From positions 1-64,000 of the forward strand of contig JAKVCY010000063.1 in the NCBI GenBank assembly GCA_022448425.1: a DNA stretch of 64,000 bases, read 5' to 3'. Source of the DNA: Thalassotalea sp. GTDB lineage: Bacteria; Pseudomonadota; Gammaproteobacteria; Enterobacterales; Alteromonadaceae. Shown here piece by piece: positions 1-64,000 of the stretch. Position numbers and translations under genes: made by a program. The stretch's first letter is position 1. The number at the start of each line of letters is the position of its first letter. The notes below the pieces were generated by a model. The model saw only the letters and a program-made list of their open reading frames with translations, made no database searches and was not told the origin of the DNA.

Positions 1-128
1 TGCTCAAGCTCAGCAATGATTGGCTGAATTAAGTTATCACCTTTTAAAAACTTCTCCACGTCCTTAACTTGCTTATCTGTCAGATGCTCTAGCGCCACTA
101 ATAGCTTTTTGAATTGTGCTGGTATCAT
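1..128 (-). CDS. Partial transposase N-terminus, IS1595-like (tentative)
   Basis: An open frame starts with ATG at 128 and runs leftward off the window without a stop. The visible ~42 residues begin MIPAQFKKLLVALEHLT and end with IIAELEQ. A short helical N-terminus ending in a 'LE' just before a zinc-ribbon (CPHC) is how many IS1595-family transposases start, but the zinc ribbon and the DDE-type core would lie outside the window. The family call is therefore inference from a short stretch. It could be an intact element or a remnant. Confidence 0.45.
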   Translation of the reverse strand, partial: MIPAQFKKLLVALEHLTDKQVKDVEKFLKGDNLIQPIIAELE

Positions 129-731
129 AATAAAAACCTAATCACTGATGTTATATACAGTACAACAACAATTTAAGGGAACATAGCCTAAGTATTTAAT
201 CTATTCAGAGCTACGTCAGGGAAGTTAGAACAAAGCAAAGTGATGCCGTTGTAGTGTTCTCCAACAAAGAAGTTTGTGAAGTTATCACTTTCCTGACGAG
301 CTCCCAAGGGCGAGTTTAAACGGCTTATATGCTGCGTTGCTCATTTTGATAAGGGAACCACATGGATGTGGTGAATTAGGACAACGCAGGACGCAGTTGT
401 CGAGAATAACCATTACCTGCAATTAGTGCCTTGCCTCTAAGCCTTTTAATTCTCGCTGAATGGTCAAATATTTAATAAGATTGGTATTAATTGTTACATA
501 GCATTAACTTAATAAATAGTTGCTGGTATGGTAGCGATGGTAATACCAATGAAATATGTTTTGAATCATGTTGAAACTGGATTAGGGGAAATGAGAGGAT
601 TTATTAGAGTGCAAATGCTTCTCTCATTTACTGGCGATTGCCAGCAAAGCCAAATCATTCAGTATAAATGATCAAATGACTACTTCAATGGGTATAAAAA
701 ACGACAATAAAACCAATATAAGGAGAACTGG
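129..731. other. Gene-free interval with repeats
   Basis: About 600 bases with no credible gene in either strand. It contains a perfect hairpin CCACAT-GG-ATGTGG at 358-371, an inverted pair CTGCGTTG (332-339) / CAACGCAG (382-389), and a 10-base inverted pair ATTGGTATTA (480-489) / TAATACCAAT (541-550). A small hairpin CTGGC-GATT-GCCAG lies near 632-645. The right end carries the promoter region of the M16 peptidase gene; I could not assign clear -35/-10 boxes. Confidence 0.6.
332..550. repeat. Composite inverted-repeat element (possible intergenic repeat)
   Basis: Three nested or adjacent inverted repeats lie in about 220 bases: CTGCGTTG/CAACGCAG, the perfect CCACAT/ATGTGG hairpin inside it, and ATTGGTATTA/TAATACCAAT downstream. 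This layout resembles a dispersed non-coding repeat or a MITE rather than a terminator, because no T-tract follows. The same ATACCAAT/ATTGGTAT words occur as a tight hairpin at 34364-34387. That it is a family is inference. Confidence 0.4.
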
Positions 732-3458
732 ATGTTCTTAACCCAATTGAGAAAGCGGTTATTAATAACATCGATACTTTGTACCAGCGTTATGTCTTCG
801 TCGCTTTGGGCGGCAGAAAAAGTCGCAACAATAGAAGGAATTACAGAGTATCGCTTAGATAACGGCCTGCAAGTCATATTGTTTCCTGACCAAACAAAGG
901 AAACAGTCACGGTAAACGTTACCTATCACGTTGGTTCAAAGCATGAGAACTACGGTGAAACGGGTATGGCTCACTTACTTGAGCACTTGGTGTTCAAAGG
1001 TACGCCACGCCACCCAGATATTCCTGCGGAACTGAGTAAACACGGTGCACGCCCTAATGGTACTACGTGGACAGACCGTACCAATTACTTTGAGACGTTT
1101 TCAGCGACAGAAGAAAATATCAACTGGGCGCTAGATATGGAAGCTGATCGTATGGTCAACTCTTTCATTGCGAAAAAAGATCTAGATAGTGAAATGACAG
1201 TTGTTCGTAACGAATTCGAACGCGGTGAAAATAGCCCGTTCCGAGTGACCTTACAGCGTATGATGGCGACAGCTTTCGAATGGCATAACTATGGTAAGTC
1301 GACAATCGGTGCTCGTTCAGATTTAGAAAACGTATCGATTGAGCGCTTACAAGCTTTTTACAAAAAGTACTATCAGCCGGATAACGCAACGTTAATTGTT
1401 GCTGGTAAGTTTGAAAACGACAAGATGCTCGATTTAGTAGAGAAGTATTTTGGCGTTATTCCTAAGCCAGACCGCACGATTGAACGACTTTACACGCAAG
1501 ACCCTGCGCAAGACGGTGAGCGTCAAGTGACGGTAAGACGTGTTGGTGACGTACAATTAGTTGGTAGCATCTACCATGTTCCAGCTGGTTCACATCCTGA
1601 ATTCCCATCTATCGATGTAGCGACAGAGATTCTAAGCGCTAACTCGACTGGCCGCTTATATAAAGACCTAGTTGAAGGTAAGTTAGCAAGTCGTGTTTAC
1701 GGTTTTAACTTCCAGTGGCAAGAGCCTGGTGTAGCTATTTACATGGCTGAAGTTGACAAGAACTTTGATTTAAGAAATACACAAACTGCGCTTCAAAGCA
1801 CGGTTGAATCTATTGTTAACACGCCTTTTAGTGATGAAGAAGTAGAGCGTGCGAAACGAACTATTCTCAAAAATATCGAATTATCTTTTAACTCATCAGA
1901 GCGCATTGCACTTGGTTTAAGTGAATGGGTAGGTATGGGGGATTGGCGTTTACTGTTTTTGAACCGTGACCGTATCGAGAAAGTAACTACAGCCGATGTT
2001 CAGCGTGCAGCTGAGAAATACCTTGTACAAAACAATCGTACAACAGGCCGCTTTATCCCTACAGATAAGCCAGAGCGTGTAGAGATTCCTCAAGTTGAAA
2101 GTGTTGCTGCTATGTTAGAAGGCTACAAAGGCCGCGAAAACGTAGCTCAAGGTGAAGCGTTCGATCCAAGTCACGACAATATCGATAGCCGCACGCGCGT
2201 TGTTACTCTAGACAACGGTGTGAAAGTCGCACTATTAGCGAAAAAGACACGTGGTGAATCTGTTGTTGTTAGCGTGGCTAACCAAATGGGTGATTTAGAT
2301 TCACTTAAAGGTAAGTCAACGATTGGTAGCCTAACAGGTAGCATGTTAATGCGCGGTACCACAAACTATACGCGTGAACAGCTTAAAGATGAGTTTGATA
2401 AGCTGAAAACCAACGCTCGTATCGGTGGTGGTGCAACACAAGTTTCTGCGCGTTTAGAAACTGTGAAGGCTAACCTTATTCCTTCAATTGAGTTGATGGC
2501 GGAGGTATTAAAGTCTCCATCATTTGACGAGAAAGAGTTTGAGCAATTAATTTCAACTTCTAAGGTTGATATTGAACAGCAACTTCAAGATCCACAGTCA
2601 ATCGCATTCAGAGCATACAGCCGCAAGCAAGCACCATTCGATAGTGACCACCCGCGTTACGTAAATACAATGGAAGAGCAATTAGCTGCAATCAGCAAAG
2701 CAACATTAGCTGAATTGAAAGCATTCCATAAGCAATTCTATGGCGCGAGCAACATGCAAATTTCTGTTGTTGGTGACTTCAATGAAAAAGCTGTGCTGAA
2801 AACATTGAACAAATTGTTTGGTGATTGGAAAGTAAATCAAAGCTATGAGCGCGTAGCGCACCCTTACATTAAAATGAAAGTTAAGGATGAAGACTTTAAC
2901 ACGCCAGATAAAGAAAACGCTGTATTCGTTGCCGCTGTGACTTTACCTGTTGGCTTAGAGAGTAAAGATGCACCAGCATTAGAACTTGCTAACTACATCT
3001 TCGGTGGTGGTTTCCTTAACAGTCGCTTAGCAACGCGCTTACGTCAAAAAGACGGTTTAAGCTACGGTGCTGGTTCATTCATTAACATGAGCAGCAGTGA
3101 AGGACGCGCGGCAATGGGCGCATATGCGATCTGTGCTCCTCAAAACTTAAACAAAGTTGAAGTTGGCTTTAAAGAAGAGCTTGCTCGTTTAATTAAAGAT
3201 GGTTTTACTGATGAGGAAGTTGAATCTGCTAAATCTGGTCTTTTACAAGGCAAGCGCGTTAGCCGTTCGCAAGACCGCGAATTAGTGTCTAAGTTAAGTG
3301 GCAACCTTTACTACGGTAGAGATATGCAATTTAGTAAAGAGTACGAAGCGACTTTAGCTAAATTAACTAAAGAAGACGTACACAATGTTGTGAAGAAATA
3401 CCTTAAAGTAGGTGACTTCTCTATTATTAAAGGCGGTGACTTCAGTAAAGTAGAGTAA
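732..3458 (+). CDS. Periplasmic M16 family zinc metallopeptidase (pitrilysin/PqqL type)
   Basis: A 908-residue secreted zinc peptidase. Residues 1-28 form a signal peptide (basic start, hydrophobic core, SLWAA cleavage region). The inverted zinc motif HLLEH is at residues 81-85, the hallmark of family M16. The protein is long enough for two tandem M16 halves, an active N-terminal one and an inactive C-terminal one; the second half starts near residue 480 with a repeated 'LDNGVKV' strand. It should degrade oligopeptides in the periplasm. The ATG has a strong AAGGAG at 720-725. It is transcribed alone and followed by a terminator. The exact peptide substrate cannot be read from sequence. Confidence 0.93.
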   Translation: MFLTQLRKRLLITSILCTSVMSSSLWAAEKVATIEGITEYRLDNGLQVILFPDQTKETVTVNVTYHVGSKHENYGETGMAHLLEHLVFKGTPRHPDIPAELSKHGARPNGTTWTDRTNYFETFSATEENINWALDMEADRMVNSFIAKKDLDSEMTVVRNEFERGENSPFRVTLQRMMATAFEWHNYGKSTIGARSDLENVSIERLQAFYKKYYQPDNATLIVAGKFENDKMLDLVEKYFGVIPKPDRTIERLYTQDPAQDGERQVTVRRVGDVQLVGSIYHVPAGSHPEFPSIDVATEILSANSTGRLYKDLVEGKLASRVYGFNFQWQEPGVAIYMAEVDKNFDLRNTQTALQSTVESIVNTPFSDEEVERAKRTILKNIELSFNSSERIALGLSEWVGMGDWRLLFLNRDRIEKVTTADVQRAAEKYLVQNNRTTGRFIPTDKPERVEIPQVESVAAMLEGYKGRENVAQGEAFDPSHDNIDSRTRVVTLDNGVKVALLAKKTRGESVVVSVANQMGDLDSLKGKSTIGSLTGSMLMRGTTNYTREQLKDEFDKLKTNARIGGGATQVSARLETVKANLIPSIELMAEVLKSPSFDEKEFEQLISTSKVDIEQQLQDPQSIAFRAYSRKQAPFDSDHPRYVNTMEEQLAAISKATLAELKAFHKQFYGASNMQISVVGDFNEKAVLKTLNKLFGDWKVNQSYERVAHPYIKMKVKDEDFNTPDKENAVFVAAVTLPVGLESKDAPALELANYIFGGGFLNSRLATRLRQKDGLSYGAGSFINMSSSEGRAAMGAYAICAPQNLNKVEVGFKEELARLIKDGFTDEEVESAKSGLLQGKRVSRSQDRELVSKLSGNLYYGRDMQFSKEYEATLAKLTKEDVHNVVKKYLKVGDFSIIKGGDFSKVE

Positions 3459-3475
3459 TCTTAACTTTATTGGTG

Positions 3476-3505
3476 AAAAGGCTACGTTTTGGTAGCCTTT
3501 TTTAT
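3476..3505 (+). terminator. Rho-independent terminator of the M16 peptidase gene
   Basis: Stem AAAAGGCTAC / GTAGCCTTTT around the loop GTTTTG, followed by a T-run. It begins 17 bases after the stop codon. Confidence 0.9.
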
Positions 3506-3642
3506 TCAACACAATTAAATAAAGCTGTTTGGAAATTATGAGCTTACTCCTCAGAATTGCTGCTTAATTGACTGGTTAATGTTGTAAAACTCAGCGTGTT
3601 GTGTGAAATCTCACCAAACAGATAGAAAAGCAAAAAAACTGT

Positions 3643-3670
3643 TTGACATATTTTTTATATCCATTAATAT
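3643..3670 (+). promoter_or_regulatory. Sigma-70 promoter for the tRNA pair
   Basis: TTGACA (3643-3648), 16-base spacer, TAATAT (3665-3670), then a GC-rich GCGC discriminator, which is typical of stringently controlled stable-RNA promoters. The predicted start lies only a few bases before tRNA-Ser. Confidence 0.8.
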
Positions 3671-3682
3671 GCGCACCACTTA

Positions 3683-3775
3683 GGTGAGATGGCCGAGAGG
3701 CTGAAGGCGCTCCCCTGCTAAGGGAGTATACAGTTTGTAGCTGTATCGAGGGTTCGAATCCCTCTCTCACCGCCA
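3683..3775 (+). tRNA. tRNA-Ser (GCT)
   Basis: 93 bases with acceptor stem GGTGAGA/TCTCACC, discriminator G and encoded CCA. The anticodon loop reads CTGCTAA, giving anticodon GCT for AGC/AGT serine codons. A long variable arm, the class II hallmark of serine tRNAs, lies between the anticodon stem and the GGTTCGAATCC T-arm. Confidence 0.97.
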
Positions 3776-3817
3776 TTCTTCTTATCGATTTAAGATGAGT
3801 GAAAGTAAGACTGAATT

Positions 3818-3894
3818 GGACGCGTAGCTCAGCTGGATAGAGTACCTGGCTACGAACCAGGCGGTCGCAGGTTCGACTCCTGCCGCGTCCGCCA
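3818..3894 (+). tRNA. tRNA-Arg (ACG)
   Basis: 77 bases with acceptor stem GGACGCG/CGCGTCC, discriminator G and encoded CCA. The anticodon loop CTACGAA gives ACG (A34 normally edited to inosine by TadA), reading CGT/CGC/CGA. It lies 42 bases after tRNA-Ser and is probably cotranscribed with it. Confidence 0.97.
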
Positions 3895-3915
3895 CATTTT
3901 CTTTAAAGAAAATCG

Positions 3916-3941
3916 AAACCAGTCTTATGACTGGTTTTTTT
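3916..3941 (+). terminator. Terminator of the tRNA transcript
   Basis: Stem AAACCAGTC / GACTGGTTT around the loop TTAT, followed by a T-run, starting 22 bases after tRNA-Arg. Confidence 0.9.
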
Positions 3942-4293
3942 ATGCCTGAAATTTGTCAATAACCTTGCCTTTGCCATCTATTTTCTTGCCTACTTTCTTA
4001 TAAATTAGTTCTAGTTTGAATACGCTGTTTTTAGATGCTTGTTTGCATTTTGTATACAAAAAGTGGTTTTTGTCAGCCTATATAGTTTCATCCATTGCTT
4101 TTATACTGTATACAATATTAAGTTTTCGAGTTTTTGTGGAATAAATATTAAGATTTGACGAATATTTATGAGTTTTACGTCGTTTTCACTATTGACTTAT
4201 TATTATTTATCCAAATCGCCGAATTCTTGATTGATTTTTCTATTGTTGAGTGATTATTCTAATATGATTAAAAAATAACAAAGAGAGAGATAG
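3942..4293. other. Long upstream region of oadGAB
   Basis: About 350 AT-rich bases with no gene. The only clear structure is a pair of GTATAC-centred palindromes, listed separately. The length and AT-richness suggest a regulated promoter for the oxaloacetate decarboxylase operon. Confidence 0.6.
4048..4114 (+). promoter_or_regulatory. Two TTGTATACAA-type palindromes upstream of oadGAB
   Basis: TTTTGTATACAAAA (4048-4061) is a perfect 14-base palindrome. TGTATACA (4107-4114) repeats its core 56 bases downstream, centre to centre. Palindromes of the TTGTATACAA kind are typical operators of FadR/VanR-like GntR-family regulators of organic-acid metabolism. No regulator gene of that family lies in the window, so this is inference. 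Confidence 0.5.
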
Positions 4294-4557
4294 ATGGAAG
4301 CCCTAGATCAACTTTTTATTGAAGCGGGTACGTTAATGCTTGCGGGCATGGTGTTCGTATTTGCGTTTCTAGGACTGTTAGTGGTGATAATCAATGCCGT
4401 ACTAACGCCTTTAGCGAGTAAATTCCCTGATCCGGTTGCACAATCTGTTACTCGTCCTACCCTTAAAAAGCCAGCACCACAGCAGGGAGTTTCTCCAACT
4501 GTTGTTGCCGCTATCTCTGCTGCGGTCAGTCAGTATCGTCAGAAGCATAAAGAATAA
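4294..4557 (+). CDS. oadG: Oxaloacetate decarboxylase gamma subunit
   Basis: 87 residues. One membrane segment near residues 13-36 is followed by a soluble, proline-rich tail, the standard OadG shape. In the family this small subunit anchors the alpha subunit to the membrane beta subunit and its C-terminal part helps bind zinc. It is first in the oadGAB operon, 17 bases before oadA, with a purine-rich ribosome site (AAAGAGAGAG) upstream. Sequence identity in OadG is low, so the call rests on size, topology and position. Confidence 0.88.
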
Positions 4558-4574
4558 TAATTAGGAGCATTGTC

Positions 4575-6356
4575 ATGACAAAGCCATTAGGAATCACTGA
4601 GGTAGTCTTACGAGACGCACATCAATCTTTACTAGCCACACGTATGCGACTCGAAGACATGTTGCCAATAGCACCTGTATTAGATCAAATCGGCTTCTGG
4701 TCTATTGAATCATGGGGTGGCGCTACATTCGATTCATGTATCCGTTATTTAGGGGAAGATCCATGGCACCGCATTCGCGAATTGAAGAAAGCGATGCCAA
4801 ACACCAAGCAACAAATGCTGTTCCGCGGTCAAAACATTTTAGGCTACCGTCATTACGCCGATGATGTAGTAGAAAAGTTCGTAGAGCGAGCTCATGTTAA
4901 TGGCGTCGATGTTTTCCGTATCTTTGATGCGATGAACGATACTCGTAATCTAGAGACTGCAATTAAGGCGGCAGTTAAAATTGGTGCTCATGCCCAAGGT
5001 ACACTGAGCTTCACTGAAAGTCCTGTACATACTCTGGAAGGCTGGCTCGACATGGCGAAGAAGCTTGAAGACATGGGGGCCCATTCACTTTGTATTAAAG
5101 ATATGGCTGGTTTACTTAAGCCATACTATGCCGAAGAGCTTATCGGTAAATTGAAAGAAACAGTCGCCTTGCCGATTGCCTTACATTGTCATGCAACAAC
5201 GGGGTTGAGTGTAGCAACTCACATGAAGGCAATTGATGCAGACGTAGATGTTATTGATACCGCTATTTCTTCAATGAGTATGACTTACGGTCATTCACCA
5301 ACAGAAACGATTGTTTCAACGGTTGAAGGTACTCCACGTGATACTGGTTTAGACATGGCTAAATTGGCTGAAGTTGCTGCCTACTTCCGCGGTGTTCGTG
5401 AAAAATACGCTAAATTTGAGGGCAGCCTAAAAGGCGTAGATGCGCGAATCCTGTTAGCTCAAGTGCCTGGTGGTATGTTAACGAACATGGAAAGCCAACT
5501 AAAAGAGCAGGGCGCAGCTGACCGCTTAGATGAAGTACTAACGGAAATTCCTAAAGTACGTAAAGAGTTAGGTTACATTCCTTTAGTAACACCGACATCT
5601 CAAATTGTTGGTACTCAGTCAGTGCTTAACGTGCTTACTGGCGAGCGTTACAAAACTATCACTAAAGAAACGGCTGGTGTGTTAAAAGGTGAATACGGTG
5701 CAACAGCTGCTCCTGTTGACGCAGCCCTTCAAGAGCGAGTATTAGATGGTGCTGAAGCGATTACTTGCCGCCCAGCTGACTTGTTAGATCCTGAAGTTGA
5801 TAGCTTGACAGCTGAGCTAGAAGAACTGGCAAAAGAGAAGAACATTGAACTTGCAGATGAAGTGATAGATGACGTTTTAACTTATGCATTATTCCCTCAA
5901 ATTGGTCTCAAATTCTTAGAAAACCGCAATAACCCTGACGCATTTGAACCGGCGCCAAGTAAGGAAGCTCCTGCACCAGCAGCACCGGCCAAAGCAGATG
6001 GCCCTACTGAGCAATATTCAGTGAGTGTTGATGGGCAAGTGTTTGAGGTTGTGGTTGGGCCAAGCGGTTCTGTGACATCGGTAGCCCCAGCGACAACGTC
6101 TGCGGCAGATGCAGCGATTAAACAAACGGCTTCGGTTTCAGCAGAAGAAACATTAAACGCTCCGCTAGCTGGCAACATTTTCAAAGTGATGGTGAGTGAA
6201 GGACAAGAGGTTGCTGAAGGTGACGTTGTTATCATCATGGAAGCGATGAAGATGGAAACAGAAGTTCGCGCAGTAACTGCTGGCACCATAGTAAGTGTCA
6301 ACGTTAGAGAAGGTGATGCTGTTGCTGTTGGCGACGTATTGCTTAGTTTAGCGTAG
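4575..6356 (+). CDS. oadA: Oxaloacetate decarboxylase alpha subunit (biotin carboxyltransferase)
   Basis: 593 residues. The N-terminal carboxyltransferase TIM barrel carries the [13 protein letters not shown] motif at about residues 13-25. It is followed by the conserved PYC/OADA domain, an Ala/Pro-rich linker (about 459-476), and a C-terminal biotinyl domain with EAMKMETE, biotin on Lys559. It moves the carboxyl group of oxaloacetate to biotin, giving pyruvate; OadB then decarboxylates carboxybiotin and exports sodium. AGGAG precedes the ATG. It sits between oadG and oadB with very short gaps, and all key motifs are present. Confidence 0.96.
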
Positions 6357-6365
6357 GGGTTAATT

Positions 6366-7499
6366 ATGGAGCAGTTAAATACATTATGGATGTCCACTGG
6401 CCTCGCTAATTTCGAAATGGGCCAGGTCATCATGATGTTAGTGGGTTGCGGCTTGTTGTATCTAGCGATTGCGAGAAACTTTGAGCCTTTGCTTCTTGTC
6501 CCTATGGGGTTTGGTGCCATACTGACTAACATTCCGCTAGCTGGCTTCTCTGAAGTTGGTGGATTACTTCATTACGTCTATTACGCAGGTATCGATACTG
6601 GGATATTCCCACTATTGATATTTATGGGCGTTGGCGCAATGACGGACTTTGGTGCACTTATCGCTAACCCTAAAATGTTGTTTTTAGGTGCTGCGGCACA
6701 GTTTGGTATTTTCGCAACGTTATTCGGCGCGATTGCATTGAATGCGATTCCTGGCTTTGAGTTTTCGTTACAAGATGCGTCGGCCATCGCAATAATCGGT
6801 GGTGCAGATGGTCCAACAGCGATCTTCTTAGCATCAAAGCTAGCGCCTGAACTATTAGGTGCCATTGCGGTAGCGGCCTACTCATACATGGCATTAGTAC
6901 CTATTATCCAGCCACCCATTATGAAGCTATTCACTAATGAAGAAGAGCGCAAAATAGAGATGGCGCAGCTTCGTCACGTTACAAAGTTTGAGAAGGTCAT
7001 ATTCCCGCTTGCAGTATTGTTGATGGCTATCTTCTTCTTACCGTCGGCAGCACCGCTTGTTGGTATGTTCTGTTTAGGTAACTTGATGCGTGAATGTGGT
7101 GTGGTGGATAGACTAAGCTCTACGGCGCAAAATGAGCTAATTAACATTGTTACTATTTTCCTAGGTTTAGGTGTCGGTTCAAAGTTAAGTGCTGAGGCTT
7201 TCTTAAACGTTGAAACACTAGGTATTTTAGCGCTAGGTGCAGTAGCTTTCTCAATTGGTACTACGTCAGGTGTCTTAATGGCAAAACTGATGAACAAACT
7301 GTCTAAAGACCCAATTAACCCGCTTATCGGTGCGGCTGGTGTATCAGCGGTTCCTATGGCGGCACGTGTTGCAAATAAGGTCGGTTTAGAAGCCAACCCT
7401 CACAACTTCTTGTTAATGCACGCAATGGGGCCAAATGTGGCAGGTGTATTAGGTTCAGCAGTCGCAGCCGGTATCTTGCTAGCCCTAGTAGGCAGTTAA
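6366..7499 (+). CDS. oadB: Oxaloacetate decarboxylase beta subunit (sodium pump)
   Basis: 377 residues, strongly hydrophobic with many membrane helices. The conserved [10 protein letters not shown] segment (about residues 144-153) and the C-terminal [15 protein letters not shown] segment are typical of OadB/GcdB/MmdB. It decarboxylates carboxybiotin on OadA and couples this to sodium export across the inner membrane. The length fits the shorter OadB class found in Vibrio-like bacteria. It starts 9 bases after oadA and ends the operon. Confidence 0.96.
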
Positions 7500-7543
7500 T
7501 CGATAGTTAGCTATATAGCTTGATTACACGGCATGTGAATACG

Positions 7544-7573
7544 AAAAAGCCACTTCATAAGAAGTGGCTTTTT
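7544..7573. terminator. Bidirectional terminator between oadB and pdxH
   Basis: Stem AAAAAGCCACTTC / GAAGTGGCTTTTT around ATAA. A/T tracts lie on both sides, so it can end oadGAB on the plus strand and the convergent pdxH transcript on the minus strand. Confidence 0.88.
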
Positions 7574-7629
7574 GCTATGGAGATAAAAATGAATGGCCTT
7601 GTTTATTTTGATTGTCTAAAGCCAAAAAA

Positions 7630-8283
7630 TTAAGGGTGAAGTTTAAACTGCTGCCAACTATCTTCTGTTTTTTCAAAACAAAGTCTGTCGTGCAAACGAC
7701 TTGCTCTGCCTTGCCAAAATTCTATGTAGCTTGGCTTTATGCGCCAACCACCCCAAAACTCAGGCAGTGGTACCTCAGCCCCAGAGAACTGTTGTTCAAA
7801 GCTGGCGAAACGTTCTTTTAACTCGTTATCATGACTGAGTTTTTGGCTTTGTTTTGAGGCCCAAGCGCCTACTTGACTGCCGCGGTCTCGGCTGTGAAAG
7901 TATGCTGCTGACTGTTCTGCCGAAACTCTCTCGACTTCACCTTCAATGCGCACTTGGCGTTGAAGAACATTCCAGTGGAATAGCAGAGCAACTTTTTGAT
8001 TTTCTTTTAGCTCATGACTTTTTCGGCTTTCGTAGTTGGTATAAAAGACAAAACCTTCTTCATCATATTCTTTAAGCAATACCATTCGGGAGCTTGGTTG
8101 GCCATCAGCACTACAAGTGCTTACCGACATCGCTTCGGGTAACAAGATACCGGCTTTATTAGCTTCTTCAAACCACTGTGTAAATAGTGTGAAAGGATCG
8201 GTATTTTCCGCTATTTCTGGCATAGGTAACGCGACACCTTGGCCAAAAGTAAGTAAACAACGGAGTTTTTCTAGAAAAGTCAT
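7630..8283 (-). CDS. pdxH: Pyridoxamine/pyridoxine 5'-phosphate oxidase
   Basis: 217 residues, the usual family size. It contains the FMN-binding core (SSRMVLLKEYDEEGFVFYTN, about residues 64-83), SRKSHEL, and the C-terminal dimerisation signature ending in RASRLHDRLCF. It oxidises pyridoxine or pyridoxamine phosphate to pyridoxal phosphate in the cytoplasm; the same window carries pdxJ at 59165, an earlier step of the pathway. It is monocistronic and convergent with oadB. Confidence 0.95.
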   Translation of the reverse strand: MTFLEKLRCLLTFGQGVALPMPEIAENTDPFTLFTQWFEEANKAGILLPEAMSVSTCSADGQPSSRMVLLKEYDEEGFVFYTNYESRKSHELKENQKVALLFHWNVLQRQVRIEGEVERVSAEQSAAYFHSRDRGSQVGAWASKQSQKLSHDNELKERFASFEQQFSGAEVPLPEFWGGWRIKPSYIEFWQGRASRLHDRLCFEKTEDSWQQFKLHP

Positions 8284-8340
8284 AACAACAGTCAGCTTAA
8301 TGAAAGTTAACCATATTTTAACAGCGTTATGCAGGGATTA

Positions 8341-8392
8341 GCTAGCCAATTCAGTGAGTAATATCGGTTGTTGATATCACTAATTGGCTAGC
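8341..8392. repeat. Perfect 11-bp inverted repeat between pdxH and the amidohydrolase gene
   Basis: GCTAGCCAATT (8341-8351) pairs with AATTGGCTAGC (8382-8392); the interior can extend the stem partly (AGTGA...TATC / GATATCACT). There is no T-tract on either side. It may end transcription of the amidohydrolase gene or be a small mobile repeat. Confidence 0.55.
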
Positions 8393-8415
8393 ATGGTTTG
8401 GAGCATACTAAGAGG

Positions 8416-9720
8416 TTATTGGTGCATGTAATCGAAGGTTAAATTCGATAACAATTCAACACCGAGCTTCATGCCACTTTCGTCAATTTCAAATTCTGGC
8501 GTGTGATGGCCTGGTGCCTCATTAACTGGTACATCTAAACTCTTACCGCCAACGAATAAATACAGTCCAGGCACTTTTTCTTGGAAGAAAGAAAAGTCTT
8601 CAGCTCCAGTCACCGCTTTTGTGAGAACGGTATTTTCATCACCTGCTGTTGATTTTAGCGTAGGCAACATCTGTTGCATTAGCGATGGATCGTTGTAAGT
8701 GATAGGGTATTGGTAATCCAGAGGTAACGTTACCTCAGCCGTTGTATTCATGCTTTCTGCAATGTTCGTTGCTTTACGATGAACCGCTTCATGAATATGT
8801 TTACGAATCTCAGGATTAAGTGAACGAATAGTACCAACAAGCTCGACTTCACTTGGGATGATGTTTGAGCGGTTACCGCCTTTAATCATACCGACTGAAA
8901 CAACGGCTGCACTGTCGATAAGCTCTACTTCGCGGCTAACAATAGTCTGTAAACCCATTATCATCTGCGCTGCTGAAACGATTGGATCGGCACTTAACCA
9001 AGGGTAGGCGCCATGTGACTGCTTACCTTTAATTACAATGCGATATGGATCTACGGCAGCCATAATCCCTTCTTCTTTATAGCGCACAGTACCAACATCT
9101 TGTGCAGAGCTGATATGAAGACCGAAGATTACGTCGACATCGGGGTTCCTCAATACGCCTTCTTTGACCATGACTTCAGCACCACCTACTTCTCCTCGTG
9201 GAGCACCTTCTTCAGCCGGTTGGAAGATAAACTTCACCTTGCCTTTGAGTTGATCTTTTTTCTCAGTGAGTATCTTTGCAGCACCCATCAACATTGCTAC
9301 ATGGGTATCGTGACCACAGGCATGCATGACCCCTACATCCATTCCTTCATGAGTGGTTCTCACTTTCGAAGCGAAAGGTAAATCAACCGATTCTGTCACC
9401 GGTAGCGCATCCATATCTGCGCGTAGAGCAACAACAGGGCCTGGTTTACCAGAGTCTAATACTGCTACAACACCTGTTTTTGCAACGCCAGTTTGAACCT
9501 CCAAACCAAGCTCGTTTAGGTATTTTGCGATTGTTTTCGCGGTTTCAAACTCTCGATTGGACAGTTCTGGGTTTTCATGGAAATGGCGGCGCCATTTAAT
9601 AACTTGCGGCTCAATATCGGAAGCCATTGCAGAAACTTGTGATTTGAAATCGCTTGCTAGCACAGGAAACTGGCATGCTAGCGCAACAGAAGTTGCAAGC
9701 AGTAGTTTTTTCATAGTCAT
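8416..9720 (-). CDS. Exported M20-family amidohydrolase
   Basis: 434 residues. An N-terminal signal peptide (KKLLLATSVALACQFPVLA) sends it to the periplasm. The M20D signature HACGHDTH lies at about residues 133-140, the EE pair (PAEEGAPRGE) near 169, and HHTPEFEI near the end carries another metal ligand. Members hydrolyse N-acyl amino acids, hippurate-like amides or similar conjugates with two divalent metals. The substrate cannot be told from sequence. ATG at 9720 or 9714 are both possible. It is probably monocistronic. Confidence 0.9.
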   Translation of the reverse strand: MTMKKLLLATSVALACQFPVLASDFKSQVSAMASDIEPQVIKWRRHFHENPELSNREFETAKTIAKYLNELGLEVQTGVAKTGVVAVLDSGKPGPVVALRADMDALPVTESVDLPFASKVRTTHEGMDVGVMHACGHDTHVAMLMGAAKILTEKKDQLKGKVKFIFQPAEEGAPRGEVGGAEVMVKEGVLRNPDVDVIFGLHISSAQDVGTVRYKEEGIMAAVDPYRIVIKGKQSHGAYPWLSADPIVSAAQMIMGLQTIVSREVELIDSAAVVSVGMIKGGNRSNIIPSEVELVGTIRSLNPEIRKHIHEAVHRKATNIAESMNTTAEVTLPLDYQYPITYNDPSLMQQMLPTLKSTAGDENTVLTKAVTGAEDFSFFQEKVPGLYLFVGGKSLDVPVNEAPGHHTPEFEIDESGMKLGVELLSNLTFDYMHQ

Positions 9721-9851
9721 GTGTTTTTGTTGTTATCGGAAAGATAACCTTACTGCAAGAACACAAAGTTTTCTAATAGTAATTGCTCTATGTTGATCAA
9801 ACTTGTTTGAAGCGGTGTGAGCTTGCGTAATTCGTATAGAATAGGGGGAGG

Positions 9852-10031
9852 CTATACATCCCAGTCGTCAGAGTCATCAAGCAATTCTTTTAAGCGCTTT
9901 TTCTCTAGCAACTCGTCAATCCGCTTACGGACTTTTGAGTTTTTGATACTTTCTTCGTTGTTCGCTAAATCTTTGTCGTAATCTTGAGTGTCTTTATTCT
10001 CTACTAAATTATCAGTGTTACGATAAGGCAT
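9852..10031 (-). CDS. Small acidic protein, PA3496-like
   Basis: 59 codons, starting MPYRNTDNL and ending DDSDDWDV, with GGGAG before the ATG. The middle RKRIDELLEKKRLKELLDD followed by an acidic tail resembles the small PA3496 family (putative envelope integrity proteins), which have a basic coiled helix and a Asp/Trp-rich end. The family link is from memory of the pattern. It stands alone between the amidohydrolase gene and the nap cluster. Confidence 0.65.
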   Translation of the reverse strand: MPYRNTDNLVENKDTQDYDKDLANNEESIKNSKVRKRIDELLEKKRLKELLDDSDDWDV

Positions 10032-10223
10032 GATAGCTCCCTCTTTAGTACTTCAATACAAACATATCTTGTCAATCGACTACAGAATAAACGGTTACTT
10101 AATCAATTTAGGTTGTTTCAACAGGGATATCCTTTAAATCTCTCTCACAGATTGGCGCCATGTCATTGCACCAACTAGGTAGTTATGAGTAGATAACTAG
10201 ATGCTGTTGATAATTTGAACATA

Positions 10224-10261
10224 GGCAACAAAGTTTATTTTTTCAAATATACTTTGTTGCC
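10224..10261. terminator. Hairpin downstream of the nap cluster
   Basis: GGCAACAAAGT (10224-10234) pairs perfectly with ACTTTGTTGCC (10251-10261) over a 16-base AT loop, 46 bases after the napC stop. The T-rich flank is on the plus-strand side, so as a nap terminator it would be imperfect. The rest of 10032-10306 shows no gene. Confidence 0.5.
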
Positions 10262-10306
10262 ATTTTTACTTTATACGGAATTTTTGGAGGTTAGGTCTTA
10301 ATTTGG

Positions 10307-10894
10307 CTACCAGCCTTCTACGCTATCCATGTCAGGCAGCTGGTGTGCAATCCCCTTGTGACAGTCGATACAAGATTTTTCGCCGCTAGCGAGCGAAGTG
10401 GAGTGCATTGCCGCAGCTCTATCGCTTTGTGCGGTAAAGTCCATGTAGTCGAAATTGTGACAATTTTGGCACTCTAAGGAGTCGTTTGCTTTTAACCGCG
10501 CCCATTCGTGCTCAGCTAATCGCTTTCGATTCGCTAGGCACTTCTCTCGAGTATTGATTGTGCCAAATATTTTGCCCCAGACCTCTTTAGAGGCCTGCAT
10601 TTTACGTGCAATTTTGTTGGTCCATTCGTGCGGTACATGACAATCTGGACAGGTTGCTTGCACACCGGATCGGTTGGTGAAGTGAATAGTTGGCTGTACT
10701 TATTGGTACACGTTATCTTGCATTTCGTGACAACTGATGCAGAAAGCTTCAGTATTAGTCGCTTCAAGAGCGGTATTGAATCCGCCCCAAAAGATGATAT
10801 CCGCGACAAAACCACCAAGCACTAGAAAGCCTAAGCTGCAGTGAACGCTGGGTCTTCACATGGTATACCATGCTTTTAGCAACATCTTCTTCAT
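10307..10894 (-). pseudogene. napC: napC: tetrahaem quinol dehydrogenase, two in-frame stops
   Basis: From ATG at 10894 (GGGGG upstream) one frame encodes a full-length NapC (195 codons) but with TGA at 10856-10858 and TAA at 10700-10702. The first stop falls in the short N-terminal region before the membrane helix (…[15 protein letters not shown]…), the second between haem sites (…NVYQ*VQPTIHF…). All four CxxCH sites survive (CISCH, CPDCH, CQNCH, CIDCH). Intact NapC takes electrons from menaquinol or ubiquinol and passes them to NapB/NapA. The stops should abolish function. Neighbours napA, napD and napF are broken too, so real decay is likelier than a read error. Confidence 0.92.
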
Positions 10895-10903
10895 GCTTGC
10901 CCC

Positions 10904-11380
10904 CTATTGCTGCTGAGACTTCTGTTTCATTAGCTTGTGCATATCGACAAAAGAGTTTTCCACTAACGGTTTGGACTCCGTCTGATTTACATGGCATTGG
11001 TTACAAAAATACCTTCTTAGAGAAAGCTCTGCTAAAAAATTGCCTTCTCGGTCTATGTAATGGGTGACGCTCACCATAGGCGCTAGCGACTCGGCAGTAC
11101 GTTGTCGGCTATGGCATGCGATGCACTTATTGCTATTGAGGTTAACCTCGTAACCACGAATCGTATGAGGAATCAGCGGTGGTTGCATGGGGTAATTACG
11201 CATTTGTACTTTGTCATTGTTAATGACTTTTGGAATGCCTTTTGTAGGTTGCTGTTCTTCAATTGGTGTATGGTTTCGTAGAGTAGCAATGTTAGTCTTT
11301 TCATCGTTAGCCGACACCGACTGCATAGCCATTGGCGAACATAATAATAAGGCGAAATAAGTCGTTAATAAGTATTTCAT
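10904..11380 (-). CDS. napB: Dihaem cytochrome c NapB, small subunit of periplasmic nitrate reductase
   Basis: 158 residues and apparently intact. A signal peptide at the start (MKYLLTTYFALLLCSPMAM) exports it. Two CxxCH haem sites, CIACH and CNQCH, are present, with distal histidines expected in IPHTI and VTHYI. It would relay electrons from NapC to NapA in the periplasm. The ATG at 11380 has AAGGGG upstream, and the gene starts 10 bases after napA. With NapA and NapC broken it has no evident partner here. Confidence 0.92.
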   Translation of the reverse strand: MKYLLTTYFALLLCSPMAMQSVSANDEKTNIATLRNHTPIEEQQPTKGIPKVINNDKVQMRNYPMQPPLIPHTIRGYEVNLNSNKCIACHSRQRTAESLAPMVSVTHYIDREGNFLAELSLRRYFCNQCHVNQTESKPLVENSFVDMHKLMKQKSQQQ

Positions 11381-11390
11381 TCGTTGCCCC

Positions 11391-13805
11391 TTAAACTTTC
11401 TCAATGCGCACAGCACATTTCTTGAAATCTGTTTCTTTAGAGAGTGGGTCTGTCGCATCTAAGGTCACTTTGTTGACAAGTCTACTCACGTCAAACCAAG
11501 GCATATAAACCAAACTTTTTGGTGGTTTATTTCGGCCTCGTGTTTCAACTCGCGTTTCCACTTCGCCACGGCGGGAGATAATTTTTACTGCATCGCCGCG
11601 ACGTAAATTTCGCTCTTTAGCGTCATCAGGGGGTAAGTAAACTAAGGCGTTAGGCATAGATTTGTGTAACTCTTCAACACGACGAGTCATGGAGCCTGAA
11701 TGCCAATGCTCGAGCACTCTGCCAGTTGAAAACCATAAATCGTAAGTTCTATCTGGCACTTCTGCTGGCGGCACATAAGGCAGAGCAAAATAACAGCTTT
11801 GCCATCAACTACTGGCCAACGAAGACCCCTTTCTTGGTGGTATCGGTCGTAAGGTGCGAGGTCATGCGCTTTGCCTCGCCCAAAACTTGCGTACTCTTCA
11901 AACAACTCTTTTTGCAGATAGAAACCAAAGTCACAAGATTCGTGATTTAGTCTGTCCTCGGGAATTTCATCTAATGAATATTTGTTAACCTGTCCGTTAG
12001 CATAAAGTACTTCGAATAATGTTTTCCCTTTGTACTCTGGGTTTTTGTCTTGAATCTCTTTGTCCCAAACTTCTTCGACTTCCAAACGTTTCGAAAATTC
12101 AACCAGTTGCCAAAGATCAGACTTTGCACCTTCAGGCGCTTCAACCATTTGATACCAAGCTTGGGTTCTTCGTTCTGCGTTACCATAGGTTCCTTCTTTT
12201 TCTACCTACATTGCAGTTGGCAGAATTAAATCTGCGGCTTGTGCAGTAACTGTGGGGTAAGGATCTGAGACAACGATGAAGTTTTTCGGATTGCGATAGC
12301 CAGGGTAACCTTCTTGGTTGATGTTAGCTGCCGCTTGCATATTGTTATTACATTGCACCCAATAAAAATTAAGTTTGCCATCTTTCAACATACGGTTTTG
12401 TAATACCGCGTGATAGCCAGGTTTTGGTGGAATGGTGCCTTTCGGTAACTTCCATTTTTTTCTGATATTTCACGATGCTTGGGATTGTTCACCACCATGT
12501 CTGCTGGCAAGCGATGAGAAAAAGTGCCAACTTCACGTGTTGTACCACAGGCCGATGGTTGTCTTTTGAGTGAAAATGGACTATTACCAGGCGTCGATAT
12601 TTTGCCGGTTAATAAATGTATGTTGTAAACCTAGTTATTTGCCTAAACACCACATGTATGTTGGTTGAAGCCCATGGTTCAGAACGAACACACTTTGCGA
12701 TTTGGGTCGGCATATAGCTCGGCTAAATCAATGAGGTTCTGCTTTGGTACATGAGATAGTTGAGACACGTAACCAAGCGTATAAGTACTCACAAACTTCG
12801 CATATTCATCAAAGTCAATTGAACTCGAACCACTTGCTTTGGCTGCGTTTTTGGTTCTCTTTTCAAGTGGATGGTCGGGTCGTAAACCATAGCCAATATC
12901 TGTATTACCCTTGGTAAAACGCGTGTGCTTGTTAACAAAGTCTTTGTTTACCTTATCGTTTTGGATAATGTAATTAGCAATGAAGTTTAATATTGCTAGA
13001 TCAGTTTGCGGCTCGACTATCATTCCGTTGCCAGCTAAATCAAAGTTTCTGTGTTGGAATGTAGAGAGCACTGCAACTTTGACATGCTTTGCACTTAATC
13101 TTCTGTCGGTGATTCGGGTCCATAGAATAGGGTGTATTTCTGCCATATTTGAACCCCAAAGCACCATTGCATCAGTGGCTTCTATATCGTCGGAGCACCC
13201 CATAGGTTCATCGATACCAAATGTCCGCATAAAGCCAACCACAGCGGATGCCATACAATGGCCAGCGTTGGGGTCGATGTTGTTTGAGCGAAAACCAGCT
13301 TTCATAAGTTTGGCTGCTGCATACCCTTCATGCACTGTCCATTGAACAGAGCCAAACATGCCTAATCCTGTTGGACCAACGTTCCGTAATGTTTCTTTGG
13401 CTTTTTACTCCATGAGATCGAAAGCTTGCTCCCAAGATATCGGAGTAAAGTCGCCTTCTTTGTCATATTGACCATTATTCATGCGTAACATTGGGGTTGT
13501 TAAGCGATCCTTGCCGTACATGATTTTCGACAGAAAATAGCCTTTTACGCAATTGAGGCCTTTGTTTACTGGCGATTTTATATCATCATGGGTGGCTACG
13601 ACTTTGCCTCCATTACCCCTACATTGATACCGCACCCGGTTCCCCAGAATCGGCAGGCCGCTTTATCCCATTTTATTTTGGTGAGGTCACTTGCGGTAAT
13701 TAAATTGGATGTTTGTACAGGCACGCTGATACCTGCAACTGATGCCGCGGCTGCAACCGCATTTGCCTTAATAAAATCTCGACGGTTCATATTCATATCG
13801 TTCAC
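11391..13805 (-). pseudogene. napA: napA: periplasmic nitrate reductase catalytic subunit, multiply disrupted
   Basis: Fragments in several frames together cover NapA, from the twin-arginine signal ([11 protein letters not shown]) to the C-terminal end ([15 protein letters not shown]). Lesions read directly: Trp replaces the second cysteine of the iron-sulphur motif (CRFWGTGC, codon 13644-13646); a one-base frameshift near 13611-13616; TAA at 13405-13407; TGA at 12679-12681; TAG at 12643-12645 and 12631-12633; a frameshift in the A/T run at 12455-12461; TAG at 12206-12208; and a deletion plus frameshift near 11790-11806 that removes about 33 residues before ALPYVPPAE. Intact NapA holds Mo-bis-MGD and one [4Fe-4S] cluster and reduces nitrate to nitrite. 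It cannot be made from this copy. The start is GTG 13805 or ATG 13796. Confidence 0.96.
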
Positions 13806-13808
13806 CTG

Positions 13809-14092
13809 TTAGTTTACCTGTGTGAGCTCAACGTGCTCAGTTTCGTTTAGGCATTGGTGGTAAACCGGCGAAATACTAAAAAACTCGTCGGTTAGGTGTA
13901 TTTTTCAATAATTTGAGCAATCCCTTTTTGGGTATCAGCTTCGACAGTCAAAACGATTTTTCCTTCTTCACTGCAACCGTGCACCTCTGCACCATTAAAC
14001 TGGTTAATCAATTCACTTAACGCTAAGGTATGATTAGGAGGTGCTTGCGCGACAAAACTCGCGACGTGATATTCTTGATTTGTTTTTGTCAT
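13809..14092 (-). pseudogene. napD: napD: NapA-specific chaperone, frameshifted
   Basis: ATG at 14092 opens a NapD-like frame (HVASFVAQAPP…GAEVHGCSEEGKIVLTVEADTQKGIAQIIEK) that hits a stop at 13892-13894. The missing end, including the family's SPVYHQCLN motif, continues in another frame to a TAA at 13809-13811. One base lost from an A-run near 13907 explains it. NapD binds the twin-arginine signal of NapA before export. The truncated form lacks the last strand of the ferredoxin-like fold and is probably non-functional. Confidence 0.88.
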
Positions 14093-14094
14093 TA

Positions 14095-14675
14095 TTATCG
14101 CTTCCCTGGGCATTGCTTTTGATTGTTTAGAATCGAGTTGTTTTCAGCTAAGCTCTCTGTATTCTGTTTAAACGCAAGTGCTGAAGTAGGGCAGGTGCTA
14201 ACGCATGCGCCACACTGCGTGCATAAGTTTGTATCAAGTGATGGTTTGGCACACCTGCCTGTGAGTAGCTAAAGGTGATGGCTCTGCTGTCACAGACATC
14301 TTGGCAGCTTTGGCAAAAAACGCCTTTGTTAGTAAAGCATGCCGTTTCAATTGAAATCTGGTGAGACCAAGGTTTTTTGTTTGCTCGATCCAATGTGGGT
14401 TTAAAAAGAGATTGCTCACATACGGCTTCGCATTGACCACAGAAAGTGCATTCATCGGTGCTAAAGTCGACGAATGGAAATCCCGCTTTATCCCGCTGTA
14501 TCACCTTCGTTTCACATTGCTCAACGCTACGATTACAATGGATACACTCTTCAATGAAGGTTTGTTCGCTAATCACCCACGGAAGTCGTGCAGGCGCAAC
14601 AGTAGATGCAGCATCATAAGACGCGATACTGCCTCTTAGTAATTTTCTGCGAGCAGGACTTTCAAGCACTGACAT
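14095..14675 (-). pseudogene. napF: napF: ferredoxin-like nitrate reductase accessory protein, frameshifted
   Basis: The frame from ATG 14675 encodes the first NapF [4Fe-4S] sites: CIHCNRSVEQC (third Cys replaced by Ser), CTFCGQCEAVC intact, and CQSCQDVC. It then drifts after QAGVP and ends at 14148. The last site (CTQCGACVSTCP) and the natural end (PTSALAFKQNTES…) lie in another frame reaching TAA at 14095-14097, which abuts napD. A single lost A near 14240 explains the shift. NapF is a cytoplasmic iron-sulphur protein involved in NapA maturation. Only the frame change and the Cys-to-Ser are seen directly. Confidence 0.88.
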
Positions 14676-14707
14676 GAGGATGCCTAATTAAGTTGGCGAA
14701 GCTGGCG

Positions 14708-14836
14708 TTAGGACGTTGGCGGGCCTGTCAGAATTTGGTTTATCCAAACGATAAAGCCATAACTACCAACAATAATGGTGGCTAGGATAGGACCGAGAAA
14801 CACTGTGATAAATATAAAAATGTTTCTCTCATACAT
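14708..14836 (-). CDS. napE: NapE small membrane protein (start uncertain)
   Basis: 42 codons from ATG 14836, too short for ordinary ORF calling. One membrane helix ends in the family motif GSYGFIVWINQILTGPP, which matches NapE/TorE proteins. It is first in the napEFDABC order. Upstream of the ATG the same frame continues with coding-like residues (KTENSEQEK) but shows no ATG/GTG/TTG with a ribosome site, so the natural start may have been lost. Its role in nitrate reduction is not established even where intact. Confidence 0.72.
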   Translation of the reverse strand: MYERNIFIFITVFLGPILATIIVGSYGFIVWINQILTGPPTS

Positions 14837-14902
14837 TTTCTCTTGTTCGCTGTTTTCCGTCTTTATTTTTGTCGCCCTGATATAAGAACATTGTCCTTTG
14901 TT

Positions 14903-14918
14903 AATCTATCAATAGATT
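14903..14918. promoter_or_regulatory. Palindrome in the nap/tmcA divergent spacer
   Basis: AATCTAT-CA-ATAGATT is an inverted repeat 67 bases before napE. On the napE strand it includes TTGAT followed by a poor second half, so it might be a degraded FNR-type site. The rest of 14837-15036 shows no other clear signal. Confidence 0.3.
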
Positions 14919-15036
14919 GCCCTGATTTAGACTGCGATAGAGCCACTGATGCTTCTATTATTATTTTCGTTTATTATTTACGTCAGTGTTCGCGATACGA
15001 GTAAATTCGTTTTTTCCCTTAAGTTTAGATTAGAAT

Positions 15037-15084
15037 ATGAGTTATTCACGTAAATTTACTCAGATAATTACTTCTCCTATATGA
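15037..15084 (+). CDS. Possible 15-residue leader peptide overlapping tmcA
   Basis: ATG at 15037 opens MSYSRKFTQIITSPI and stops with the TGA of an ATGA overlap on the tmcA start. tmcA itself has no good ribosome site, so coupling from this short frame is conceivable. The ribosome site of the short frame is weak too. Speculative. Confidence 0.22.
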   Translation: MSYSRKFTQIITSPI

Positions 15085-17252
15085 CTGATGTAATAACTCC
15101 AACAAAATTAGCAAGCTATAAACATCAGTTAGCCACGAAACAGCACCGAAGTACGATTTTTTTGGAAGGCTCATTTCAGTGGTTATCGTCGTGGTTAAAC
15201 AGGGTTGAATGCCTTGACGTTAGCGCTATTGATTTGGTGTTCAGTGATCAAGCGTTACCGTTCGAATCCTTGAGTTATAAAAACTATCGTCACCACTTAG
15301 GCACCGAGAATAAAACACTGTTATTTGCTGATAGTGGCTTTAATCTTGATGCGCTGTCTGCATTGTCGGGAACGCTCGTTGCAGGCGGCACATGTTATAT
15401 CTGGTTGCCCGATACACAATCTTTTACTAACAGTCACTTTTACAGGTATTTAAAAAGGCATATCGCGTCTCACGATGATGTTTTGCTTATTAGTGAAAAA
15501 GGTACAGATGAAAAAGACACAGATGAAAAAGGCGCTGGCGAAAGCGACTTTAGTGAATTGGCAGCAGCTGATATACCTTCTAGTGAGGTAGTAATCGCTG
15601 ATGTTAAAAAAAGTGGCAGTAGCGAAAAGTCGCCAGACCTTGATGAAGATTGGTTGAAGGTAGATGGTGCGACACAAGAGCAGCAAGTTGCCATCAGCAC
15701 CATAGTTAAAAACTTGGAGAAGCCTGCGCAGCGCTCCTCTGTCGTGCTGACCGCTGATAGAGGTCGTGGTAAGTCATCAACGCTGGCGTTAGCGCTCAGT
15801 AAGTTACTTTTTGCAAGTGAGCTTCCAATCCGGGTCGTTGTCAGTGCTCCGCACCGGATGGCATTGGGCGTATTTTTTACAGCATTAGCCAAGCGCCTAT
15901 GTGATGCGGTACAACAGTCAGACAGCTTTTTTTGGCGCGATCACCAAATCGAGTTTGTGCCGATAGACGGTATTGTACGTGAGCAACCAAAAGCAGATTT
16001 ACTCATCATTGATGAAGCGGCGGGAATACCTGTGTATCTGCTCGACAAGCTTAGCGAGCATTACGCAAAGTTGTTATTTGCGAGCACGATTTATGGCTAC
16101 GAGGGGGCTGGTAAGGGATTTACTAATAAATTTCTTCCTCTATTAAAGCGTCGCTTTAAAAAGTTAACGCAGCTACATATAAACCAGCCAATTCGCTGGG
16201 CTCAGAATGATCCTCTTGAACAATTTTTGTTTGATACCTGCTTACTTGATGCAGAACTTCCTGAGCTTACTGGTGAATCGGTAGCAGAGAATGTGAGCTA
16301 TCAGTCATTGTCTGGGCAGGCACTTGCCAACAATGATAAGTTGTTAAAACCATTGCTTGCGATACTAGTGACCGCGCACTACCAAACTAAACCCAGTGAT
16401 TTGAAGTTACTACTTGATGACCCTGCAATCTCTGTTATCGCGCAGTTTAGTGGCGAGCAGTTGATAGGAGTCGCCTTGTTGGCAGAAGAGGGCATACAGG
16501 ATGAAGAATTAGCACAAAGCGTGCTAAACGGCCAGCGTCGAGTCAAAGGGCATATGGTACCGCAAGCGTTATCTCAGCAGTTGCAAATAGGATCGGCAAT
16601 AAGCTTGCGATATTGCCGCGTAATGAGAATAGCAATCCATCCAGAGTTACAAGGATATGGGTATGGAACAGCACTACTCGAACAGGTGAAGAAACATGCT
16701 GATTCCTTAGCATATGACGCAGTCGCCACTAGCTTCGCTGCATCATTTAGTGTTACGAAGTTCTGGCTTACCAGTGGGTTTCTGCCAGTAAAGTTAGGTT
16801 TTAGCCCTGATGCGTCAAGCGGAGAGCACTCGCTTTTACTCCTAAAGCCACTTAGTGCAGAAGCGATTGCATTGTCCGAGTTTTCAGCCAGCGAATTTTA
16901 TGATGCTTTTTGTATGTGGCTTAGTGATGAGTTCAAGTCGCTTGATTATCGACTTGTTGCCCTGTTATTAGCGAGCATGCCAACAAAGTTCAGACCAGAG
17001 CTAATTGAGCGACAACAACAAAAACTTTCCGCTTTTACTCAAAATGCTTCTTTGTATAGCATGGCTCGTGGGACTATTAGCTTGTGGTTGAGAATACGGA
17101 TACATACTGAAAACATAGAGCTGTTTCTGCCGCTAATTGCAAAGGCGCTTATGCTAAAAACAGATAAGCAGGTATGTCAGGACTTTGGTATTTCAGGTAA
17201 AAAGGCGTTGTACCAGCATTTTCAGTGCTTGATAAAAGATACTAACGATTAA
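15081..17252 (+). CDS. tmcA: tRNA(Met) cytidine acetyltransferase
   Basis: 723 residues. An N-terminal TmcA/DUF1726 region is followed by an RNA-helicase-like ATPase with Walker A ADRGRGKSS (about 225-233) and the box LLIIDEAAGIP. A GNAT acetyltransferase domain (MRIAIHPELQGYGYGTALLEQ) and a C-terminal tRNA-binding part complete it. It acetylates C34 of elongator tRNA-Met, which prevents misreading of AUA. The linker at about residues 139-153 holds a short tandem repeat (TDEKDTDEKG; 15-base DNA unit), a place for length variation. It is monocistronic, with a strong terminator after it and divergent from nap. Confidence 0.95.
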   Translation: MTDVITPTKLASYKHQLATKQHRSTIFLEGSFQWLSSWLNRVECLDVSAIDLVFSDQALPFESLSYKNYRHHLGTENKTLLFADSGFNLDALSALSGTLVAGGTCYIWLPDTQSFTNSHFYRYLKRHIASHDDVLLISEKGTDEKDTDEKGAGESDFSELAAADIPSSEVVIADVKKSGSSEKSPDLDEDWLKVDGATQEQQVAISTIVKNLEKPAQRSSVVLTADRGRGKSSTLALALSKLLFASELPIRVVVSAPHRMALGVFFTALAKRLCDAVQQSDSFFWRDHQIEFVPIDGIVREQPKADLLIIDEAAGIPVYLLDKLSEHYAKLLFASTIYGYEGAGKGFTNKFLPLLKRRFKKLTQLHINQPIRWAQNDPLEQFLFDTCLLDAELPELTGESVAENVSYQSLSGQALANNDKLLKPLLAILVTAHYQTKPSDLKLLLDDPAISVIAQFSGEQLIGVALLAEEGIQDEELAQSVLNGQRRVKGHMVPQALSQQLQIGSAISLRYCRVMRIAIHPELQGYGYGTALLEQVKKHADSLAYDAVATSFAASFSVTKFWLTSGFLPVKLGFSPDASSGEHSLLLLKPLSAEAIALSEFSASEFYDAFCMWLSDEFKSLDYRLVALLLASMPTKFRPELIERQQQKLSAFTQNASLYSMARGTISLWLRIRIHTENIELFLPLIAKALMLKTDKQVCQDFGISGKKALYQHFQCLIKDTND

Positions 17253-17266
17253 TAGCTATAAACTCA

Positions 17267-17296
17267 AAAAATGCCGCTTATGAAAGCGGCATTTTT
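17267..17296 (+). terminator. Terminator between tmcA and the M3 peptidase gene
   Basis: Thirteen-base stem AAAATGCCGCTT-type / AAGCGGCATTTT around ATGA, with A and T tracts on both sides. It can serve both convergent genes. Confidence 0.9.
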
Positions 17297-17359
17297 AATA
17301 AGTAAATTTAAAGAGGTCGTCCTTTAAGGCTACATCTCTTAAACTAAATGAATAAACAA

Positions 17360-19540
17360 TTATTCAGTTTTAAAGCCTCGGTTTTCAAGTAAAGCATCAG
17401 TTGTTGGCGCACGACCACGGAAGCCTTTATAAGCTTCTTCATAGTTTAACGTGTCACCTGTACTAAATACGAAATCGTATAATTTTTGAGACGTTTCTTT
17501 GTCGAAAATATTACCTGCTTCAACGAAGGCATTAAAACCGTCAGAGTCTAAGATTTCAGACCACATGTAAGCGTAGTAAGCTGAGTCGTAACCGCCCGCG
17601 AAGATATGACCAAAGTGCGTGCTGCGGTGACGCATGATGATCTCTTCAGGCTTACCGTAATCGCCTAAGATTTTGTCTTCGAATGCGCGAACATCGATTG
17701 AATCAACTTCAGTCATTTTGTGATACGCCATATCAACAAGCGCAGATGCTGTGTATTCAATTGTTGCGAAACCTTGGTTGAAAGTGCTCGCATCTTTAAT
17801 ACGCTGAATTAATGCTTCTGGCATTGGCTTATTCGTTTTGTAATGACGCGCGAATTTGTTCAGCATGTATGGCTGAGCAATGAAGTGTTCATATAACTGC
17901 GCTGGGAATTCGACCCAATCGCGAGATACATTTGTACCCGCTAGTGTTGGGTAAGTAACGTTTGACAGTAAACCGTGCAGTGCATGACCAAACTCATGGA
18001 ACAATGTAACCGCGTCCGAATAGCTCATAAGCGTAGGTTCGCCATCAGCAGGCTGGTTCAAGTTCATGTTGTTGATGATTAATGGTTTGATATCACCGGC
18101 AAGCTTTTGCTGCGTGCGGAAAGCACTCATCCATGCACCAGATTGTTTTGTCGGGCGTGCGTAGTAGTCACCGAAGAATAAGCCAATAGGGTTGTTACTG
18201 GCGTCTTTTACTTCCCAAACTCTTACTACATCGTTATATACAGGAATGTCAGTGCGCTCTGTAAAAGTTAAACCGAACAATTGCTTAGCAACATAGAACT
18301 TAGCTTCAATCATGTTGTTTAGTTCGAAGTATTGCGCAATTTCACCTTGGTCTAGATCAAAGCGAGCTTTACGCACTTTCTCTGCATAGTAGCGCCAGTC
18401 CCAAGCAGCAAACTCGTGATCAGCACCTTGCTCTTTCATCAGCTCAAGAATCCACTGTTTTTCTTGTTCTGCTTTGGCTACTGCTGGTGTCCATACTTTC
18501 ATAAGTAAGTCCATCGCAGCTTCTGGTGAAGATGCCATAGTGTTTGATAGTACGTAGTCAGAGTGGTGCTTGTAACCAAGTAATTTCGCACGTTCTGAAC
18601 GCAGCTTAACGATTTCTTCTACGTTAGCTTTATTGTCATATTCGTTATCGTTATCACCACGTGACGCCCAGCCTTTAAACGCTTTTTCACGTAGGTCGCG
18701 ACGGTCTGAGAATTGTAAGAAAGGCTCAACGCTTGAACGTTGTAGAGTAATTAAGTACTTACCTTCTATACCTTGCGCTTTCGCACTAGCGGAAGCTGCG
18801 TCAATCATCGATTGAGACATACCCGCTAAGTCGCCTTCTTCAAGCACAAGCTTAAAGTTACGGCTGTCGTTTAGCATGTTCTGGCCAAACTCTGTCGTTA
18901 GGCTAGAGATACGCTCATTGATTTTTGCAAACTTCTCGCGATCTTCACCTTCAAGGTTTGCACCTGAACGCACAGCTTCGTTGTATAAGCGCTCAACGAG
19001 TCTGATTTGCTCAGCTTTCAAGTTGCTGTCATTACGGCTATCGTGAACGGCTTTAATGCGTTTAAACAGCGCTTCATTCATTTGAATAGTGTTGCTGTGG
19101 CGAGTCAGCTTCGGTGAAATTTCACGCTGAAGTGCTTGCATTTCGTCGTTTGATTCAGTGCCTGTTAAATTGAAAAATACATACGCAACGCGCGATAATT
19201 CGGCACCTGATAGTTCTAATTGCTCAACCGTATTAGCAAAGGTAGGTACGCTATCTGCATTGGCAATTGCATCAACTTCTTCCAAATGCATGGTCATCGC
19301 TTTTTCGAATGCTGGCAAGAAGTGTTCAGTTTTTATGATGTCAAAAGGTGGGGCAGAAAATGGTGTGTTCCACGGTTCAAAGAATGGATTACTTTCAACT
19401 GCAGCCGTTTCCTCTTTTACCTGCTCTGCCGCAGGTGCTTCTGTGCTGGTTGGTTGTTCTTGTTTAGAACAACCAGTTGCCAACAAAGCGAGTGATACAA
19501 CACTGGCTGATGCAAGTGCTGATATTCGTTTCTTGTACAT
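17360..19540 (-). CDS. dcp: M3-family oligopeptidase / peptidyl-dipeptidase, lipoprotein
   Basis: 726 residues. The start carries a lipoprotein signal with lipobox LLATGC and a Ser/Lys/Gln linker, so the enzyme is anchored at the envelope rather than cytoplasmic like E. coli Dcp. The zinc motif HEFGH (in LFHEFGHALHG) is the M3 hallmark, and the C-terminal GGYDSAYYAYMWSEILD segment is typical of Dcp-like members. It should cleave dipeptides or short fragments from peptides. AAGGAA lies upstream of the ATG. The symbol is by family resemblance; the exact specificity is not proven. Confidence 0.9.
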   Translation of the reverse strand: MYKKRISALASASVVSLALLATGCSKQEQPTSTEAPAAEQVKEETAAVESNPFFEPWNTPFSAPPFDIIKTEHFLPAFEKAMTMHLEEVDAIANADSVPTFANTVEQLELSGAELSRVAYVFFNLTGTESNDEMQALQREISPKLTRHSNTIQMNEALFKRIKAVHDSRNDSNLKAEQIRLVERLYNEAVRSGANLEGEDREKFAKINERISSLTTEFGQNMLNDSRNFKLVLEEGDLAGMSQSMIDAASASAKAQGIEGKYLITLQRSSVEPFLQFSDRRDLREKAFKGWASRGDNDNEYDNKANVEEIVKLRSERAKLLGYKHHSDYVLSNTMASSPEAAMDLLMKVWTPAVAKAEQEKQWILELMKEQGADHEFAAWDWRYYAEKVRKARFDLDQGEIAQYFELNNMIEAKFYVAKQLFGLTFTERTDIPVYNDVVRVWEVKDASNNPIGLFFGDYYARPTKQSGAWMSAFRTQQKLAGDIKPLIINNMNLNQPADGEPTLMSYSDAVTLFHEFGHALHGLLSNVTYPTLAGTNVSRDWVEFPAQLYEHFIAQPYMLNKFARHYKTNKPMPEALIQRIKDASTFNQGFATIEYTASALVDMAYHKMTEVDSIDVRAFEDKILGDYGKPEEIIMRHRSTHFGHIFAGGYDSAYYAYMWSEILDSDGFNAFVEAGNIFDKETSQKLYDFVFSTGDTLNYEEAYKGFRGRAPTTDALLENRGFKTE

Positions 19541-19756
19541 TATGATTCCTTAGGGGAACGCTATCTCTATTATTGTTATCTTTTCGTTATGCCGAAAAGT
19601 TAACAAGATAGTCTGTTATATTGTAACACTTGTCAATACAAGGGCAGTTCAAGTGCTCAAAACTAGACTAGAAATAGTGTAACAAATAGTCAAATAGCGC
19701 TGATATAAAGAGATCAACCTACCTAAAATGTAAGCTTCTCTCTGTTATTCCCCTTG

Positions 19757-20029
19757 CTATGCTGCTGCTTGGTTGATAGCTGTTGGAGGTTGTTCCCATT
19801 TTGACAATTGCCAGCGCCAATATCGTTGCATAGCATGGTACTGACAAGCTTTAGCTTGGCCGTTATCATTAGAACTGTAATGACTGTCTTCATGGCTAAG
19901 TATCTGATTCAAATAATCGTTTATGCCTTGCGCAAGCTGTCTATTGGGATTAGTTTGATAGCTGACCAGTAGCACTTGTAGCCAATGTTCTAAGGTGAAA
20001 AGTTGCTTGTCGGATGTTGGATAAGTCAT
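19757..20029 (-). CDS. Unknown small protein, second gene of a Fur-box operon
   Basis: About 90 residues with no family I recognise. It is rich in Gln, Trp and Tyr (QYHAMQRYWRWQLSKWEQPP near the C-terminus), has no signal peptide or membrane segment, and looks cytoplasmic. The first gene's stop overlaps an ATG at 20044 (TAATG), but AGGAAG at 20037-20042 better fits a start at 20029 (MTYPTSDKQLF). Translational coupling to the gene upstream is likely. A Fur box about 65 bases before that gene suggests expression under iron limitation. Confidence 0.6.
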   Translation of the reverse strand: MTYPTSDKQLFTLEHWLQVLLVSYQTNPNRQLAQGINDYLNQILSHEDSHYSSNDNGQAKACQYHAMQRYWRWQLSKWEQPPTAINQAAA

Positions 20030-20043
20030 CATACTCTTCCTCA

Positions 20044-20214
20044 TTATTTAATACTGCTGCAAAGTAGTGAATGCCAGAGCACTTTTTTTGCCTCGGTGTC
20101 GAGACATTTGCAGTCGTTACCTTTTAGTTGTCCTTCAGTAATCAACTGAATGAGTAATTGACTAGGCAGTTCAATTTTGACTTTTGCTGGTAAAGGCAAA
20201 GGAGTAGATTGCAT
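20044..20214 (-). CDS. Unknown 56-residue cysteine-containing protein, first gene of a Fur-box operon
   Basis: An open frame too short for the usual cutoff: MQSTPLPLPAKVKIELP… and then GNDCKCLDTEAKK…LLCSS. Three cysteines, two in a CKC pair, could bind metal or a cluster; this is only a suggestion. I do not recognise the family. It overlaps the next gene by TAATG. The Fur box at 20279-20299 lies 65 bases upstream and is shared with the divergent ABC exporter genes. Confidence 0.6.
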   Translation of the reverse strand: MQSTPLPLPAKVKIELPSQLLIQLITEGQLKGNDCKCLDTEAKKVLWHSLLCSSIK

Positions 20215-20278
20215 AGTGGGCCTCTCGCATTTTCGTGGGCTTGTTAATGTCTAATCTAGCCTAGAAAATTTAGTTTGT

Positions 20279-20299
20279 AAATGATAATTATTATCATTT
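20279..20299. promoter_or_regulatory. Fur box in a divergent promoter
   Basis: A perfect 21-base palindrome, AAATGATAAT-T-ATTATCATTT, which closely matches the consensus GATAATGATAATCATTATC-type Fur site. It lies between the two small minus-strand genes and the ABC exporter operon, so one site can repress both in iron-replete cells. The match is read directly; regulation is inferred. Confidence 0.88.
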
Positions 20300-20324
20300 G
20301 AGTGGTTTCGCGATTGAGGGTATC

Positions 20325-21206
20325 ATGCAAGCCATCGTTGAAGTAAAAGATTTAGTAAAGCGTTATAAAGACGTTAATGCCGTTGATGGCATAAGTTTTA
20401 GTATTCCTAAAGGCGGTTGTTTTGGCCTGCTTGGACCAAATGGTGCAGGTAAAACAACCACTATTGAAATCATGGAAGGGATCATTCCTGCGACCTCAGG
20501 AAAGGTACTTTACAAAGGAGAGCCAGTCTCTCCGAGCATAGCTCATCAAATTGGCATTCAATTCCAACATACAGCGTTGCAAGACTTTTTAACAGTTAAA
20601 GAAACGCTTAATTTGTTCTCTTCTTTTTATGAGCGAACATTGCCACAAGAAACACTGATTGAGCTTTGTGATTTAGGTGATTTTTTAAATCGAGATAATC
20701 GTTTGCTTTCTGGTGGGCAGCGCCAAAGACTATTACTGGCCTTAGCACTAATCAACGATCCTGAATTGGTGTTCTTAGATGAGCCCACGACAGGGTTAGA
20801 TCCCCAAGCAAGGCGTAATTTCTGGCAGCTAATTAAAAACATAAAAGCACAAGAGAAAACTGTAGTGCTTACTACGCATTACATGGATGAAGCTGAGCAA
20901 CTTTGCGATCAAGTCGTTATTGTTGATAAAGGGAAAATTATTGAGCAGGGAGCGCCAACTGCGTTACTTCAGCAGCATTTTTCGCATGTCTTTATTTACC
21001 TACCGCGTGAAGCAGTACCGGAAAGTTTGGTTGATGCGCAAGGTTGGCACTATGTTGATAATCGCGTAGAGATTACCACGCAATCAGTAGAGTCAACGGT
21101 GAGTCTACTTATTTCCGAGCAAGTGCCGCTTGAGGCATTACATGTCAAATCAGCAAACTTAGATGATTTGTTTTTGAAGTTAACAGGCCATTCGCTGCGA
21201 GAATAA
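20325..21206 (+). CDS. ABC-2 type exporter, ATP-binding protein
   Basis: 293 residues. Walker A GPNGAGKT (37-44), signature LSGGQRQRL (128-136) and Walker B LVFLDEP (148-154) followed by TTGLDP are all intact. The class (DrrA/CcmA/NatA-like) exports drugs, lipids or small molecules together with a membrane partner, which is the next gene. I chose ATG 20325, preceded by GAGGG; an earlier TTG at 20298 would overlap the Fur box. The Fur box just upstream suggests iron-responsive expression. The cargo is unknown. Confidence 0.92.
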   Translation: MQAIVEVKDLVKRYKDVNAVDGISFSIPKGGCFGLLGPNGAGKTTTIEIMEGIIPATSGKVLYKGEPVSPSIAHQIGIQFQHTALQDFLTVKETLNLFSSFYERTLPQETLIELCDLGDFLNRDNRLLSGGQRQRLLLALALINDPELVFLDEPTTGLDPQARRNFWQLIKNIKAQEKTVVLTTHYMDEAEQLCDQVVIVDKGKIIEQGAPTALLQQHFSHVFIYLPREAVPESLVDAQGWHYVDNRVEITTQSVESTVSLLISEQVPLEALHVKSANLDDLFLKLTGHSLRE

Positions 21207-22267
21207 TGCAAGGAGATAGTTTTAAGATGTTTAATTTCACGCGTTTTTTAGCAGTGTTTAAGGCAAGAAACCTTGAGTTCTTTCGCGATAAGTCGTCGTT
21301 AGGATGGAATATCATTTTTCCTGTTTTATTGCTTGTTGGTTTTGCATTTGTGTTTGGTGGAGAAGAAAAAGCACTCTACAAGGTAGGTGTATTGCACGAG
21401 GCTAGCCAAAGTGATGCGCTCGAAGCGATAGTGCAAGCTAAATCACATCCTTTTGGGCAAATTAAGTACTTGGAGTTCTTGCCTTATCAAGATAGCGCTG
21501 AAGGGCAGGACAAACTCGTTCGACATAGCATAGATTTGCTTGTCGACTTTGAAGGCAAACGCTTTTGGTCGAACGAGCTATCACAAAATAGTTACATCGT
21601 TAGAAGCTTGTTTTTAGGGACAGTGCAGGGCTTTGCTGAAGAAGTGCTTCAAGGCAAAGCGATACGTTATGTCGACTGGGTGCTGCCTGGAATTCTCGGC
21701 ATGAACATGATGTTTAGTTGTCTATTTGGTGTGGGTTATGTGATCGTGCGCTATCGCAAAAATCACGTGCTAAAACGCTTAAAAGCGACGCCTTTATCGG
21801 CATTGGAATTTGTCTCGGCGCAGCTGCTATCTCGACTTTTTATCGTTATCTTTATGTCTTCCATGGTCTTTATCGGCTGTGACTTAATGTTTGATTTTTA
21901 CATGCTCGGCAGCTACTTCGACTTGCTACTTGTTGGTTTCCTTGGTGCATTTAGCTTGATTACTTTAGGTTTGTTAGTCGCTGCGCGCAGCAAAAGTGAA
22001 GAGTTGATTGGTGGGTTATTGAATTTAACGTCTTGGCCTATGATGTTGCTATCGAGTGTTTGGTTCAGTCTTGAAGGAGCACCAGAGGCGGTGCGAATTG
22101 CGGCAGATTTTCTTCCATTGACTCACTTGGTGTCGGCGGCGCGAGCAATCATGACGGAAGGAGCATCTCTTGCGGATGTGAGTTATCACATCACGATACT
22201 AGCGATTATGTCAGCAGCATTTTTAGCACTTGGCGCTTATCTGTTTAGCTGGAATACAGAACGATAA
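21206..22267 (+). CDS. ABC-2 type exporter, permease
   Basis: About 350 residues: an N-terminal membrane helix (about 29-46), a large extracytoplasmic stretch, then a cluster of five helices (about 160-350) including LPGILGMNMMFSCLFGVGYV. This is the ABC2_membrane fold. Its ATG overlaps the stop of the ATPase gene (TAATG); a second ATG at 21227 with AAGGAG upstream is also possible. It forms the exporter with the ATPase at 20325 in the inner membrane. Confidence 0.9.
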   Translation: MQGDSFKMFNFTRFLAVFKARNLEFFRDKSSLGWNIIFPVLLLVGFAFVFGGEEKALYKVGVLHEASQSDALEAIVQAKSHPFGQIKYLEFLPYQDSAEGQDKLVRHSIDLLVDFEGKRFWSNELSQNSYIVRSLFLGTVQGFAEEVLQGKAIRYVDWVLPGILGMNMMFSCLFGVGYVIVRYRKNHVLKRLKATPLSALEFVSAQLLSRLFIVIFMSSMVFIGCDLMFDFYMLGSYFDLLLVGFLGAFSLITLGLLVAARSKSEELIGGLLNLTSWPMMLLSSVWFSLEGAPEAVRIAADFLPLTHLVSAARAIMTEGASLADVSYHITILAIMSAAFLALGAYLFSWNTER

Positions 22268-22270
22268 GGC

Positions 22271-22807
22271 TCAGCTGCTGGTTTGGTAATGTTTACTGGC
22301 GACTAAACCCGTGTTCAGGTGTTCGATAAGCTTGGTCAACTGGGTAATTTTGATATTACTCAGTTGGCGATAATCGAAGTAGGGGCAAATAATCACGCGG
22401 CGCTTTTCATCAAATGCAAAGAACTCGTTTAGCCAATGGCACTGTTGTGCTAAACCAAGTTTTGTCGCATACGTTTTCCCCATAATAATATGAATCTTGT
22501 CTGACGGTAGTGCGTCGATTTCTGGCTCAGAAAACAATAGGCATTGAGCGCTCTGGCTAGTGAGTAATTGTTCATCCCTCAGGTTTTGCCAAGTCTCAAA
22601 TTGTAGTGGCTCGCGCTCAAATTCAAACTTCGCGAAGACATTAAACACTTTGCGCCAATGATTACCTGTTTGTTTGCCGATATCGGCGATTTCGCCATGC
22701 TTCATAGCATGCATATCATCAAGAGCTTCGTAGAAAGGGAGTGGTGGAATGTTCTCGATGTAAATATAAATAGGGGCAGCTAGAGAGCCAATGCCAACGT
22801 AATGCAT
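22271..22807 (-). CDS. Conserved hypothetical protein, DUF6942-like
   Basis: 178 residues without signal peptide or membrane segments. Conserved-looking blocks are KIHIIMGKTYA (about 104-114), QQCHWLNEFFAFD and VIICPYFDYRQLSNIKI (about 140-156). I believe these match the DUF6942 family, but this is recall of a pattern, not a search. No biochemical function is known to me. It is convergent with, and only 3 bases from, the ABC permease gene. Confidence 0.72.
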   Translation of the reverse strand: MHYVGIGSLAAPIYIYIENIPPLPFYEALDDMHAMKHGEIADIGKQTGNHWRKVFNVFAKFEFEREPLQFETWQNLRDEQLLTSQSAQCLLFSEPEIDALPSDKIHIIMGKTYATKLGLAQQCHWLNEFFAFDEKRRVIICPYFDYRQLSNIKITQLTKLIEHLNTGLVASKHYQTSS

Positions 22808-22869
22808 ATGTTTAAATGTAACCTAGGGTAATCGACGCTTTTAACAAGAGTCGTTAAAGCAAAGGCAAT

Positions 22870-22895
22870 AAAAAAACCCGGATTGTACCGGGCTT
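22870..22895 (-). terminator. Terminator after the DUF3545 gene
   Basis: On the minus strand AAGCCCGG-TACAAT-CCGGG is followed by seven T. It lies about 27 bases after the stop of the DUF3545 gene. Confidence 0.85.
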
Positions 22896-22921
22896 TTGCA
22901 GAATTAGAAGGTTTTTAGCGC

Positions 22922-23095
22922 TTAAAACTCATCTAACATGTATTCCAACGAATCGTCGTATATCCTCAGTTCTTTTTCGAGTTGGAACCTCTCTTTCAGT
23001 TGTTCAATCTCACGCCACTTTCTTTTCTTGCTTGTACTTGTTTTCGACTTAGCTTGCTTATCGAACGAATCCAGTACGGCTTGGTTTTTATCCAT
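22922..23095 (-). CDS. DUF3545 family small protein
   Basis: 57 residues starting MDKNQAVLDSF. A Lys/Ser-rich segment leads into KKRKWREIEQLKERFQLEKEL, the family core, and then an acidic end. I chose ATG 23095 because GGAGCATTCC precedes it; a longer reading would have a poor start. DUF3545 proteins are short basic cytoplasmic proteins of unknown function, common in Vibrio, Shewanella and Alteromonas relatives. It is monocistronic with its own terminator. Confidence 0.82.
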   Translation of the reverse strand: MDKNQAVLDSFDKQAKSKTSTSKKRKWREIEQLKERFQLEKELRIYDDSLEYMLDEF

Positions 23096-23375
23096 GGAAT
23101 GCTCCTTTTTTCTACAACTGCATAGTTTAAATATCACAACTGTCGGCATATTAAAACAACTTTTGTGACTTTTTTTTGACAGAAAGATGAATGTTTTTCA
23201 TCCGATTTTTGTTGAAAAAAAACAATCCACTTATGGTTCAAGCGCTTGAGGAATGTTTGAGTGATATTTGAACAAAAAGAATTTTGCTAAGAAATTTGAG
23301 GAGGGAGAAAAGGCACTTCTGTCGACGCTAAAAGTTGCGTTACGTCGAACGAAGAAATGCCTTAGAAATTAATTT

Positions 23376-24326
23376 TTAGAAAAGTTCTGTTAGTTGACGT
23401 TCAAGCTTTTCTTGGTCAACAGCAAAGTTGCGAATACCTTCAGAAAGCTTCTCTGTCGCCATTGCATCTTGGTTCATTGCCCAACGGAATGCTGCTTCTG
23501 TAAGCGCAGGCTCTTCGCCTTGTACTGCTTGTTCTGGAGATAACTGCTTAACTACTTCTTCTGTGCTACCTGCTAATTCGTCCATTAACTGAGGGCTAAT
23601 GGTTAAACGGTCACAACCTGCTAACGCGAGAACTTCACCAGTGTTTCTGAAGCTGGCACCCATCACTACAGTTTTGTAGCCTTTCGCTTTGTAGTAGTTG
23701 TAGATTTCAGTAACTGAAACGACACCTGGATCTTCAAGAGGTGCGTATTCTTTCTTATCCGTATTCGCTTTGTACCAATCTAAGATACGACCTACAAATG
23801 GTGAAATAAGGAAAACACCCGCTTCAGCACATGCTTGCGCTTGAGCGAAGCTAAAGAGTAATGTCAGGTTACAGTTGATGCCTTTTTTCTCAAGGATTTC
23901 AGCCGCTTTGATACCTTCCCAAGTAGAAGCAAGCTTGATAAGTATGCGGTCGTTGCTAACGCCCGCTTCGTTGTACATTGCCATTAGCTTTTCAGCTTTA
24001 GCCACGCTTGCTTCTGTGTCGAAAGAGAGGCGAGCGTCGACTTCTGTTGAAATGCGACCCGGAACGACTTTTAAAATTTCTAAACCAATAAGCACTGATA
24101 ACTTGTCTGCAGCATCAATAACTTGTTGAGCGCTGTCGCTTGATTGTTCTTTTGCCCATTCACAAGCTTGCTCAAGTAATGGTTGGTAAGCTGGAATCGC
24201 TGCAGCTTTTAATAGTAAAGACGGGTTTGTTGTCGCATCTTGTGGTTGAAACTTAGCGATAGCTTCAATATCACCTGTGTCAGCAACGACCGTGGTCATT
24301 TGCTTAAGCTGTTCTAACTGATTCAT
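23376..24326 (-). CDS. tal: Transaldolase
   Basis: 316 residues, close to E. coli TalB. The Schiff-base lysine is Lys131 in RILIKLAST, the aspartate of the DATTNPS motif is at residue 30, and [11 protein letters not shown] and [10 protein letters not shown] are conserved. It exchanges a three-carbon ketol unit between sedoheptulose-7-phosphate and glyceraldehyde-3-phosphate in the non-oxidative pentose phosphate pathway. It is monocistronic; an imperfect hairpin at about 23311-23362 may terminate it. Confidence 0.97.
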
Positions 24327-24600
24327 GGAAATTCCTTAAGTTTTAAACTAAGTGATCGGTTAATGAAGAAAAATAACAACAACCAGCGAGCTTGTTGTTT
24401 ATTTCTTAACCAATAACATATTTATGTTGCGTTATTTTTAACAAATTTTACAACGCCTGCCTACCCGTAAATAAGCGATATTGGCCTGTTTATGAAAAAA
24501 TTGACCTTTTGGACAGGGAAATGCTTTTTAACGTCGTTTTTCAGCCTAACTTGCTGTGCTATAGTGGCTGTTTTTCATTTTACGGAATTTAGGCTTAGCT

Positions 24601-25377
24601 ATGTTAATTGTTGTATCTCCCGCGAAAAATTTAGATTACGAATCACCATTGGCAACGGATAAAACCAGTCAACCAACAATGTTGACACATAGCCAAGAGC
24701 TTATTGACGTATGTAAAAAGTTATCTCCGGCAGACATTAGTTCATTAATGAGCGTTAGCGACAAAATCGCAGGACTCAATGCTGCACGTTTTGGTGAATG
24801 GCAACAGCCGTTTACCGCCGATAATGCGCGTCAGGCTGTATTAGCTTTCAACGGTGATGTGTATACTGGTTTAGATGCCGCAAGCTTTTCAGAACAAGAT
24901 TTCGATTATGCTCAAACACACTTACGTATTCTGTCTGGTCTTTATGGCTTGCTAAAACCATTAGATTTAATGCAGCCTTACCGTCTTGAAATGGGCACCA
25001 AGTTAGCTAATGATCGCGGTAGCAACCTATATCAATTCTGGGGTGACATCATCACTGATGCGGTTAATGAAGCACTTACTGCACAGGGTGACGATGTTTT
25101 AGTTAATCTTGCGTCAACCGAGTACTTTAAATCAGTGAAGAAGAAGCAACTTAACGGGACTATCGTTACGCCAAGCTTCAAAGACTGGAAAAACGGGCAA
25201 TACAAAATGATCAGCTTCTTCGCCAAGAAAGCGCGTGGTTTAATGGCGCGCTATATTATTCAGAACCAAGTATCAACGGTTGAAGAGTTAAAGGCTTTTG
25301 ATCTTGCGGGCTATGGTTTCTCTGAAGAACTAAGTAAAGGCAACGACCTTGTTTTCACTCGTAAGCAAGAAGACTAA
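24601..25377 (+). CDS. yaaA: Peroxide stress protein YaaA
   Basis: 258 residues, exactly the length of the E. coli protein. It starts [12 protein letters not shown], the family signature, and has [14 protein letters not shown] and [15 protein letters not shown]. YaaA lowers free intracellular iron during peroxide stress and binds DNA; it is a cytoplasmic DUF328 protein. It is monocistronic with a terminator. In E. coli it also lies near tal, as here. Confidence 0.95.
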
Positions 25378-25448
25378 TTGCTCGACTGCCTGTTTACTCA
25401 CTTAAGCGAGTCGACCGCCAAGTTTTACCGTAGCGAAAGCGCAAAAGA

Positions 25449-25482
25449 AAAAGAGGTACGTTAACGACTTACCTCTTTTTTT
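25449..25482 (+). terminator. Terminator of yaaA
   Basis: AAAAGAGGTA pairs with TACCTCTTTT over an 11-base loop that itself holds CGTTAACG, then a run of T. Confidence 0.85.
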
Positions 25483-25637
25483 GATCATTTTTTCAGTTTT
25501 TCTTTCACTTATCATCTTGTGCCATTAAGCTTTACTTAATGTGCTAAAAGACAGCTTTAATGTCTTGGCATCACTGTGCGTATTTATTTTACGTGCACCT
25601 ACATTCTTATTTAAATTTTCATACAAAAGGAAGGGGT

Positions 25638-26156
25638 ATGTTAACGCTATTGGCAAAGCTGATTAAAGCGCTAAACTCTGAAAGTTCACCTCGGCAGATT
25701 GCTGCTGCCATATCACTAGCGCTTATTTTCGCGCTGTCACCAATCGTGTCGTTACAGGCAGCGGTCGTATTGTTCATCGTGCTAATTATTCGTGTCAATC
25801 TAGCCTCATTCATCGTCGCGGCAACTTGCTTTGAGGGAGTGAACTTAGCGCTTTCTCATTTAAGCATCGCGATTGGCGAAGCATTATTAACAGGTGCTAG
25901 TGCAGGTATGTTTGCAGGTTTGTATCAATTTGACTGGTTTAAATTGGCGCAATGGCATCATACCTACAACCTTGGCTCGTTGGTGTTAGGTTTAGTGCTG
26001 TCACTTCCTGTTTTCTTTATTGCCAATGCGCTAGTGGCTAAATATCGTGAACATGTAATGGCCTATTTTGAACGATTAGCCATCGTTAAGGCGTTAAAAG
26101 CATCACGAGTTTTTCAAATTTACCAGCAATTACCGGTATCAGGAGACAGAGTCTAA
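25638..26156 (+). CDS. TIGR03546 family membrane protein
   Basis: 172 residues from ATG 25638, which has AAGGAAGGGG upstream. Three to four membrane helices with a short cytoplasmic tail. The N-terminal NSESSPRQIAAAISLALIFALSP block is typical of the DUF2062-like TIGR03546 family. Function is unknown. Its stop overlaps the next start (TAATG), and TIGR03546 genes are usually found next to TIGR03545 genes, as here. Confidence 0.83.
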   Translation: MLTLLAKLIKALNSESSPRQIAAAISLALIFALSPIVSLQAAVVLFIVLIIRVNLASFIVAATCFEGVNLALSHLSIAIGEALLTGASAGMFAGLYQFDWFKLAQWHHTYNLGSLVLGLVLSLPVFFIANALVAKYREHVMAYFERLAIVKALKASRVFQIYQQLPVSGDRV

Positions 26157-27946
26157 TGCGTTATTTTAGATGGCAAGGAGCACTGGCGTTTATCGCTATT
26201 TTAGCTTTGGTATTTGCATTCATTTATTTGTTGGCGGGGCCTATTGCTAAATTGGCCATCGAAAAAAGTGGTGCAGAGTACACAGGGGCTGAAGTTAATG
26301 TGGGCAAGGTAAACGTTGCGCTTAGTCCGTTTGTGCTGAATATCGTAGAACTTCAAGCTACAGATCCTAAAAAGCCTGAAAATAATATAGTCAGCTTCAA
26401 AGATGCGACCGTGAGTGTTGATCTTTGGCAGCTAATTTTTGGCCGAACTATTATTGATATGCTGGCGGTTAATGATCTCACTTTCGGTGACAAACGCCAA
26501 AAGATGGGACAAGTTTATCGCGCTCCGACAGATGCTGATCAAGCAAGCCAAAACCCTTGGGCTGATGAGGTTGAAATAAACCTACCAGATGTTAACGAGC
26601 TTCTGGCCAATGCTGATCTTAAAACAGTTAAGCGTGCGCAGGCTTTGGAGCAAAGCTATGCTGATGAAAAGGCAAAGCTCGAAGCGTTAAAAGCTGGTCT
26701 TCCAAGTAAAGAAAAGCTGGCTGAATACCAAGAACGCGTCAAAGCGCTATCGAAAATTAAAGTAAAAACGCTTGCTGATATTGAGAAGATAAAGAAAGAA
26801 TTCGATGCGCTTAAAAAAGAGTTTAAAGCAGAAAAAGCTAAGTTAGCGCAGGCTAAAGAGCAAGTACTTGCATCTAAAACGCGTATTTCTGACGACATCA
26901 GTGCACTTAAGAATGCACCAGAAGAAGACTGGCAGGATATTTCAAGTAAGTATCAACTTTCGACTATCGAAACTGAAGATTTTGCACACATGATTTTTGG
27001 TGAAAAAGCGAGAGAGTATTATCAGTGGGCAGAGCTTATTTTAACGCATGTAAAACCATTACTTGCATCGTCTGGCGCAACAGATGTTGCTCTAGAAGAG
27101 CCAAGCACGGGCGGGCGATTTGTTCACTTTGATGAAGAGAATCCTCTACCTAGTTTTTGGCTGAAAAAGGGCAATGTATCGATAACACTGGCTGATACTA
27201 GCTATAGCATTAGTCTAGACGATATTACTCATCAACATTGGTTAATTAATAAAGCGTCAGCAATTGCTGTAAATGCTGATGACAGCGGTTCAGCAAATGC
27301 CAAACTTGGCACGCTGGCGGCGAAAAGTCAGTTTGAGCTGGATAGTGCTCAAGTGTTAAGTGCTGCTGGTGACTGGTCGCTTAGTCAATTTCCACTGGAT
27401 GATATTGAGCTGCAAGAAAGTGACGCGATTAGCTTGTCGTTAGTTCACGCGCTGTTACAAGTCGTTGGTGATTTTTCTGTTGATGCTGGCGATCTTAAGC
27501 TAAATAGTGATTTCTCATTAACGGACAATGAATTTAATGGCGAAGCTAGCTCTAAACTCGCAAACGCTGTGCTTGGTGCTCTGTCATCAGCTGATTCACT
27601 CAACTTGAATTTGTCAGCTGACGGTAACTGGCAAAGCCCAGACTGGCACGTTAAATCTGAGCTAGATAAATTGCTAGCGGGAGCCGTTACAAGTCAGCTT
27701 AGTGGCGAGCTTGCTGGTTTTAAGAATGAACTACAAGCGGGTTTAACTGAGAAAATGGGTAATAGCTTAGCGTTAGGTGAGGGCGGTTTAACGCAAGCCT
27801 TAGATATCGAAGCGCTGCTAACCGATTCAGACAAGGCGTTTGAAAACTTGATGAAAAGCGATGTTGTTAAACAGCAACAGAAGAAACTTGAAGATAAAGC
27901 CAAAGACAAGTTGAAGGATAAACTTGGTGACCTATTTGGTGGTTAA
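26156..27946 (+). CDS. TIGR03545 family envelope protein
   Basis: 596 residues. One N-terminal membrane segment (about 8-27) is followed by an AsmA-like beta region (VNVGKVNVALSPFVLNIVELQ), a long coiled coil (about 160-260, KAKLEALKAGLP…), and a C-terminal part ending in KKLEDKAKDKLKDKLGDLFGG. The opening resembles DUF748/AsmA proteins of the periplasm. I infer an envelope or lipid-transport-related role from that fold only. It is coupled to the TIGR03546 gene by a TAATG overlap. Confidence 0.82.
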   Translation: MRYFRWQGALAFIAILALVFAFIYLLAGPIAKLAIEKSGAEYTGAEVNVGKVNVALSPFVLNIVELQATDPKKPENNIVSFKDATVSVDLWQLIFGRTIIDMLAVNDLTFGDKRQKMGQVYRAPTDADQASQNPWADEVEINLPDVNELLANADLKTVKRAQALEQSYADEKAKLEALKAGLPSKEKLAEYQERVKALSKIKVKTLADIEKIKKEFDALKKEFKAEKAKLAQAKEQVLASKTRISDDISALKNAPEEDWQDISSKYQLSTIETEDFAHMIFGEKAREYYQWAELILTHVKPLLASSGATDVALEEPSTGGRFVHFDEENPLPSFWLKKGNVSITLADTSYSISLDDITHQHWLINKASAIAVNADDSGSANAKLGTLAAKSQFELDSAQVLSAAGDWSLSQFPLDDIELQESDAISLSLVHALLQVVGDFSVDAGDLKLNSDFSLTDNEFNGEASSKLANAVLGALSSADSLNLNLSADGNWQSPDWHVKSELDKLLAGAVTSQLSGELAGFKNELQAGLTEKMGNSLALGEGGLTQALDIEALLTDSDKAFENLMKSDVVKQQQKKLEDKAKDKLKDKLGDLFGG

Positions 27947-27998
27947 TCACTAAAAGCTAGTGCTATCGGGCTGGCTTAGGGGCTGTTTCTCCTAGGTC

Positions 27999-28059
27999 GC
28001 TCAAATGTAATCTGACCGTTATTGATAGAGCATAGATAACTGTCAGATTACATTTGAGC
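27999..28059. repeat. Perfect 18-bp inverted repeat
   Basis: GCTCAAATGTAATCTGAC (27999-28016) and its exact reverse complement (28042-28059) flank 25 bases. There is no T-tract, so a simple terminator is unlikely. The rest of 27947-28144 holds a small GCTTTTCAAAAAGC hairpin near 28071-28085 and no gene. Confidence 0.7.
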
Positions 28060-28144
28060 TTACAAGTCAGACTGCTTTTCAAAAAGCCCGCAAGTTAGCT
28101 ATTGATTGTTAAGCGTAGTCATTATTCGTGTGCCTAGTTATTAC

Positions 28145-28653
28145 TTACTTCGGTCGATAGGCAAATTCGATTCTATTGCCACTTGGCTCGCGTATCATCA
28201 TATGCACGGTAGGCCCTTTTCCATTGAGTTCTGGTTCGAATTCAATAACAACACCGTCGACCTTCTTGAAACGTGCGGCTAACTCATCTAGAACGCTTCA
28301 TTTAGCAACGGTAAGTGCTAAATGATGCAAGCCCACGTTGTTTTTTCGATCGAATTTAATGAATGAATCAGGGTTAGTCACTTGCCAAAGCGTCACGAAT
28401 ACTTTGCCATCGGTAACGAATGTTGCTGGATAATTTGGTCTGCCGTCTGCCGTCTGCCGTCTGCGACTCGCCAGCCTCAGGTATCAACAAAGAAGGCTAC
28501 TGACTTATCTAACTTAGAAACTGTTAATGCCACATGATTTAAGCCTTGTGTCATTACTTTAGTGCTACTTTTACTCTCCGAGGAGTCGTTGAAAGCTAGA
28601 CCTGTTGTTGAAAAACTAATCAAAATAATAAACATGTATAGTTTTTTACTCAT
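28145..28653 (-). pseudogene. Exported VOC (glyoxalase-like) protein, disrupted
   Basis: From ATG 28653 the frame gives a signal peptide (MSKKLYMFIILISFSTTGLAF) and the first VOC motif GLNHVALTVSKLDKSVAFFVDT, then TGA at 28477-28479. A run of four GTCTGCC units (28438-28464) shifts the frame. After it the protein continues in another frame (YPATFVTDGKVFVTLWQV…GLHHLALTVAK), meets a second TGA at about 28296-28298, and ends GNRIEFAYRPK at 28145. Two repeat units instead of four would restore the frame. VOC proteins bind a metal and act on varied small molecules; the substrate is unknown. Clearly non-functional as read. Confidence 0.9.
28438..28464. repeat. Heptanucleotide tandem repeat (GTCTGCC)3.9
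   Basis: Almost four copies of GTCTGCC lie inside the VOC gene. Unit length is not a multiple of three, so each slip changes the frame. Confidence 0.95.
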
Positions 28654-28831
28654 CGATATTACCTTACTTATAGTTATGGGGAGTTGTGGACAATACGCTT
28701 GATAGCAAGCCAAAAAAGCTTGTACGCATTGTGATTTAAATACTTGCTACGAATTACACACTGTATGCATGGCAACGACTCTCTTGCTCCATTGACCAGT
28801 TCAAGTTCATAGACCCTTCGATAGGCATTGA

Positions 28832-30046
28832 TTAAGTATGTGATGTCGTTATTTTTGCTGTACCTTCTAACGATTTATGCACGGGACATTTGTCCGCAAT
28901 AACTAATAATCGCTGGCGGTCTTCATTGTTAAGCGCTCCTGTTAAGGTGAGCTTTCGTTCGAAATGATCGACTTTGCCAGTATTTTGCTCACAGCTTTCA
29001 CATTCTTCTGCATGTATTTTATCGTGAATAACGTCTACTTGAATGTGCTCCAACGCAATGCCTTTTCTTCGTGCATACATTCGAACAGTCATTGAGGTAC
29101 ATGCGCCCAGTCCTGCGCTGACTAACTGATAGGGGGTTGGCCCGAGAAGATCACCACCGTAACTTTCGGGTTCATCAGCGACTAAGTGATGGCCAGCGGC
29201 ACTAATATCTTGAAGGAGTCGCTCATCATCTGATTCACTAACTCTTACCACACCGTCTGGGGCATTCATCAATTTCGGCAACAGATCCACATTAATATAA
29301 CGCTGTACCCAAGCTACAATGACATCAGAAGCATACTCAGCATCTTTCTCTTTGGTTAACAGATGGTCTGCATCATCTAACGTGACAAATCTTTTAGGGT
29401 GTTTAGCTATTTGAAAGATATTGGCAGCATTCTCGATGTGGACGGTTGTGTCCAGCGGTGCGTGAAGTATCAAGAGGGCCTTTTTCAGTGATGCAAGCTG
29501 TGTTTCCAAAGAAATGTTCGAAATGTCATCAAGAAATTGTTTTGTGATCGTAAGCGCGCGACCACCCAGATTTGCTTCGGCCTGTCCATTTGACTCAATG
29601 GAGGCCACATCCTGGGAAAAATTATGGGCAACGTGCTGAGGATTAGAGGGCGCGCCTATTGAAATAACTGCTTTGGCTTCCGGTATACTGCCTGCTGCCG
29701 CCAATATCGCAGCCCCGCCTAAAGAGTGACCAATAAGAAGTTGAGGTGCTTGATAGTTCTCTCGCAGATAGTTAGCTGCCAAGCGTAAGTCTTCGATATT
29801 TGAACTAAAGCTCGTGTTAGAAAACTCACCGCTTGAATGCCCTAAACCAGTAAAGTCGAACATCAGTACAGCAATGCCAAGCGACGCCAAACGTTGGGCA
29901 ATTCTTCTTGCCGCTGGTATATCTTTAGAGCACGTAAAGCAATGGGCAAATAATGCAAATGCGGCAGGTTTTCCCGAGGGGAGGTCTAGCCTTGTTGCCA
30001 ATACGGAGCCGTCATGTTCGATGAATTCCAAACGCTGTGTTTTCAT
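28832..30046 (-). CDS. Alpha/beta hydrolase - OsmC fusion protein
   Basis: 404 residues, two domains. Residues about 1-255 are an alpha/beta hydrolase with nucleophile motif GHSLGG and a late DADH for the histidine. About 270-404 are an OsmC/Ohr domain with cysteines in GACTSM and CPVHKSL, which reduce organic hydroperoxides in the family. This fused architecture is known in proteobacteria. The hydrolase may supply or remove acyl or peroxide groups for the OsmC half; that is inference. It is cytoplasmic, with grxC 94 bases upstream on the same strand. Confidence 0.9.
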   Translation of the reverse strand: MKTQRLEFIEHDGSVLATRLDLPSGKPAAFALFAHCFTCSKDIPAARRIAQRLASLGIAVLMFDFTGLGHSSGEFSNTSFSSNIEDLRLAANYLRENYQAPQLLIGHSLGGAAILAAAGSIPEAKAVISIGAPSNPQHVAHNFSQDVASIESNGQAEANLGGRALTITKQFLDDISNISLETQLASLKKALLILHAPLDTTVHIENAANIFQIAKHPKRFVTLDDADHLLTKEKDAEYASDVIVAWVQRYINVDLLPKLMNAPDGVVRVSESDDERLLQDISAAGHHLVADEPESYGGDLLGPTPYQLVSAGLGACTSMTVRMYARRKGIALEHIQVDVIHDKIHAEECESCEQNTGKVDHFERKLTLTGALNNEDRQRLLVIADKCPVHKSLEGTAKITTSHT

Positions 30047-30140
30047 TTATTCACTCCCCAATTTGTATATTAAGAAACGTATGTTAAAGAGTCGCGTATT
30101 TAAGCGATATTTACCCATGACACGCTTATGTTTCTGACGA

Positions 30141-30395
30141 TTAGCTATTTAATAGTGCCAACAGTTTGCCGTTGCCTAGTGCAACTTGCAGGTCATCGTT
30201 TCCGCCAATATGCTGATCATTTACGAATATTTGCGGTACGGTTCTGCGCTGGCTTCGTTCAATCATTTCTTTTGTCTTTTTCGAGTCTGTGGTTATGTCG
30301 AACTCTTGAAATTCAACGTTTAGTTTCTTGAGTGTTCCTTTCGTTGCCATGCAAAATACACAGTAACCTTTACTATAAACTTCTACCTTGGCCAT
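30141..30395 (-). CDS. grxC: Glutaredoxin 3
   Basis: 84 residues with a CVFC active site at about residues 12-15 (class I glutaredoxins usually have CPYC), the cis-proline TVPQIF and the glutathione-binding GGNDDL. It reduces disulphides with glutathione in the cytoplasm. The CVFC variant is unusual for GrxC but keeps both cysteines. It may be cotranscribed with the OsmC fusion downstream, which would join two thiol-redox genes. Confidence 0.93.
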   Translation of the reverse strand: MAKVEVYSKGYCVFCMATKGTLKKLNVEFQEFDITTDSKKTKEMIERSQRRTVPQIFVNDQHIGGNDDLQVALGNGKLLALLNS

Positions 30396-30871
30396 GAGGC
30401 CTCCTTTTTTAATTGGTTTGTTTTCAATTTATTTACTGCTTAGTGGCGGTCATTATGGCAAGGTTTGAACGAGCTCAATTAGGCAATAATCTATAATTTA
30501 GACCTGATTGTCTTTAAGTAGTCTTAACGAGGTATTAACCACTACCCTTAAACTCACTCGTTAGCTGGCTCAAAGTTAGAATATAGCTAACTTTCTGAAC
30601 AATGATAGAGTGCTGAGCTTTTATAGGCGTATAGCCCCACTTGAAGTGCTTGGCTTATAGGAGTGGTAACAAATGACTTGCTGGAAACGCAATAGTGCAA
30701 GTATTCGTTTACTGCTTGTCAAACCAACCTATTGAAGCTTGTCATCTGCGCAAATTGTCCTTGCGACAGGACTGTTATCTGATTTAAGGTTGAAAATTAG
30801 GCTGTTAAGCTAAGAGTGCTAAAACAAGGAAGCTCTGTATTAAGCAAGTTATGCAAACTAAGGATGGTGTC
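30396..30871. other. Gene-free interval
   Basis: About 475 bases between divergent grxC and the 30872 gene. It contains one hairpin, AAAGTTAG / CTAACTTT around AATATAG (30572-30594), and no credible ORF. A small RNA cannot be excluded but nothing specific supports one. Confidence 0.5.
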
Positions 30872-32047
30872 ATGAAAAAGTTGTCGTTGATGGTTGTAGT
30901 GCTTGTCGTGCTACTTATCGCGTATTTATTTAATCCATTTAACCAAGCATCCTTGAGGGTTAGCGCCTCAGACGAGGTTTTTACTGATAAAGAGCATTCA
31001 CACTCAGAGTTTATTGAGGAAGCCATTCAAACTAGCGAGCAACCTCTACCTACCTCTTTAGAACCAAATAATGCCGGTAAAGCAGCTGAACAAAAGAAAC
31101 CAGCTGAATTTAATTATGATATTGGTGCGCTTGAATGCGTAACGAATATTGCCTTCGACAATGAAGAGTATGAGCAGGAGATTGGAGATTATTTTTCTTC
31201 CCTTGCTGATGCTGAGGGTAAAGAACAACAGCTTTTGTATACTCTTTTTAGTCCAGCAGAAGATGACGAAAAGTCAAAGCAACTGGTTGATTACATCGAA
31301 AGCGGCAATCCCAGTGGCAGCGAAATTGTTGCACTCAATGCAATCGCCTCTTGTACCAACGCAGCAGAAACTCATTGCGATGAAAAATTCTTAAACCAAG
31401 TGGTTCAGTACGACACACAAAACGGTGTGATGTGGTTTTACCAAGCCTTGGCTTATTTGCGTCTGGGAAATCAACAAGCTGCTATCGCGGCAATTGCAGA
31501 GGTTCCCAAGTCACCATTTTTTAATGCAAGGATGGGGGAAGAAGCTTTACTGTATGCGGAGGCTTTGAATCAATCAGAGCGCGATAAATTCTCTATCAAT
31601 GCATTTGCGGGTTTTCAACAAGCAATGATGAGAGTTCCTTTTTTCAGCGGCCTTACAAACTGGTGTAAAAACGAAACTAATGAGATGGCTATTGCTAATG
31701 CCTGCTTAACAATCGGCAGAGAGCTTAGTGAACGAAGCACTTTGACGATAGACAATATGATTGGTTTTACACTGCAAGAAAGTGCATATAACTGGTTACA
31801 AGATGATGTTGCGCTAGCAGATATAAAGGCTAAACAAGATTCATCACAGCAAATCAATGCAGATGACTCTTTTTTTGTTACATCTATCATGATTATGTTG
31901 GACGAGCGCCTCGCTAGGCGATGGCTAACTTTACTGGATAGTTATGGAGAGTATACGACTCAACAGATACTGAAGAAGGAAGCCAAAGAGCTTTATCAAA
32001 ATGACCAGAACGTTATCTGTTCAACTATTTATAGTATTTTTGATTAA
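30872..32047 (+). CDS. Unknown membrane-anchored or exported protein
   Basis: 391 residues from ATG 30872, chosen because AAGGA lies 7 bases upstream. One N-terminal hydrophobic segment (LSLMVVVLVVLLIAYLF) is followed by an acidic, Glu/Gln-rich soluble part. Four to six cysteines occur in pairs (ALECVTN, IASCTNAAETHC, NWCKNE, NACLT), suggesting periplasmic disulphides. The helical middle with YQALAYLRLGNQQAAIAAI resembles a TPR-like repeat. I do not recognise the family. It stands alone. Confidence 0.72.
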   Translation: MKKLSLMVVVLVVLLIAYLFNPFNQASLRVSASDEVFTDKEHSHSEFIEEAIQTSEQPLPTSLEPNNAGKAAEQKKPAEFNYDIGALECVTNIAFDNEEYEQEIGDYFSSLADAEGKEQQLLYTLFSPAEDDEKSKQLVDYIESGNPSGSEIVALNAIASCTNAAETHCDEKFLNQVVQYDTQNGVMWFYQALAYLRLGNQQAAIAAIAEVPKSPFFNARMGEEALLYAEALNQSERDKFSINAFAGFQQAMMRVPFFSGLTNWCKNETNEMAIANACLTIGRELSERSTLTIDNMIGFTLQESAYNWLQDDVALADIKAKQDSSQQINADDSFFVTSIMIMLDERLARRWLTLLDSYGEYTTQQILKKEAKELYQNDQNVICSTIYSIFD

Positions 32048-32358
32048 CTTACTAACCTTTTCGCAAATGTTATCTGCTAATGTGCTTTACTAGTGTGTTG
32101 AGCTCAGCTGATTATGTTGTTGGTGTGTGCGCTATAATCTCAATGCGTATATTAAAGTAGGCGTAAAAATCGCTAAAACATGCCTATTTGTATCAATTTT
32201 GTACTAATAGTTTGTTTCTAATATGAATTCGATGTTAATTTAGCAACAGACGATTTGGCTGTGAATGCAGTTAATGACGGTCTATGTGATGTTTTTATGC
32301 GGGCTAGGGCTCTATTTAGTCAGTTGACTTATTGTTGTTATAGATGTGAGCAAGTTAA
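32048..32358. other. Gene-free interval upstream of the AraC pseudogene
   Basis: About 310 AT-rich bases. It has a weak TAGGC/GCCTA hairpin at about 32158-32186 but no clear promoter boxes and no ORF. Confidence 0.45.
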
Positions 32359-33291
32359 ATGAGTAAAGCGTTAATTAAACAACTTATTGAAACATCGGTG
32401 CATACAGATGGGTTGGTAGAAACAGGCATCAAAGGTGCGTAATTGTTTCGAGTTACTGAATCAGTTCGATGTGCGCCAGCGGTTTATGAGCCGTCAATTA
32501 CAGCGATAGTTAATGGTCGTAAGGAAGCTGTTTGGGATGGTACACGTCGTATATATGATTGCAGTGAATACATTTGTTGCACCATGTCAATGCCAGTGGA
32601 AACAGGCACTCCATGTGCGTCTATAGAAGAGCCACTGTTAGGTGTTTACATCAGATTAGACGTTAAAATGATGACTGAAATAGCACTTGAATTAGAGAAC
32701 GTAAATGGGTCTCAACGTAGGCTGAAAACAGATGACTCTTACTCTGCAGGGTTGGGCTCAAATACCAATGACTCTGAACCACAAGGTTTCTCGCTAGCTC
32801 ATTGGGATTTGGCATTCACTGATGCTCTGTATCGCCTGCTACAGCTGGTTGGTAATGATACGGATGTTCATATGCTGGCTGAAAGTCGGCTTCGTGAACT
32901 TTACTATGCAGTACTAAAAGGTGGGGCGGGGCAAGCGACAAGAGGCGCTTTTGGGGTTGGTAACGAAATCGCCCGCTCTATCAAGTTTTTGTCTACTTGT
33001 TTACATGAAGTTGTAACCATTGAGGATATCGCTGACCAAGTTGGAATGAGTCGCGCGGTGTTCCATCGTAAATTTAAACAAGCAACGAACATGTCACCTA
33101 TTCAATTTGTAAAAGCGATGCGACTCAATAAGGCCGCTGTAAAAATTGCTTCTGGCATAAACGTAAATGTTGCTGCTATGGAGGTGGGTTACGCTAGCTC
33201 ATCTCAATTTAGCCGTGAATTTAGGCGTATGTACGGCTTGTCACCTAAGCAGTGGAGCCAACATCAGCCACATCACACATACCAGCGATAA
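32359..33291 (+). pseudogene. AraC-family regulator with a premature stop at codon 28
   Basis: ATG at 32359 opens MSKALIKQLIETSVHTDG…ETGIKGA and meets TAA at 32440-32442. The same frame then runs on uninterrupted for 282 codons: the AraC N-terminal domain (FRVTESVRCAPAVYEPSITAIV) and two helix-turn-helix units (VTIEDIADQVGMSRAVFHRKFKQ, VNVAAMEVGYASSSQFSREFRR). The full AraC_N family start lies before the stop. A CAA-to-TAA change would explain it. Restart from TTG 32443 is possible but would remove the domain edge. The rest is conserved, so the mutation looks recent. Confidence 0.8.
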
Positions 33292-33465
33292 TTACAGTAT
33301 CAATAGCCTCCTTGTACCCAGTTTCGACTTGCAAGTTGCAATGCAGATTGCATTTTTCTTCTCCAAAACTCTCTATTTGGCTCAGCGCATAGACTACTTT
33401 TTCAACTAAACCTTTCTTTATATTGATTAATTTATCTTGGTGTTGAACTTGCGTTCCAAACCTAC

Positions 33466-33497
33466 GTGACGATGTCGTTTACCACCAACATCGTCAC
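33466..33497 (+). promoter_or_regulatory. Hairpin in the leader of the CCXG/PEP-CTERM-like gene
   Basis: GTGACGATGT pairs perfectly with ACATCGTCAC over 12 bases, ending 30 bases before the ATG. AACTTGCGT occurs on both sides of it (about 33445 and 33507). It could be an operator or an mRNA structure. Confidence 0.5.
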
Positions 33498-33527
33498 ATC
33501 AGGTTAACTTGCGTAAGGAGCGGTCCA

Positions 33528-34211
33528 ATGAAACGTGTTAGTGAAAGTTTATCCAATCTTTTAATGCATATTACTCGGATGTTAGTGCTATGGCTGTCAA
33601 TTGCATGGTTAACCTCTCTGCCAGCAAACGCTGGGCTCATTACTTATCAAACCCAAGATTACAATGGCGCTAGGCTTTTCACTGATTTACGTGATGAGTG
33701 GTTTGCGCTCGTTGGCGCAGGTGCGGTAGTTACCGATCGTGATATCCGTGAATTCAATCAAGTTTACTCTGGCAACCGAACATTCAATCGTTTGGTCCTC
33801 GATGTTGATATGGAGGGTTATGGCGAGTGGACATTAGATATTGGCCTTGATGCTGGTTTGGGTGTTCAGGCGTATTTTAATGACCAATCAATTTACAAAG
33901 ACACAAGTGATATCTGGTGGAATTACAATTGGAATCATGGCGATATGGTTAATCTAAACAATCTCGTTATGCCGACAGGGGAGCACCGCGTTGAACTTTA
34001 TTGGATTGAGATGTGTTGTAATGGCTTCAACAGTATTCGGCTGACAGATGAATTGAACAATACCGTGGCATTTCTGAGTGCAGAGGTGATGGCAAGAGCT
34101 CAAATCAGTGAACCAGATACTATTGCCGTGTTGGCCTTTGCGCTTATTTTTGGTGCTTCCACGAGGTCAATGCGACTGTTCAGAAAAGGTGAGAAAGACG
34201 CTAACAAATAG
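33528..34211 (+). CDS. CCXG family PEP-CTERM-like exported protein
   Basis: 227 residues. A signal peptide ends near PANAG. The body has TYQTQDYNGARLFTD, WWNYNWNHGD and the pair ELYWIEMCCNG, which match my memory of the CCXG family of PEP-CTERM proteins. The C-terminus has a SEPD motif, a hydrophobic helix (TIAVLAFALIFGAS) and basic residues, a sorting signal of PEP-CTERM type with Ser in the first position region. Such proteins are processed by an EpsH exosortase and placed at the surface with exopolysaccharide. No exosortase is in this window. AAGGAG precedes the ATG. Confidence 0.75.
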   Translation: MKRVSESLSNLLMHITRMLVLWLSIAWLTSLPANAGLITYQTQDYNGARLFTDLRDEWFALVGAGAVVTDRDIREFNQVYSGNRTFNRLVLDVDMEGYGEWTLDIGLDAGLGVQAYFNDQSIYKDTSDIWWNYNWNHGDMVNLNNLVMPTGEHRVELYWIEMCCNGFNSIRLTDELNNTVAFLSAEVMARAQISEPDTIAVLAFALIFGASTRSMRLFRKGEKDANK

Positions 34212-34303
34212 AGGAAGTGAGAGAGCTGGGAAGTGAGAAAGTCTCAAGCCACGAAACGACCTTACGTGTCACTGGCAAGTTAATTGAAAGTTTAACTTAG
34301 TGT

Positions 34304-34347
34304 AAAACCCAAAACACGTTGGAGAGTGCCAACGTGTTTTGGGTTTT
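34304..34347. terminator. Strong bidirectional terminator
   Basis: A perfect 19-base stem starting AAAACCCAAAACACGTTGG around AGAGTG, with A and T tracts on both sides. It lies between the convergent CCXG gene and srmB. Confidence 0.9.
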
Positions 34348-34363
34348 ATGTGTTTGATGCTTT

Positions 34364-34387
34364 ATACCAATTACATAAAATTGGTAT
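34364..34387. repeat. ATACCAATT/AATTGGTAT hairpin
   Basis: A nine-base inverted repeat with a six-base loop, placed directly after the terminator. The same words flank the element near 480-550. Confidence 0.6.
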
Positions 34388-34417
34388 TAATGGTGAATCA
34401 CACAAGCATATAGCGAC

Positions 34418-35668
34418 TTACTTCTTCTTGGCCTTTTTAGTGGCTTTCTTCGCTATCTTTTTCGCTTTTGCTTTCTTTTGAGCCGTCGTTTTCTTAACTT
34501 TTGGCTTCTTCATTGGCACGCGAGCTTCTTTGTTTTTTGGACGCAATTCTTCGATCACGCGGCGTTGAAGTCGTTCTTTGGTATAACGTTCAATTTTAGC
34601 CACTGACGCCATATCATGTGCTTCTACAAGAGAAATTGCAGTACCTTTATTACCTGCACGTCCCGTTCTACCAATGCGGTGCAGATAAATATCGGCTTTG
34701 TATGGCATATCGAAGTTAATCACATGGGTAATGTCGTCGATATCTATACCGCGTGCAGCAACGTCAGTTGCAACTAACACACTAAGTTCGTTTGTACGAA
34801 TGCGTTCAACAGCGCTGTTACGTTTGTCTTGCGGCATTTTGCCCTCAAGCCAAACACATGGAATATCGGCACCGTAAAGCTTGCCAGATAGAAACTGAAC
34901 AGTTTCGCGCTTATTAGCGAAAACAACCGCACGTTCTACTTCTTCTTGTTTTAACACATTAAGAAGTAACTCGAGCTTGTGCTCTTTGTTGTCAGCTAAA
35001 TGAATCCACTGATGGATTTTCGCTTTTTCTTTGCGCGAAGGGTTTGACTCTAGGTACACTGGCTCATTAAGGAGCTCTTTGGAGAACTTAATAACACCAG
35101 CGCCTTCTAGCGTTGCTGAGAACAACATAGTCTGTTTACGCCAGCGTGCTTCACCAACGATGCGATTGATGGTTTCAGCAAATCCCATGTCAAGCATACG
35201 GTCGGCTTCATCAAGAATTAAGATTTCAATCTCACGTGCATCAAACTGCTCGTTCTCAATGTACTCCATCAAGCGACCTGGTGTCGCAATCAGCATATCA
35301 GTAGTTGCTGTTAAAATATCTTTGTGGCTACCGTAGTTTACGCCACCTGTGATCACACCAGTTTTAATATTGGTGTGAGACGTTAATAACTCGTTCTGCT
35401 CGCTGATTTGCAATGCAAGTTCACGTGTTGGTGTTAGTACTAACACGCGAGGGAACCCAGGCTTAGTGCGCGGGTAGTCTAGTAAATGCTGTGCTGCAGG
35501 TAAAAGGAACGCGGCTGTTTTACCGGTACCTGTTGGCGCAGAAGCAAGAATGTCTTTACCGTCCATCGCCTCTGGCAGCACTAATTGCTGAATAGACGTG
35601 GGCTTTTTAAAACCTGCTTTTTGAATACCACCGATCAGATCTTGGTCTAAATCAAACTGCTCGAACAT
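34418..35668 (-). CDS. srmB: DEAD-box RNA helicase, SrmB-like
   Basis: 416 residues. All helicase motifs are present: Q motif, motif I APTGTGKT (about 44-51), DEAD (150-153), SAT (LFSATLEG), and RIGRTGRAG. The LFSATLEGAGV…KIHQWIHLADN…KLELL region and the FDRPSIQ-like start resemble SrmB. A Lys-rich tail (last 40 residues, repeated KKAK) should bind rRNA. SrmB helps early 50S assembly. It is monocistronic and convergent with the CCXG gene. Confidence 0.9.
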   Translation of the reverse strand: MFEQFDLDQDLIGGIQKAGFKKPTSIQQLVLPEAMDGKDILASAPTGTGKTAAFLLPAAQHLLDYPRTKPGFPRVLVLTPTRELALQISEQNELLTSHTNIKTGVITGGVNYGSHKDILTATTDMLIATPGRLMEYIENEQFDAREIEILILDEADRMLDMGFAETINRIVGEARWRKQTMLFSATLEGAGVIKFSKELLNEPVYLESNPSRKEKAKIHQWIHLADNKEHKLELLLNVLKQEEVERAVVFANKRETVQFLSGKLYGADIPCVWLEGKMPQDKRNSAVERIRTNELSVLVATDVAARGIDIDDITHVINFDMPYKADIYLHRIGRTGRAGNKGTAISLVEAHDMASVAKIERYTKERLQRRVIEELRPKNKEARVPMKKPKVKKTTAQKKAKAKKIAKKATKKAKKK

Positions 35669-35757
35669 GGAAATTACCCATCAATAAGAAAATGACGGCG
35701 ATTATATACGTTATTACTGCGTAAGTCGCGTAATAGAGGGGATTTAAAGGACTGGTT

Positions 35758-36905
35758 TTAGAAAAAAACGAGTGGATTAACGTCGTAGCTCACCAACAAA
35801 TTCTTGGTTTGTTGATAGTGTTCTAATGCCATTTTATGGGTTTCCCTGCCGACGCCTGATTTCTTATAGCCACCAAATGCTGCATGCGCTGGATACATGT
35901 GATAACAGTTTGTCCAAACGCGGCAAGCTTCAATTTTTCGGCCCACGCGGTATGCGCGATTGGTGTCACGTGTCCACACTCCTGCGCCTAAACCAAATTC
36001 GGTGCTGTTAGCTAGCTTGACTGCTTCAGATTCATGTTTAAAGGTTGAAACAGAAATTACAGGACCAAAAATTTCTTCTTGGAATACGCGCATATCGTTT
36101 TTGCCGTAAAGCAATGTAGGTTTGACGTAGTAGCCATTATCAAGTTTATCGCCCAGTGCTTCAGCCTCGCCTCCCGTCAACACTTTTACGCCTTCTTTTT
36201 TGCCAATATCTATGTAGCTCATGATCTTGTCGAATTGTTCTTGTGACGCTTGCGCACCGACCATAGTATCGGTATCAAGTGGGTTGCCGCGAACGATCGC
36301 TGTTGTGCGTTCTACCACTTTTTCGATAAAGGCATTTTAGATATCTTCTTGGACAAATAAGCGAGAAGGGCAAGTACAAACTTCACCTTGGTTAAAGTAG
36401 GCTAGTACAGCGCCTTCGATACATTTACTTAAATACTCGTCTTCAAAATCTAAGACGTCAGAGAATAATAAGTTAGGAGACTTTCCGCCAAGCTCTACAG
36501 TTGATGGAATAATGCTTTCTGCTGCGCATTTTAAGATGTGACTACCGACAGGTGTTGAACCGGTAAATGCGATTTTCGCAATGCGGTTGCTGGTCGCTAA
36601 TGCTTGACCAGCCTCTTGGCCATAACCATTAACAACATTTAAAACTCCAGCTGGCAATAAATCACCAATGAGTTCTAGTAACACGAGAATTGATGCAGGT
36701 GCTTGCTCTGCTGGCTTTATAACCACACAGTTACCAGCAGCTAGTGCCGGGCCAAGCTTCCATGCAGCCATTAAAATAGGGAAATTCCATGAAATAATTT
36801 GTCCAACTACACCTAGAGGTTCATGAATATGATAAGACATAGTGTGCTCGTCAAGTTCAGCTAAAGAACCTTCTTGTGCGCGGATACAACCTGCAAAATA
36901 GTGTG
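35758..36905 (-). pseudogene. Aldehyde dehydrogenase remnant: 5' end deleted and internal stop
   Basis: The frame holds most of an AldB-like aldehyde dehydrogenase: [30 protein letters not shown] and, in the C-terminal part, FGGYKKSGVGRETHKMAL. A TAA at 36337-36339 splits it in frame. The catalytic Cys context is [10 protein letters not shown]. About the first 110 residues are absent: similarity stops at HYFAGC (about 36903), where the sequence abruptly becomes an AraC fragment on the other strand. NAD-dependent aldehyde oxidation is the family role. This copy is dead. Confidence 0.9.
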
Positions 36906-37149
36906 TGTGAGCCGAACTAAGTTCTTTGAGTGCTTCAAAATGCATGTGGGTTGTACGCCGCAAGCATTTCAACAAAATGTAAGATTAAAGCAGGCGGCGA
37001 GAATGATTGAACAAGGACACCAAATTACGGCGACTTGTTTTGATGTAGGTTTTAAAAACACGAGCCATTTTAGCCGCGCTTTTAAACAGTGCTTTGGTTC
37101 ATCGCCTCATCAATATAAAGCGCGACATGCAAATACAATTGCCCATTAA
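36905..37149 (+). pseudogene. AraC-family regulator C-terminal fragment
   Basis: Only the end of the regulator remains: a helix-turn-helix run ([34 protein letters not shown]) and the second one (ITATCFDVGFKNTSHFSRAFKQCFGSSPHQYK). Its start, the sensor part and its promoter are gone, and the fragment abuts the aldehyde dehydrogenase remnant. Divergent AraC/aldehyde dehydrogenase pairs are common, so one deletion between them explains both truncations. Confidence 0.85.
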
Positions 37150-37168
37150 GCTTGGGCAAGTACTCGCC

Positions 37169-37696
37169 TTATAGCTCGTCAAAAATTTCGGTAAGTTCTT
37201 GGTTTACTTGCAGACACCACTGGCTGATGCGTTCGTCAGATTTGTCGTATTGGTTGTCTTCATCAAGTGCTAAGCCGACAAATTGGCTTTTGTCTGCCGT
37301 TAGTGCTTTTGATGCTGCAAATTCATAGCCTTGATTAGGCCAGTAGCCAATTGTGTGTCCGCCTTGGGCTTCAACCACTTCGTGTAGCATGCCTAATGCG
37401 TCTTGGAACCAGTCGGTGTAACCAATTTGATCACCCATTCCGTAAAGCGCGACAATTTTGTTGGTTAAATTGATAGTTGCAAGTTCTTCCCAATGCGACT
37501 CCCAATCTTCTTGTAGTTCACCGTAATCCCACGTAGAAATGCCCAATATTACGATGTCATATTGGTTAATATCGGCAAGTGAAACGTCTTTGATATTGTT
37601 TAAATCAACGCGTTCTTCACCAAGCTCAGCTTGAATCTTTTCAGCAGCAATTTCGGTGTAACAGGTTGTAGAACCGTAAAAAAGACCAATTTTCAT
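37169..37696 (-). CDS. fldB: Flavodoxin FldB
   Basis: 175 residues from ATG 37696 (TTGGAG 12 bases upstream). The FMN phosphate loop GSTTCYTE (about 8-15), the ring-contacting [12 protein letters not shown] and YGMGDQIGY are typical of long-chain flavodoxins. It carries single electrons in the cytoplasm. The FldB assignment rests on similarity and on its place beside dsbC-recJ-prfB-lysS, as in E. coli. Confidence 0.9.
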
Positions 37697-37912
37697 TAGG
37701 GATTGTTGCTCCAAAGGGGTTTAGTTTTCGTAGCTTATTAGTGCTAATACGCAGCTAATAGCGGCGCGAGTTTAGCAGATTCTGATGGGACTGTGCTAGC
37801 GCTAGCCAGAGACGTTTGCAATTTTATGAGTAAAACGGTAATTTTAGCGCTCGATTTAAGGTCTAGTTTACTAACTTATCAAATTTTTAATTTTCACATT
37901 GGAATAAAATCA

Positions 37913-38704
37913 ATGAAAACATTGCTGTCAGCGGCGTTGAGCTTGGGGATGTTGGTTACTTCATCTTCAGTATTTGCAAAAGCACCAGAACAAGTACCTT
38001 CGAACATAGCAAGACCTGAAGCACAAGCCTTTAACGCAGAAGCAATCAAATCAGCGTTAGAAAGCAAAATTGAAATTAATGTCATGTCGGTTCGCCAAGC
38101 ACCTATGCCAGGTTTGGCTGAAGTATTTACCGACCAAGGCTTGTTTTACAGTAGCCTAGATGGCAGCTATATCATCAAAGGTACTTTATTTGGAGTAGAC
38201 CAAAAAGTATCAAATTTGACTGAATTTGCGTTAGCAGATTTGCGCGTAGAAGGCATGGGCAAGTTTAGCGATAGCATGATTGTTTACCCTGCCAAAGACG
38301 AAAAACATGTTGTTACTGTTTACACAGATTACACCTGTACATTCTGTCGTAAATTGCATGCAAAAATGGATCAGTACAACAAGCTAGGTATTACGATTCG
38401 TTACTTACCTTATCCTCGTTTTGGTATTTATGATCGTGAAAATCCGAGCGAATACAGCGAAAACTTCCAAAAGCTACGTTCGATTTGGTGTCACGAAGAC
38501 CCTAATTTAGCAATGGATAAAGCGAAAGAGAGTAATGGTCAAAACATTGCGAGCCGTATATGTGAAGCGCCAATTGAAGCAAACTTCAATTTCGCTCGCC
38601 AAATCGGTGTAAGCGCTACGCCTGCAATAGTGTTTGAAAATGGCTTCTTATTACCGGGCTTTCGCGAGCCTGCTGACTTAAAAGCTATTTTAGAGACGTT
38701 ATAA
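37913..38704 (+). CDS. dsbC: Disulphide isomerase DsbC
   Basis: 263 residues from ATG 37913. Signal peptide to about residue 22, an N-terminal dimerisation domain, then a thioredoxin domain with CTFC (Cys142 and Cys145; E. coli has CGYC) and the cis-proline in SATPAIVF. It shuffles wrong disulphides in periplasmic proteins. In E. coli xerD lies between fldB and dsbC; here no xerD is seen. A strong terminator separates it from recJ. Confidence 0.93.
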   Translation: MKTLLSAALSLGMLVTSSSVFAKAPEQVPSNIARPEAQAFNAEAIKSALESKIEINVMSVRQAPMPGLAEVFTDQGLFYSSLDGSYIIKGTLFGVDQKVSNLTEFALADLRVEGMGKFSDSMIVYPAKDEKHVVTVYTDYTCTFCRKLHAKMDQYNKLGITIRYLPYPRFGIYDRENPSEYSENFQKLRSIWCHEDPNLAMDKAKESNGQNIASRICEAPIEANFNFARQIGVSATPAIVFENGFLLPGFREPADLKAILETL

Positions 38705-38742
38705 TCGTTTCTATGTAAGCTTTTCAGAGATATTTTTTAGCT

Positions 38743-38770
38743 AAAAAGCCGCTTTGTTAGCGGCTTTTTT
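38743..38770 (+). terminator. Terminator of dsbC
   Basis: AAAAAGCCGCT / AGCGGCTTTTT around TTGTT, followed by T. Confidence 0.9.
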
Positions 38771-38899
38771 CTTATGTTAAAGCTGCGGTTATCTCGCTAT
38801 TCTATTATTGATGTTAGTTGATGCAATTAAACGGTTCACTCCGGCATCAAGAAGTAGCTATAGCTGGAAACAAACTATGTTGACCCTCGGATAACATTC

Positions 38900-40636
38900 A
38901 TGGACAAACAAATTATCAGACGTGAGCGGGTGAGTGATGAACACTTACCTAGCTCATATCACCCAGTACTCAAGCAAATCTATGCTGCACGTGGCGTTAA
39001 GTCAGAAACAGAACTTGCGCTGACGTTAAAAGAGATGATCGCAGTTGATGCACTTTCAGGTTTGGCAAAAGGGTGTGAGGTGTTATTCGATGCATTTCAA
39101 CGTCAGGCTAACATTACCATAGTGGGTGATTTCGATGCAGATGGTGCGACTAGTACGGCCTTGATGATGGAAGCTCTTACGTTATTGGGTTCGCGTAATC
39201 ATCGATTTATTGTACCTAATCGTTTTGAGTATGGTTATGGCTTAACTCCAGAGATAGTTGATATTGCGCATCAGCAGGGTAGCGAGCTAATTATTACGGT
39301 GGATAATGGTATCAGCTGTTTTGCAGGGATTGAGCGCGCGCAAACACTTGGCATTCAAGTCATCGTCACTGACCATCATTTACCGGGCGAGCGTTTACCG
39401 CCAGCGGACGCCATTATCAATCCTAATCAGCATGATTGTGGCTTTCCATCCAAGGCACTTGCTGGTGTTGGCGTTGCATTTTATTTCATGCTGGCGTTAC
39501 GAAAGCACTTAAGAGAAAACCACTGGTTTACTCAGCAGCAACTGCCAGAGCCCAATTTGGCCCAGCTCCTGGATTTAGTGGCATTGGGAACAGTGGCTGA
39601 TGTCGTTCCATTGGATGCCAATAATCGTATTCTGGTCTCTCAGGGCCTCAAGCGTATTCGTGCTGGTCGTACGCGCCCCGGTATTCAAGCATTAATTGAA
39701 GTAGCAAAGAGAAATCAAGAGCAGTTAGTTGCCAGCGATTTTGGCTTTGCTTTGGGGCCTAGAATAAATGCTGCTGGTAGATTAGATGACATGTCGTTTG
39801 GCATTAACTGTTTACTGGCAAGTGATTTAATGACCGCTCGCGCAATGGCTGCTGAGCTCGATGATTTAAACAAAGCGCGCCGAGAGATTGAACAAGGCAT
39901 GCAGCAAGAGGCGGAGCGAGTACTTACCTCGTTAAAGTTTTCTGAAGATAACTTGCCGTTTGCCATTGCACTTTACCAGGCTGATTGGCACCAGGGCGTC
40001 ATTGGTATTGTCGCTGGTCGTTTAAAGGAGAAGTTTCATCGGCCAAGTATTGTGTTCGCTAAAGCAGATCCTGATGACAATACGAATGACGAAATAAAAG
40101 GTTCGGCGCGTTCAATTCCAGGTTTACATATTCGCGATCTGCTTGAGCACATTGATAGTCAACATCCGGGTGTTATCCGAAAATTCGGAGGACATGCTAT
40201 GGCGGCAGGACTTTCGATAGCGGCTAATGACTTTGAGCAGTTTAATCGTCTGTTTCAACAATATGCAGAAACGTGGCTTAGTAAAGAATCACTTACTGGG
40301 ACAATCTTATCGGACGGTGAACTTGAAACAAATTTAATTAACATTGAATTTGCACACTATTTGCGAGAGTCAGGTCCATGGGGACAGTTGTTTCCAGAGC
40401 CAATGTTTGATGATGAGTTTGTTATTCTGCAACAGCGTATTGTGGGCGAGAAACATTTAAAGCTTGTGCTTGAAAAAAGCGGTGTTGCTTTTGATGCGAT
40501 AGCATTCAATATTGATGTTAAACAGTGGCCTAATGCGAAAGCAAAAAACGCTCATGTCGCTTACAAACTTGATATTAATGAGTTTAGAGGTAAGCAGTCA
40601 GTGCAGTTAATGGTAGATCACATCAAGGCAATATAA
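38900..40636 (+). CDS. recJ: Single-strand-specific 5'-3' exonuclease RecJ
   Basis: 578 residues, the usual length. DHH-family motifs: VGDFDADGATS (about 72-82), VTDHHLPG (about 155-162), and the DHHA1 part with GGHAMAAGLSI. It degrades 5' single-stranded ends in RecF recombination, mismatch and base-excision repair. It lies before prfB-lysS as in E. coli, though a minus-strand gene intervenes. Confidence 0.95.
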   Translation: MDKQIIRRERVSDEHLPSSYHPVLKQIYAARGVKSETELALTLKEMIAVDALSGLAKGCEVLFDAFQRQANITIVGDFDADGATSTALMMEALTLLGSRNHRFIVPNRFEYGYGLTPEIVDIAHQQGSELIITVDNGISCFAGIERAQTLGIQVIVTDHHLPGERLPPADAIINPNQHDCGFPSKALAGVGVAFYFMLALRKHLRENHWFTQQQLPEPNLAQLLDLVALGTVADVVPLDANNRILVSQGLKRIRAGRTRPGIQALIEVAKRNQEQLVASDFGFALGPRINAAGRLDDMSFGINCLLASDLMTARAMAAELDDLNKARREIEQGMQQEAERVLTSLKFSEDNLPFAIALYQADWHQGVIGIVAGRLKEKFHRPSIVFAKADPDDNTNDEIKGSARSIPGLHIRDLLEHIDSQHPGVIRKFGGHAMAAGLSIAANDFEQFNRLFQQYAETWLSKESLTGTILSDGELETNLINIEFAHYLRESGPWGQLFPEPMFDDEFVILQQRIVGEKHLKLVLEKSGVAFDAIAFNIDVKQWPNAKAKNAHVAYKLDINEFRGKQSVQLMVDHIKAI

Positions 40637-40677
40637 AGCCTATTTGCGCTCTATCTTTGCTTTGTTATCGAATTGAT

Positions 40678-41409
40678 TTAAAGTTGATATTTAGCTTTTA
40701 ACGATAACCATTTATCAGATTGTTGAAGTGCTTTAGCGTATTGCTTAATGGTTTGTGTGGTTTGGCTATCAAGTTGGTGCAGTAGGATAGAACGTCGCTG
40801 GATAAAAAGTGGTTTTTTACTTTTGTGCAGCTGTGTTCGCATCGTAGGTTGCTGTTCAAGGTATTGCTCAAATACATATTCAGGCATCACAGCAAAATCG
40901 CCACGGCCAGCTAATACCATAATTAAACAAAGGTTTTCGTTTCGGCATGAATAACGCTTCAGTTTTTGAGCGTTAACTAAATCGTCAATCACATGATACT
41001 TGTAATCAACACGACCTAAAAACATCAATGATTTGACTCCGATCTCGTCAATCGAGACAGGGTTGTCTTTGTGGGAAATGGCGTAAACGCCTTCTTCAGC
41101 AAGTACAGCGGAATCTTCGAGCCCTGCGCCTTCGTCAAACCAAAACTTTAGCGAGAGAGGAATAATTAATGGCGTGCCTTTCTCTATCATAACCATCAGG
41201 CGTTTCTTGGATAGTCGCTGATATTTGAAGTCAATGGCAGGTAATTCCTCTTGCAATAATGCAGAAAATTCTTTTACTAGGCCGGCGTCGCCGATTTTGT
41301 AGGGTGGATAAGCCATATAATCAGCAATGACTATTTTATTGTCGGCCATGCTAAATTTTGCAATTAAAATTCCGCAAATTAATAGCAGTAATTTGATTGT
41401 TTTTAGCAT
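40678..41409 (-). CDS. Periplasmic solute-binding-like protein (family 3)
   Basis: 243 residues from ATG 41409, with a signal peptide (KLLLLICGILIAKFSM). It starts the mature part with IVIADYMAYPPYK, and later shows the LMVMIEKGTPLIIPLSL and FAVMPEYVFEQYL blocks seen in amino-acid-binding/transglycosylase-like SBP_bac_3 folds. There is no transporter gene beside it. Short stand-alone members are common in Alteromonadales with unknown ligands. An upstream ATG at 41469 would disrupt the signal, so I prefer the internal one. Confidence 0.75.
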   Translation of the reverse strand: MLKTIKLLLLICGILIAKFSMADNKIVIADYMAYPPYKIGDAGLVKEFSALLQEELPAIDFKYQRLSKKRLMVMIEKGTPLIIPLSLKFWFDEGAGLEDSAVLAEEGVYAISHKDNPVSIDEIGVKSLMFLGRVDYKYHVIDDLVNAQKLKRYSCRNENLCLIMVLAGRGDFAVMPEYVFEQYLEQQPTMRTQLHKSKKPLFIQRRSILLHQLDSQTTQTIKQYAKALQQSDKWLSLKAKYQL

Positions 41410-41544
41410 CTTAGTATATCGTCCCAAAGCTCTATTCACCGCTGAATATTCCTTATTGAATATAGTCAATTCAGATTGTTTTACAAACCCATAAAAGCTA
41501 CAATGGCCGACTTTATTTTTCGGCTGTATTCGAGTTTAACTTTC

Positions 41545-42643
41545 ATGTTTGAAGTAAATCCTGTTCTCAATTCAATTAAGGATATTAAAGAGCGCACCTC
41601 AATGCTTAGGGGGTATCTTTGACTACGATGTCAAAGCAGAGCGTTTAGTCGAAGTAAGCAGAGAGTTAGAACTACCTGAAATATGGAATGAACCAGAGCG
41701 TGCCCAAGCGTTAGGTAAAGAGCGCTCAGCGCTAGAAGCTGTCGTTAAAACCATCGAAACGTTAGAAGCTGGGTGTGAGGATATCGAAGGCTTGGTTGAG
41801 CTTGCTGTCGAAGAAAACGATGAAGATACCTTCAAAGATGCTGAAGCAGAAGCTGCTGAATTGGTTGAGCAACTTGAAAAATTAGAGTTTCGTCGTATGT
41901 TCTCAGGTGAGCAAGACGAAAACGATTGTTATCTCGATATTCAATCTGGCTCTGGCGGTACAGAGGCACAAGATTGGGCTGAAATGCTGATGCGTATGTA
42001 CTTGCGCTGGGGTGAAGCGCATGGCTTTAAAACAGAAGTTATCGAAGTGTCAGATGGCGATGTGGCAGGCATTAAAGGCTGTACCATTAAATATTCGGGG
42101 GAGTATGCTTACGGTTGGTTGCGCACTGAAACAGGTGTTCACCGTTTAGTACGTAAGTCACCATTTGATTCAAGTGGTCGTCGCCATACTTCATTTGCAT
42201 CAGCATTTATTTACCCCGAGATTGACGACAATATTGAAATTGATATCAATCCAGCAGACTTACGTGTAGATACTTTTAGAGCCTCAGGCGCTGGTGGTCA
42301 GCACGTTAACAAAACGGATTCTGCAATTCGTATTACGCATATTCCAACGGGTGCTGTGGTTGCTTGTCAGAACGATCGCTCGCAACACAAAAACCGTGCG
42401 ACAGCAATGAAGCTATTGAAAGCTAAGCTTTACGAAATGGAAATTCAAAAGCAAAACGAAGATAAACAAGCACTTGAAGAAGGTAAGTCAGATATTGGTT
42501 GGGGTAGTCAGATTCGCTCTTACGTATTAGATGACAGCCGTATAAAAGACTTACGCACTGGTGTTGAAAACAGGAACACCCAAGCCGTTCTCGACGGTGA
42601 TCTCGATAAATTTATCGAAGCATCTTTGAAGTCCGGTTTATAA
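41545..42643 (+). CDS. prfB: Peptide chain release factor 2 (programmed +1 frameshift)
   Basis: 365 residues made by joining 41545-41619 and 41621-42643. The first 25 codons end in the in-frame TGA at 41620-41622; a +1 shift continues as [11 protein letters not shown]. The codon-recognition motif SPF (in [11 protein letters not shown]) and the GGQ tripeptide ([11 protein letters not shown]) are both present. RF2 ends translation at UGA/UAA. The frame shift is the classic autoregulation by RF2 level. It is upstream of lysS as in E. coli. Confidence 0.97.
41608..41623 (+). other. RF2 frameshift site
   Basis: AGGGGG (41608-41613) acts as an internal Shine-Dalgarno three bases before CTT-TGA-C (41617-41623). 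TGA is codon 26, as in E. coli. Confidence 0.95.
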
Positions 42644-42660
42644 ATATTGTTTAACGCTTA

Positions 42661-42780
42661 GTTATTAAAGCAACTTCTGCGTCAAATATGCTCACATAGA
42701 TGTCTATGCTGAGCGTATTATCCTTGAATTAACGTTACTAACTTAACATTACAAACGTAGCGTTGATTCAATAATTAGTT
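42661..42780. repeat. Intergenic double-hairpin element between prfB and lysS
   Basis: First hairpin: AATATGCTCA (42685-42694) / TGAGCGTATT (42710-42719) with one mismatch, enclosing CATAG/CTATG. Second: TGAATTAACG (42725-42734) / CGTTGATTCA (42761-42770), one mismatch. The tandem layout without a T-run looks like a dispersed repeat. Family status is inferred. Confidence 0.5.
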
Positions 42781-42843
42781 TAAATGAATAAAAACTAAGT
42801 TGATTAATCAGCTTACTCACATTAACCAAGTTTGAGACTGAAA

Positions 42844-44403
42844 ATGACAGACCAAGCAAATCAAGACGAAAATAAATTAATCGCCGAGCGTCGCGGCAAA
42901 TTAGCGCAAATTCGAGAAAACTGCCCGGCTAACGGCCACCCAAATAAGTTTGACCGAAAACACTATGCGGCTGATTTACAGGCCGCACACGGTGAGAAAG
43001 ATAAAGAGACGCTTGAAGCTGAAACTGATGTATACAGCATTGCTGGTCGTGTAATGGCTAAACGTGGTCCATTCTTGGTACTACAAGACATGACTGGTCG
43101 CATCCAAGCGTACGCTGATAAAAACGTACAAAAAGAAATCAAGGCTAACCTTGGTGGCGTGTTAGATATCGGTGATATCGTTGGTGTTACAGGTACTTTG
43201 CATAAGTCGGGCAAAGGTGACTTGTACGTAAACATGAACGAATACCAGTTACTAACTAAATCATTACGTCCGTTACCTGAGAAGTTCCACGGTTTACAAG
43301 ATACAGAAACTAAGTACCGTCAGCGCTATGTTGATTTAATTATTAACGAAGAAACGCGTGACACGTTCAAAGTGCGTTCAAAAATTGTTGATGGTATTCG
43401 TCGCTTCTTGAGCGAGCGTGACTTTATGGAAGTTGAGACGCCAATGCTACAAACCATCCCAGGTGGTGCAACGGCTAAGCCTTTCGTAACACACCATAAT
43501 GCATTAGATGTTCAAATGTTCATGCGTATTGCACCTGAGCTTTACTTGAAGCGTTTAGTGGTTGGTGGTTTCGAAAAAGTATTCGAAATTAACCGTAACT
43601 TCCGTAACGAAGGTTTATCAACGCGTCACAACCCAGAATTCACTATGATTGAATTCTACCAAGCGTATGCGGATTACCATGACTTAATGAACTTAACTGA
43701 AGACATGCTTCGTACACTCGCTGAAGAAGTAATGGGTACGTCAGTGATTCGCAACACGGTGAAAAACGCTGAAGGTGAAGTGGTTGAAGAGAAGTTCTAC
43801 GACTTTGGCAAACCTTTTCTTCGCTTATCTATGGTTGATGCAATCCTTAAGTATGCTGAAGAAGGCGTAGTTACAGCTGAAGACGAAGCAGCACTTCGCG
43901 ATCCTGAAAACAACTTCGAACAAATCAAAGCACTTGCAAAGAAAGTTCACGTTAAAGAAGGTGATGCAGCGAAAGTTTGGGGTCCAGGTAAATATATCTG
44001 TGAAATCTTCGAAGAAGTGGCAGAGCATTTACTTGATCAACCAACTTTCATTACAGAGTACCCGTGGGAAGTATCTCCACTAGCTCGCCGTAACGATGAA
44101 AACCCGTTTATTACTGACCGTTTTGAATTCTTTGTTGGTGGTCGCGAGTTAGCCAACGGCTTCTCTGAGCTTAACGATGCTGAAGACCAAGCGGCACGTT
44201 TCCGCAAGCAAGTGGAAGAGAAAGATGCAGGCGATGACGAAGCAATGCACTTTGATGATGATTACATCAATGCACTTGAGTACGGTTTACCGCCAACGGC
44301 TGGTGAAGGTATTGGTATCGATCGTTTAGTCATGCTATTTACTGATTCACCTACGATCAAAGACGTTATTTTATTCCCGCACATGCGTCCGCTAGCGGAA
44401 TAG
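42844..44403 (+). CDS. lysS: Lysyl-tRNA synthetase (class II)
   Basis: 519 residues from ATG 42844. It begins with an OB-fold anticodon-binding domain ([15 protein letters not shown]), followed by the class II core: motif 1, motif 2 ([26 protein letters not shown]) and motif 3 ([13 protein letters not shown]). It charges tRNA-Lys in the cytoplasm. The upstream TTG at 42832 is an unlikely start. It has its own terminator and forms the conserved prfB-lysS pair. Confidence 0.97.
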
Positions 44404-44434
44404 TTTGTACCAATAAAGGTATTGTCATTGAGAG

Positions 44435-44458
44435 AAAAGCACCTTAGGGTGCTTTTTT
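44435..44458 (+). terminator. Terminator of lysS
   Basis: AAAAGCACC / GGTGCTTTT around TTAG, then T. Confidence 0.9.
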
Positions 44459-44589
44459 GTTTTAGCTGATTAGGTTATACTGTGCGCTTTTGTTTTTACC
44501 TAACGACGCAGATTTATATTGTCATCACTTAGCTTTATTCTCTGGCTAGGTTTAAATCAATTAATTAGGATTATGCAAAGGAACTGCTG

Positions 44590-45789
44590 ATGAAATATTC
44601 CATTCTCTTTTCGCTAATTTGCGGCTGCTTATCTTTTACTAGTACTGCAAATGAATCCATCGAACTGTCACAAGAGCTTGCGGTAATTCAAGATGCAAAA
44701 CCAATCAGGCGAGTGCCACCCAAATATCCAGTAAACCAGGCAAGAAATGGCGTTGACGGTTGGGTGAAGTTAAGTTTTATCGTTGAACCAGACGGAAAAA
44801 CAAGTAACGCGATAGTCGAGAGTTCGTCGGGCATCAGTGCCTTTGAGCGTGAAGCATTAAAAGCTGTTCAGAAGTGGCAGTACGATCCTGCTATGGAAAA
44901 TGGTAAAGCGATTCAGCAGTGTTACAACAGTGTGCGCATGGAGTTCTCCATGGGAAGAAACAAGCCAACGGTTTCAAAAAAGTTCTACAGACTTTACGAC
45001 AAACTTGCCAGTGCGCTTGATGCTAAGGAAGCTAAAGATATTGAGGACTATGCTGAAAGAGTTGCTAAATATAAAATAAAAACACTCGAAGAAAGCCAAT
45101 ACAAATATACTATCCTGGCCGACTACTCCGAGTATGTTGGTGATAAAGAACAGCAACTTAGCTACTTAGATGCGGCGGCAAGTTTCTCTGGCGCCTCTGA
45201 TTACTTTAAATACAAACGCGGACTGGAAAGTGTTGCCTCTGTTGGTTTAGAGGTAGACTCAAAAAGCTCTAGAGAAGAGCAATTAAGCGCTGTTAAAAAG
45301 CGAAGATATGCGCACATTGACAAGGTTCTCTTTCCAATTCTCCACAAAAAACTGGTGATTGAATTAGAATTTGGCCAAGTATCAGAAGCACTAAGAACCG
45401 TTAACGGTATACTCCTATTGGACTCTGCTAGTAACAATCAGGCTGTTTACAGTAAACAGAAGGCATTCCTGAAAGAAATTATTGATGGCGATAGACCAAT
45501 CGTAACGTCCGCCAATATTGAAGAGAATCAGTTCTGGCACTATCGACTTTTGAGAAATACATTTCAGCTAACCGATATAAATGGTCGCCTCACTAAGCTT
45601 GATGTTCGCTGTCGTAACAAGCGTCATGTTTATACCGTTGATGATCGAAGTGTTTGGCAATTGCCGGAAACATGGCAGGGCTGCGGCGTTTATATCTATG
45701 GTGAAGATAACACCCAGTTTAAATTAGTTGAGTTGCCATCAGTACTCGCTAATCAAGACGCAAGTGACACCGAAGCAGCAAGCGACTAG
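44590..45789 (+). CDS. Secreted protein with a TonB C-terminal-like domain
   Basis: 399 residues. Signal peptide to about residue 20; then PPKYPVNQARNGVDGWVKLSFIVEPDGK and EREALKAVQKWQYDPAMENG, the TonB C-terminal-domain signature, lying near the N-terminus rather than the C-terminus. The rest, about 130-399, is helical (TPR-like) and then a beta-rich end (YRLLRNTFQLTDINGRLTKL). Such periplasmic 'energy transducer TonB' proteins are common in Alteromonadales. There is no membrane anchor or ExbBD nearby, so classical transport energising is unlikely. Role unknown. Confidence 0.85.
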   Translation: MKYSILFSLICGCLSFTSTANESIELSQELAVIQDAKPIRRVPPKYPVNQARNGVDGWVKLSFIVEPDGKTSNAIVESSSGISAFEREALKAVQKWQYDPAMENGKAIQQCYNSVRMEFSMGRNKPTVSKKFYRLYDKLASALDAKEAKDIEDYAERVAKYKIKTLEESQYKYTILADYSEYVGDKEQQLSYLDAAASFSGASDYFKYKRGLESVASVGLEVDSKSSREEQLSAVKKRRYAHIDKVLFPILHKKLVIELEFGQVSEALRTVNGILLLDSASNNQAVYSKQKAFLKEIIDGDRPIVTSANIEENQFWHYRLLRNTFQLTDINGRLTKLDVRCRNKRHVYTVDDRSVWQLPETWQGCGVYIYGEDNTQFKLVELPSVLANQDASDTEAASD

Positions 45790-45878
45790 CTTTTAGTAAA
45801 TTTTTTCTGTGTATTGTGTAATAAATCCATTGTTCACCTGACTAGTAAGATTAGTTAGTTGAGAATAAGGGGGTTAAC

Positions 45879-46211
45879 ATGGAAATTTATCAATTATTTG
45901 AACTCGTCGAGAAGACATATTTAGTTATTCTGGTGGTGGGTACCGTTGTTGCATTGGCGTATGTCGATAAAAAATATCAATTGGGTCTGAGTAAGGGGCT
46001 CAATGGTAATTTTGTCGACTCAGGTTCAGCCAAGGACACAGGTGAAGATTTTAGTTGGTACAGTAATAGGAATGCCAAAGAGCATGCTTTTATGGAAAAG
46101 CTTTCCGAAAAAGATGCCGAAATAGCGTCCCTCAAAGAGCGGGTAGCGACTTTGGAAAAGATAGTGACAGATCCGGCAGAACAGCTAAAGCGCGAAATCG
46201 ATAGACTTTAA
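45879..46211 (+). CDS. Small membrane coiled-coil protein, PspB-like end
   Basis: 110 residues. One membrane segment (about 14-28, LVILVVGTVVALAYV), a polar region, and a C-terminal coiled coil ending LKERVATLEKIVTDPAEQLKREIDRL, which resembles the tail of PspB (leucine-zipper, '…ERIVTD…REIEAL'). PspB helps sense inner-membrane stress with PspC. No pspA or pspC gene is nearby, so the PspB link is by motif only. Confidence 0.65.
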   Translation: MEIYQLFELVEKTYLVILVVGTVVALAYVDKKYQLGLSKGLNGNFVDSGSAKDTGEDFSWYSNRNAKEHAFMEKLSEKDAEIASLKERVATLEKIVTDPAEQLKREIDRL

Positions 46212-46408
46212 TCATAGTGTCTCTAGTTTCTGGTTTTGAGTAACAAGGTGTTTAGCGCAAATAGCATTTGGACAATATCAACAGAATATCCTGTGACACT
46301 TGGTGAAAATAAGTTGTAAAAGCACTCGCCATGGGCGGGATTTCGCGCTAGTGTTTAGCATGTATTACATTTTTAACGCGATAAGAATAAGGTTATAGGG
46401 AGAAAACA

Positions 46409-46960
46409 ATGGCGTTTGAAGTTAAGTTTGAATTAAAAGATTCTGATCTTGATCATTTTAGAGCAGTGATGGAAAAGGCTGCAGCAGGTGCTTCAGGGTT
46501 ATCAGAATCTGAAATTCTAACTAAAGCAAAAGAGCTAAGTGCAAATCTACAAAACGATGTTCCAGAGTTTGTAGTAGAGCGTTTGCGTAAACTTGAAGTA
46601 CTGGTTGCTATGGTTGAAGATTCTCAATGGCAATTAGAAGGTGACGAGCGAAGTAATGTACTAAATGCGTTAGCTTATTTCAGCGATCCAGAAGATTTAG
46701 TACCTGATCACATCCCAGCATTAGGCTTCTTAGATGATGCCATTATGATTGAATTAGTGGCTGAAGACTTACAAGATGATGTTGAAGCGTTTGAAGAGTT
46801 CTGCGCTTACCGAGAGCGTGAGCAAGCTCGTTCAGGTGATAAAGAAATCACGACTGATGACTGGCTAGATGCTAAGCGCAGAGAGTTACACAGTCGTATG
46901 CGTAATCGTCGTTCAGCACGTCGCGGTGGTGGCTCAGGTTTCCGCTCTATCTTCAGATAG
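46409..46960 (+). CDS. YkvA/DUF1232-domain protein
   Basis: 183 residues. The centre contains the DUF1232 motif ALAYFSDPEDLVPDHIPALGFLDDAIMI. The N-terminal half is helical; the C-terminal 30 residues are strongly basic (RRELHSRMRNRRSARRGG), a possible nucleic-acid or membrane contact. There is no signal peptide. DUF1232 proteins have no firm function. It has a good terminator after it and is transcribed alone or with the 45879 gene. Confidence 0.85.
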   Translation: MAFEVKFELKDSDLDHFRAVMEKAAAGASGLSESEILTKAKELSANLQNDVPEFVVERLRKLEVLVAMVEDSQWQLEGDERSNVLNALAYFSDPEDLVPDHIPALGFLDDAIMIELVAEDLQDDVEAFEEFCAYREREQARSGDKEITTDDWLDAKRRELHSRMRNRRSARRGGGSGFRSIFR

Positions 46961-47008
46961 TTTTTAAGCGGTCGCTTAGTTAGTAAAGTAGATTAAAAAT
47001 TACACAAT

Positions 47009-47043
47009 AAAAAAGCCTAACTCTTTAAGAGTTAGGCTTTTTT
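47009..47043. terminator. Bidirectional terminator
   Basis: A 16-base stem, AAAAAAGCCTAACTCT with its complement over TTA. It separates the plus-strand DUF1232 gene from the minus-strand FKBP gene. Confidence 0.9.
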
Positions 47044-47134
47044 ATTGATTGTTTTGCTATGAAGTAAGTAAGACCGTTTTGTAGCATAGGCCTTAGATAA
47101 CCTAGAATGTTACTTCTGCAAGATTAGTGGTAAG

Positions 47135-47653
47135 TTAGCCGCAGCAACTTTCACCTTCGTTTTTGTCATTACTGTCACAGCAACTTTCTTCACTGTGAAC
47201 ATGGCCATGCTCAAGCTCTTCAGCGGTGGCTTCTCGCACGTTTAGAATTTCAACATCAAAGTTAAGGTCAATACCCGCAAGTGGGTGATTACCGTCAACG
47301 GTGATTTCGTCGTCTGTAACGTCAACAATAATAACTGTTTGCTCGCCTTCGTCAGTAGTCGCTCTCAGTTGTGTGCCTACTTGTAGGTCTTCAACCCCTT
47401 GCATAAGTTCTTTAGGAACTGTTTGAACTAACTCATCAAAGCGCTCACCATATGCGTCTTTTGCTTCAACAGCTACTTCGAATGTTTCGCCTGCTTGTTT
47501 GCCGTCAATTGCATCTTCCAACCCCGGAATGAGGTAGCCTGTCCCCTGGATGACTTCCAGCGGTTTGTGATCGTATGAGCTGTCAATTAGCGTGCCTTCA
47601 CTGTCAGATACGGCATAGTGAAGTTTAACGACTGCATTGTTTGTAATTTTCAT
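47135..47653 (-). CDS. slyD: FKBP-type peptidyl-prolyl isomerase, SlyD-like
   Basis: 172 residues. An FKBP core (VKLHYAVSDSEGTLIDSSYDHKPLEVIQGTG…IPGLEDAI…) with an IF-domain insert, and a Cys/His tail (HGHVHSEESCCDSNDKNEGESCCG) that can bind nickel or other metals, as in SlyD. It isomerises proline bonds and chaperones proteins in the cytoplasm. The tail is shorter than E. coli SlyD and has two CC pairs. It runs into ygfZ upstream with 13 bases between. Confidence 0.9.
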   Translation of the reverse strand: MKITNNAVVKLHYAVSDSEGTLIDSSYDHKPLEVIQGTGYLIPGLEDAIDGKQAGETFEVAVEAKDAYGERFDELVQTVPKELMQGVEDLQVGTQLRATTDEGEQTVIIVDVTDDEITVDGNHPLAGIDLNFDVEILNVREATAEELEHGHVHSEESCCDSNDKNEGESCCG

Positions 47654-47666
47654 AAATTTTCCAATG

Positions 47667-48626
47667 TTAAGCAGATGGATAAGTAACAGGGGTTAAGGAC
47701 AGGGCTGCGAGCTCACTCCCTTTTAGCCTTACTTTATTGTCAGTTGTTAAGTCATTTGCAACAACTGCTTGAAGGTAAATTGTACCATCATCTGCATGGT
47801 AATAATGTAATATTTCGCCTGCGCTACGCCAGTTTTCACCCAGTTGCTTTTCGAGGTGAGTTACCGTTTCAGGTAACTGTTCAACACTGCCTGTAAAAAG
47901 CGCCATCATTTTCTTGTTTTTGCCCAAATACTGCATTCGAGCGACGGTTTCTTGCCCAATGTAGCAACCTTTAGTGAAGCTGATGCCATCTAGTTTATCG
48001 ATATTTATCATTTGCGGCACATACTGAGCCACTGTACTTTCGCTAAGTAGTGGGGCACCTGTTGAGAGTTCCAATAGGCTCCAAACTGATTCCGAGAGCT
48101 CTGGCGCGTCAATTGATGATACTAGGTCATTAATGACGGATTCTGTTCCAGCCAACAGGAAACGTTTTTGACTAGCATCTAAGCAAACAATCGTTAGTTC
48201 GTCATTAGCTGTCACTTTGTTAGTCTCAGCCGGCAACTTAACCCCTTTGCTCGTTAGAATCGTCGAGCTATTCTCGCCTTGCAAACAAGCGAAATGAACA
48301 TCTGAAGCTTTTTCAATATCTACTTTAGCAAATACACCAAACTTGCTTAATTCTGCCAACGATTTATCGATGCTACTTTTTACTTGGGCTAATAAAAATG
48401 CACCTTGATGGCTAAATAATCTGAAGACCGATAATACTTTTCCTTTCGCATCACAGTGTGCTCCGAGCGTTAGCGATTCTTCAGTGTGTTGGTTAATGTC
48501 GCACGTAACCTGGCCTTGCAGATAACTTGCTTGTTCCTCGCCATGAAGTCTTATCGCTGATACTTGGGGTAGTTTGATGACAAAGTCAGCTGGAAGGTTT
48601 GCTAAATTAGGATTTTTGACAGTCAT
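47667..48626 (-). CDS. ygfZ: tRNA-modifying protein YgfZ
   Basis: 319 residues. A folate-binding GcvT-like fold with the family signature KGCYIGQE (about residues 226-233), which contains the key cysteine. It takes part in iron-sulphur-dependent tRNA modification (MiaB) and Fe-S maintenance. It lies opposite sdhE, the ygfZ/sdhE neighbourhood of E. coli. No signal peptide; cytoplasmic. Confidence 0.95.
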   Translation of the reverse strand: MTVKNPNLANLPADFVIKLPQVSAIRLHGEEQASYLQGQVTCDINQHTEESLTLGAHCDAKGKVLSVFRLFSHQGAFLLAQVKSSIDKSLAELSKFGVFAKVDIEKASDVHFACLQGENSSTILTSKGVKLPAETNKVTANDELTIVCLDASQKRFLLAGTESVINDLVSSIDAPELSESVWSLLELSTGAPLLSESTVAQYVPQMINIDKLDGISFTKGCYIGQETVARMQYLGKNKKMMALFTGSVEQLPETVTHLEKQLGENWRSAGEILHYYHADDGTIYLQAVVANDLTTDNKVRLKGSELAALSLTPVTYPSA

Positions 48627-48751
48627 TTACTTAGTCTATTGGGCTCTAGATAACATACAAGTATAGGCAGATTGAAAAAAAACAAGCTAACAGTGCGATT
48701 TTGTTTGAGAAATTGATAGAATGTTTCTAGACTTTGAAGATAGGAAAAATT

Positions 48752-49003
48752 ATGTCATTAGCGAAAAATAAAGCGCGACTAAAATGGGCATGTCGTCGCG
48801 GAATGTTAGAACTCGATGTGCTGTTTATGCCATTTGTTGATGAAGCTTATGATGACTTAACTGACCAGCAAAAAAGGGAATTTGAGCGGTTGTTAGAGTG
48901 CGACGATCCCGAGCTTTTTGCCTGGTTTATGGGACATGAAACCTGTGAAGACCAAGCACTTAACGAAATCGTACAGATCATTCTTAACCGAATCAAAGTG
49001 TAG
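48752..49003 (+). CDS. sdhE: Succinate dehydrogenase FAD assembly factor
   Basis: 83 residues from ATG 48752 (AGGA 7 bases upstream). The RGMLELD motif (RGxxE) that docks on flavoprotein subunits is present, followed by the short helical bundle with WFMGHE. It helps attach FAD to SdhA/FrdA. The earlier TTG at 48734 adds only 6 residues and is less likely. Divergent from ygfZ and overlapping ygfX. Confidence 0.95.
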   Translation: MSLAKNKARLKWACRRGMLELDVLFMPFVDEAYDDLTDQQKREFERLLECDDPELFAWFMGHETCEDQALNEIVQIILNRIKV

Positions 49004-49472
49004 TATCTCGTTTAACCCCCTTGCTTATGGATGGTTGGCAGCAATTCTGCTGTCGACGGTCCTTATCTTTTCTGCTTTATACTTATCCACTGACATCGCG
49101 ATAGTCTTCTGGCAGTTGCTCGCTATTCTGCTTATTATTGGTGCGGTGCTCATACGGGTGGTATTGATAAATGGCTCAGGCCAAGAAATTACGATAACTT
49201 GTTATTTACCGGTAAATCAGGTGTTTGTTAAAGGTAGGTATTATCAATTAGCGGCGAACAGTCGTTATAGTTTTTTCGGATTTTGGTTAATATTAGAGCC
49301 CGTTCACGAACACCAAGTGGTACCAAATGAAAGCGCAAATTTGAATTCTGCCGGTTCTAACAATGCTGTCAATTCTACCAATGAACAGGCCCGCTTGTTT
49401 TTGCCTCGTTATCAGCTTTCTCGCCAAGCTGTTGCATATTTAACGTTTCTAACCAGTGCCGCTCAACATTGA
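48936..49472 (+). CDS. CptA/YgfX-like inner membrane protein
   Basis: About 180 residues with two membrane helices near the start (AILLSTVLIFSALYL, VFWQLLAILLIIGAVLI) and a C-terminal polar region (VFVKGRYYQLAANSRYSFFGFWLILEP…PRYQLSRQAVAYLTF), the shape of YgfX/CptA, the usual sdhE partner. ATG 48936 overlaps sdhE by 68 bases; no closer start is obvious. In E. coli it affects cell shape proteins MreB/FtsZ and was reported as the toxin opposite SdhE; that role is disputed. Confidence 0.8.
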   Translation: MKPVKTKHLTKSYRSFLTESKCSISFNPLAYGWLAAILLSTVLIFSALYLSTDIAIVFWQLLAILLIIGAVLIRVVLINGSGQEITITCYLPVNQVFVKGRYYQLAANSRYSFFGFWLILEPVHEHQVVPNESANLNSAGSNNAVNSTNEQARLFLPRYQLSRQAVAYLTFLTSAAQH

Positions 49473-49561
49473 GCGACTCTGCTTATGCTTACGAATTAGC
49501 TTTTTGGCTTAATGAGCTGAGGTTCAATCAACTAAGACTAAATAATCTAAGGCTAAATGAC

Positions 49562-51151
49562 CTAGGGTTCAACAATAGTAGGGCCAGTTTGTTCGGCTAC
49601 GTCTGGGTAGTCTAACGTGTAATGTAGGCCGCGGCTTTCTTTACGTTGCATCGCACTTCTTATGATTAACTCGGCGACCTGTACCAAATTACGCAGTTCC
49701 AGCAAATTATTACTTACCTTAAAGTGTAGGTAATACTCTTGAATTTCTCGCTGCAATAATTCGACCCGGTGTAATGCTCGTTCCAGTCGTTTGGTCGTGC
49801 GAACAATGCCAACATAGTCCCACATAAATAAACGGAGCTCATGCCAGTTATGTTGAATCACGACTTCCTCATCAGAGTCAGTAACGCGGCTTTCATCCCA
49901 CGCAGGAAGCTTGAGATACTTTTCATTGGTTTTGAGTGAGGTCTCAATATCAACGGCCGCTGAACGAGCGAACACCAAGCATTCTAACAATGAATTGCTT
50001 GCCATACGGTTTGCACCGTGCAGCCCTGTGTAGGCAACTTCACCGATAGCATAGAGATTGTTTACATCTGTTTGGCCTTGCTTATCGACCATAACACCAC
50101 CACAGGTATAGTGTGCAGCAGGGACAATTGGAATTGGCTGAGACGTCATATCAATACCAAGTGACAAAGTCTTTTGGTAAATCGTAGGAAAGTGCTGTTT
50201 GATAAAATTTGGCGATTTATGACTAATATCTAGGTACATGCAGTCAGCACCCAAACGTTTCATTTCGTAGTCGATAGCTCGAGCGACAATATCTCGAGGG
50301 GCAAGTTCTGCGCGCTCATCAAACTCTGGCATAAAGCGACTACCATTAGGCCGTCTTAAAATAGCTCCTTCACCACGTAATGCTTCTGTCAGTAGGAAAG
50401 TACCTGCTTCTGGGTGGAATAAACATGTCGGGTGAAATTGGTTAAATTCCATATTGGCGACACGACAGCCGGCACGCCAAGCCATTGCAATGCCGTCACC
50501 ACTGGCAACGTCTGGGTTTGACGTGTATTGATAAACTTTACTTGCTCCACCTGTTGCTAAAATAGTCTTGCGGGCATGAATACTCTCGACTTTCTCGCTA
50601 TTGCGGTTCCAAATATAAGCACCAATACAGGTTTTTTTACTATCATCAGATGGCTTGTTAATAAGGTCGATAGCGTTGTATCGCTCGAATACGCGAATGC
50701 GATTGTGTTGTTTAATACGAGTGACTAACGTCTCTTGAACCGCTTGTCCGGTCGCATCAGCTGAGTGCAAAATGCGACGGTGGCTATGTCCACCTTCTCT
50801 CGTTAGGTGATATTTAGTATCGCCATCTTCAGAATCTTCTTGGTCAAAAGCGACTCCCTGCTCGATGAGCCACTCTAAGCATGCTTTGGCGTTTTCGGCG
50901 GTAAAACGAACGACATCTTCATCACAAATGCCGGCACCAGCAATTAATGTGTCGTCTACGTGAAAGTCGATACTGTCGTTTTCATCAAATACAGCGGCAA
51001 TACCGCCTTGGGCATAAAATGTTGAGCCTTCGTTGATAGGCCCTTTACTCAGTACTATCACATCAGCAGTTTTAGCTAAGTGCAGAGCAAGGGTTAATCC
51101 TGCCGCGCCACTACCGATAATTAAAACGTCACAATTATGCTGTTTATTCAT
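49562..51151 (-). CDS. nadB: L-aspartate oxidase
   Basis: 529 residues from ATG 51151. Rossmann FAD motif ([18 protein letters not shown]), the [13 protein letters not shown] loop, the catalytic region with [15 protein letters not shown], and the [10 protein letters not shown] flavin site. It makes iminoaspartate from aspartate, the first step of NAD synthesis with NadA. A TTG at 51178 would add nine residues and lacks support. It is divergent from rpoE, a common arrangement. Confidence 0.96.
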
Positions 51152-51314
51152 TGATTTACCAGTATCTATTGTCGCCAAAAGACATTAAAAAAGATGTCTA
51201 TTAGCGTTTTTTCGGTTACTCTAATTAGAAGCGGATTCTAACGTGTAATTGGTATAGGGAATAGTCATTACCTGCGCATATTTTAGGAAAATTGAATTTT
51301 TTCTAAATTTCATA

Positions 51315-51342
51315 GAACTTTCTGAAATATGCATAGTCATAA
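51315..51342 (+). promoter_or_regulatory. Sigma-E-like promoter of rpoE
   Basis: GAACTT (51315-51320), 16 bases, TCATAA (51337-51342), close to the GAACTT-N16-TCnnA consensus. It lies about 60 bases before rpoE, which suggests autoregulation. Confidence 0.6.
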
Positions 51343-51402
51343 CAGGTGCGTTTGTCTTGAGCCAGATGTAAGAAAAGTAGTTTTTTAGGAGAATTGGCTC
51401 AC

Positions 51403-51981
51403 ATGAGCGAACAAATAGTCGATCAGGAACTGGTCGAGCGTGTACAACGTGGAGACAAAGGTGCTTTTAATTTACTTGTAAAAAAGTACCAAATTAAAGT
51501 TTCCAGCTTGGTTGGCCGTTATGTAAAAAACCAAGCAGATGTTCCTGATATTGTACAAGAAGCTTTTATTAAAGCTTACCGTGCTTTACCAAACTTTAGA
51601 GGTGAAAGTGCGTTTTACACATGGTTGTATCGAATAGCTGTTAACTGTGCCAAGAATCATATGGTTGCTGGCAGCCGTAAGCCTCCTAGTAGTGATCTAG
51701 AGGTTGAGGATGCTGAATTTTATGAAGGTGGCAGTGCGTTAAGAGAAAATGCTTCTCCTGAGCGCATGTTGTTGACAGACGAAATAAAAAGAGTCGTTTT
51801 TGAAACGATGGAGCAATTACCTGAAGATTTGCGTTTAGCAATTAACTTTAGGGAAATTGAAGGGTTAAGTTACGAAGAGATTGCCACCATTATGGAGTGT
51901 CCCGTTGGGACGGTTAGGTCTCGTATTTTTAGAGCCCGCGAAGCAATCGATAAAAAAATAGGCCCGCTACTTCAGCGCTAA
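51403..51981 (+). CDS. rpoE: RNA polymerase sigma-E factor
   Basis: 192 residues from ATG 51403 (AGGAG 11 bases upstream; the TTG at 51394 would sit only 3 bases from it). Region 2 (VRRYVKNQADVPDIVQEAFIKAYRALPNF-like, with FYTWLYRIAVN) and region 4 (LRLAINFREIEGLSYEEIATIMECPVGTVRSRIFRARE) are intact. It drives the envelope-stress regulon and heads the rpoE-rseA-rseB-rseC operon. Confidence 0.97.
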   Translation: MSEQIVDQELVERVQRGDKGAFNLLVKKYQIKVSSLVGRYVKNQADVPDIVQEAFIKAYRALPNFRGESAFYTWLYRIAVNCAKNHMVAGSRKPPSSDLEVEDAEFYEGGSALRENASPERMLLTDEIKRVVFETMEQLPEDLRLAINFREIEGLSYEEIATIMECPVGTVRSRIFRAREAIDKKIGPLLQR

Positions 51982-51997
51982 TTTTAAGGTATTTTTT

Positions 51998-52600
51998 ATG
52001 AGTGAAAGTAAGTTTGAAACTGTATCTGCATTAATGGATAACGACCAGCAGAACATTGAAGAACTTGACCGCGTAAGTGAAGATGAACAACTCGCTGAGC
52101 GCTGGGAGAATTATCATCTGATTGGCGATATTTTAAGAGACGATGTACCTGATACTATCGTTCCTGATTTATCGGCACAAATTGCTCAAGCGATTGCTGA
52201 AGAACCAACCGTTTTAGCGCCTAAAAAGTCGAAAAGTCGTGAGCTGTTTACCGCTGCAAAAGCAAAGGTTGTTCAGTTAGGCAAACCGTTTGGCCAAGTG
52301 GCAATTGCTGCATCAGCAGCAGGTCTGATGATTTTTGGTGTACAGCAAACAAATGTTGCTGAAAACGACACCGTAGCACCTATTCCAAAGGTGATTAAAA
52401 CTATGCCATTCGGTGGTGTTGCAGACCCAGTAAGTTTGAATTACCAAACTCCAGATCGCGAAGCACAAAAGCAAGCATACATTCAGCAACAAAGACGTTT
52501 CCAAGCTTTACTTGCTGACCATAACCAGCAAATTAAATTAAGTGCTGTAAACAAAGATGCTGCAAAAGAAGAGCAAAAGGTAGAAGAAACCGCTAAATGA
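51998..52600 (+). CDS. rseA: Anti-sigma-E factor RseA
   Basis: 200 residues. The N-terminal anti-sigma domain (FETVSALMDND…WENYHLIGDILRDD) binds RpoE; a membrane segment (about 103-119, VAIAASAAGLMIFGV) and a Gln-rich periplasmic tail follow. DegS/RseP cleavage frees RpoE. Starts 16 bases after rpoE and overlaps rseB (ATGA). Confidence 0.95.
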   Translation: MSESKFETVSALMDNDQQNIEELDRVSEDEQLAERWENYHLIGDILRDDVPDTIVPDLSAQIAQAIAEEPTVLAPKKSKSRELFTAAKAKVVQLGKPFGQVAIAASAAGLMIFGVQQTNVAENDTVAPIPKVIKTMPFGGVADPVSLNYQTPDREAQKQAYIQQQRRFQALLADHNQQIKLSAVNKDAAKEEQKVEETAK

Positions 52601-53559
52601 AATTAATCAGTAGTTTGTTATTGTTGGTGAGTGTAAGCTTACCAACAATGGCAATGGACAACGAAGAAGCCGAATCTTGGATTGTTCGCCTTTCAGAGTC
52701 GTTAAATCAATTAAACTTTAACACATCGTTCGTCGTTGTTAAAAACAATCAAGCCGAGCCTTACCACTGGTTTCATGGCGTTGATGGCGAGACTGGTGCT
52801 GAACTTGAAATTCTTTCGCTACTAAATGGTCCGCGTCGGGATATCTTACGTCGTGGTGACGTAGTCAGTTATATTGAACCTGAATTACAACCATACTCTG
52901 TTAACTCTCCGCGCATCTCGGGACCAATTCCTGCGATTTTTAGTCAGGATATGACTACCTTGGTTGATAATTACGAATTCAACGCAGTTGGTCGTAGCCG
53001 CGTACTGGGTAAACCAGCTCAATTAATTCGCATTGAATCACGCGATGAACATAGATTTGGCCATTGGTTGTGGTTAGATATGGAAACTGGCTTGCCATTA
53101 AAGATTGCGTTGTTAACGCGTAAAGGGCAGTTGTTGGAGCAAGTTCAATTTACTCACCTTGTTATTTCCGAACAGCCTGCTGAGAGTTTACAGCAATTGA
53201 AACAAGCAGACCTTCCACCAATTCTCGCTTTGCCGCAAGCAGCGATGAACAATTTTAATTGGCAAATTGACTGGTTGCCGCCTGGCTTCAAGAAGGTGAA
53301 TAGCAGCAGACATCGTATCGCTCACACTAAACAGCCTGTCGAGTTCATGTTATTTAGTGATGGCCTTGTAGAAGTTTCAGTCTACGTGAATCCTAGCCAA
53401 CAAAGTCAACGACCTGTAGAATATGTGATGAACGGCGCTACCGTGGTGTTAAACCAAGTCGTCAATAATGTGGAAGTAAGTGTTGTTGGTAAAATACCGT
53501 CGAACACGGCTAAAGCAATCGCAGATTCAATACAAATAAAGGCATCAACAGCGCCTTAA
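52597..53559 (+). CDS. rseB: Sigma-E regulatory protein RseB
   Basis: 320 residues. Signal peptide (MKLISSLLLLVSVSLPTMA), a MucB/RseB LolA-like beta domain, and the C-terminal domain. It binds RseA in the periplasm and slows its cleavage, and may sense LPS. Its ATG overlaps the rseA stop. Confidence 0.94.
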   Translation: MKLISSLLLLVSVSLPTMAMDNEEAESWIVRLSESLNQLNFNTSFVVVKNNQAEPYHWFHGVDGETGAELEILSLLNGPRRDILRRGDVVSYIEPELQPYSVNSPRISGPIPAIFSQDMTTLVDNYEFNAVGRSRVLGKPAQLIRIESRDEHRFGHWLWLDMETGLPLKIALLTRKGQLLEQVQFTHLVISEQPAESLQQLKQADLPPILALPQAAMNNFNWQIDWLPPGFKKVNSSRHRIAHTKQPVEFMLFSDGLVEVSVYVNPSQQSQRPVEYVMNGATVVLNQVVNNVEVSVVGKIPSNTAKAIADSIQIKASTAP

Positions 53560-53572
53560 TCGAGGTTTGTCC

Positions 53573-54034
53573 TTGGAAGAATTGGCAAAAGTCATTTCAG
53601 TGCATGACCAACACGTAGTTGTGCAAAGTCTTGTTAAATCTACCTGCAGCAGTTGTCAGCAAGTTGACAACTGTGGCACAGGCATTGTAGCAAAAGCTAT
53701 TCCTCAGCAAAAAATGACCTTGGAAATAGCGACAGATTTGTCGCTAGATGTCGGCGACGAAGTGTTAATCTCTATTCCAGAAGAAGCTATGCTGTCTGTT
53801 GCATGGCGAGTTTATTTGTGGCCACTGTTGGGTTTGATAATAGCTGCAGGCGGCGTTCAATATTTGATGTCGCAAGGTTTGTTTAATAGCGAGCTTATGG
53901 TAATGCTTGCCGGTGGAATTGGTGCATTTGTCGGCTACAAAATCAGTAAAACACAACTAGAATCAAGTGACGCCCATCAAGCATTGCAACCGAAAATAAC
54001 GCAGAAAGTGATTAACACTCGCCAGTTAGCTTGA
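53573..54034 (+). CDS. rseC: Sigma-E positive regulator RseC
   Basis: 153 residues from TTG 53573, with GAGG 7 bases upstream (a closer TTG at 53567 is too near the site). Starts MEELAKVISVHDQHV, then the cysteine cluster CSSCQQVDNCGTG, and two membrane helices (about 81-95, 103-118). In E. coli RseC also affects electron-transfer complex Rsx. It closes the rpoE operon. Confidence 0.92.
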   Translation: MEELAKVISVHDQHVVVQSLVKSTCSSCQQVDNCGTGIVAKAIPQQKMTLEIATDLSLDVGDEVLISIPEEAMLSVAWRVYLWPLLGLIIAAGGVQYLMSQGLFNSELMVMLAGGIGAFVGYKISKTQLESSDAHQALQPKITQKVINTRQLA

Positions 54035-54147
54035 TGCTTTATTCACCATTAGCGTGATATTTAGCAACAAAATATAGCCCCAGCGCGGTAAATTAGCTAA
54101 AATCTCGCCATTCCAAATTTTGAATCACTTTTTAGCAATCTCAGTTT

Positions 54148-55938
54148 ATGAAACATATCCGAAATTTTTCCATTATTGCCCACATTGACCACGGTAAATC
54201 GACATTATCAGATCGATTGATTCAGCATTGTGGTGGTCTGTCCGATCGTGAGATGGAAGCGCAAGTTTTGGATAACATGGACCTTGAAAAAGAGCGCGGC
54301 ATTACCATCAAGGCGCAATCAGTAACCCTTGATTACAAGGCAAAAGATGGTGAAACCTATCAACTTAACTTCATCGATACCCCAGGGCACGTTGACTTTT
54401 CTTATGAAGTGTCACGTTCGCTTGCGTCTTGTGAAGGTGCATTATTGGTTGTTGATGCTGGCCAAGGTGTAGAAGCGCAGACGGTAGCTAACTGTTACAC
54501 AGCTATTGAAATGGACTTGGAAGTTCTTCCAATTCTAAACAAAATTGATTTACCACAAGCCGACCCAGAGCGTGTTTGTGAAGAAATTGAAGATATTATC
54601 GGTATTGATGCGACAGGTGCTGTGCCATGTTCAGCAAAAACAGGTATTGGTATTGAAGATGTTTTAGAGTGCATTGTTGAGAATATCCCAGCACCAGAGG
54701 GTGATCCAGATGCAAATCTTCAAGCGCTTATCATCGATTCGTGGTTCGACAACTACCAAGGCGTTGTATCACTAGTTCGTGTTATGAACGGTGAAGTGAA
54801 GAAAGGCGATAAAATGGTTGTTATGTCAACTGGCCAAACACACATCATCGATAAAGTGGGTATTTTCACGCCGAAGCAAACAGAGACTGGCGTATTAAAA
54901 ACGGGTGAAGTAGGTTTCATCATTGCGGGCATCAAAGAGATTCACGGTGCGCCGGTGGGTGATACCATTACCATTCATAAGAAAGAGGCTGAAGCGCCAC
55001 TTGCTGGTTTTAAGAAAGCACAACCACAGGTTTACGCAGGTATCTTCCCAATTAGTTCTGACGATTACGAAAGCTTCCGTGATGCGTTGAACAAGTTAAG
55101 CTTGAATGATGCTTCTCTTTTCTTCGAACCAGAGAACTCATCTGCACTAGGCTTTGGTTTCCGCGTTGGCTTCCTTGGCATGTTGCACATGGAAATCATC
55201 CAAGAGCGTTTAGCTCGTGAATACGACCTAGATCTTATCACTACGGCACCAACGGTAAATTACGAAGTAGAAACGACAAAAGGTGAGGTATTGTCGGTTG
55301 ATAACCCAGCAGACTTACCACCAGTTAACGAAATTGCGGAAATTCGTGAACCTATCGTTCAAGCGAATATTCTTGTGCCGCAAGAGCATTTAGGTAACGT
55401 TATTACACTGTGTATTGAAAAGCGTGGTGTACAGAAAGACATTATTTACCATGGTAACCAAGTCGCCGTTACTTATGAGCTACCTATGGCGGAAGTCGTG
55501 ATGGACTTCTTTGATAAATTGAAGTCGACCAGTCGTGGTTACGCATCACTTGATTATTACTTCATCCGCTTTGAAGCGTCAGATATGGTGCGTGCGGATG
55601 TCATGATTAATGGTGACCGCGTTGATGCTTTAGCTATGATCACTCACCGCAGTAACTCAGTAGCGCGTGGTCGCATGTTAGTTGAAAAATTACGTGAACT
55701 TATTCACCGCCAAATGTTTGATATCGCGATTCAAGCTGCTATTGGTAACAACATTATCGCTCGTACTACGGTTAAACAGTTGCGTAAGAACGTAACGGCG
55801 AAGTGTTATGGTGGTGACGTAAGTCGTAAGAAGAAATTACTACAAAAACAAAAAGAAGGTAAGAAACGCATGAAGCAAGTGGGTAATGTTGAAGTACCAC
55901 AAGAAGCGTTCTTAGCCGTACTAAAATTAGAGAATTAG
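54148..55938 (+). CDS. lepA: Elongation factor 4 (LepA)
   Basis: 596 residues. GTPase motifs [17 protein letters not shown] and NKIDLP, EF-G-like domains, and the LepA-only C-terminal domain (…[20 protein letters not shown]). It acts on the ribosome during stress or biogenesis. Between rseC and lepB, the conserved order. Confidence 0.97.
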
Positions 55939-55945
55939 GACCTTC

Positions 55946-56878
55946 ATGGCTGTTTATTTTTCATTATTCCTTGTTGTTGTTACGTTAGTAACCGGTATTG
56001 TTTGGCTTGCTGATAAGTTCTACTTAGCACCACAACGCAAACTCAAACTTGCTGACGCTATGGCGGAAAGCGATGCGGAGCTATCAGAAGATGTCAAAGC
56101 GAAAATCGAGGAACCGTCTGCACTCGTTGATACTGCAGTACAAATTTTCCCTGTTATCGCATTTGTACTCGTATTGCGTTCATTCCTTTATGAACCGTTC
56201 CAAATACCTTCTGGGTCGATGATGCCAACACTACTTGATGGCGACTTCATCTTGGTGAATAAGTTTAATTACGGCCTAAAAGATCCGGTTGCTCGCAATA
56301 AGTTTGTGGATGTTGGTTTACCTGAGCGTGGCGACATAGTGGTATTTAAGTACCCAGTTGATGAACGTATCGATTACATCAAGCGTGTTATTGGCGTGCC
56401 AGGCGATCGCATTATCTACCGCAATAAATCTTTGTATGTTAAGCCTGCTTGCCAGCCAACTGATGCAGCATGCCCTGAGTTTGAGCAAGTTGTTCAGGAT
56501 TTTGAAGCTAAAGGCGAGTACATGGATGGGGGTCGCGAGCTAACGCGATTTACGTCAAATATGCCTAATAAACGTCACGAAATCTTAGTGAATACTTATA
56601 CATTGCCAAGAACTGCACATTATTTCAGGCAGCCGGGGACACAGCGTGATGAGTTTGTTGTACCACAAGGGCAGTACTTCGTTATGGGCGATAACCGAGA
56701 TAATAGCTTAGATGGTCGATTCTGGGGTTTTGTGCCAGAAGAGAATCTAGTTGGCGAGGCTGTCGCGATCTGGATGAGTTTTGCGTTTGAACGCGGTGAA
56801 GAAAGCTGGGTGCCAGATTGGATGCCAAGCTGGATTCCTTCATCAGTTCGTTTTTCACGTATCGGTGGAATTGAGTAG
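55946..56878 (+). CDS. lepB: Signal peptidase I
   Basis: 310 residues. Two N-terminal membrane segments (about 2-22 and 63-80) and the catalytic pair Ser91 (PSGSMMPTL) and Lys146 (DYIKRVIG). It cuts signal peptides in the inner membrane. Starts 7 bases after lepA and ends in an overlap (TAGTG) with rnc. Confidence 0.96.
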
Positions 56879-57573
56879 TGATTAGAAATACGCCAGAAGC
56901 GCTTGTGCGATTAAGCAAGCGAATAGGCTATCAGTTTAAACAGCAGTCTATACTCATACAGGCGCTTACTCATCGTAGTGCAAAAGGTGAGCACAACGAA
57001 AGATTAGAGTTCTTAGGAGATTCTATTCTTGGTTTTGTCATTGCTGAGCAACTTTTCCAGCAGTTTCCTAAAGTGAGCGAAGGCGATCTAACCCGCATGC
57101 GCTCAAGCTTAGTTCGCGGTGTAACGTTGGCAGAAATGGCTCGAGATTTTAAATTAGGTGAGCACCTCATCTTGGGACCAGGTGAGAAGAAGAGTGGTGG
57201 TCATCGACGCGACTCCATTCTTGAAGATGCTGTCGAAGCGATCATCGGCGCGATTTACCTTGATTCAGACATCGAGAATTGTAAAACGTTAGTGCTAAAG
57301 TGGTTCTCACCGCGTCTGAGTGAAATTAAGCCGGGTATCACGCAAAAGGACCCTAAAACTCGTTTACAGGAATATTTGCAGGCAAGGAAGATCCCACTAC
57401 CAAATTACGAAGTGATTGATATTAAAGGTCAGTCACATGATCAAGAATTTACCGTCAAGTGCAGTACGGACATTACCGCTGAAGATATTGTTACTAAGGG
57501 AACTAGTCGCCGTAAAGCTGAGCAAGCTGCAGCAGAAAAAGTATTGGAGATAATCACCAATGACAGCAACTAA
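56878..57573 (+). CDS. rnc: Ribonuclease III
   Basis: 231 residues with a GTG start overlapping lepB. The signature [13 protein letters not shown] and the acidic metal residues are intact, followed by a double-stranded RNA-binding domain ([11 protein letters not shown]). It cleaves rRNA precursors and mRNA duplexes. Overlaps era by 14 bases. Confidence 0.96.
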
Positions 57574-58471
57574 CCCTCATTGTGGCCTGATTGCCATTGT
57601 TGGCAGACCTAATGTCGGTAAGTCAACGTTACTTAACAGCTTACTTGGCCAAAAAGTTAGTATTACATCACGTAAACCACAAACGACTCGTCATCGTATT
57701 CTAGGTATATTGACGGAAGACAATCACCAAGCGGTACTTGTTGACACTCCAGGCTTACATTCAGAAGAAAAGCGCGCGATTAACCGATTAATGAACAGAG
57801 CTGCGAGCAGTTCTATCGCGGAAGTGGAACTCATTGTATTCCTTGTAGAAGGAACACATTGGACTGCGGATGATGAGCTTGTACTTAAGAAAATTAAGCA
57901 AAGTGGTGTACCTTGTATTCTTTGTATCAACAAGATTGATAACGTTCAGGATAAAGAAGCTTTACTGCCGCATTTACAAAAACTTGGGGCAATGCACGAG
58001 TTTAAAGAAATAGTCCCTATTTCAGCATCGAAAGGTGACAATGTAAAAAAGATCAAAACTCTCTGTTTTGAAGCATTACCAGAAAGTGATTTTTGGTTCC
58101 CTGAGGACTACATTACAGATCGTTCAAGCCGTTTTATGGCATCAGAAATTATGCGTGAAAAGTTAATGCGCTTCACAGGTGACGAGTTACCTTATTCAAC
58201 GACAGTTGAGATAGAGCAGTTCAAGCAGGATGCAAAAGGTGTATTACATATAAATGCGCTGGTGCTTGTTGAGCGAAATAGCCAGAAGCGTATGGTTATT
58301 GGTAATAAAGGCGAGAGATTGAAAACGATTGGTCAGGAAGCGCGACGTGATATGCAAGAGCTGTTTGGTCAGCAAGTGTTTCTTGAAACATGGGTGAAAG
58401 TTAAATCTGGTTGGGCAGATGACGAACGTGCACTTCGCAGCCTTGGTTATGGTGATGATTATTCAGGCTAG
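57560..58471 (+). CDS. era: GTPase Era
   Basis: 303 residues. G1 [10 protein letters not shown]3 DTPG and G4 NKID, then a C-terminal KH domain with [13 protein letters not shown]. It binds the 3' end of 16S rRNA for 30S assembly. Its ATG lies inside the end of rnc, so translation is coupled. Confidence 0.97.
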
Positions 58472-58479
58472 GCGTTGAA

Positions 58480-59154
58480 TTGTTTCCTATAGAGCAGGCT
58501 GCATATTTACTTCATAGTAGACCGTACCAAGAGCATAAGGTCTTGGTTGAGTTTTTAACGCAAGATGAAGGAAAAGTCGCTGCCGTTGCATATGCAGGCA
58601 AGACGCAAAAGTCGAATAAGAAAGCATTACTCCAACCTTTTATTCCCCTTAACATCAGTTTTAAAGGTAAGCATCAATTAAAGTCGCTTACCTTAATTGA
58701 GGCCACATCAAAGTCCTCAGTCCTTAATGGGCAGGCGCTTTATTGCGGTTTCTATATCAACGAGCTGCTGGTGCGTCTATTACCCGAAACTGTGCCAGCT
58801 CCGGCCATATATGAGCGCTATTCAGCAGCATTGAATGCATTAGCCAGTGGACATAGTTTAGAGCCTATTTTGCGCCAATTTGAATTGGCTTTGCTCGACG
58901 AGTTGGGACTTTCCCTAGATTTCTCTCAAGTGTCGCAGTGTGCTAGTGACTTTATTGCGTTCGATTTTGAGCAAGGATTTTATTCGGTTGCCAATGAGGC
59001 ACAAGGTTATAAAAAATCACTATTACTCGGCTTAGGTGATTCCCATTACGACAACCCTGAAGTGTTGTTAACGGCAAAACGATTAATGAGGCAATTGATT
59101 AATCAGTTACTTGGTAACAAGCCTCTTAATAGCCGTAAGTTATTTGAAAAGTGA
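58480..59154 (+). CDS. recO: DNA repair protein RecO
   Basis: 224 residues from TTG 58480. An N-terminal OB fold ([34 protein letters not shown]) and the C-terminal zinc-less helical part. Recombination mediator of the RecFOR pathway. Follows era with 8 bases, as in many gammaproteobacteria. The TTG start is the only plausible one in frame. Confidence 0.94.
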
Positions 59155-59164
59155 GATATCAATT

Positions 59165-59896
59165 ATGAAGGACATTTTACTCGGCGTTAACGTTGATCAC
59201 ATTGCCACATTGCGTCAAGCGCGTGGCACAACATATCCAGACCCGGTGCATGCTGCGAGCGTAGCTGAACATGCTGGTGCTGACGGTATTACTATTCACC
59301 TAAGAGAAGACCGCCGTCATATTCAAGATCGCGATGTTTATGTAATGAAAGAGACACTGCAAACACGTATGAATTTAGAGATGGCTGTTACCCATGAAAT
59401 GCTAGATATTGCGTGTGAAGTAAAGCCAGTATTTTGCTGTTTAGTGCCAGAAAAGCGTGAAGAATTGACTACCGAAGGTGGTTTAGACGTCGCAGGGCAG
59501 TTGGAAAAAGTAACCGCAGCGACTAAAAGGCTGGCTGACGAGAACATTTTAGTTAGTTTATTCATTGATGCAGAGACAGAACAAATTGATGCGGCAAAGG
59601 CTGCGGGCGCGCCATACATTGAAATTCACACGGGCCAATATGCTGAAGCAGAAACGGAAGAAGCGCAAGCGAAGGAGCTTGAACGTCTCACTAAGGGTAT
59701 CGAGTATGCTGCTAGTATTGGTCTTAAGGTCAATGCGGGCCATGGCCTTCACTATCATAACGTAAAACCAATTGCAGCTATTCCTGAAATTATTGAGCTG
59801 AATATTGGTCATGCTATTATCGCTCGAGCGGCTATTGATGGATTAGAAAAGGCAACACGCGATATGAAACGCCTGATGCTTGAGGCAAGAGCTTAG
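59165..59896 (+). CDS. pdxJ: Pyridoxine 5'-phosphate synthase
   Basis: 243 residues from ATG 59165. Starts [24 protein letters not shown], the family signature, with later HLREDRRHI and VNAGHGLHY. It condenses 1-deoxyxylulose-5-phosphate with 3-amino-2-oxopropyl phosphate in vitamin B6 synthesis. Stop overlaps the acpS GTG (TAGTG). Confidence 0.97.
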
Positions 59897-60279
59897 TGTC
59901 TGTTGTAGGTGTCGGTACTGACATTGTTGAAGTCTCGCGTATCGCTCAAATGGCTGAGGGTGCGAAAGTTCGATTAGCTCGGCGAGTGTTAACTGCAGTA
60001 GAGCTAGAACAATACCAAGCACATAGCCAGCCTGACCATTTTTTGGCGAAGCGTTGGGCAGCCAAAGAAGCTGCTGCTAAGTCGCTAGGTACAGGCATTG
60101 CTGCTGGGGTGTCATTTCAACATTTTCATATCGATAATGACGAATTTGGCGCGCCACATTTAATGCTGACTGATGTGGCATTGACCAAAGCCTCAGAGAA
60201 AGGTGCCGATAATTGGCATATCTCTATATCTGATGAAAAACATTACGCGTTAGCATTTGTTGTTTTATCTAAGCGCTAG
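59896..60279 (+). CDS. acpS: Holo-[acyl-carrier-protein] synthase
   Basis: 127 residues, GTG start overlapping pdxJ. GVGTDIVEVSRI and FLAKRWAAKEAAAKSLGTG are the family motifs with the metal-binding Asp and Glu. It attaches phosphopantetheine to ACP. Last gene of the operon. Confidence 0.96.
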   Translation: MSVVGVGTDIVEVSRIAQMAEGAKVRLARRVLTAVELEQYQAHSQPDHFLAKRWAAKEAAAKSLGTGIAAGVSFQHFHIDNDEFGAPHLMLTDVALTKASEKGADNWHISISDEKHYALAFVVLSKR

Positions 60280-60625
60280 GGGCTAGAAAACAAACCTTCT
60301 TTTTGGTTGATGTTTAACATGCTACATCAACCAAAGAACACCTCATTATCATGCGAACTCGGTTATTTAAGTAGCGCTAAGTTGGTGATTTAGGTTAACG
60401 AGTCGCAGCTAATTTTCTCTTTTTTCTCTTTCGTTTTCCACTTTCTTTTTTGGTTCTTTTCCTGTTTCTACAGGTATTATAAGGCGGTTATTGGTGTAGA
60501 AAAATCAAGCTATTGCGGAGTCGTTTGCACGATAATAAACAAAAGTTCCTTTTCTAACTGGTGAACAATATTTGTTCAGCTATACTTTAATTAGGCGTTC
60601 TGACAGTTTGAGAAGGGATGTAGTT
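60280..60625. other. Gene-free interval with hairpin and pyrimidine tract
   Basis: A 12-base inverted repeat TTTGGTTGATGT (60302-60313) / ACATCAACCAAA (60324-60335) follows acpS and may end the operon transcript. From about 60413 to 60468 the plus strand is almost all T and C (TTTTCTCTTTTTTCTCTTTC…), and CCTGT-TTCT-ACAGG (60461-60474) closes it. No ORF is credible. Confidence 0.6.
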
Positions 60626-60874
60626 ATGCAAACCGAAAGAAGGGCATTAATAGAGAGACGAGGTGAGCAGCCTGAGCACTCAGTTTGGTGGTCGAGGCTA
60701 TCTTTAGCGCAAAAATTCTCTGCGAGCAGTTTAGGCAAGTTTGGTTACGAGCTTCAGTTTGTTCGCAGCAGTGAGGCGGGTCGTCTAGCTGTGCTTACCT
60801 GTAAAGGTGGTATTGCAACAATCTCTGAAGACGGCGATATAGACACATCTCCAGACATTGTTATTCGAGATTAA
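60626..60874 (+). CDS. Unknown small protein
   Basis: 82 residues from ATG 60626, with GGGATG upstream. Starts MQTERRALIERRGEQ; the middle is LSLAQKFSASSLGKFGYELQFVRSS and the end GGIATISEDGDIDTSPDIVIRD. No signal peptide, membrane segment or family I recognise. It is convergent with barA, 13 bases from it. Confidence 0.72.
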   Translation: MQTERRALIERRGEQPEHSVWWSRLSLAQKFSASSLGKFGYELQFVRSSEAGRLAVLTCKGGIATISEDGDIDTSPDIVIRD

Positions 60875-60887
60875 CTAACCGTAAAGG

Positions 60888-63671
60888 TTACACATCTTCG
60901 AGCATTTCAACGTCACTAATAACTCTTGGCGCTTCTTCGAGCACACATTCCATTCGCTCAAATAGCTCAAAAAATTCCGGCTCTAAATCATCTAAAGTGT
61001 GTTGCTGTTTTAATTGTGTTTCAATCTGCTGTGCAACTTTCCCTAAAGCTGGCACACCAGTGTAACAGCATGCACCGTTTAGTTTGTGTATCAACATTTG
61101 CGCCTGTTCGTTATCTTGACAGGTGATCGCATCCTCTATTTGCTGTTTTAATTCGGGTAAGCTTTTCACTAGGCCAGACAGCATATCTTTAGCTAGGTGG
61201 ACTTTATTACCGGTGCGTGACAAGGCAAGTTGCCAGTCGATTGCCTCTGCTTGTATATCAATTGTCTTACTCACTGCTACAAATTGCGCTGCAATGGTTG
61301 GCGCACTGAGTAAATCCAAGTCACAGTATTCATAAATAGTGTGTTTTAGCATGGTTTCATCGATTGGTTTAGTCATGTAAGAGCTAAAACCTTCAGTGAG
61401 GAGTTTTTCTTTCTCTCCACTCAGAGCGTGTGCTGTTACTGCAATAATAGGTGTTTGATCGTTGAAGGTACTGGATTTGATATGGCCTAACGCCGTCACA
61501 CCATCCATCACTGGCATCTGGATATCCATAAATATCAACGCAAACTTCTCACTTTTGCAAAGCATCAGGGCTTCTTCACCATTACTCGCGGTAATCACTT
61601 CCTGAACTTGCTCTGATAACAGTGCTTTGATTAATTTTAAGTTTGCTTCGTTGTCGTCGACAGCTAGTACTTTAATCGGCACTTTTTGGTCAACAGTCTG
61701 TGCGGTAATTGCCAACGGTGTGTTGTCAGCTGGTGATAAGGCTTTGGCAAGCCTTGCTGGTGTGAGAGGCTTACTCAGGCAACTTGCAGCACCACTTGCC
61801 ACCAGCGCTTCTTGTAGGTTAGGCGAATTGCTATTAATTGCTAAGTGTACTGAGCCGACTTTTTCTTTGAGTGTAACAATGAGAGCTTTTAAATCAGCAA
61901 GCGATGCTGGCGTTACGTCGTGACTAATAAGCGCGTAATCGTAACTCTCTTGTTGCTCTATCGCATTACTAAGCTCAGCTAAGCTTTCAATAGGCATTAC
62001 TGTCATTTGCCAGCTTGATAACAAATCGCTGGTGGCTATGCGCCCGTGAGTGTGAGGCTCTAGATATAATATTGATTTATCGGCAAGCTCATTTACCTGG
62101 ATTGGTTGAGTAAGCGATACAGGATTAATTTCACATTCGAAGGTAAACCAGAATGTTGAGCCTCGACGTTCTTCACTGATAAATCCAATGTCGCCCGTCA
62201 TTTCTCTAGCTAGCCGTTGCGAGATAACCAAGCCCAGCCCTGTACCGCCATAAAGGCGAGTAACACTCTTATCTGCTTGTCCAAAGGCCTCGAAGATAGT
62301 CTGCTGCTGCTCGGTATTCATCCCGATACCTGTATCAACAACGGTGACCTTAAATACTGCGCTGTTGTCTTCTAACCTATCAGTATCAACGTCAATACAC
62401 ACAGAACCTTTTTCTGTAAATTTGATCGCGTTGTTGGCTAAGTTGATGAGTACCTGCTTGATTCTCATTGCATCGCCGATCAATGAGTCAGGTAAGTGTT
62501 GAGCGATACGAAGCGACAGTTCGATATTTTTCTTATGAGCACTTGGTGCCAATAACGTTAGTGTTTCTTCTAATGATTCACGCAGCGCAAATGGAATATT
62601 TTCAATGACCATTTTACCGGCATCGAGTTTTGAGAAATCTAGAATATCATTGATGATTGCCAATAAGTTGTTTGCTGAACGTTCAATGGTTTGAAGGTAG
62701 TCGCGTTGTGTTTCGGTCAGCGGTGTTTTTAGTACCTGACGGGTAAAGCCGATGACACCATTGAGCGGTGTTCGGAGCTCGTGACTCATATTGGCTAAGA
62801 ACTCAGACTTAACTTTGTTGGCTTCTTGCGCTTTTCTTTTGGCAATATCAAGTTCAACGTTTTGTATTTCGAACTGTTCTAAACTCTCGCGTAAATCGAC
62901 AGTCGCTTGGTCGACGCTTCGTTGCATTTCGTCATGGTAATCACCAAGGCTTTGTGCCATTGCGTTAATACCATTTTTTAGGAAATTAAGCTCACCAATT
63001 AATTGTCCACTTACTCGGCTTTCTAGCTTGCCTTCTCGAATACGGTCTACCGCTTGTACCATTGAGTTAACAGGCCTTGTTACGTTCTTAATCATTCTCA
63101 GTGCGAAGATGGCACTTATTAGCGAACCAAAAAAGACTATGGCTAGTGCGATAATTAGCTGGCTTTGTTGTTGAAACCCTACCTGGTTACGGTCTACTTG
63201 GATGGTGATATAGCCAAGTGCGTTGTCATAAACACCGCGGGGGGTTAGTTGCTGAGTTTCATTGAAAATAGGGGCTCGAAATATTGAATACTTTCCCGAT
63301 TCTTCAACAGTTGTTTGTGCTGGCATGACTTGACCTGGTTTCAGTCGCATCATACCGATATCACCGTGGTAAGCGCTGGTAACGAAGATTTGATTATCGG
63401 CAGTGAAGATGGTGATATTTTTAATGATATCAGAATGGTTTCGATGAACGGTGCCAATAAGCCTGCGCAGAATCTCTCGATCCTTTTCCAGAATAGGGTC
63501 AACGGCAACAATCGCAATAGGTTCGAGGATACTTTGCGCGCGAACGCCCAGAACACTGTCGAGTTCGACATAGCGGTTATAGGAAAAGTAACCACCGATA
63601 CCTAGGCCTATAAATGTCGTCGGTACAATGGTAAGTAATACAACCCAGTCTTTAAGACTTATTTTCTGCAT
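60888..63671 (-). CDS. barA: Hybrid sensor histidine kinase BarA
   Basis: 927 residues from ATG 63671 (a longer frame exists upstream but lacks BarA features). Membrane helix about 9-30, a periplasmic sensor with ILEPIAIVAVDPI, a second helix about 171-192, HAMP, kinase His297 (MSHELRTPLNG), ATPase boxes (NLANNAIKF, GTGLGLVIS), receiver Asp716 (FMDIQMPVMDG) and Hpt His862 (IHKLNGACCY). It phosphorylates UvrY/GacA-type regulators that control CsrA-binding sRNAs. Divergent from rlmD as in E. coli. Confidence 0.95.
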   Translation of the reverse strand: MQKISLKDWVVLLTIVPTTFIGLGIGGYFSYNRYVELDSVLGVRAQSILEPIAIVAVDPILEKDREILRRLIGTVHRNHSDIIKNITIFTADNQIFVTSAYHGDIGMMRLKPGQVMPAQTTVEESGKYSIFRAPIFNETQQLTPRGVYDNALGYITIQVDRNQVGFQQQSQLIIALAIVFFGSLISAIFALRMIKNVTRPVNSMVQAVDRIREGKLESRVSGQLIGELNFLKNGINAMAQSLGDYHDEMQRSVDQATVDLRESLEQFEIQNVELDIAKRKAQEANKVKSEFLANMSHELRTPLNGVIGFTRQVLKTPLTETQRDYLQTIERSANNLLAIINDILDFSKLDAGKMVIENIPFALRESLEETLTLLAPSAHKKNIELSLRIAQHLPDSLIGDAMRIKQVLINLANNAIKFTEKGSVCIDVDTDRLEDNSAVFKVTVVDTGIGMNTEQQQTIFEAFGQADKSVTRLYGGTGLGLVISQRLAREMTGDIGFISEERRGSTFWFTFECEINPVSLTQPIQVNELADKSILYLEPHTHGRIATSDLLSSWQMTVMPIESLAELSNAIEQQESYDYALISHDVTPASLADLKALIVTLKEKVGSVHLAINSNSPNLQEALVASGAASCLSKPLTPARLAKALSPADNTPLAITAQTVDQKVPIKVLAVDDNEANLKLIKALLSEQVQEVITASNGEEALMLCKSEKFALIFMDIQMPVMDGVTALGHIKSSTFNDQTPIIAVTAHALSGEKEKLLTEGFSSYMTKPIDETMLKHTIYEYCDLDLLSAPTIAAQFVAVSKTIDIQAEAIDWQLALSRTGNKVHLAKDMLSGLVKSLPELKQQIEDAITCQDNEQAQMLIHKLNGACCYTGVPALGKVAQQIETQLKQQHTLDDLEPEFFELFERMECVLEEAPRVISDVEMLEDV

Positions 63672-63771
63672 TTTTCCGCGCGGCTTTAGTGTAAGATCCT
63701 TTGTTTCTATTGCTATGATGGCATATCGCCATACAAATTTGTAGCGAACTTTTCTGTTGGGGCTTAGCTTT

Positions 63772-64000
63772 ATGGCAAAAATTTTCAAAGGTGTTAAATC
63801 GGCAGGGCAGGGCAAGGGGCCTAGTAGCGCCAATTTGATTGGTAAAGTGATTAACCTTGAAATAGAGCGCCTTGATATTAACGGCGTCGGTGTCGGTAAA
63901 TATCAAAAGAAATCAGTGTTTGTTGAAAATAGCCTTGTGGGCGAGAAAGTCGCAGCAAAGGTGTTGGAGCAAAACAGCAAATTTATTAAAGCGAAAGCGC
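63772..64000 (+). CDS. rlmD: 23S rRNA (uracil(1939)-C5)-methyltransferase, N-terminus
   Basis: The gene starts at ATG 63772 and runs off the window after 76 codons. The visible part is a TRAM-domain start (VINLEIERLDINGVGVGKYQKKSVFVENSLVGEKV). In RlmD this is followed by Cys residues of the Fe-S cluster and the SAM domain, not visible here. Place beside barA supports RlmD. Confidence 0.88.
   Translation, partial: MAKIFKGVKSAGQGKGPSSANLIGKVINLEIERLDINGVGVGKYQKKSVFVENSLVGEKVAAKVLEQNSKFIKAKA

Follow-up and report, generated by a model that had tools for sequence, protein, structure and literature searches.

Evidence for recent inactivation of the napEFDABC operon in a Thalassotalea-like marine gammaproteobacterium

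Background

The question raised by this locus is whether an entire operon for the periplasmic nitrate reductase has been caught in the course of decay, or whether its interrupted reading frames have some other origin. The locus lies in a 64,000-nucleotide stretch of Thalassotalea sp. DNA, referred to here as the window, which corresponds to contig 177 of a draft genome of 4.38 Mb in 216 contigs, with a completeness of 93.33% and a contamination of 4.55%. Loss of Nap is itself already known. For example, one report describes how Yersinia pestis biovar Medievalis lost nitrate reduction through a premature napA stop (PMC12445494); the case described there is a single nonsense mutation in a pathogen, whereas the window carries 13 lesions in four genes of a marine bacterium. 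Similarly, napA deletions belong to the lineage-specific decay described for Salmonella Typhimurium ST313 lineage 3, which is read there as part of a lifestyle change from intestinal to systemic (PMC8018540); for the window genome, in contrast, no host is known. Among the titles listed by searches of a partial literature collection, directed at periplasmic nitrate reductase pseudogenes and at Thalassotalea napA and nitrate, none concerned this operon.

Results

Organization of the operon and its relatives

The six genes lie on one strand, the minus strand, from 14836 to 10307 of the window, in the order napE, napF, napD, napA, napB, napC. Coordinates, strand and gene order are those of the original prediction. 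The closest of the relatives searched, designated G002, has 93–94% DNA identity to the window over 18 kb around nap and served as the reference for the features:

14708–14836, minus strand: napE, 42 aa, open, with zero amino-acid change relative to G002; the G002 ortholog matches Pfam NapE (PF06796)
14095–14675, minus strand: napF remnant, with a one-base deletion adjoining 14247 and Cys50 of the first cysteine motif replaced by Ser; the G002 ortholog passes TIGR00402
13809–14092, minus strand: napD remnant, with a one-base deletion adjoining 13905; the G002 ortholog falls below the cut-off of the NapD model
11391–13805, minus strand: napA remnant, with five stops, three one-base deletions, an in-frame 87-bp deletion and Cys54 replaced by Trp; the G002 ortholog passes TIGR01706 at 1578.9 bits
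11797–11806, minus strand: site of the 87-bp deletion, the single remaining copy of a 10-bp direct repeat of which G002 has two, 87 bp apart
10904–11380, minus strand: napB, 158 aa, open, with both CxxCH motifs kept; its match to the NapB model is below the cut-off, as is that of G002
10307–10894, minus strand: napC remnant, with stops at 10858 and 10702 and four CxxCH motifs kept; the G002 ortholog passes TIGR02161

G002, an uncultured Thalassotalea and a sister species of the window organism, shares the nap gene order and the neighbourhood: a TmcA-like gene flanks the operon at one end, and pdxH and an amidohydrolase gene flank it at the other. DNA matches to nap were found in all seven same-genus genomes examined, that is, the window's own and G001 to G006, each species being represented by one genome. 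In G001, G002, G003 and G005 the napF, napA, napB and napC genes are open, whereas four of the six nap genes are broken in the window; napA is free of stops in each of G001 to G006. Decay common to G002 and the window was ruled out, since the nap frames of G002 are open.

Lesions and their spectrum

A codon-by-codon comparison with G002 identified 13 lesions in the nap genes of the window: seven premature stops, five one-base deletions and the 87-bp deletion. The sequence had been predicted to carry at least eleven, in napF, napD, napA and napC, and these are exactly the genes that are broken. The napA stops begin at 13407 (replacing Gln), 12681 (Trp), 12645 (Trp), 12633 (Leu) and 12208 (Trp), and the two in napC, at NapC codons 13 and 65, replace Arg (10858) and Glu (10702). 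The three one-base deletions of napA adjoin 13608, 12457 and 11786. Its 87-bp deletion, at about 11806, matches the spacing of the two direct repeats still present in G002, an arrangement that would fit replication slippage between them. All length changes within the nap genes are deletions.

The haem sites had been described as still legible, and CxxCH is indeed kept at two of two sites in NapB and four of four in NapC. One cysteine is gone from each of NapA and NapF. The lost Cys54 of NapA belongs to the Fe-S motif and aligns with a cysteine conserved in the solved NapA structures 3ml1 and 2nya; we take it to be an Fe-S ligand. The napA of the window, which contains stops, matches TIGR01706 only as two separate segments, scoring 698 and 379 bits against a cut-off of 930.55 that neither reaches, so that the window has no open napA that passes this model with a complete Fe-S cysteine motif.

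Trp codons had been expected at four of the stops. This holds for three (12679, 12643 and 12206), but the napC stop at 10856–10858 replaces Arg in the alignment with G002. A special role for Trp codons was considered and rejected: three of the five transition stops at Trp is the expected outcome (P = 0.31), because the G002 nap genes offer 52 G-to-A routes to a stop at Trp codons against 80 C-to-T routes at Gln and Arg codons. GC-to-AT transitions account for five of the seven stops. Among polarised base changes on the window branch, the nap genes have 34 GC-to-AT and 19 AT-to-GC, compared with 9 and 13 in the flanks (P = 0.077). This excess is only suggestive, being in line with AT-biased mutation, as reported for bacteria (PMC2936535), rather than proof of it.

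Relaxed constraint and timing

Up to ten outgroup genomes were used to polarise the amino-acid differences between the window and G002; stop codons were left out, as was the M3 peptidase gene, which had no outgroup. In napF, napD, napA, napB and napC, 58 missense changes were derived in the window and 10 in G002, with 19 ambiguous, whereas the six flanking genes gave 21 and 21, with 38 ambiguous (Fisher P = 1.4e-4); the TmcA-like gene, tmcA, contributed 15 and 13 of these. Relaxed constraint is thus confined to the affected branch. The ratio of window to G002 changes was 14:2 in napF, 2:0 in napD, 31:5 in napA, 5:1 in napB and 6:2 in napC, and at columns invariant among the outgroups the nap genes had 34 window changes against four in G002. 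The comparison with the sister indicates that the neighbouring genes remain under purifying selection.

The pairwise dN/dS ratio, proposed beforehand as a check, showed only a modest difference: at 0.095 (0.075–0.121) the nap genes stand above the seven flanking genes (0.067, 0.053–0.083), with overlapping intervals. So modest a rise is expected if the loss was recent. If the two branches are taken as equal and constraint as wholly absent once the function was lost, nap has been unconstrained for roughly 14% (10–19%) of the window branch since the split from G002. This estimate used the share with stops included, 64:10, which is nearly equal to the stop-free share of 58:10. With equal base rates it predicts about four stops, compared with the seven seen (Poisson P = 0.12).

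Intactness of other genes and the possibility of error

For a local background, 81 kb of the G002 contig supplied 72 non-overlapping ORFs (80 aa or longer) for comparison with the window. In 49 of them, five nap ORFs and 44 others, the match spanned 80% or more of the ORF. The remaining 23 (19 without a match and 4 covered below 80%) were unscored, so the counts exclude losses by large deletion and differences in gene content; 16 of the 19 start before the shared stretch and 3 lie inside it, while one of the four under-covered ORFs reflects the end of the window. Only one of the 44 other ORFs (14,712 codons) proved truly broken, against four of the five nap ORFs (1,500 codons, 13 lesions). Five of the 44 had been flagged, and in four of these the change sits upstream of the probable true start. 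In pdxH, for example, the G002 ORF has 22 additional codons at the 5' end; since the 217-aa pdxH frame of the window is open, the stop must fall within this extension. The exception is a glyoxalase-family gene (PF00903) at 28145–28748 on the minus strand, open in G002 but broken in the window by a 14-bp insertion, apparently a 7-bp tandem unit added twice more, and with two stops in the G002 frame. Separately, at about 32100–36900 and 41300 of the window, three G002 ORFs (contig C4) have no match and three have partial matches in an otherwise shared region, pointing to gene-content differences between the two species.

These data bear on whether the lesions are errors of sequencing, assembly or binning, with the operon intact in the living organism. 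The draft state and contamination level of the assembly leave room for such errors, and the five one-base deletions, some beside short homopolymers, are of a kind that they could produce. However, errors do not typically take the form of seven nonsense substitutions or of an 87-bp deletion, and the other ORFs tested are almost all intact. Random errors would also need to target nap alone to yield missense changes that are one-sided and fall at invariant positions. Around nap, moreover, collinearity between the contig and G002 is largely maintained, and the identity to G002 is similar for a second contig of the bin (93.3% over 4.2 kb). We therefore regard error as very unlikely.

napB and the TmcA-like gene

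Two of the six genes, napE and napB, are still open, which counts against a reading of full decay. Nitrate reduction might accordingly be gone while part of the operon still serves some purpose, napB or napE providing, for instance, a small cytochrome or a membrane protein. The lack of amino-acid change in napE is compatible with this, as is the low synonymous divergence of napB (dS 0.064, against 0.15–0.44 in the other nap genes). However, the changes derived in napB lean towards the window, three of them falling at invariant columns, and mutation may simply have missed both genes so far, given their small size. The low divergence also extends over 10904–11460, a tract that covers napB and differs from G002 at 15 of 557 sites, compared with about 8–9% on either side; similar patches occur elsewhere, for example at 8800–9099. 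The tract may reflect chance or recombination, and continued use of part of the operon appears even less probable than error.

The neighbouring TmcA-like gene evolves fast, with 92.1% protein identity to G002, compared with 97.5–99.4% for the other flanking genes, and has a 15-bp in-frame length difference at 15516. In G001 (L023, 2275–4748) the TmcA-like gene beside nap is split into two ORFs (507 and 302 aa) and is possibly broken; it is single in G002, G003 and G005.

The legibility of most of the coding sequence could suggest that readthrough, frameshifting or an altered code still yields a working enzyme, but this can be dismissed with near certainty, as all three stop triplets occur among the lesions, nearly all other tested ORFs read cleanly under the normal code, five frameshifts would need bypassing, and the resulting NapA would lack a motif cysteine and 29 residues.

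Remaining nitrate metabolism

A molybdopterin oxidoreductase search of the 93%-complete assembly found no second nap or nar copy. Besides the broken napA, it identified two open genes, of 946 aa and 776 aa (contig 29), neither of them a long narG-like gene. The 946-aa product carries a C-terminal BFD-like [2Fe-2S] domain; its best match is a formate dehydrogenase model, and it falls below the cut-offs of that model and of the NasC and NasA models. Our reading of it as NasA is based on context: nirB is its neighbour, and close by is a gene for an ABC ATPase that by eye looks like, and is presumably, nrtD. Both nirB and an open moaA pass their cut-offs. Given these open genes and the broken nap operon, the organism probably still assimilates nitrate through the NasA-like reductase and NirB but has lost the periplasmic route.

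G002 encodes a 709-aa molybdopterin oxidoreductase (contig C6; L052, 8029–10158) without a counterpart in the genome of the window, and an 8-kb query of its surroundings gave only matches shorter than 90 bases there. The gene and its surroundings are probably missing from the assembly and possibly lost. Co-loss of other molybdoenzymes was not adopted as an explanation, since the neighbouring sequence likewise gives only such short matches and the stretch may be an assembly gap. By the same token, the assembly could lack a second nitrate reductase that the organism has.

In nine genomes, the search for a classical NrfA gave only partial Cytochrom_C552 matches in five (19–28 bits, over the family cut-off as scored), covering fewer than 80 of 438 positions in open frames of 491–793 aa, and that for a classical NarX/NarQ-type sensor gave only a weak PilJ match in three, in frames of 1430–1454 aa. 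Neither helps to explain the nap loss. A plasmid search returned only distant nap operons, at 60–80% identity, and nothing on the lesions.

Frequency in the family

In an even sample of 395 family genomes out of a larger group, napA exceeded the NapA cut-off in 93 by the tally; the list shows 92 such matches, all of them free of stops. The one not accounted for may be the genome of the window itself, whose two pieces are singly below the cut-off. Among the matches listed, which stop short of the weakest, the napA of the window is the only one with stops; the other stop-bearing match, in genome G402 (159.6 bits, 897-aa frame), is far below the score of a napA. Decay caught in the act is therefore rare in this sample.

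Discussion

We conclude with high confidence that the region is a recently inactivated napEFDABC operon, encoding the periplasmic nitrate reductase, in a Thalassotalea-like marine gammaproteobacterium. The prediction of whole-operon decay is borne out by lesions concentrated in nap, an open sister operon and a one-sided missense excess, in which napB leans the same way. With an open ortholog in the sister and no functional copy found in the 93%-complete assembly, the locus has the properties of a unitary pseudogene operon.

From the sequence, the organism would be expected to have lost periplasmic nitrate reduction. The common ancestor with G002 presumably had a working nap operon, and a first inactivating mutation would have removed selection on nap. 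Neutral accumulation would then have added further stops and small deletions and, through slippage between the direct repeats, the larger deletion. The cell would no longer reduce nitrate in the periplasm but may still assimilate it. In Thalassotalea sp. PS06, NapABCDEF, NasAB and NirBD are reported together with a lack of anaerobic growth (PMC7564069), which could mean that the genus can dispense with Nap. Nothing in these data shows that selection, as opposed to drift, drove the loss. Tentatively, and with the balance of probability somewhat against it, the lineage might have given up periplasmic nitrate reduction and kept assimilation as part of a niche shift, for example away from low-oxygen or particle-associated life. 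If so, the pair with G002 would let that shift be dated and studied.

This is an unusually well-resolved but ordinary gene loss, and a new instance of known Nap loss. In a family with a patchy distribution of napA, it represents a clear halfway stage from an intact nap to a missing one, and the open sister operon provides a natural yardstick for the spectrum of neutral mutations and for how fast an operon decays. It is also a warning that similarity-based detection of nap in metagenomes can overstate nitrate reduction.
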